Virus record (IMG/VR): IMGVR_UViG_3300009391_000002
Location: 1-24,126 of that record
DNA length: 24,126 nucleotides
Strand: one strand, 5' to 3'
From: a virus
The notes beneath the pieces are model-generated. The model was given only the letters and a program-made list of their open reading frames with translations. It did no database searches and was not told the origin of the DNA. The position numbers and the translations under genes are program-made. How positions within the stretch are numbered: position 1 is the stretch's first letter; each line of letters begins with the position of its first letter. Positions 1-24,126 of the stretch are shown here, piece after piece.

Positions 1-270
1 CCGATACAGTATCCGTCGTTTCAGGTGTTGGCCAAAGGCAGAAACTACAAGTCAGACTATACGCAGATGGCGAAAACAGAAGCAATCGCAAAGAGCTTGA
101 TTAATGCACTCGACCAAAAAACAGGCTATCGAATTGGCGGCAGCACCGTTTATTACAGTCGTTCTCAAACTACAAACCCGATTCCGATAGGTTTGGACGA
201 GCAAGACAGGCCGATTTACTCAACAAATTTCAATTTTAAATTACAAGCAGCATTGAAGGGAGAAATTTAA
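1..270 (+). CDS. Minor capsid / tail completion protein, 3' part only
   Basis: The frame is open from the first base of the window, so the 5' end lies outside; the GTG at 25 is an internal codon, not the start. About 89 residues are visible. The end, with its YYSRSQTTNPIPIG and YSTNFNF stretches, resembles the minor capsid / tail completion proteins that lie just before the major tail gene in siphophages, which help form the head-tail joining or tail terminator region. The position immediately before the major tail gene supports this. Two bases separate its stop from the next ATG, so the two genes are co-transcribed. The family call rests on context and general appearance. Confidence 0.6.
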   Translation, partial: PIQYPSFQVLAKGRNYKSDYTQMAKTEAIAKSLINALDQKTGYRIGGSTVYYSRSQTTNPIPIGLDEQDRPIYSTNFNFKLQAALKGEI

Positions 271-272
271 TA

Positions 273-824
273 ATGACGGTTAAAAATTATATTGATGTTC
301 CGATAGGCCCCGCGATTGTCGAGTTTGGAGAAGATGGGGACATTACAACTTTCGACGTTACTAAAGGGGGAATCGTTTTTCGTTCCGCATCCACAAAGCA
401 TGATGTAACTGTAGACCAATACGGCGATACGGTGGTTAAATCCATCTTTAAAGGGCGTACTTGCGAGGTTGTCATTCCATTTGCACTCGCAGACCTAGCG
501 AAGTTAGCTGTTGCAATCCCAAACAGTGAACTATATGCAGACGCGACAGAGGGAACGAAGTTACGACTCAACGTATATTCGCAAGCTGGGCACAACATGA
601 CGGCAGGCGCGAAGAAGCTTGTTATCAAACCGACAGACCCGTCTGCTACACCAAATGATTGGATTACGGTTCCGATTGCCGCACCACTTACGGATCCAGA
701 ATATATGTACAACGCTGATAACGAACGAATTGCGAACATGACTTTTGCGGGCTATCCAGACTTGTCTCAAAAGGGACTGCTGTACGTTATGGGCGATGAA
801 ACTGTAGTTGTTCCAGAATCTTAA
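273..824 (+). CDS. Major tail (tube) protein
   Basis: 183 residues, starting at an ATG preceded by GAAGGGAG about ten bases upstream. The protein is rich in beta-prone segments (for example VPIGPAIVEFG and GLLYVMGDE) and its length is right for the tube subunit that stacks as hexamers along the tail. It lies between the completion protein and the tail assembly chaperone, the usual place for this gene. A strong terminator follows directly. In phages this often helps give the major tail protein more transcript than the genes downstream. No Ig-like C-terminal extension is evident. Confidence 0.75.
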   Translation: MTVKNYIDVPIGPAIVEFGEDGDITTFDVTKGGIVFRSASTKHDVTVDQYGDTVVKSIFKGRTCEVVIPFALADLAKLAVAIPNSELYADATEGTKLRLNVYSQAGHNMTAGAKKLVIKPTDPSATPNDWITVPIAAPLTDPEYMYNADNERIANMTFAGYPDLSQKGLLYVMGDETVVVPES

Positions 825-826
825 AC

Positions 827-858
827 AAAGAGCCTTTTTCATTGGGCTCTTTTATTTT
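827..858 (+). terminator. Rho-independent terminator after the major tail gene
   Basis: The stem AAAGAGCC (827-834) pairs with GGCTCTTT (845-852), and a T-rich run follows. It sits inside the tail operon, so transcription of the chaperone and tape measure genes must read through it or start again just after it. Confidence 0.8.
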
Positions 859-879
859 GTTCAGAAATGAGGGATACGA

Positions 880-1266
880 TTGAATTTCATTAAGAGGGCG
901 CTGAATAAAGATACCGTTCTACTCGGAAATAGAAAAGCCGAAGTGAAAAAGCTAACACCCGCACTTTGGAAGAAGGTGTTTGGGGCAGTTGACTTGCTAC
1001 CTGGGGTTGCGTTACAAGTGTTTACCGCGCCGAAAGCGGACTTGTCGGCTTACTTACTGCAAGCGTTTGACGTAGCACTGGAAGAAATGATTGAGATTGT
1101 TTCGTTGGTGAGTGACATTGACAAAGATTACTTGTTCAATGATGCAGGGTTAGATGAACTCGTTGAATACGTGTACTTGACGATTAAGAAAAATCGATTA
1201 GACCAAACAGCAAAAAACCTCAAGGGCCTTCTCAAGCAACCAGAAGCGGAAACGCCAACGGAATAA
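880..1266 (+). CDS. Tail assembly chaperone, short product (gpG-like)
   Basis: 128 residues from a TTG start, with ATGAGGG seven bases upstream. Its position between the major tail and tape measure genes, mostly helical acidic sequence and overlap with a second frame match the lambda gpG family, which coats the tape measure protein and recruits tube subunits during tail assembly. Codon 113 (AAC, 1216-1218) lies on a slippery heptamer. Most ribosomes should continue to the stop at 1264-1266, giving this short form, and a minority should shift to make the longer fusion. The sequence identity alone would be weak, but the context and frameshift signal make the call firm. Confidence 0.8.
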   Translation: MNFIKRALNKDTVLLGNRKAEVKKLTPALWKKVFGAVDLLPGVALQVFTAPKADLSAYLLQAFDVALEEMIEIVSLVSDIDKDYLFNDAGLDELVEYVYLTIKKNRLDQTAKNLKGLLKQPEAETPTE

Positions 1267-1577
1267 AAGAGAAGGCCCCTTCTGTATCGACTGATGATTT
1301 TTTACGAGATGCAAGTTTCATTCTCGGCGTCAGTCAAACAGCAATTGAAAACGAATTTTACATGGTTGATTTACTATTTTTGATAGATAAGAAACACGAA
1401 CAACTTAATGGCGAAAAGCTTATGCAGTTGCAGCTAATGACTGCGGCAAACAATCGCACGATGGAAGATAACGATTATAAAAGGTTAGTAGGTAGTCTAA
1501 CCCCGGTAGAAGCGAAAGAAGACATGAACACGTTTGACCGCGACAAATTAGAACAACTACGAAGCATGCAAGGGTAG
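880..1577 (+). CDS. Tail assembly chaperone fusion made by -1 frameshift (gpGT-like)
   Basis: Joining 880-1218 to 1218-1577 gives about 232 residues. After AAC at 1216-1218 the ribosome slips back one base and reads CCT at 1218; the new frame stays open to the TAG at 1575-1577. The extension contains DFLRDASFILGVSQTAIENE and then a charged helical tail. The stretch 1267-1577 has no convincing start of its own: the ATG at 1362 lacks a good ribosome site, which supports making it only as a fusion. The T-like extension is thought to bind the tape measure protein. The tape measure start lies nine bases after the stop. Confidence 0.8.
1212..1278 (+). promoter_or_regulatory. Programmed -1 ribosomal frameshift signal
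   Basis: The heptamer A AAA AAC (1212-1218) is in the canonical X XXY YYZ register relative to the TTG start at 880. Five bases later a ten-base-pair stem begins: GGGCCTTCTC (1224-1233) pairs exactly with GAGAAGGCCC (1269-1278). The roughly 35-base loop contains the zero-frame stop codon. Slippery sequence, spacer and stem are all seen directly. Efficiency and any pseudoknot are unknown. Confidence 0.85.
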
Positions 1578-1585
1578 GTGATGGA

Positions 1586-4500
1586 GTGTCAAAAAGTATA
1601 GGTGATTTAAAAGGTCGCATTTCGATGGAAGCGTCGGGCTTTAAAGAAAAGATGTCCGAAGCACGCGGTGAGTTGGACAAGACAGGAATCTCCAGTAAAA
1701 ACCTAAGCCGTGACTTTGACTCGATACAGAAGGGTGCGTTAATTGTAGGTGGGGCTGTTATTGCCGGGATTGGTGCGAGTGTGAAGGTTGCAGCAGATTT
1801 CGAGCAATCTATGGCCAAAGTTAAAGCTATTTCTGGTTCGACAGCCGCAGAATTTAAACTACAAGAAGCGGCGGCACGCGATATGGGTAAATCGACCATG
1901 TTTAGTGCATCGGAAGCAGCAGAAGGTATGTCTTATTTAGCAATGGCAGGATTTACCGTCAACGAACAAATATCCGCCCTTCCCAGCGTTTTAAATGCGG
2001 CAATCGCGGGCAATATGGGACTCGGACAATCAGCAGACATCGTATCCAACATCATGACAGGTTTTGGCATTGAAGCCGATGGAGTAGCGAGTGCAGTTGA
2101 TGTTCTTGTTAAGGCTTCCAACACCGCGAACACCGATATACCCATGTTAGGCCAAGGAATGAAAATGGTTGCTCCTGTAGCGGCCGCTTTAGGATGGAGT
2201 ATCGAGGAAACAACAGCGGCAATCGGTAAGTTATCCGATGCAGGGATTCAAGGAAGCCAATCGGGTACTGTTTTACGTGCGGCGTTACTTTCGCTTGCTA
2301 ATCCGGTAGGGCAAACAGCAAAAGTTATGAAGAAGCTAAACATTGAAGTTCTTGACGCAGAAGGAAACATGAAGCCTTTACCTGAGTTAATGGGTCATAT
2401 ATCAGGGAAGTTGGATGGTATGTCAGGTGCACAGAAGACTCAAACGGCGGCACAATTGGTGGGTACTGAAGCGGCAGCGGGATTTATCTCGTTATTAGAG
2501 GTCGGAGAGGACGGATTACAGGATTACGTTACCGAACTCGAAAACTCCTCGGGTGCTGCACAAGAAATGGCAGACATTCAATCTGACACGCTTGTTGGTT
2601 CATTTAAGCAATTCCAGTCGGCTATGGAAGAGGTCGGAATCAAGATAGGTAATGAGTTTTTACCGCTATTCCGCGACATTGTTGATGGTGCAATCGACAT
2701 CGTGAACTGGTTCGGAGAAATTGACGGAAGTTCAATCGCAACAATCGCAACATTTGTTGCGGTTGCCGCAGGAGTTGCTGTCTTGCTAACAACAATCGGG
2801 AAGCTGTCATTGGCACTATCTGCATTTGCACTTACTCCAGTAGGTGCCGCGATTATAGGATTGTCTATATTGGGCGGTCTCGTAGTTGTAGCTGCAACAA
2901 ACTTTACGGATTTTGAAGAGGTAAACCTTGATTTAGCTGAAACTATGATTGAAACAAACGATGCGTTAGAAGTGAATACTGCTAAGTTTGAAGAGTTGAG
3001 AAAGAAGAGTAAATTGAGCACCGAAGAGTTCGGTCGATTCTTAGACATTCAAGACTTGATAGCAAAAGCGGTGGACGATAGCGAAATTGCAAGGTTAACC
3101 GAAGAACAAGAAGCATTAAGGGAGAAGTCGGGCCTTAGCAACGAAGAGCTAGGCAAGATGGTCGGCTTGAATAACGATTTAATTGAAACGGTCCCAGAAT
3201 CAACAGGGCTCATAACAGACCAAGGGAATCGTGTCATTGACACAACGGACGCACTAAAGGATTACAACGCAGAACTTGCAGAGGGTACACTACGTGAACT
3301 AGAACGACAGAAAATCATTGCAGAAGGTAATGAACGCGAACTTAAAGAAGAAATTATCAAGTTGCAAGCTGAACTAAACGAAGGACTAGAACTGGAAGAG
3401 CAGTACCGCAAGGACTTCGAAGGGTTTGACGAAGCGGCCACACTCGCCCGTTTAGAGGAAATAGAACTGAAAAGGGAGTCCGGCGAACTATCTTATGAGG
3501 AATTGCTATCTTTAAACTCTGAAGAGGTAAAACTTGAAGGCATCATGAAGAATTATCGTGAGCAATTGGTCAAACAAATGGAAAAGAACGATGAAAACAA
3601 GGAAACTCTTGCGTTGCTAGAAACCGAAATCGGTCTCGCTGATGACATATCAGAAATAATGATCCAACAAATCCTTAAACAGGCCGGAGTCAACTCAGAA
3701 CGTGGCAAAGGAATCGAAGCAGTTGATAAAGAAATCAAGAAGTTACAACAAGCAAAAAGCGAACTGGACAAAAACACCGATCAGGCAGGGAAGAACACGC
3801 AAGAGTACAAGGATGCAGTTACCGAAATAGACAGCCAGATTACTAACCTAGAAATCGCAAAAGATAAAGTCTTTGAGATTTACGGGGAACACCAGAAGGT
3901 GAAAAACGAGCTAATCGACGAACTCTTGTTAAGTGAAAATATCACTGCTGAAACAGGCAGGGGTACTGAAACGGTAGACAAGAAGATAGGTAAATTAAGA
4001 GATGAGAAAAAAGTTTTACAAGACAATATTCGAGAAGGCAAGGGAAACACGAAAGAACACGAGAAAACAATTACCGCGATCAACGGGCAAATCACTAATT
4101 TAAACACAGTCCGAGGTCGAATAACCGACATCCTTGGATATGCAGGTGATTTAAACAGGGAATTAGGTAAAGGTATTAGAAAGACGGTCACGATTCAGAC
4201 ATCTGGGCGTACTGATATGCTTGGTCCCCAACGTATTGCGTCACACGCCGGAGGTGTTCCAGGGTTAACCAAGCCGAAGATGCATGACGGCGGCAGTGTC
4301 GCAAGAGTTATGGAAAACTTAAAGAGCACCCCGTTGCACAACGAAATCGACGTACGTTTACTACGTAATGAGATGGTACTTACGGAAGCGCAGCAGGCTA
4401 ATTTGTTTAGTCAACTGAATGGCGGGGCTAAAGAGCAGAGTGGCAACTCATTCGACAACAGTGAAGTTATTGCATTGCTTGAAGCGATTGCACAAGGCGT

Positions 4501-4627
4501 ACAAGAAGGAAGAGACGTTCAAATCGTTATGGAATCACGCGAAGTCGGAAGACTAGTGGAGCCGCACGTAACAGAACACCAGAAACGGAACGTTAAAATA
4601 AATCATTCGTTTGGAGGGGGTGGATAA
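1586..4627 (+). CDS. Tape measure protein, TP901 family
   Basis: 1013 residues from a GTG start. It sets tail length and is ejected during infection. Residues about 60-300 have the conserved TP901 core, including FEQSMAKVKAISG, GKSTMFSASEAAEGMSYLAM and the GIQGSQSGTVLRAAL stretch. Residues about 380-440 hold hydrophobic membrane-type segments. Residues about 450-880 are charged coiled coil with two visible internal repeats: LRKKSKLSTEEFGRFL near 470 matched by LREKSGLSNEELGKMV near 510, and EAVDKEIKKL near 705 matched by ETVDKKIGKL near 790. The C-terminus has the glycine-rich SHAGGVPGL and HDGGSVARVM region common in tape measures. By the usual rule of about 0.15 nm per residue, the tail would be roughly 150 nm. 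Its end overlaps the ribosome site of the next gene. Confidence 0.92.
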   Translation: MSKSIGDLKGRISMEASGFKEKMSEARGELDKTGISSKNLSRDFDSIQKGALIVGGAVIAGIGASVKVAADFEQSMAKVKAISGSTAAEFKLQEAAARDMGKSTMFSASEAAEGMSYLAMAGFTVNEQISALPSVLNAAIAGNMGLGQSADIVSNIMTGFGIEADGVASAVDVLVKASNTANTDIPMLGQGMKMVAPVAAALGWSIEETTAAIGKLSDAGIQGSQSGTVLRAALLSLANPVGQTAKVMKKLNIEVLDAEGNMKPLPELMGHISGKLDGMSGAQKTQTAAQLVGTEAAAGFISLLEVGEDGLQDYVTELENSSGAAQEMADIQSDTLVGSFKQFQSAMEEVGIKIGNEFLPLFRDIVDGAIDIVNWFGEIDGSSIATIATFVAVAAGVAVLLTTIGKLSLALSAFALTPVGAAIIGLSILGGLVVVAATNFTDFEEVNLDLAETMIETNDALEVNTAKFEELRKKSKLSTEEFGRFLDIQDLIAKAVDDSEIARLTEEQEALREKSGLSNEELGKMVGLNNDLIETVPESTGLITDQGNRVIDTTDALKDYNAELAEGTLRELERQKIIAEGNERELKEEIIKLQAELNEGLELEEQYRKDFEGFDEAATLARLEEIELKRESGELSYEELLSLNSEEVKLEGIMKNYREQLVKQMEKNDENKETLALLETEIGLADDISEIMIQQILKQAGVNSERGKGIEAVDKEIKKLQQAKSELDKNTDQAGKNTQEYKDAVTEIDSQITNLEIAKDKVFEIYGEHQKVKNELIDELLLSENITAETGRGTETVDKKIGKLRDEKKVLQDNIREGKGNTKEHEKTITAINGQITNLNTVRGRITDILGYAGDLNRELGKGIRKTVTIQTSGRTDMLGPQRIASHAGGVPGLTKPKMHDGGSVARVMENLKSTPLHNEIDVRLLRNEMVLTEAQQANLFSQLNGGAKEQSGNSFDNSEVIALLEAIAQGVQEGRDVQIVMESREVGRLVEPHVTEHQKRNVKINHSFGGGG

Positions 4628-4628
4628 T

Positions 4629-6059
4629 ATGAACTTGACTTACGATTCCATGCGGAAAGATTGGATTACTGTTTTGCGAATAGGAAAACCTTATTGGGCG
4701 AGTCGTAAAAGAAATATATTATCCGTCCCTGGAATGCCTGGAGGTCATTTGGCAAGCACTGATATTAACCCACTTGTCATTCCTGTGCGTATAGAAATAC
4801 AAGGTGATTCAGAAAGTGATTATCTAGACAAGGTGGACGAGTTCGTTGGATGGTTAGATGTAAATAAACCAGTACCTCTTGTTTTTGACAGGTACCCCTA
4901 CAGAACGTATTACGCAGTCGTTGACGGTAATTTAGATCCAGATGAAATCGTTTCGATTGGGTTTGTCGATGTTTTTTTTGTTTGTCCAGATCCTTTTTCA
5001 TACGGTCCCGAAACACCCTACATTTTCCCATCCGATGCCGTCAACCTAACAAACGACGGTGCAGCAGACGCGGACCCGATTTTCGAACTAGAAGTATTAA
5101 AGCCCATCACATTTGCGATGGTTCAGAATCACAATGAGGAATACATGATGATTGGCAGGCCGATTGATGTCAATTCAAAAATCGTAAACACCAGAACGCT
5201 TTTACTCGAAGAACGAGGTCAAACACTTAATACATGGGATGCCACTCCGACATCTGTAGACGGTGGGGTTGTAGCAGGTAGTTTGAGTACGGATAACGAC
5301 GGAATTACAGTTCCCTCATATGGCCCCGATACGGATAATTGGCATGGTCCGGCGTTATTAAAAGAAGTCACTGTTGCACAAGATTTTGAGGTTGAAGCGA
5401 TGGTTCAGGGTAGGACAACGACCACAGGCCAGACATTCCGTATTGAGGTTTATTTATTTGATGAAGGAATGAACGTCCTTGGTAAAATGGCGATAATGGA
5501 TAACAGCTTAAACGTTCACCGTAAAAAAGGCGAGGGACGTGTTGGTCCTTACGTCGGAAAAAATACGAACTATTTAATCAGTTCGGCAAACTATAGTTAC
5601 GACCAAGATTACTTTTACGGCATGTTACGAATGCGTCGTGAGGGTAAACGTATTACATTTTACGTCACTCGTATAAACAACAACAATAAACATGTTCAGA
5701 CGCTATCAAAAACGTTTGTGGATAATGCCAATGAGTATCAAGGGCGATTAAAATACGTACAGATTCACATTGGTAAATATGGAAGCACCGAAAGAGCGTA
5801 TGCCCCCAAAATTGACAGTATAAAAGTGTTTGAACTGGATCAAGCGACAGAGGACCAAACGCCTTACATTGCACAAACGAATGACGTAATAACGTTCGAT
5901 CACGTAAATGATGAAATTTTAATTAATGGTGAGGATAGAAAAGACTTGAAGGATTTTGGAGCTAGTTATTTTCAGTTGAGTAAAGGAAACAATGCTTTGG
6001 TTGTCCATCCGGATGATAGTTTTGAGATGACATGTCGATTTAGAAAGAGATTTAGATAA
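4629..6059 (+). CDS. Distal tail protein (Dit) with inserted beta-rich domain
   Basis: 476 residues. The frame could begin at a TTG at 4611, but GGAGGGGG at 4613-4620 is correctly spaced for the ATG at 4629, which I chose. Residues about 1-135 resemble the N-terminal domain of Sipho_tail/Dit proteins, including the WASRKRNILSVPGMPG stretch and the WLDVNKPVPLVFD and FFVCPDPFSYG motifs. Dit forms the ring joining tube and tail tip. Residues about 170-385 are an insertion between the two Dit halves, beta-rich with many Gly, Asp and aromatic residues, resembling the carbohydrate-binding insertions of 'evolved' Dits. The end returns to a Dit-like domain. Host-wall binding by the insertion is inference. 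Confidence 0.85.
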   Translation: MNLTYDSMRKDWITVLRIGKPYWASRKRNILSVPGMPGGHLASTDINPLVIPVRIEIQGDSESDYLDKVDEFVGWLDVNKPVPLVFDRYPYRTYYAVVDGNLDPDEIVSIGFVDVFFVCPDPFSYGPETPYIFPSDAVNLTNDGAADADPIFELEVLKPITFAMVQNHNEEYMMIGRPIDVNSKIVNTRTLLLEERGQTLNTWDATPTSVDGGVVAGSLSTDNDGITVPSYGPDTDNWHGPALLKEVTVAQDFEVEAMVQGRTTTTGQTFRIEVYLFDEGMNVLGKMAIMDNSLNVHRKKGEGRVGPYVGKNTNYLISSANYSYDQDYFYGMLRMRREGKRITFYVTRINNNNKHVQTLSKTFVDNANEYQGRLKYVQIHIGKYGSTERAYAPKIDSIKVFELDQATEDQTPYIAQTNDVITFDHVNDEILINGEDRKDLKDFGASYFQLSKGNNALVVHPDDSFEMTCRFRKRFR

Positions 6060-6111
6060 TAATTCAGTTTACTGTTAGAATGGAGGTATTACTAGATGAA
6101 AAGGTGATTTA

Positions 6112-6777
6112 ATGACAATTTCATTGTATGTCGATGAAGATAGAAGAATAAAAGTTTCGGAAATCCCAAGTGAATGTGGGACTTGTCATAAAAACGTAGC
6201 GCCCACATATCTAACGGGAACACACATATTAAGTAGCATAGGTGAAGGTACAAGCATGGAATTGGTATTTAAGTGTACAAATAAAGATTGCAAAGGTTTG
6301 ATAATTGGGTATTATACTGATAAAGACGACCCAAATGGGCATTACCATCTTAAAAAGATTGCACCTATTAGTCCAACTGATGAATTTTTTAACGATGAAA
6401 TTGCCGAGGTGTCAGAAAACTTCGTCCATATTTATAACCAAGCCTTTCACGCAGAACAAACTAATTTAGATTTAATATCTGGAATAGGTTACCGTAAGGC
6501 GCTTGAATTTCTGGTAAAAGATTACTTGATTTATCTAAATCCTGATGAAGAACAAAAAATATTAGAAAAACAACTAAATCCATGCATCAATATGTTAGAC
6601 AATCATAATATTAAAGAGATTGCTAGGCGGGCTGCATGGCTCGGAAATGATGAAGCTCATTATATGAGAAAATGGGAAGATAAAGACATAAGTGACTTGA
6701 AAAAATTGATTGAAGTAACTGTCTATTTTATTGCAATGGATGTTTCTGCGAAGAAATATTTAGAAGAGATGAAATAA
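6112..6777 (+). CDS. Zinc-ribbon plus DUF4145-like (HEPN-related) protein
   Basis: 221 residues from an ATG with AAGGTGA close upstream. The N-terminus has a zinc ribbon: C22/C25 in CGTC, then a second pair in the FKCTNKDCKG stretch. The C-terminal half has the DUF4145-like pattern GIGYRKALEFLVKDYL and ends with ARRAAWLGNDEAHYMRKW, a likely HEPN-type helix with R and H. DUF4145 domains are helical and are often linked to defence or restriction genes; no biochemical role is known for this one. It is visibly more AT-rich than its tail-gene neighbours and interrupts the normal Dit to tail-tip order, so it is probably a later insertion. The gene at 13075 has the same architecture. Confidence 0.65.
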   Translation: MTISLYVDEDRRIKVSEIPSECGTCHKNVAPTYLTGTHILSSIGEGTSMELVFKCTNKDCKGLIIGYYTDKDDPNGHYHLKKIAPISPTDEFFNDEIAEVSENFVHIYNQAFHAEQTNLDLISGIGYRKALEFLVKDYLIYLNPDEEQKILEKQLNPCINMLDNHNIKEIARRAAWLGNDEAHYMRKWEDKDISDLKKLIEVTVYFIAMDVSAKKYLEEMK

Positions 6778-6790
6778 GGAGATGATACTA

Positions 6791-6940
6791 ATGCAGTCAT
6801 CTTGCCAAAAAGCTGAGATAGTAGAAGTGATTAAAATAATTTCTGTTGAAGGCAATGGAGAAGAATATCCGTACAGAGAGGTCATACAATATTGGACGAA
6901 AGATGGAAATCTAATAAGCGAAAAACCTAACACCCAATAG
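6791..6940 (+). CDS. Small conserved phage tail-region protein
   Basis: 49 residues, ATG preceded by AAGGAGATGATA. The sequence has AEIVEVIKIISVEGNG and a later EVIQYWTKDGNLISE. This resembles a tiny protein found near tail genes of many Firmicute phages, with the pattern 'V.VI.V.S..G.G...PVREV.QYWD..G.L'. Its function is not known to me. The stop TAG lies in the loop/3' arm of a terminator, so gene and terminator overlap. It starts 13 bases after the DUF4145-like gene and was probably inserted or carried with it, although it could equally be an original tail-operon gene. Confidence 0.65.
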   Translation: MQSSCQKAEIVEVIKIISVEGNGEEYPYREVIQYWTKDGNLISEKPNTQ

Positions 6941-6952
6941 GGTGTTTTTCTT
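6929..6952 (+). terminator. Terminator before the tail-tip gene
   Basis: AACACCC (6929-6935), loop AATA, GGGTGTT (6940-6946), then a T-rich run. It overlaps the stop codon of the small gene and would separate the Dit/DUF4145 transcript from the tail-tip gene unless transcription reads through. Confidence 0.75.
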
Positions 6953-6982
6953 TTGTTCAAAATCAAAGAAAGGAGAATGCAC

Positions 6983-9900
6983 ATGTCAATAATTAACATC
7001 ATAGATGGACAAACAGATGAAATTCTTGATGACATAACAGCAAAAAATATACTCTCAAACAACCACAGAAAGTCACTGAAAGACAATCTCGAAACGTTTG
7101 ATTTTAGAACATTTGCCGACAAGGATTTTTCACAACATTTAGGACAACACAACCGCGTTATTATTCCATCAGAAGACAAAGGATTCATCGAGTTTATCAT
7201 TTGGGAATCCAGTAAATACCGCGATACAGAAGGTTTGAAAGCAGAGGTTTACGCATCTGCAAGTTATTTACTGCTAAAAAAGGCAGCCATCATTACACCG
7301 AAAACCCTATCAGAGCAAACGGCATCCACAGCGGTTGCTCATGGTCTAAACGGAACGGATTGGCAAGCGGGTATTATCGAGGGTAAGGGTTTTCATACGT
7401 TTGTAATCGAGAAACATACAAGCCCATACGCTTTTTTACGTAGGGTCGCAAAGGAATTTAATCTCGAATTAAATTTCAGAGTTGAAACGAACGGCAATCG
7501 AATCATAGGTCGCTATGTGGATTTACTCGAAAAAATAGGCGTTTGGCGCGGTCGTGAAGTTGAGTTTGGTAAAGATTTAATCGGTATTAGACGTACTGAA
7601 AAGACGGACAACATCTATACAGCGCTTTTAGGATTAGGTCCCGAACGTGAAGATGGCACTCGGTTAGAGGTGTTTGTGGAGGATGAGGACGCTTTACAAC
7701 GATGGGGTAGACCTGATAATCATGGGAAACTACAACACCTAGTCGATACGTATGAACCCACATCAACACGGGAAGGCATGACGCTTGCAGAACTTACGCA
7801 ATATACTCGAACCGAATTAAACAAACGGATCAATGCCCTCGTAGAATTTGACGGGACTATTGCCGATTTGGAACACGTTCCCGGAATGGAAAACAAGAAA
7901 ATTCGTTTCGGCGACACAATCAAAATTAAGGATTTGAAGTTTAACCCACCATTATATATCGAAGCAAGAGTGCACACGCAAGACCGTGACATCATCGACA
8001 AGTCCAACAAACACGTTGAGCTTGGTGATTTCATCGAATACACCGAAGAAGAAGTAAAAGCCATTTGGCAGACGATGCAAGAGGAAATACGGAAGAAGCT
8101 TGATAAATTAGTTCTTGCTTCCATTGTATCAAGCGCCGGAAACATATTTAAAAATGGTATCGGTTCAACCGAATTGGAAGCGAAAACATTTCTAGGTGGA
8201 AACGAAGTCGATGAAGAAGGCACACGTTACGGCTACCATTGGTTTAAATACGATAAGGATGGAATGTTAGTTGCAAATTTCAACGAGTCGAAGAAATCGA
8301 TAACCATCACCGCTGCATCCATAGATGAAAAAGCATCGTACACTGTCCACATTGCATTAGGCACAGAAATATTAACGATGGCGCAAGTCACGATTAGCAA
8401 CGTATTTGATGGTGACGACGGCGAGGATGGTAAAGACGGCGAGGATGGTAAAGACGGCGTTCCCGGTTTACCAGGTCCATCCGGCGTTGACGGAAAATCA
8501 CTTTATACCTGGGTTAAATATGCTGTTAATGCAAGTGGTGGCAGTATGTCAGATTATCCAGATGGTAGGTCGTACGTTGGTTTTGCTTATAATAAATCAA
8601 CGCCTGTTGAAAGTACGAATCCCGCTGATTATGAATGGGCCAAGATTGAAGGTTCACAGGGATCTGTAGGTGCTGATGGAAAAACTTATTATACGTGGCT
8701 TAAGTACGCGACAACGCCGACGAGTGGTATGAGTGATTCGCCAACAGGTAAAATTTATATGGGGATTGCATACAACAAAGTGAATCCGACAGAATCCACA
8801 AATTATGCTGATTATATGTGGGCGTTGATAAAGGGTGAAAAAGGCGACAAGGGCGATGCGGGACCAAAAGGAACTGACGGTCCACAAGGAATCCCTGGAG
8901 TAAAAGGTGCCGACGGAAAAACCACATACACGTGGGTTAAATATGCCAACACTCCCACAAGTGGAATGTCCGATTTGCCAACTGGTAAAACATATATTGG
9001 TTTTGCGTATAACAAACTTACTGCAGCGGAGTCCACAGTTTACGCTGATTACGAGTGGGCAAAATTCGAAGGGAGTCAAGGGGTTCCGGGAGTACCCGGA
9101 AGTGACGGACAACCTAGATATACATGGATTAAATATGCTGACGATGAAAACGGGTCGGGCATATCCGACAGCGCTAAAGATAAGCGGTTTTTGGGATTGG
9201 CACATAATAAGACGACTGCGAACGAGAGTGTTAATCCTACTGATTATTCGTGGAGTCCGTTGTATGACAATGTGGTGGTTGGCGGTAGGAATATCCAACC
9301 AAATACTTCTAATAATTATAAAACCGTCACCTTTAGTGGTTGGCAACAGTATTTCCCACGTGTTCCCAATGATGAAGTCGTGGTCGGGGAAACTATGACA
9401 GCTAGAGTGTATCTTAAACCGGAAAACCAACCCACTAAGCTCATGATGCACTTCTTAGTGCCTGGTAATTCGAACGGGTATATACAATTCCATGTGCCGG
9501 ATAATGAAGCTATACAACCCGGATTTGAGGGCTACGTTACGTTAACAGCAAAAGTGCCAGCAGGTGCGACAGGGATGCAATTAGCATTAAGGCACAATTC
9601 GGGGAGTACACCTAGTAATAGGGTTGAATATAAAAAGTTGAAAGTTGAAAAAGGCAACGTCGCCACCGACTACACACCCGCCCCAGAAGACACCGACCAA
9701 GCAATCGAAGATGTAAACACCCGTGTCACAACAACAGTCGCAGATGTCGTTGCACTCGATGGACAAGTGAAATTAAAAGCGGCTCAGACGGAAGTTAACA
9801 CGCTAACAGGTCGAGTCGTCACGGCTGAAGGAAAGATAGAAGTCCTTCCCGGTCAAATTAATTTGAAAGTATCTAAAGATGGGGTTATCAGTTCAATCAA

Positions 9901-11032
9901 CGCAACGCCCGAAAACCTACTCATTGATTTCGCTAAAGTGAAAATAACAGGTGAACTCGAAGCCAAGCATATTAAGTCGTTGAATGGATTGAATATAGGG
10001 AACGGGCAGTTTGTGGTGGATAACGCAGGTAACGTTTCGTTTAAGGGTAACCTCACAGGGGCTAAGGGGACGTTTAGCGGGGATATTACAGGGGCTACGA
10101 TAAAGGGCTCCTCTTTCGAAATAGAGAAATTACACAACGGATTTGTAAGAAGAGCCAGAGTAGAAGAGACAGGTTTTTTCAGTGAATATTTCGATCAGTA
10201 TGGTATGGATAGGGTAGCTTTGGATGGTAAAGAATTAAAATTCGAGTATGGGTCTGCTGGCGTCACAATTTATGGAGGCGCAGGAATATCCCTACCTTCC
10301 TTATTATCCGGCTTTAATTTTAAAATCGGTGGCGTATCCATTTTTGATTTATCTTCCACAAAGATTGAATCAAATGTAGATTTCAGTGCGAAAGCTATCA
10401 CCTCAAAAGGTAGTGTGATCGCATCAAACAACGGACTTTTTGGCTCGGATAGCGGTTATGTAGTCCTTCGAGCGCCATCCGGCCGCGTCCTATTACAGAC
10501 CAACGATGAAGTCAGAGCCGTTAAGGTTGGAAGTACTGCAACATACACGGACTTTAGAGCGGCTAATGTTTTCGTTCAAGATAGGTTAATAAATCCAACC
10601 GCGTATACCACAACTACTGGTGCAGGTGCTAACACTTACGTTGCAACGAATGGCTACTTCGCACGTTCGTCATCCGGTAAGAAGTATAAACAAGATATTG
10701 AACTAGCCGTAGTCGATTATACAAAGCTTCTCAACATCAAGCCTAAGAGTTGGTTTGATAGAGGGGAAGTTAAGCGTAACGGCGGTGTAACCGAGGGTTT
10801 AAAACGATACTACGGTGCGATAGCTGATGAATTTGAAGAAGTCGGATTGCCGGAGTATGTTGTCTACGATGAAAATACTGGTGAAGTTGAAAACTTTGTA
10901 GAGCGAGCATGGCTACTCTTGATACCAAATATAAATGATTTAAAGCAAGAAGTATCCGATATGAAAAACTGGCAAGAAATGCAGAATCAATTATTCGATG
11001 CACGACTTAAAAAATTGGAGGGCATTAAATGA
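6983..11032 (+). CDS. Tail-tip / tail-associated protein with collagen-like linkers and C-terminal S74 chaperone
   Basis: 1349 residues. I chose the ATG at 6983 because AAAGGAG lies seven bases upstream; the frame also allows 6953 and 6977. Residues about 1-370 resemble the prophage endopeptidase-tail (Tal) N-terminal domain that plugs the tail tip. About 385-470 is beta-rich. From about 476 come Gly-X-Y runs (GDDGEDGKDGEDGKDG, then GEKGDKGDAGPKG) alternating with four repeated modules of the form YTWxKYA...SGxSD...GxAxNK...ESxxxADYxW, starting near residues 503, 566, 645 and 708. A jelly-roll-like domain (about 765-895) follows. The last part, from about 1229, matches the peptidase S74 intramolecular chaperone: SGKKYKQDI, with S1231 and K1236 as the likely Ser/Lys pair. 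S74 domains trimerise the fibre and cut themselves off. No murein hydrolase motif was recognised. Confidence 0.88.
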   Translation: MSIINIIDGQTDEILDDITAKNILSNNHRKSLKDNLETFDFRTFADKDFSQHLGQHNRVIIPSEDKGFIEFIIWESSKYRDTEGLKAEVYASASYLLLKKAAIITPKTLSEQTASTAVAHGLNGTDWQAGIIEGKGFHTFVIEKHTSPYAFLRRVAKEFNLELNFRVETNGNRIIGRYVDLLEKIGVWRGREVEFGKDLIGIRRTEKTDNIYTALLGLGPEREDGTRLEVFVEDEDALQRWGRPDNHGKLQHLVDTYEPTSTREGMTLAELTQYTRTELNKRINALVEFDGTIADLEHVPGMENKKIRFGDTIKIKDLKFNPPLYIEARVHTQDRDIIDKSNKHVELGDFIEYTEEEVKAIWQTMQEEIRKKLDKLVLASIVSSAGNIFKNGIGSTELEAKTFLGGNEVDEEGTRYGYHWFKYDKDGMLVANFNESKKSITITAASIDEKASYTVHIALGTEILTMAQVTISNVFDGDDGEDGKDGEDGKDGVPGLPGPSGVDGKSLYTWVKYAVNASGGSMSDYPDGRSYVGFAYNKSTPVESTNPADYEWAKIEGSQGSVGADGKTYYTWLKYATTPTSGMSDSPTGKIYMGIAYNKVNPTESTNYADYMWALIKGEKGDKGDAGPKGTDGPQGIPGVKGADGKTTYTWVKYANTPTSGMSDLPTGKTYIGFAYNKLTAAESTVYADYEWAKFEGSQGVPGVPGSDGQPRYTWIKYADDENGSGISDSAKDKRFLGLAHNKTTANESVNPTDYSWSPLYDNVVVGGRNIQPNTSNNYKTVTFSGWQQYFPRVPNDEVVVGETMTARVYLKPENQPTKLMMHFLVPGNSNGYIQFHVPDNEAIQPGFEGYVTLTAKVPAGATGMQLALRHNSGSTPSNRVEYKKLKVEKGNVATDYTPAPEDTDQAIEDVNTRVTTTVADVVALDGQVKLKAAQTEVNTLTGRVVTAEGKIEVLPGQINLKVSKDGVISSINATPENLLIDFAKVKITGELEAKHIKSLNGLNIGNGQFVVDNAGNVSFKGNLTGAKGTFSGDITGATIKGSSFEIEKLHNGFVRRARVEETGFFSEYFDQYGMDRVALDGKELKFEYGSAGVTIYGGAGISLPSLLSGFNFKIGGVSIFDLSSTKIESNVDFSAKAITSKGSVIASNNGLFGSDSGYVVLRAPSGRVLLQTNDEVRAVKVGSTATYTDFRAANVFVQDRLINPTAYTTTTGAGANTYVATNGYFARSSSGKKYKQDIELAVVDYTKLLNIKPKSWFDRGEVKRNGGVTEGLKRYYGAIADEFEEVGLPEYVVYDENTGEVENFVERAWLLLIPNINDLKQEVSDMKNWQEMQNQLFDARLKKLEGIK
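8420..8455 (+). repeat. Two exact tandem 18-bp copies in the collagen-like segment
   Basis: GGCGAGGATGGTAAAGAC occurs twice in a row, encoding GEDGKD twice. The repeat keeps the frame, so slippage could lengthen or shorten the Gly-X-Y linker in steps of six residues. Confidence 0.9.
8489..9270 (+). repeat. Four diverged repeats of a ~60-residue receptor-type module
   Basis: Modules start near 8489, 8678, 8917 and 9106. Each has YTWxKYA, then SGMSD or a variant, then GK.Y.G.AYNK, then EST..ADYEW, and they are separated by Gly-X-Y runs. Modules two and three are closest to each other (both with TPTSGMSD). The pattern suggests duplication and recombination inside the tail-tip gene. I did not recognise a named family for this module. 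Confidence 0.8.
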
Positions 11033-11190
11033 ACGCAAACATTGAATTGGTCATACAAGATTTAACATCCCAAGTAGCCGCTCTTTCGAGAGAAAAGGCT
11101 ATTTATTTTGCCTTGGCAACAGAACGTGGAACGGAAAACGAACAGCTAAAAGAAGAAATTAAAACGCTAAAAGGAGATGACGCAGAATGA
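11029..11190 (+). CDS. Small coiled-coil protein after the tail-tip gene
   Basis: 53 residues, with the ATG overlapping the tail-tip stop (ATGA) and its own stop overlapping the next ATG (ATGA), so it is translationally coupled on both sides. The ribosome site is GGAGGGC in the end of the tail-tip gene. The sequence is a simple heptad-like helix (SQVAALSREKAIYFAL, then ENEQLKEEIKTLK). Small genes of this kind commonly follow tail fibre genes in Bacillus and Listeria phages; I cannot assign a function. Confidence 0.75.
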   Translation: MNANIELVIQDLTSQVAALSREKAIYFALATERGTENEQLKEEIKTLKGDDAE

Positions 11191-11408
11191 ACATTGAATT
11201 CACGAACATTAACCTACGCTACGCAGACGGATCGCTGGAATCCGTACAAGCTCAATTTAACGGGTATGACGAGGAACGCACGTTTAGTATAAGCGGAACA
11301 GCACCCGTTACAGCAGAGGAGTATGAGGGTAATGAGCCCGTGCAAAAGTTGGAGAATTTTGTGAGACGGAAAGTTTCGGATAAGTTGCTTGCGGGGATTG
11401 TGGAATAA
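11187..11408 (+). CDS. Small conserved phage protein of unknown function
   Basis: 73 residues, coupled to the previous gene by a 4-base ATGA overlap, with AAAGGAGATGA upstream. The sequence starts with MNIEFTNINLRYADGSLESV and ends with a helix, ENFVRRKVSDKLLAGI. It looks like the short hypothetical proteins at the end of Firmicute tail operons. It is the last gene of the tail module; the first accessory-gene element begins three bases after its stop. Confidence 0.7.
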   Translation: MNIEFTNINLRYADGSLESVQAQFNGYDEERTFSISGTAPVTAEEYEGNEPVQKLENFVRRKVSDKLLAGIVE

Positions 11409-11410
11409 AG

Positions 11411-11441
11411 AAGGACTTCCTTTCCTTTTGTAGTATGATGT
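11411..11441 (+). promoter_or_regulatory. Recurring element, copy 1 (diverged core)
   Basis: Starts AAGGACTTCCTTTCCTTTTG; the core is TGTAGTA at 11429-11435 where other copies have TGTCGAA. AAGG-to-core spacing is 18. It ends about 22 bases before the ATG at 11463, with GGAGGG between. It is the weakest core of the seven copies, but its left half is nearly identical to copies 2 and 3. Confidence 0.6.
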
Positions 11442-11462
11442 AGAGGATAGAGGAGGGATAAT

Positions 11463-11708
11463 ATGGGATTGAAAAGAGGATTTAATAAACCGTACAATGA
11501 AGGTGTATATATTTGCGGAAACGATTTTACGTGGGAATTTAAAGTGTTCCACGAAAACATTAATGAACCGACAAACTTAATCGCAAGAGAATTTAACACG
11601 AATGAGACCCTTGGTCCGTTAATAATCGAAGATGGGACTCGAGAAAAAGTCGAAGAGGCATTGGAATCCAAATCTAAGCACTTGCTTGGCAAACTAGCAA
11701 GTAAATAA
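11463..11708 (+). CDS. Accessory protein of unknown function, 81 aa
   Basis: ATG preceded by AGGAGGG at good spacing. The protein starts GLKRGFNKPYNEGVYICGND and has a mixed alpha/beta look with a charged C-terminal helix (EKVEEALESKSKHLLGKL). No signal peptide, membrane segment or cysteine motif is present (a single Cys near residue 18). I do not recognise a family. It has its own upstream element (11411) and its own terminator (11716), so it is a self-contained cassette between the tail and lysis modules. Confidence 0.7.
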   Translation: MGLKRGFNKPYNEGVYICGNDFTWEFKVFHENINEPTNLIAREFNTNETLGPLIIEDGTREKVEEALESKSKHLLGKLASK

Positions 11709-11715
11709 TTCCAGC

Positions 11716-11742
11716 AAGAACGTCCACCCGGGCGTTCTTTTT
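11716..11742 (+). terminator. Terminator of the 81-aa cassette
   Basis: AAGAACGTCC (11716-11725), loop ACCC, GGGCGTTCTT (11730-11739), then T's. Ten base pairs with one G-T. Confidence 0.85.
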
Positions 11743-11746
11743 AAAT

Positions 11747-11782
11747 GAAGGACTTCCTTCCTCTTTTGTCGAATGGTGATGA
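11747..11782 (+). promoter_or_regulatory. Recurring element, copy 2
   Basis: GAAGGACTTCCTTCCTC followed by TTTTGTCGAAT; core TGTCGAA at 11767-11773, 19 bases after AAGG. The core equals the known Spo0A box (TGTCGAA). It lies 33 bases before the ATG at 11800. Confidence 0.7.
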
Positions 11783-11799
11783 AAGGGGGAGTGGTTAGA

Positions 11800-12372
11800 A
11801 TGAGTTTTGTATCAGTAATAGCAACAGAAAAATTCATTACCGTTATGTCAGATGGGTTGGTCTATAATATGATAACGGATGAAGAAATTGAGCAAAGATA
11901 TCAGAAGTTTAGGAAAATCAGCGAAAACCAATTTATTGCTTTTGGTGGAGATCGAGGTTTAGCAGAGAAAGTAGTAGAAGATATTGGCTATCAAAACGAA
12001 GAACGGGAATTGCTACCCATAGCGGCAAGTATTCGTGAAACCTTAATAAAAGAGGTTTCTCCTCAAGTTGCAAGTTGTCAGGTAATATTGGGCGGAATAG
12101 AAAAGAACGAAATTGTCTTTTACTCATTTAATAATGATGAAAAACAGGAATTATTAATGAAGAAACCCAAGGGGATTGATGGTGAATACTCGTTTCTAGG
12201 TTCAAGAGAAAACGGACTTGACCTTGATAAAGAAATGGGTAAAATATATTCCAAGTATGGATTTAAAACACCAACAAAGGCCCTTAAGGTCCAAAAAGAA
12301 TTAAATGATGTTGTTTCAAAAGTTGATCCATCTGTAAATAGGATTACATTTAATTTGACTATAAGGAATTAA
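11800..12372 (+). CDS. Proteasome/HslV-like (Ntn-hydrolase fold) protein
   Basis: 190 residues from the ATG at 11800, chosen because AAAGGGGGAG lies 8-9 bases upstream; the in-frame 11773 start has none. The N-terminus, MSFVSVIATEKFITVMSDGL, follows the proteasome beta / HslV opening: two short strands, a turn, a strand, then (S)DG. After Met removal, Ser would occupy position 1, where HslV has its catalytic Thr, and Asp17-Gly18 would line up with HslV D17-G18. A lysine in QKFRKI (about 35) fits the catalytic Lys region, and FIAFGGDRGLAEKV fits the LAGFAG..ADA strand-helix. Whether it is an active protease or amidase is inference. No ATPase partner is nearby. It is a stand-alone cassette with an upstream element. 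Confidence 0.6.
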   Translation: MSFVSVIATEKFITVMSDGLVYNMITDEEIEQRYQKFRKISENQFIAFGGDRGLAEKVVEDIGYQNEERELLPIAASIRETLIKEVSPQVASCQVILGGIEKNEIVFYSFNNDEKQELLMKKPKGIDGEYSFLGSRENGLDLDKEMGKIYSKYGFKTPTKALKVQKELNDVVSKVDPSVNRITFNLTIRN

Positions 12373-12395
12373 ACTTCCTTGAGGGGGCTTTCTGT

Positions 12396-12430
12396 GAAGG
12401 ACTTCCCCGTCTTTTGTCGAACTGTGGTGG
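12396..12430 (+). promoter_or_regulatory. Recurring element, copy 3
   Basis: GAAGGACTTCCCCGTC followed by TTTTGTCGAAC; core TGTCGAA at 12415-12421, 18 bases after AAGG. It lies 36 bases before the TTG at 12451. There is only a 23-base gap between the previous stop and this element, and no convincing terminator in it. Confidence 0.7.
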
Positions 12431-12450
12431 GAGTAAAGGAGAGATTAATA

Positions 12451-12966
12451 TTGGAATACGTCGAAGACTACGAGTTGTTCCATATAAGAGATATTAAATA
12501 TGGAAGGATGAAAATAGGTCAAGTCTACGAGTTCGGTCATTCAATAAATGGTTTTTATGGAATTTATGACACAAGTCCAGAATTACCATTATGCGATGAT
12601 TTGAATCATTTGAAAAATGTCGCTACGTATTATTGGAAGTTCCTAAGGGAGACGGTAATAGAAGAAGTTAGACTAGACAATTTTTCAAATTATCCGTCTC
12701 GACAAACATGTTTATTTGTTACAGATGATAAACATGTAAATGATTGGATCCAGCATTTAAAATATGCAAACATTGAAATATATAAAATGAAGTTATCGGG
12801 AAAGTTGCATAAGTGCGACGCAACTCTAATAGATATTCACCCAAACAACAAGATCGTAGTGAGGGAGTTAGCAGAAAAATATTGGGGTGGGGAGATAACA
12901 CAGAATAGCAATAAGGTGGAATACTTATTTGAAGGCAAAGCCGAATTGGTTGAAATAATTAAATAA
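12451..12966 (+). CDS. DUF2441-like accessory protein
   Basis: 171 residues from a TTG with AAAGGAGAG 7-9 bases upstream. The frame runs back to 12379, but that would place the start inside the upstream element, so I reject it. Landmarks: YELFHIRDIKYGRMKIGQVY, RETVIEEVRLDNFSNYPSRQ, the short GKLHKCDATL stretch, YWGGE and a closing GKAELVEII. This order (REx..EE.R, PSR, A..YW.GE, G...V.EI) is what I associate with DUF2441-type proteins, which some authors place among ADP-ribosyltransferase-like folds. I give the family moderate and the activity low confidence. It is noticeably AT-rich, with its own element and terminator. Confidence 0.55.
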   Translation: MEYVEDYELFHIRDIKYGRMKIGQVYEFGHSINGFYGIYDTSPELPLCDDLNHLKNVATYYWKFLRETVIEEVRLDNFSNYPSRQTCLFVTDDKHVNDWIQHLKYANIEIYKMKLSGKLHKCDATLIDIHPNNKIVVRELAEKYWGGEITQNSNKVEYLFEGKAELVEIIK

Positions 12967-12976
12967 ATAGTACCGG

Positions 12977-13006
12977 AGCATCTCATCTTCGAGGTGCTTT
13001 TTCTTT
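12977..13006 (+). terminator. Terminator of the DUF2441-like cassette
   Basis: AGCATCTC (12977-12984), loop ATCTTC, GAGGTGCT (12991-12998), then T's. Eight pairs, one of them G-T. Confidence 0.85.
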
Positions 13007-13021
13007 TACCTCACATTAAAT

Positions 13022-13057
13022 AAAGGAAGTACCTCCCTTTTTGTCGTATGATGATGG
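13022..13057 (+). promoter_or_regulatory. Recurring element, copy 4
   Basis: AAAGGAAGTACCTCCC followed by TTTTTGTCGTATGATG; core TGTCGTA at 13042-13048, 19 bases after AAGG, one base away from TGTCGAA. It lies 33 bases before the ATG at 13075. Confidence 0.65.
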
Positions 13058-13074
13058 TGGGAGGGGATGGAATA

Positions 13075-13737
13075 ATGGCTGATAAGGAGAAGGTCCTTAC
13101 TTGTTACCACTGTGGAAATAAAACGGTAATGCAAGAAATATCAAACTTTTTGCATACGGAAACTGAAAAGTTTTGGAATTACGGTTTCGGCTCTATTACA
13201 AATGAGTATTCAATAGATTTTCATTCCAGATGGAAATTATATTTGTGCAAAGTTTGCATTAATGTAACGTTAGAACAGACAAAGTCCAATAGCGATGTTT
13301 TTGAAAAAGAAGATATTCTTTTATATCCGTTCAAGAAGGTTGAGAGTGATTTTATTCCCAAAGGTGTTGCAGCAGCATATGAAGCAGCTTTAAAAGTAAG
13401 ACAAATAGACGGGGCCATTTGCGCAATAGCTATACGTCGTACCTTAGAAATGATTTGTATCGATAAAGGAGCAAAAGGAAATGGTTTATTTAATAAGTTA
13501 AAAAGCTTATCTGACATGGGTATATTGCCACCTATAATTGAGGAAATGACAGATGTACTAAGGGTAATTGGGAATTCTGCTGCTCACCCTGGCGATGAAG
13601 AATTTAATCAAGAATTAGTTCCTTCAATGCTCGAATTCACAGAGGTAATTCTTGATTATGTATATAATTTGCCGGACCAAATAAAACAAATCCAGGGTAG
13701 CATTGGGAAGAAAAATGAAAAGAATGACAAGAATTAA
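13075..13737 (+). CDS. Second zinc-ribbon plus DUF4145-like (HEPN-related) protein
   Basis: 220 residues from the ATG at 13075, with GGGAGGGG upstream; the frame could extend to 13048 inside the element, which I reject. A zinc ribbon opens the protein: C10/C13 in CYHCGNKT and a CKVC pair near residue 60. The C-terminal half is DUF4145-like: AAYEAALKVRQIDGAICAIA, RRTLEMICIDKGAKG, and RVIGNSAAHPGDEEF, the usual 'R..GN.AAHP' ending of the family. It has the same domain order as the gene at 6112 but a clearly different sequence. The role is unknown; HEPN-related helical domains are common in defence and toxin systems. Element upstream, two terminators downstream. Confidence 0.7.
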   Translation: MADKEKVLTCYHCGNKTVMQEISNFLHTETEKFWNYGFGSITNEYSIDFHSRWKLYLCKVCINVTLEQTKSNSDVFEKEDILLYPFKKVESDFIPKGVAAAYEAALKVRQIDGAICAIAIRRTLEMICIDKGAKGNGLFNKLKSLSDMGILPPIIEEMTDVLRVIGNSAAHPGDEEFNQELVPSMLEFTEVILDYVYNLPDQIKQIQGSIGKKNEKNDKN

Positions 13738-13766
13738 GGCACCCAACACGAGGTGCTTTTTCTTTT
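13736..13766 (+). terminator. Terminator overlapping the DUF4145-like stop
   Basis: AAGGCACC (13736-13743), loop CAACACGA, GGTGCTTT (13752-13759), then a T-rich run. The left arm begins inside the TAA. Confidence 0.75.
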
Positions 13767-13782
13767 ACAAAATATGCACATG

Positions 13783-13810
13783 AGAGCGCCCTAATCGGCG
13801 TTCTTTTTGT
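13783..13810 (+). terminator. Second terminator in tandem, ahead of the lysis genes
   Basis: AGAGCGCC (13783-13790), loop CTAATC, GGCGTTCT (13797-13804), then T's. This may be the original terminator or attenuator of the tail operon, left behind when accessory genes were inserted upstream. Confidence 0.75.
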
Positions 13811-13834
13811 TTTCAATAAATAAGGAGGTGCGGG

Positions 13835-14092
13835 ATGCCTGAAAAACAATGGTACACAAACAAGGATCTGTTCGAGCAAATCACGGCATTGCAAAGTGAG
13901 ATGCTTATTACACGTACCACGATAAAAAAGTATAACGGGCTTTACACTAAGTTAGCGGATGTAAAAGAGGTTGTTGACGAAATGCAAGCGAAGCAAAAGG
14001 GCAGAAACTCTGTTGGTGCTGCCATCAGAAATTGGGGCGGTTGGATATTTGGATTAGCTTCGTTTTTAGTTTTACTATCAAAAATATTGTAG
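13835..14092 (+). CDS. xhlA: XhlA-like hemolysin/lysis-associated membrane protein
   Basis: 85 residues, ATG with a full AAGGAGGTG site. The first 60 residues are helical, with a coiled-coil look (LFEQITALQSEMLITRTTIK), followed by IRNWGGWIFGLASFLVLLSK, a single C-terminal membrane segment. This is the layout of B. subtilis PBSX XhlA, which acts with the holin and amidase in lysis. The holin starts 12 bases after its stop. It has no recurring element upstream, unlike the accessory genes on either side. Confidence 0.8.
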   Translation: MPEKQWYTNKDLFEQITALQSEMLITRTTIKKYNGLYTKLADVKEVVDEMQAKQKGRNSVGAAIRNWGGWIFGLASFLVLLSKIL

Positions 14093-14104
14093 GAGGTTTT
14101 ACTA

Positions 14105-14341
14105 ATGGAGTACACAGACGTGTTATTAATCGCGGTAATTATGGCCATGGTTGAATTTTTCAAGTTTGTAGGAGCAACCAAGAAGATGCTTCCGGTGTCG
14201 GCATTGGCTCTAGGCCTTGTCGGTGGTGTGTTTTATATCTACCCTGGGGACTTAAAAGCAGGAATCCTAACAGGCTTAATCATGGGCCTAGCAGCAAGTG
14301 GGTTTTATTCAAGTAGTAAGGCGGTTATCGAAAAGGAGTGA
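14105..14341 (+). CDS. Phage holin
   Basis: 78 residues, ATG preceded by TAGGAGGT at good spacing. Hydrophobic segments near residues 5-24 and 30-46 and a weaker one near 51-66, with a short charged C-terminus (AVIEKE), fit small holins with two or three membrane segments. It lies between the XhlA-like gene and the amidase. It would open the membrane at a set time to release the endolysin. A terminator overlaps its stop, possibly keeping amidase expression lower or separate. Confidence 0.8.
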   Translation: MEYTDVLLIAVIMAMVEFFKFVGATKKMLPVSALALGLVGGVFYIYPGDLKAGILTGLIMGLAASGFYSSSKAVIEKE

Positions 14342-14364
14342 CGAGTATATCGTTGCTCTTTTTT
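14336..14364 (+). terminator. Terminator between holin and amidase
   Basis: GAGTGACGA (14336-14344), loop GTATA, TCGTTGCTC (14350-14358), then six T's; two G-T pairs. It overlaps the holin stop codon, so the amidase needs read-through. Confidence 0.7.
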
Positions 14365-14395
14365 AATACAAAAAAATAGAGGGAGTTTGATAGAT

Positions 14396-15370
14396 ATGGT
14401 TAAAATTAAAAATCAATTAGTATCACAAAGTGTAATTAATAGGCGTTCATATGGTGGTGGAAATCCAGTTGAAAACATCGTAATTCACCAAACGGGCAAT
14501 ACAAATAAGGGCGCGAACGCACGAGTCCACGCGAAGTTGCAAAGCAATTTAAATCCGCGTCAAGCATCATGGCAAATACAAGTGGACGATAAAGAAGCAA
14601 TCCAATCATTTCCAGACTTCGTGAAATGTTGGGCAGCGGGAGATGGTTGGGGTCCAGGTAACACTAGATCAATCCATATCGAAATTTGTATCAATAGCGA
14701 TGGGGATTATAAAAAGGCGGTAGCAAACGGGGCGGCAGTGGCGAGAATTAAAATGAAGGAGCACGGTCTCGGTATCAAAGACGTCAAACAACATCGTGAT
14801 TTTGCGAAAAAGAATTGTCCTGCTCAAATTCGAGCGGGTAAAGACGGGATTACATGGGCTGACTTTTTGAGCATGGTTAGCGGGAGTGTAGTCGAACAGG
14901 CATCAAAACCTAAGCCGACACTAGCACCATCTAAACCAATTGTAAGTAAGCCATCCACAAATCAAACGACATCGATTGTGGATTATCTTAACAGCAAGAA
15001 AGTCAATTCAAGCCCTGCTAATCGCAGAAAACTAGCGATTGAATATGGCGTTAAAAATTATGATTTAACTGCTGCTAAAAATACGGAGTTGCTTAATAAA
15101 ATGCGTTCGGGTAAACCGACACCAAAACCTAAGCCAGTTGCAAAAAAGAACACAGTCACTTTACCGAAGTCCGCTAAAACATGGCGCACATATAAAACTA
15201 ACGTGCAACCTGTTAAAGCTAACAGCGATTGGTCACTCACTCCGAGTGCATTTGGTGGGATTACGTATGAGATACTGGGTAGACCTTACGCTAACGTCGT
15301 GACAGTCAATACAAGTCGTGGTAAACGTAACATCTTTGTTGGACCTGGCACGGGTGCGGTAATTAAATAA
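14396..15370 (+). CDS. Endolysin: N-acetylmuramoyl-L-alanine amidase (Amidase_2)
   Basis: 324 residues from the ATG at 14396; AGAGGGAG is ten bases upstream, while the in-frame TTG at 14387 is too close to it. Residues about 20-150 form the zinc amidase domain: H31 in VIHQTGN, H133 in KQHRDF and C141 in NCPAQIR are the expected metal ligands, with SIHIEICIN (94-96 region) in the core strand. It cuts the bond between MurNAc and L-Ala in the host wall. A proline/lysine linker leads to a repeat-type wall-binding segment (SIVDYLNSKK...NRRKLAIEYG) and then a beta-rich SH3-like C-terminus. No signal peptide, so export depends on the holin. Confidence 0.9.
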   Translation: MVKIKNQLVSQSVINRRSYGGGNPVENIVIHQTGNTNKGANARVHAKLQSNLNPRQASWQIQVDDKEAIQSFPDFVKCWAAGDGWGPGNTRSIHIEICINSDGDYKKAVANGAAVARIKMKEHGLGIKDVKQHRDFAKKNCPAQIRAGKDGITWADFLSMVSGSVVEQASKPKPTLAPSKPIVSKPSTNQTTSIVDYLNSKKVNSSPANRRKLAIEYGVKNYDLTAAKNTELLNKMRSGKPTPKPKPVAKKNTVTLPKSAKTWRTYKTNVQPVKANSDWSLTPSAFGGITYEILGRPYANVVTVNTSRGKRNIFVGPGTGAVIK

Positions 15371-15435
15371 GTGGTGACTTAATTATCTGTTAATGTTAAT
15401 CTGAATAAGATGAATACGAATGTTATTGTACAAGA

Positions 15436-15475
15436 AAAAGGCGGCCACTCTTAATTGAGTAAGTCGCCTTTTTTA
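15436..15475 (+). terminator. Terminator after the amidase, shared cassette type (copy A)
   Basis: AAGGCG pairs with CGCCTT, and an inner ACTC pairs with GAGT across the loop TTAATT; then TTTTTT. Nearly the same sequence recurs at 16571 and related ones at 16967, 17346 and 17706. The stretch 15371-15435 before it shows nothing else. Confidence 0.85.
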
Positions 15476-15488
15476 TTTGTCTTCAATT

Positions 15489-15520
15489 AAAAGGGAATTT
15501 AGTACTGATGTCGAATAGTA
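15489..15520 (+). promoter_or_regulatory. Recurring element, copy 5
   Basis: AAAAGGGAATTTAGTACTGA then TGTCGAATAG; core TGTCGAA at 15509-15515, 18 bases after AAGG. Here the distance to the chosen start (15574) is longer, 65 bases. An ATG overlaps the core (15508), but it lacks a ribosome site. Confidence 0.7.
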
Positions 15521-15573
15521 GGCCATATCGACTTAAGAAAAGCGATAATAAATATATCCTTAGGGGGAACATC

Positions 15574-16548
15574 ATGAAATATCGATTTATTACAATACTC
15601 CACAATATGAAGTTAGATACCATTAAAAATAGAGGAACTAGAATATTTGATAGCGCTAGAATTTCTAATGGACGTGAAGCTTTATCAGAAGTCTTTGAAA
15701 CTAGATTATTTCAGGATACGGCTGGCACACACTCGATTGATGAATTTAAGGATACTGTTTATTTTTATATAGATGGTGAATTTGAAGATATAACAACGCA
15801 GGAGGAAATGGATAAGAAAGGGGTAGAGTTCACTTTCTTATTCCTAAGGCAAGCGCAGGAATTTGCCATGGAACTATGGAAGATAAAAGATAACAACATC
15901 TATGTAAGAGATGGATTTCTACTTACGTATAACAGTGAAATTGAAGAAGGGCGTACATTTAAAGCATCTTTATCTGAAATGCCTACATACGCAACTGGTA
16001 ATGGTGGAATTTCTAATTTTTCAAACGAAGAAATAATGTTAGCAACTAATGATTTTGTTCCGCTTTCAGTGGAAGATCTTGGCGAAGATAGCGTTGGAGG
16101 GAAGTATCCAAGTTCAAGTCATTTCTTTAAAAGTAGTGGTTCCGAAAGAATAGATAGAGCAACATATTTTACAATGGCTGCAAGAAACAATTCAACGTTA
16201 CCAATGAAAATCGTATCCTACTGTACGGCATTGGAGTGCTTATTCACAAGCGGAAATTCAGGAGTTAGTCATAGAATAGCGGAGAGAGTTGCTGCTATGT
16301 TAGGCACTTCTGGAGAAGAAAAGAAAGATTTATTTAAACTTGTAAAAAAAGCGTATGGTCATCGTTCTACAATAATACACGGGTCCAGCCTTAAAGGAAA
16401 TGATGAGGGTTTAATTGATTTATCACTAGGTCTAGATGAAATATTGAGAGATTTAATTGTAGCCGAACACGAGATTTTTTCTAAGAATGATGGGGAAATA
16501 GAAGATTATTTTCTTGATTTATTATTTACTAACACATCGGCTCTTTGA
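15574..16548 (+). CDS. HEPN-like protein (Apea type)
   Basis: 324 residues from the ATG at 15574, chosen because TAGGGGGAA lies eight bases upstream. The first ~210 residues are an alpha/beta region I do not recognise. The C-terminal ~110 are helical and match the Apea-like HEPN pattern: KIVSYCTALECLFT, then SHRIAERVAAML, then AYGHRSTIIHGS. In the last, R264 and H269 form an R-x4-H motif, the catalytic signature of HEPN ribonucleases. HEPN RNases are frequent toxins and abortive infection effectors; that role here is inference. The gene is AT-rich and flanked by near-identical terminator/element units, so it looks like an exchangeable cassette. Confidence 0.65.
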   Translation: MKYRFITILHNMKLDTIKNRGTRIFDSARISNGREALSEVFETRLFQDTAGTHSIDEFKDTVYFYIDGEFEDITTQEEMDKKGVEFTFLFLRQAQEFAMELWKIKDNNIYVRDGFLLTYNSEIEEGRTFKASLSEMPTYATGNGGISNFSNEEIMLATNDFVPLSVEDLGEDSVGGKYPSSSHFFKSSGSERIDRATYFTMAARNNSTLPMKIVSYCTALECLFTSGNSGVSHRIAERVAAMLGTSGEEKKDLFKLVKKAYGHRSTIIHGSSLKGNDEGLIDLSLGLDEILRDLIVAEHEIFSKNDGEIEDYFLDLLFTNTSAL

Positions 16549-16570
16549 GTGATGTGAACGGAAGTAAATC

Positions 16571-16610
16571 AAAAGGCGACTACTCTTAATTGAGTAAGTC
16601 GCCTTTTTTA
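16571..16610 (+). terminator. Terminator after the HEPN-like gene, shared type (copy B)
   Basis: AAAAGGCGACT pairs with AGTCGCCTTTT, then ACTC with GAGT across TTAATT, one bulged A; then T's. From the right arm through the following element it is nearly identical to 15436-15516. Confidence 0.88.
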
Positions 16611-16623
16611 TTTGCCCAATTAT

Positions 16624-16655
16624 AAAAGGGGATTTAGTCCTTGTGTCGAATCTTG
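16624..16655 (+). promoter_or_regulatory. Recurring element, copy 6
   Basis: AAAAGGGGATTTAGTCCTTG then TGTCGAATC; core TGTCGAA at 16644-16650, 18 bases after AAGG and 32 before the TTG at 16676. Confidence 0.7.
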
Positions 16656-16675
16656 TTATCAGGAGGGGATAAATA

Positions 16676-16942
16676 TTGAATTGCCTGAAATGTGGAACGT
16701 CATTTAGCGAAGATGAGGTATTCATGATTAAAGAGGACGAAGTTGAACCAATCTGTGACAGCTGTGGTTTATCAGGCGACATATATTTAATTACATATAA
16801 CAGAGAAGAGTTTGCGGTCCAAGCACAAAATCAAGAAGAAGCAATGGAGAAATGGAAAACTTATGTCCAGTGGATGGAGCTTGCTGCACTGAATGAAGAA
16901 CCGATTGTGAAAAAGGTTAAATACTTCTTGCCATCCGATTAA
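16676..16942 (+). CDS. Small zinc-ribbon protein
   Basis: 88 residues from a TTG with AGGAGGGGAT just upstream. The first 35 residues carry two Cys pairs, CLKCG near the start and CDSCG near residue 34, a likely zinc-binding site. The rest is a short acidic alpha/beta domain (DIYLITYNREEFAVQAQNQE then EAMEKWKTYVQW). I do not recognise a family; the tail resembles many small phage proteins of unknown role. It is a one-gene cassette with its own element and terminator. Confidence 0.7.
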   Translation: MNCLKCGTSFSEDEVFMIKEDEVEPICDSCGLSGDIYLITYNREEFAVQAQNQEEAMEKWKTYVQWMELAALNEEPIVKKVKYFLPSD

Positions 16943-16966
16943 TAAAAAAACACTCAGAATAAACAA

Positions 16967-17010
16967 AAGGCGCTACTCGTGAGGATTCTCATTGAGTGGT
17001 GCCTTTTTTT
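16967..17010 (+). terminator. Long terminator after the zinc-ribbon gene
   Basis: GGCGCTACTC pairs with GAGTGGTGCC, extended inward by GTGAG with CTCAT around GATT, then a T-run. The outer ends (AAAAGGCG, GCCTTTTTTT then ATTTG) match the shared terminator type. Confidence 0.85.
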
Positions 17011-17070
17011 ATTTGTGCGAATAATTTTAGCTTAACCAGACAGTTCGTCCAATCATTACATTTACTTGTC

Positions 17071-17079
17071 CATATAATA
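17071..17079 (+). promoter_or_regulatory. Candidate -10 region before the His-rich gene
   Basis: CATATAATA contains a perfect sigma-A -10 (TATAAT at 17073) but no clear -35 at 16-18 bases. It also fits the -10 patterns of sporulation sigma factors K (CATANNNTA) and, less well, E. Which applies cannot be told from sequence. This cassette lacks the recurring element. Confidence 0.35.
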
Positions 17080-17126
17080 TGTAGAAGGCTGGCCAGCTTA
17101 AAAATTATTTAGGTGGTGAAGAGAAA

Positions 17127-17306
17127 ATGGGTTTTGAAGATAATAGACGAAATCGTCGAGTAGACTTGATTTGTGAATGTCGGGAAGTAAGGTTTGATCG
17201 TGATGATAGACATGACTTCCACCATGATCATCATAGACACCACGGTCATCATGATCATCATGATCATTGCGGATTTAACCGCAGACGCCGTAATTTCTGG
17301 TGGTAA
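17127..17306 (+). CDS. Small histidine/aspartate-rich protein
   Basis: 59 residues from an ATG with AGGTGG about ten bases upstream. It starts MGFEDNRRNRRVDLICECRE, then carries a run of His and Asp (FHHDHHRHHGHHDHHDHCG, fifteen residues being mostly His) and ends with FNRRRRNFWW. Three Cys residues add possible metal ligands. The composition suggests metal binding, or a coat-like protein similar in flavour to small His-rich spore coat proteins such as CotD, although I see no true alignment. The frame is open and has a ribosome site and terminator, which argues that it is a real gene. Confidence 0.65.
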   Translation: MGFEDNRRNRRVDLICECREVRFDRDDRHDFHHDHHRHHGHHDHHDHCGFNRRRRNFWW

Positions 17307-17345
17307 AATAACGAAAATCTTGACACCTACAATGCTTGTAGAACT

Positions 17346-17384
17346 AAAAGGTCGACTACTCATAATCGTGTAGTCGACCTTTTT
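17346..17384 (+). terminator. Terminator after the His-rich gene
   Basis: AAAAGGTCGACTAC (17346-17359) pairs perfectly with the sequence at 17370-17384, which runs into T's. Fourteen base pairs, the longest uninterrupted stem in the window. Confidence 0.9.
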
Positions 17385-17393
17385 GCGTTAACC

Positions 17394-17406
17394 CACAGTC
17401 ACCTTT
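17394..17406 (+). repeat. Direct repeat flanking the 57-aa cassette, left copy
   Basis: CACAGTCACCTTT, identical to 17757-17769. Each copy lies about a dozen bases after a terminator T-run. Confidence 0.8.
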
Positions 17407-17479
17407 TCTTGGTGATTAACACCATGCACTTATACTTGTCGGAATAAACAGGCTAAAGAAAAACATCTTAATAATAATT

Positions 17480-17512
17480 AAAGGGTAATTGGAACTAACG
17501 TCGAACTAGGTA
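17480..17512 (+). promoter_or_regulatory. Recurring element, copy 7
   Basis: AAAGGGTAATTGGAACTAA then CGTCGAACTAGG; core CGTCGAA at 17499-17505, 18 bases after AAGG, one mismatch to TGTCGAA. It lies 29 bases before the GTG at 17528. Confidence 0.6.
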
Positions 17513-17527
17513 GATGGGGGGGTTAAT

Positions 17528-17701
17528 GTGACTGCTGAATTTGAAGCTAAGATTAAAAACTATCTATTTAAAGTGCCGTGCGGCGTTTGCAATGATTTTT
17601 TATTTTTGTTACATATGAAAAAAATTGACGAAAAGAGAGCAACGGGAACTGTTTATTGCCCTACTTGCGAGCGTAAGAGCGAGACGTATTTTTATAGATA
17701 G
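17528..17701 (+). CDS. Small zinc-ribbon protein, 57 aa
   Basis: GTG start with a GATGGGGGG site upstream. The protein has CGVC near residue 18 and CPTC near residue 46, two Cys pairs about 25 residues apart, enough for a single zinc ribbon. There is no other domain. It is probably a nucleic-acid or protein-binding knuckle; its target is unknown. It is a one-gene cassette: element upstream, terminator four bases after the stop, and a 13-bp direct repeat on each side. Confidence 0.65.
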   Translation: MTAEFEAKIKNYLFKVPCGVCNDFLFLLHMKKIDEKRATGTVYCPTCERKSETYFYR

Positions 17702-17705
17702 ACCC

Positions 17706-17745
17706 AAAAAGGCGGCTACTCTTAATTGAGCGGTTGCCTTTATTA
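17706..17745 (+). terminator. Terminator after the 57-aa gene, shared type
   Basis: AAAGGCGGCTACTC, loop TTAATT, GAGCGGTTGCCTTT, then T-rich. The left half and loop are almost identical to 15436 and 16571; the right arm has drifted but keeps pairing mostly through G-T pairs. Confidence 0.8.
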
Positions 17746-17756
17746 TTGAATCGAAA

Positions 17757-17769
17757 CACAGTCACCTTT
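17757..17769 (+). repeat. Direct repeat flanking the 57-aa cassette, right copy
   Basis: CACAGTCACCTTT, identical to 17394-17406, 363 bp away. Confidence 0.8.
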
Positions 17770-17807
17770 AATGGCGTTTATAAATAATGCCCTACTACCC
17801 ATTAAAG
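17766..17807 (+). repeat. Inverted repeat, possible decayed terminator
   Basis: CTTTAATGG (17766-17774) and CCATTAAAG (17799-17807) are perfect inverse complements with a 24-base loop. A run of T's follows at about 17816, a little far for a standard terminator. Confidence 0.55.
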
Positions 17808-17834
17808 AAACCGCCTTTTTTATTTTTCATAATT

Positions 17835-17851
17835 TAGAGGAATATCCTCTA
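17835..17851 (+). promoter_or_regulatory. Short perfect palindrome before the toxin-antitoxin operon
   Basis: TAGAGGA, ATA, TCCTCTA: a 17-bp dyad typical in size of an operator. It lies about 110 bases before the antitoxin start. Confidence 0.4.
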
Positions 17852-17859
17852 GGATGTAG

Positions 17860-17898
17860 AATAATACTTTAAGAAGTTTTTGTTACTAAAGTATTATT
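17860..17898 (+). promoter_or_regulatory. Candidate operator/promoter of the toxin-antitoxin operon
   Basis: AATAATACTTTA (17860-17871) and TAAAGTATTATT (17887-17898) are exact inverted 12-mers, 15 bases apart. A possible promoter follows: TTGAAT at 17902, 16 bases, TAGCAT at 17924. This arrangement suits autoregulation by the antitoxin or the complex, but could also be an RNA hairpin. Confidence 0.5.
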
Positions 17899-17959
17899 GA
17901 CTTGAATAATATTAAATAACGTGTAGCATTAACCTTACATGCAGAGGGAGATGGTTAGC

Positions 17960-18613
17960 ATGATGCTTAACAGTAATAAACACAAGCTAGAGTTATCAAG
18001 TTGGTTGGAACGGAACCAAATCAAAGAGTTTTCTCGTCATTTAAAATTGCAGAAATTTATATTTTTTTACGAATCATTCACTAAGTTAGATAATGAGATT
18101 GCTGATTTCACCTATTTACGAGCTTACTTAAACGGTCCGGTATACAGTGATGTTTTCGGAGATTATCAGCATCGAAGTGAACTTTTCGTGTCTACTCTTT
18201 CGACTATAGGAGTTAGCGATACCGTAAATGATGAACGTGCAAAACTTGCAGGTTTCATAGTTAAAATATTAAATGAAGAGGAGCTATCTGATTTAACTCA
18301 TGAATTCAGTGCGTGGAAAGTGAAAGAAGGCCAATTAAAAAAAGGGCACAAACAAATTCCGATGAGTGAAGCCGACTTTACTGAAGATGATTTTAAGTTG
18401 TTAGAAACTCTAAAAGAGATGTACCCGTTAGAGTTAATCGAAGAGGTAGAGGTTGTATCTGTTGGGAAGAAAAACTTCCTGATTTCTAAAGAAGATATGG
18501 TGAAACTTACAGACGACCAGGAAAATATATTCATTGATTTGGCTGAAAATCCAGATTTGTATAATCCTGTTTTCGTTTCATTATCTGATGATGGGGTGTT
18601 ACTAATTGATTGA
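17960..18613 (+). CDS. Panacea-domain (SocA/DUF4065-type) antitoxin
   Basis: 217 residues from the ATG at 17960, nine bases after GAGGGAG; ATGs at 17939, 17951 and 17963 are less well placed. The region HLKLQKFIFFYESFTK followed by TYLRAYLNGPVYSDVFGDY has the order 'LQKLLYF...F.A...GPV...V...Y' typical of the Panacea domain, which neutralises many unrelated toxins. A C-terminal acidic region of about 100 residues follows. The downstream gene overlaps its last eight bases, the usual layout for a two-gene toxin-antitoxin unit. The palindrome upstream suggests autoregulation. Confidence 0.65.
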   Translation: MMLNSNKHKLELSSWLERNQIKEFSRHLKLQKFIFFYESFTKLDNEIADFTYLRAYLNGPVYSDVFGDYQHRSELFVSTLSTIGVSDTVNDERAKLAGFIVKILNEEELSDLTHEFSAWKVKEGQLKKGHKQIPMSEADFTEDDFKLLETLKEMYPLELIEEVEVVSVGKKNFLISKEDMVKLTDDQENIFIDLAENPDLYNPVFVSLSDDGVLLID

Positions 18614-19031
18614 AGAAAAAGACGTAGTAACGATGAGGATACCATTTCCGTATATAGATTCTAGATTGGCAGTCAGCACACATATGTATGTTTGCATGGA
18701 GAATGATAATGGGATACGGTTTGTTAAAAGCCAAACGAAGAAACCTTATCACTTAAAGGAGAACAGTGAACCACTTTATCGGGTTGTGGAGGACGCTAAT
18801 CTGGAAAGGAACCCTTTCAAGAAAAAATCCCTAATCGATTGCGATAAAATGTTTGTAGTTAAAGGCATATCAATTCATACTGATTTATTAACTACAAGCA
18901 GGAAAGATGTTTGTCAAGATTTATTTTCGCAAATCACTAGAGCCTTATCACATGATAAATTAAGTATTCACCTCTTAGAAAAAGAGCTTCTTTTAAAACT
19001 GAACTATAAAATGAAATCAATTGCTAACTAA
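18606..19031 (+). CDS. PemK/MazF-like toxin
   Basis: 141 residues from a TTG at 18606, with GATGGGG about eight bases upstream inside the antitoxin gene; an ATG at 18633 is an alternative. The sequence DVVTMRIPFPYIDSRLAV, then RFVKSQTKKPYHL, NPFKKKSLIDCDKMFVV and a C-terminal helix fits the PemK-like family often found beside SocA-type antitoxins. The family's best known members are sequence-specific mRNA nucleases; the activity here is not shown. The eight-base overlap implies translational coupling to the antitoxin. A strong terminator follows. Confidence 0.6.
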   Translation: MIEEKDVVTMRIPFPYIDSRLAVSTHMYVCMENDNGIRFVKSQTKKPYHLKENSEPLYRVVEDANLERNPFKKKSLIDCDKMFVVKGISIHTDLLTTSRKDVCQDLFSQITRALSHDKLSIHLLEKELLLKLNYKMKSIAN

Positions 19032-19033
19032 TT

Positions 19034-19064
19034 ACCTTCGCACTTATTGTGTGAAGGTTTTTTA
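19034..19064 (+). terminator. Terminator of the toxin-antitoxin operon
   Basis: ACCTTCGCAC (19034-19043), loop TTATT, GTGTGAAGGT (19049-19058), then T's. Confidence 0.88.
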
Positions 19065-19069
19065 TTTAC

Positions 19070-19098
19070 TTGCAAACCGAACACCTATTCTATACACT
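19070..19098 (+). promoter_or_regulatory. Candidate promoter with LexA-like site before the WYL-like gene
   Basis: TTGCAA (19070-19075), 17 bases, TACACT (19093-19098). Between them CGAACACCTATTCT (19078-19091) matches about 10 of 14 positions of the Gram-positive LexA consensus CGAACRNRYGTTYC. The placement between -35 and -10 is what a repressed SOS promoter would have. The match is weak. Confidence 0.35.
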
Positions 19099-19121
19099 GA
19101 ATTAAAAGGGGGGGAACGGGC

Positions 19122-19343
19122 GTGCTGAACCAGTTAATCAAGTCGACTAGATACAACGAGCCTTTAGATATGATGTACATCGCAAATGACGGTGCAATCA
19201 GCAAGCGTAGAATCAAGGTGCTACGAATCAATGAGGATTCATTTCAAGCCTATTGTTTTCTGCGGAGATCTAAACGTACCTTTCGAATTGATAACGTGCT
19301 CGCGCTTGTTCCCGTAATACAGAAAGAAAGTCTGGTGAACTAA
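19122..19343 (+). CDS. WYL-like small protein
   Basis: 73 residues from a GTG with AAAAGGGGGGG upstream. RYNEPLDMMYIANDGAISKR, then INEDSFQAYCFLRRSKRTFR and IDNVLALVPV follow the WYL domain pattern (Y..G..S.R.I......Y...C..R...R.FR.D.I). There is no HTH, so it is a stand-alone WYL-type sensor or ligand-binding domain. Similar small genes occur in Bacillus prophages and near SOS genes. It overlaps the next gene by one base (TAATG). Confidence 0.6.
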   Translation: MLNQLIKSTRYNEPLDMMYIANDGAISKRRIKVLRINEDSFQAYCFLRRSKRTFRIDNVLALVPVIQKESLVN

Positions 19344-19702
19344 TGTCGTCAATACCTAGTGAAGCAATAGCATATTTCGAAAACGCAATATATCTTCCGA
19401 TGTTAATAAAAATACTGGAAAAAGATTTAACTACTATAGAAGTAAGTCCGTTTAAATTAAAACGGCCATACACAAATATGATTGACCAGGCGATTAAAAA
19501 TGTACGTGCTGAATTGAAAAAGTCGAACATCTATTTAAAGCACAACAACATGCAGCTAATTAAAAAGGGAATGGATAAAGATTTTACCGAGTACATTTTT
19601 TATAGCAGGGGATATGAGGATCTTCGGCGTTATTCAAATATTCGATTGCGTAACCGGACGGAAGAGTTAATGAGTGAGTATTTTGCGGTGATGGAAGTGT
19701 GA
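19343..19702 (+). CDS. Conserved prophage protein of unknown function, 119 aa
   Basis: ATG overlapping the stop of the WYL-like gene, so translation is coupled. The protein is helical and basic (RPYTNMIDQAIKNVRAELKK, then FYSRGYEDLRRYSNIRLRNR) with no membrane segment or metal motif. It resembles small hypothetical proteins paired with WYL-like genes at the integrase-proximal end of Bacillus phages, but I cannot name a family. It is the last + strand gene before the attachment region and is closed by a strong terminator. Confidence 0.65.
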   Translation: MSSIPSEAIAYFENAIYLPMLIKILEKDLTTIEVSPFKLKRPYTNMIDQAIKNVRAELKKSNIYLKHNNMQLIKKGMDKDFTEYIFYSRGYEDLRRYSNIRLRNRTEELMSEYFAVMEV

Positions 19703-19732
19703 AGAGGGATATTCATAATGGCGATAATAAAT

Positions 19733-19776
19733 AACAAACGGCCGCACCTAGATGTGGTGTTGGCCGTTTGTTGTTT
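19733..19776 (+). terminator. Strong terminator at the end of the rightward genes
   Basis: AACAAACGGCC (19733-19743) pairs with GGCCGTTTGTT (19762-19772); an inner CACC/GGTG extends it. The T-rich run follows. A-rich sequence before the stem means it may also work leftward, protecting the attachment region from both sides. Confidence 0.88.
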
Positions 19777-19837
19777 TGAGTTCCTTCTATATAAATAACT
19801 AGGTAATTTAAAGTGCGCGCCTGCCTGTTTATTCAAC

Positions 19838-19859
19838 GTCTCCCAAATGTCCCCCAAAT
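19838..19859 (+). other. Tandem integrase arm-type sites, left pair
   Basis: GTCTCCCAAAT followed at once by GTCCCCCAAAT. The same paired pattern occurs at 20044-20066, and one more copy lies on the - strand at 21289-21299. Repeats like this around a phage attachment site are normally bound by the N-terminal domain of the integrase. Confidence 0.6.
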
Positions 19860-19911
19860 GAACTCTTTTAGATTCAATCCCTTGCGAACGTGTGTTAGTT
19901 AAGGGGACTTT

Positions 19912-19936
19912 GAAACCTCAATGGTACAAGGTTTTC
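19912..19936 (+). other. Candidate attP core
   Basis: GAAACCT and AAGGTTTTC form an imperfect inverted repeat around about nine bases (CAATGGTAC), the size of a tyrosine recombinase crossover region. It lies between the two pairs of arm-type sites and just beyond the integrase 3' end. The surrounding 19777-20065 has no convincing gene. Without the host site the core cannot be fixed. Confidence 0.4.
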
Positions 19937-20043
19937 ACGTTATGGATTCGCTTATCGTACAATCCTAAATCTTATCTATTATAAGAGAAAGGAGATGATA
20001 AATCCATTGGTATGACAGTATTTGTCGACCTTATTTTCTATGT

Positions 20044-20066
20044 GTCTCCCAAAGTGTCCCCCAATT
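20044..20066 (+). other. Tandem integrase arm-type sites, right pair
   Basis: GTCTCCCAAAGT followed by GTCCCCCAATT, in the same orientation as 19838-19859. The second site touches the integrase stop codon. Confidence 0.6.
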
Positions 20067-21256
20067 CAACTCCCAGAAGCGACATTTTTCAAGCTTTCGC
20101 TGAAGGCGCTGACGGATTCTATCTTCATATCCTCCATCAAATGACCATAGACTTTGTGGATCATCTCAGGTGTGTTGCCTAATCGGTGGGCCACTTCATT
20201 AACAGGCCGCTTGGTAATCAATATTGTTGCATGGGTATGTCTTAATCCGTGAACGGTTATTTTTTTGACTCTCGACTCTTCTATGACCTTATTAAAAAAG
20301 TAAGAAAAGTTTTCCGAAGAAGGGGAGCCGGTTCTAAAATTAATAAATATATAATCATCGTCCCTCAAATGCTCGCCTAAAGATAATTTTAACCGCTTGC
20401 ACCAAGTGCGGTATACCTTAAGTTGCCTTACGAGCACCACATCAATCGGGATCGTTCGATAGCTTCTGAGTGTTTTCGGGGCTCTGGTGCCTTTCCAGTC
20501 ACGCGTACGGTCCACTGTCAAAGTGCATGCCTCAAAGTCTACGTCACTCCATCTCAAGCCTAATGATTCACCTTTACGCAGTCCTGTGTAAGCCAGCAGA
20601 AAGAATACGGTGTAATTAGTTATGTTCGCTATCCTTTTGGCGGTTTCAAGAAAGTGATTAAGTCCAACTGGGGTAAGATAATTATCTTTTCTTGGTTCCA
20701 TTTTAATGGTGATTTTGTTAAACCGATTCTTATCGATGATTTCATCCTCTACAGCTGCGTTAACGGCGATTTTGAATATTTGGTGGTATAAAGCGACGGA
20801 ACTAGGAGCGAAATCTTTTAATAAAACATTAATATACTTTCTCCGATACGTCGATATGTTTAATTCGGATAGCTTGTACTTTCCTAGTAGTGGTTTTATC
20901 TTGCTCCTAACCTCGCCCTCGTACTGTTCTGCCGTCCTTATACCCCATTCGACCCTGTAGGACTCAATCCAAATATCAAGCCACTCAGCGACCGTTAGAT
21001 TGGAATTGTCGATTCTTGAAGTATTACCGTTGATTAAGCCAGTTTTTACTTTTAACAACTCTCTAATCGCGATATTTTCTGATGCTAGCCCTTGTTTTGG
21101 CTTTTCTTGTCGTTTTCCTAAAGCGTCGTAATATCGGTGCCTAAAACCCCACAACTTTACTCCTTTGGCATTGACGTACCAAAACACATCGGGTTCATTC
21201 TTTAAATAACTCTTCTTAGGCCTCTTACCTGGTTTTTGTTTTATTTTTGTTGTCAT
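20066..21256 (-). CDS. int: Phage integrase, tyrosine recombinase
   Basis: 396 residues from the ATG at 21256, with AAAAGGGAGAT upstream. The frame extends to a TTG at 21301, whose only good site (AAGGAGGTGATG) is about 12 bases away, so a longer form is possible. Residues about 1-60 resemble the arm-binding domain (FWYVNAKGVKLWGFRHRYYD), about 85-185 the SAM-like core-binding domain, and about 190-390 the catalytic domain. Catalytic residues: R227 (TGLRKGE), H336 and R339 (HGLRHTH), and Y370 as the nucleophile (HKVYGHL). The usual second histidine of LGH is N361 (LGNTP), a variation seen in some phage integrases. It joins and excises phage DNA at att; its gene abuts the likely attP. Confidence 0.92.
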   Translation of the reverse strand: MTTKIKQKPGKRPKKSYLKNEPDVFWYVNAKGVKLWGFRHRYYDALGKRQEKPKQGLASENIAIRELLKVKTGLINGNTSRIDNSNLTVAEWLDIWIESYRVEWGIRTAEQYEGEVRSKIKPLLGKYKLSELNISTYRRKYINVLLKDFAPSSVALYHQIFKIAVNAAVEDEIIDKNRFNKITIKMEPRKDNYLTPVGLNHFLETAKRIANITNYTVFFLLAYTGLRKGESLGLRWSDVDFEACTLTVDRTRDWKGTRAPKTLRSYRTIPIDVVLVRQLKVYRTWCKRLKLSLGEHLRDDDYIFINFRTGSPSSENFSYFFNKVIEESRVKKITVHGLRHTHATILITKRPVNEVAHRLGNTPEMIHKVYGHLMEDMKIESVSAFSESLKNVASGS

Positions 21257-21288
21257 TTTTATCTCCCTTTTCTGCGTTGACAGGCGCA

Positions 21289-21300
21289 CACTGGGGGACA
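21289..21300 (-). promoter_or_regulatory. Arm-type site in the integrase leader
   Basis: On the - strand this reads TGTCCCCCAGTG, matching the arm-type pairs near 19850 and 20060. Lying just before the integrase start, it could let the integrase repress its own gene. Confidence 0.5.
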
Positions 21301-21322
21301 AAGACTTACATCACCTCCTTAG

Positions 21323-21336
21323 CGAATGTACGTTCT
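21323..21336 (-). promoter_or_regulatory. LexA (SOS) box upstream of the integrase
   Basis: The + strand reads CGAATGTACGTTCT, matching 12 of 14 positions of the Bacillus LexA consensus CGAACRNRYGTTYC. It lies about 70 bases before the integrase ATG, followed (leftward) by AAGGAGGTGATG. I could not place a clear -35/-10 pair. Confidence 0.55.
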
Positions 21337-21345
21337 TTTTGTAGT

Positions 21346-21369
21346 TAAAAGAAAAGCCCTGGGTAGGGC
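21346..21369 (-). terminator. Terminator of the lipoprotein gene, reading leftward
   Basis: On the - strand: GCCCT, ACCC, AGGGC, then TTTTCTTTT. Short but GC-rich stem. It separates the surface-protein genes from the integrase. Confidence 0.7.
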
Positions 21370-21401
21370 ATAATCAAAGATAGGGGGAGTCCCGTCTAGA
21401 A

Positions 21402-22121
21402 CTATCTCTTGGGAGCCCTGTAACCGGCATTTTTCGCTTCCTCTACGGAACAGAACATTGCTGCTGGGTTTGTCGTTCGGTTGTAATAGGTTGAGCCAGG
21501 CGTGTGGTATATCCCGCTACTGGATCCCTTAATATTGCATTCTCCTTTGACTTCAACAGTTTTACTTGCGGTCTTAGGAGCGCTTGTCTTATCACTTGCG
21601 GATGCTGTACTGCTTTTTGATGTAGTACTTGTCCCACTTGCACTTTGGGATTGTTGTTTACTTGCTGCTGCTTCTTTCTGTTTGGCTGCGGCTACCTCTT
21701 TTTCTTTTTGTTTGGCAGCTGCTACTTCCTTTTCTTTTTGTTCGGCTGCTGCAACTGCTGCAATTTTGTCGCTATATTTCTTGTTTTCTCCTTTAAGTTC
21801 CGTGATTTCCTCCTTGAACGCTGCGATATTTTCTTTGTGTTCCTTTTCCAGCTCAATTGTTTTTTGTTCGTATTCCTCTAAGTCAGCTAGCTTCTCCGTT
21901 AATTCCTCGTACTCTCCATTAAGTGCTTTATAATCTACTTCTAACTCTTCACTGGTCTCTAAAAGACCTTCGTTTGTTGTCTGGAATTCTTCTGCTTCAG
22001 CAACCAGTAGAGTATTTGCCCCGAGGACTTCGGTTAACTCTTTCTGGATGCTAGCATCATCTGAGCACGCTCCCAAAAGAAGCAGTAAGCCCATGGTGAG
22101 TCCAACTAAACTCTTTTTCAT
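21402..22121 (-). CDS. Lipoprotein with coiled coil and C-terminal 'sunset'/Excalibur-like domain
   Basis: 239 residues from the ATG at 22121, with TTGGGGG upstream covering the alternative TTG. A lipoprotein signal peptide ends in LLLLLGACS, so Cys should be lipid-anchored on the outer face of the membrane. A long charged coiled coil follows (about 30-125), then tandem [10 protein letters not shown] repeats and a Ser/Thr/Lys-rich linker. The end ([20 protein letters not shown], then [13 protein letters not shown]) has the two Cys and 'IYH.PG..Y...FC...EA...GYR' pattern of a small domain found on secreted nucleases and wall proteins. A lysogenic surface protein, perhaps for superinfection exclusion; that is inference. 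Confidence 0.7.
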
Positions 22122-22189
22122 CGATAAAACCCCCAATATTATTAGTCTTTATAATGATCGCAGGTGTCGAAATCCCTACTTGGTGCCCA

Positions 22190-22672
22190 TTACTTCAATT
22201 TGTCAACTTTGTCCTTCAAGCTCGAATTGGTGGTTTTCAAGGCAGAGGTTTCCTCTTCCAAGGCTGTTACATCTTCCTTATGGACCGATTCCAACTTATT
22301 GAACTCTTTTTCTTTTTTCTCAAGTTCGGGAAGCTTCGATTCAAATTTTTCTATTTCTTCGGCCATTTTTTCAATATCTTCTTTTAGTTTTTCGTTATTC
22401 ATTTCTAGTTCTTCTTTTTCGTTTTGGGCTGCTTCGTTATTTTCAGATAACGAAGTATTAGTTTCTATAGCTTCATCGAGTCCGTCTGTCAATGTCGTGT
22501 CCCAAAATATCGCACCGATGAAAAAGAGCATAAATCCTCCGATTAAAATCGGATAAAATATCTTCTTTTTTAATGTCCGTTCTCGATTCATGATTTTTCG
22601 TATGAAATGATAAACAAGATAAACCAGCGACCCTATAAATACTAGAAAACCTATTATTGCAATTGCTTCCAT
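22190..22672 (-). CDS. Membrane protein with two TM segments and coiled coil
   Basis: 160 residues, ATG preceded by GGGAGGTAGG on the - strand. Membrane segments at about 4-24 (IAIIGFLVFIGSLVYLVYHF) and 41-58 (YPILIGGFMLFFIGAIFW), then about 95 residues of acidic coiled coil (NEKLKEDIEKMAEEIEKFES and similar) to the end. The first segment with its basic loop suggests both ends outside or both inside; I cannot say which. It sits between two lipoprotein genes in the same direction, and its coiled coil resembles in style that of the neighbouring lipoprotein, so they may act together at the cell surface. I do not recognise a family. Confidence 0.65.
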   Translation of the reverse strand: MEAIAIIGFLVFIGSLVYLVYHFIRKIMNRERTLKKKIFYPILIGGFMLFFIGAIFWDTTLTDGLDEAIETNTSLSENNEAAQNEKEELEMNNEKLKEDIEKMAEEIEKFESKLPELEKKEKEFNKLESVHKEDVTALEEETSALKTTNSSLKDKVDKLK

Positions 22673-22776
22673 TTTCCTACCTCCCAGAATAGTTTAATAT
22701 ACCTATATAGCATTTATAAAAAATGCAGCCCGATTGGAACTGCTGGTATCTTATATTAAGTTAAAACAAGCGTCGA

Positions 22777-22800
22777 AAAGGGCAGGGGAGTCAAAGCCCT
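22777..22800 (-). terminator. Terminator after the second lipoprotein gene, reading leftward
   Basis: On the - strand: AGGGC, a 12-base loop, GCCCT, then TTTT. A short stem. The remaining 22673-22776 is AT-rich and may hold the promoter of the membrane protein gene; a GCATTT/AAATGC hairpin lies at 22709-22725. Confidence 0.5.
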
Positions 22801-22823
22801 AATAACTCTTTTTTCTTTGCTTA

Positions 22824-23351
22824 TTAACGAATATTAATGCTTCGAATTTTCATAACAAGATCATCTTCAACTTCTTCAAAGTGACCATCACTAACCTCAA
22901 AATCTATTTTCTTGTACAACTTTTCTCCGCCTTCATTCGCAATCGTTACATTATAAAGATATTTATACACGGTTTTGTATTCGCCATCTTTCCAAAGTTC
23001 TAACAAATCATCGTTGTCAGACAAAACTTCGAGGCCTTTCGAATTTTCGCGCCCCTTAACGTATTCCTTGTACTTTTCGAAAGTCTCGTATCCGGCATCG
23101 TATATTTCCCAACTATACCTAGAGTACAAAAGCGTGTTCTTTTCATCTTCGATTTCTTCTGCGCTAATAAATTCATATTCGAAAACATCTATGAATCTAT
23201 CAACATCAAAAGTGATATAGTCGTCGGTCTTTTCTCCGTCTTTAACTTCATTTAGATAACCTTCAACTACTTTCTTACCTTCTGATTCTGTTCCGCATGC
23301 AGTTAACGAAAGAATAAGTAATAAAATTAGTAAGAGTGTTGCTTTTTTCAT
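22824..23351 (-). CDS. Lipoprotein of unknown function, 175 aa
   Basis: ATG with AAAGGAGGG seven bases upstream on the - strand. The signal peptide MKKATLLLILLLILSLTACG has a clear lipobox (LTAC), predicting lipid attachment at Cys19. The mature part is acidic and alpha/beta (KKVVEGYLNEVKDGEKTDDY, then YKTVYKYLYNVTI and DLVMKIRSINIR), resembling NTF2/DUF-type small lipoproteins of Bacilli, but no firm family is recognised. It lies directly downstream of the immunity genes (17 bases), so it should be expressed from the prophage. It could alter the host surface or block superinfection; this is inference. Confidence 0.65.
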   Translation of the reverse strand: MKKATLLLILLLILSLTACGTESEGKKVVEGYLNEVKDGEKTDDYITFDVDRFIDVFEYEFISAEEIEDEKNTLLYSRYSWEIYDAGYETFEKYKEYVKGRENSKGLEVLSDNDDLLELWKDGEYKTVYKYLYNVTIANEGGEKLYKKIDFEVSDGHFEEVEDDLVMKIRSINIR

Positions 23352-23368
23352 CAGATCCCTCCTTTACA

Positions 23369-23824
23369 TCAACGAATATTCCGTAAATTTTTCAGGTGCG
23401 AAACCTCTTTCGGCACGCAATACAAACTAGCTAGTTCGTTAATGGTCATGTTTAAATCTTTATGTTCGCAAAACACTTTATCAGGAAGTAACAATTCAAC
23501 TGCAAAAGCATTCGCTTCAATTTCTATCCGATCAACCGATAGAAAAGTTTTTTCTCGCAAGAAGGGAGTATTAACCCTAGAGTGCAATCTCGCATGACCC
23601 AACTCGTGAGCACCAGTAAAAATTTGCGACTTTTCATCCGAGTTGCTATTTATAACAATGTATTTATTCCGTTTATCGTACTTATAAAACCCTTTTATCT
23701 CTTCGTGCAAATCCCAATAAACCACATTGATATTCATTAGTGAAGCTAATTCGAATGGATCATTGGTGTCGTACCGCTTGATTAACTTCTGCACAGTATC
23801 TTTAATCCAAGTCAACTGGATCAC
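23369..23824 (-). CDS. immA: ImmA/IrrE-type metalloprotease, anti-repressor
   Basis: 151 residues. GTG at 23824 is used here, but the ribosome site is poor (GGGG touches it), so a TTG three codons later is possible; coupling to the upstream repressor gene is likely. The zinc motif HELGH is at 73-77 and the third ligand is probably E103 in EANAFAVELLLP, the standard ImmA/IrrE arrangement. In ICEBs1 and phi105, ImmA cleaves the ImmR repressor to switch on excision after DNA damage or signalling. It follows ImmR by about a dozen bases. Confidence 0.88.
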   Translation of the reverse strand: MIQLTWIKDTVQKLIKRYDTNDPFELASLMNINVVYWDLHEEIKGFYKYDKRNKYIVINSNSDEKSQIFTGAHELGHARLHSRVNTPFLREKTFLSVDRIEIEANAFAVELLLPDKVFCEHKDLNMTINELASLYCVPKEVSHLKNLRNIR

Positions 23825-23836
23825 CCCAATGTCATA

Positions 23837-24126
23837 TTAGTCTTCATCTTTTCTATGTTTTTTCGGAATGTATTTCTTGTTAATTCGTTGAGTTTGACGG
23901 AATAGATGATCCATTGCTTCTATTAAGGACTCTTTTGCATCATCACTCATAGGTTCGCCAGAAAAATTTAGACCGTCGGCACTTGTGAGGTCTTTTTTAA
24001 ATTCTTCTAAACGTTTTGCTATGTCTTTTTCGTCTTTACTTATTTCGATTCCCAATAAATCATCACTGGTAGTACCCAGGACCATTGCTATGTTCGCAAT
24101 TTCTTGATCTCTAACAGGTCGTTCGC
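23837..24126 (-). CDS. immR: ImmR-type XRE repressor, 5' end outside the window
   Basis: The frame stays open to the right edge, so the ATG at 24085 is internal. About 95 C-terminal residues are visible. RPVRDQEIANIAMVLGTTSD then DLLGIEIS is the last part of an XRE helix-turn-helix domain, and the end (FSGEPMSDDAKESLIEAMDH then NKKYIPKKHRKDED) is the helical oligomerisation region typical of ICEBs1 ImmR-like repressors. It should hold the lysogenic state and control the early genes beyond the window edge, together with ImmA. Confidence 0.82.
   Translation of the reverse strand, partial: ERPVRDQEIANIAMVLGTTSDDLLGIEISKDEKDIAKRLEEFKKDLTSADGLNFSGEPMSDDAKESLIEAMDHLFRQTQRINKKYIPKKHRKDED

Follow-up and report, generated by a model that had tools for sequence, protein, structure and literature searches.

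The locus and its start codon

A lone gene between the tail and lysis genes of a phage genome encodes a small protein that resembles a single proteasome subunit. The gene lies at 11800-12372 on the plus strand of an IMG/VR virus record of 24,126 bases, the whole of which was analysed and is referred to here as the window. An earlier note had described the product as a proteasome/HslV-like protein with Ser in place of the catalytic Thr. The window looks like a fragment of a temperate phage, given the tail genes to the left of the proteasome-like gene, an N-acetylmuramoyl-L-alanine amidase at 14387-15370 and, at 20066-21301 on the minus strand, a frame that looks like an integrase in the list of open reading frames.

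The reading frame encodes 190 residues followed by TAA, and the product begins with MSFVSVIATEKFITVMSDG (M-S-F-V-S), with no propeptide beyond the start Met. The Shine-Dalgarno-like stretch AAAGGGGGAG, read in the sequence at about 11781-11790 on the plus strand, is located some ten bases 5' of the ATG at 11800, whereas inspection of the alternative in-frame ATG at 11773 revealed no comparable ribosome site. Homology to the relatives described below begins exactly at M-S in 12/12 lineages, and every relative, including a GTG-started paralogue, has an M-S-[F/L] start directly behind its own ribosome site. The placement of the ribosome site and the M-S start common to the relatives together put Ser immediately after the start Met, in keeping with the earlier assignment of the start to 11800 and of Ser to the first position of the mature protein. 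Methionine aminopeptidase readily removes a start Met that is followed by Ser.

Conservation of the putative active site

Protein and alignment searches retrieved relatives from Bacillus phage SDFMU_Pfc (host Lysinibacillus fusiformis), Lacticaseibacillus phages, Enterococcus faecalis plasmids and many IMG/VR contigs. The 21 sequences formed 12 clusters (lineages) at 70% identity, and the cluster representatives have a mean pairwise identity of 27% and a minimum of 17%. One Enterococcus copy (L003) was excluded from the main alignment, as it comes from a plasmid record and its C-terminal frame departs from that of L008. No relatives emerged when 85,000 genomes were scanned twice by motif; with no more than two short motifs per scan, followed by tblastn filtering, this does not show that relatives are absent.

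Invariance across the 12 lineages is confined to seven positions, M1, S2, D18, G19, K36, G50 and G99. S2 (codon 11803-11805, plus strand), residue 1 of the mature protein, is the predicted nucleophile, and D18 and G19 (11851-11856, plus strand) are Asp17-Gly18 in mature numbering. The catalytic-type Lys is K36 (11905-11907, plus strand; residue 35 of the mature protein), which resides within YQKFRKI, is equivalent to Lys33 and is profile-aligned to the Lys of 20S beta motifs, while the oxyanion-type Gly, equivalent to Gly47, is G50 (11947-11949, plus strand) within FIAFGG. The Ser at the nucleophile position, the placement of Asp17-Gly18, the KFRKI Lys and the FIAFGG strand had all been picked out in the earlier note, and the Ser, Asp-Gly and Lys, together with G50 in the FIAFGG stretch, are invariant in 12/12 lineages. 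By simple counting, the chance that the four positions S2, D18, K36 and G50 would all be invariant is about 7e-7, and at the level of sequence the conservation of the predicted active site is far beyond chance. The nucleophile and Asp are separated by 16 positions and Lys and Gly by 14, and the same spacings are found in 20S beta subunits, as in the beta5 sequence.

For five pairwise comparisons among the relatives, the dN/dS ratio was approximately 0.23-0.32, indicating purifying selection on the gene in these relatives; the pair formed by the window and L005 is synonymously saturated and gives no ratio. These data bear on the idea, also put forward previously, that the protein is an inactive relative, i.e. 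a catalytically dead structural protein comparable to the alpha subunits of the proteasome. Variation at the supporting residue of the Ser129 type, which is not strictly conserved among members, would be consistent with such a role, as would the lower efficiency of Ser compared with Thr as the proteasome nucleophile (PMC5777263). At D176, the residue of the Asp166 type, one member has Asn. Against a dead protein stand the strict invariance of Ser, Asp, Lys and Gly over 12 lineages, a Ser that is not covered by any N-terminal extension and the purifying selection in relatives, and we consider this explanation very improbable. The enzyme predicted from the intact, conserved site is probably active.

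Proteasome-like fold and sequence relationships

Searches of Pfam, NCBIfam and the PDB with the window protein alone gave chance matches only, and relatives were therefore gathered before the profile work. The window protein itself remains below Pfam Proteasome, and the link to this family runs via the relatives and the predicted structure. Pfam Proteasome (PF00227) was matched by 11 of the 17 members (best 2.6e-6), with the curated cut-off exceeded in three carrier records, and the NCBIfam archaeal proteasome beta model (TIGR03634) by eight of the 17 (best 8.7e-5). The HslV model (TIGR03692) was matched by five of the 17 (best 1.6e-3), the window member not being among them. When the family profile was searched against the PDB, 42 matches were obtained, nearly all of them 20S subunits aligned in the expected register, with E-values that are marginal when taken singly (best 0.003).

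AlphaFold2 modelling on the 17-row alignment gave a pLDDT of 92.6 and a pTM of 0.89, and a model from the single sequence (pLDDT 48) was left uninterpreted. The secondary structure elements of the modelled chain are arranged as in the proteasome core: a first group of strands leads into a pair of helices, a second group into another pair, and a single strand closes the chain. Both the model and Foldseek point to an Ntn alpha-beta-beta-alpha core with both helix pairs present. The best Foldseek match was a 20S beta subunit (6.9e-10, probability 1.0), with an HslV (4hnz_A) ranking 35th among the 777 matches obtained in the PDB (E<=0.001). The proposal of a phage gene with the proteasome/HslV-type Ntn fold has thus held up both in the fold comparison, where an Ntn sandwich is predicted, and in the conservation analysis, where the N-terminal Ser and Asp17 are retained. 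Judged by homologous sequences and by the model, the gene product is a Ser-type proteasome-like Ntn protein. The compound label 'proteasome/HslV-like' is more apt in its first part: HslV is not the closest match (1.6e-3 vs 8.7e-5 for archaeal beta), the family as aligned is nearer to 20S beta than to HslV, and we prefer 'proteasome-like' because of the stronger profile matches to 20S and archaeal beta subunits.

The same fold is present elsewhere among viruses. In total, 23 viral models match at E<=0.001, some of them already named proteasome beta or HslV, and PHROG 1040 bears the name 'peptidase HslV family'. All 17 members matched PHROG 36497 and PHROG 13232, existing phage families listed as being of unknown function, to which a fold and the likely position of an active site can now be assigned. 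A PADLOC search gave no match for the proteasome-like protein.

A lone accessory gene with no partner ATPase in the carrier records

The position between tail and lysis genes is shared by the copies in L005 and L007, and copies upstream of HNH/terminase genes are found in L006, L008, L012, L018, L032, L035, L037, L038, L040 and SDFMU_Pfc, in several cases directly following a late regulator or an integrase-like gene. In the window, the next gene downstream (12379-12966) encodes a DUF2441 protein (Pfam 1.9e-13) and has the same leader element as the proteasome-like gene (see below). Two frames encode DUF4145, which we take to be HEPN-type: one among the tail genes (6112-6777; weak match, 0.0014), the other next to the lysis genes (13048-13737; 3.8e-18), the latter also matching PADLOC PD-T7-4 at 1.6e-13. 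With these DUF4145 and DUF2441 neighbours the proteasome-like gene stands among accessory genes, and the majority of its relatives occur singly, as accessory genes of Bacillota phages or prophages. One contig (IMGVR_UViG_2822514071_000001; L018/L065) holds two divergent proteasome-like genes, at about 16168 and 40841, the second copy having a GTG start and lying behind a lysis gene. The member on E. faecalis plasmids (L048, 8001-8612) is located near IS elements and prgP, with no obvious phage around it.

An AAA domain of the HslU/ClpX type (AAA_2, PF07724) was absent from the 15 carrier records, several of which may be fragments, and present in 14/14 control genomes, in agreement with the earlier description of a stand-alone protein with no unfoldase of its own. 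Matches to AAA (PF00004) in some carrier records were not counted as partners, as they fall in frames of 235-303 residues away from the gene; these frames are probably DnaC-type helicase loaders.

A protein with no phage ATPase of its own in the records searched might instead act on the HslVU system of the host (ClpQY/CodWX), mixing into or capping HslV rings or borrowing HslU, and thereby block or redirect host proteolysis. The phage protein shares with HslV/ClpQ the fold, Asp17-Gly18, the Lys region and a weak profile similarity, and its nucleophile has a counterpart in CodW of B. subtilis, an HslV with an N-terminal Ser (PMC5777263). However, its sequence is nearer to 20S beta than to HslV, the gene lies outside any hslVU operon with no HslU nearby, and a mere decoy would not need the catalytic set that is conserved here. 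We therefore regard an action on host HslVU as quite unlikely.

Comparison with stand-alone proteasome homologues

The 20S beta subunits (PF00227, TIGR03634) provide the best profile and structure matches, and have in common with the phage protein the Ntn sandwich and the equivalents of the nucleophile at position 1, Asp17, Lys33 and Gly47. The differences are considerable, as the phage protein has Ser for Thr, no propeptide, a length of 190 residues, no AAA+ partner and a phage-borne gene, and the identity in the structural alignment is about 15%.

The closest precedent that has been worked out is BPH (bacterial proteasome homologue). In BPH, the Met is removed, Ser1 is found in many members together with Asp17, Lys37 and Gly50, and a double ring is formed with no ATPase (PMC5777263). 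The phage protein is similar in having no AAA+ partner, in a residue 1 that would be exposed by removal of Met, in Ser1 and in the layout of Asp17, Lys and Gly50. It differs from BPH in being encoded by a phage accessory gene and in the loop following the first helix, which is short in the model but forms a long acidic pore loop in BPH. BPH chains were not among the PDB matches of the family profile. BPH is labelled by epoxomicin, yet inactive on standard substrates (PMC5777263), and an intact site need therefore not mean general protease activity.

Fuchs, Alva and Lupas (2021) reported 22 new proteasome homologues, including the phage-borne PPH and AAH as well as five firmicute clusters, with no AAA+ partners (PMC8665760). 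Similar to the protein studied here, PPH and AAH are phage-encoded, stand-alone and proteasome-like. PPH has about 140 residues and is missing the second helix, H2 (PMC8665760), in contrast to the 190 residues and, in the model, both helix pairs of the phage protein. The firmicute clusters FC1-FC5, Bacillota proteasome-like proteins of group II, are perhaps the nearest published clusters, and were reported without phages (PMC8665760, Table 1); the phage family may belong to one of them. Phage proteasome homologues (PPH, AAH; PMC8665760) are thus already published, and the gene is real but not unprecedented. Considering these homologues, PHROG 1040 and the 23 viral models, calling a stand-alone phage peptidase of this type unusual was an overstatement. 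The present analysis adds the strictness of Ser1 and the recurrence of the gene among the accessory genes of Bacillota phages.

Connectase, one of the proteasome-like proteins, is a ligase, and Ntn enzymes as a group accept many different amides (PMC8665760). The phage protein could accordingly be a highly specific transferase or ligase, or a small-molecule amidase, rather than a protease, and an accessory gene without an unfoldase would suit a specific substrate. Connectase is characterized by a two-helix insertion between S3 and S4 and by the loss of the first helix pair (PMC8665760). This signature is absent from the model of the phage protein, in which the helices at 52-62 and 71-85 are not preceded by any helical insertion, and there is no positive evidence for a substrate of this kind; we judge the ligase or amidase alternative unlikely.

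A model of function

The interpretation that we consider probable is that of a phage accessory gene (moron) encoding a compact stand-alone Ser-type proteasome-like Ntn hydrolase. It builds on the computed fold, the invariant Ser1, Asp17, Lys and Gly, the lack of a propeptide and the purifying selection in relatives, and on the records searched having no phage-encoded partner of the HslU/ClpX type. In this model, the methionine aminopeptidase of the host would remove Met and free Ser1. Aided by Lys and Asp, the amino group of Ser1 would activate the hydroxyl of the same residue, which would then attack an amide. The subunits would probably assemble into a small homo-oligomer, the modelled structure being compatible with a ring and having no clashing insertions. 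As has been proposed for BPH, the enzyme may then work independently of ATP, cutting or modifying a restricted group of proteins from the host or the phage, and would likely benefit the lysogen or prophage rather than serve in building the virion. A more far-reaching version, tentative and on balance doubtful, is that the family is an undescribed subfamily centred on Bacillota phages with an obligatory Ser nucleophile, expressed in the lysogen as an unfoldase-free processing protease or protein ligase that targets a specific protein of the host or of a competing phage.

Very few functions are known for proteasome-like proteins outside the proteasome and HslV, and no study addressing the function of a phage-borne one turned up in the literature searches. 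The phage family is compact, its Ser1 is fixed and it has no ATPase, which makes it a simple system in which to study the role of stand-alone Ntn proteins.

A promoter-like leader element

The gene is preceded by a leader or promoter-like element, GAAGGACTT-N12-GTCGAATGG (11747-11776, plus strand), similar copies of which precede other accessory genes. The element resembles the sigma-H consensus of B. subtilis, and from its letters may be a sigma-H-like promoter, in which case the proteasome-like gene would have a promoter of its own for expression in the lysogen. The succession of AAGG, spacer, GTCGAA, ribosome site and start is found at five plus-strand places compared to 0.02 expected per strand under a Markov model, a figure that is indicative only because the pattern was chosen after the copies had been seen. 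A first loose scan for sigma-H sites gave counts close to the Markov background. The element is absent before the proteasome-like copies of L005 and L018, and the promoter reading is therefore limited to the window.

Just 5' of ribosome sites, the leader element (AAGGA..TT..CTTTTGTCGAA) is found in the window at 11747-11776, 12396-12422, 13022-13048, 16626-16652 and 17480-17505, and further copies are present in L005 (8089) and L067 (1107 and 1759). In the phage contig L067, the element precedes an accessory gene at the same spot. Two 81-base copies in the window (15436-15516 and 16571-16651), 84% alike and comprising a terminator-like hairpin and the leader, flank the frame at 15508-16548 and look like a duplicated cassette boundary.
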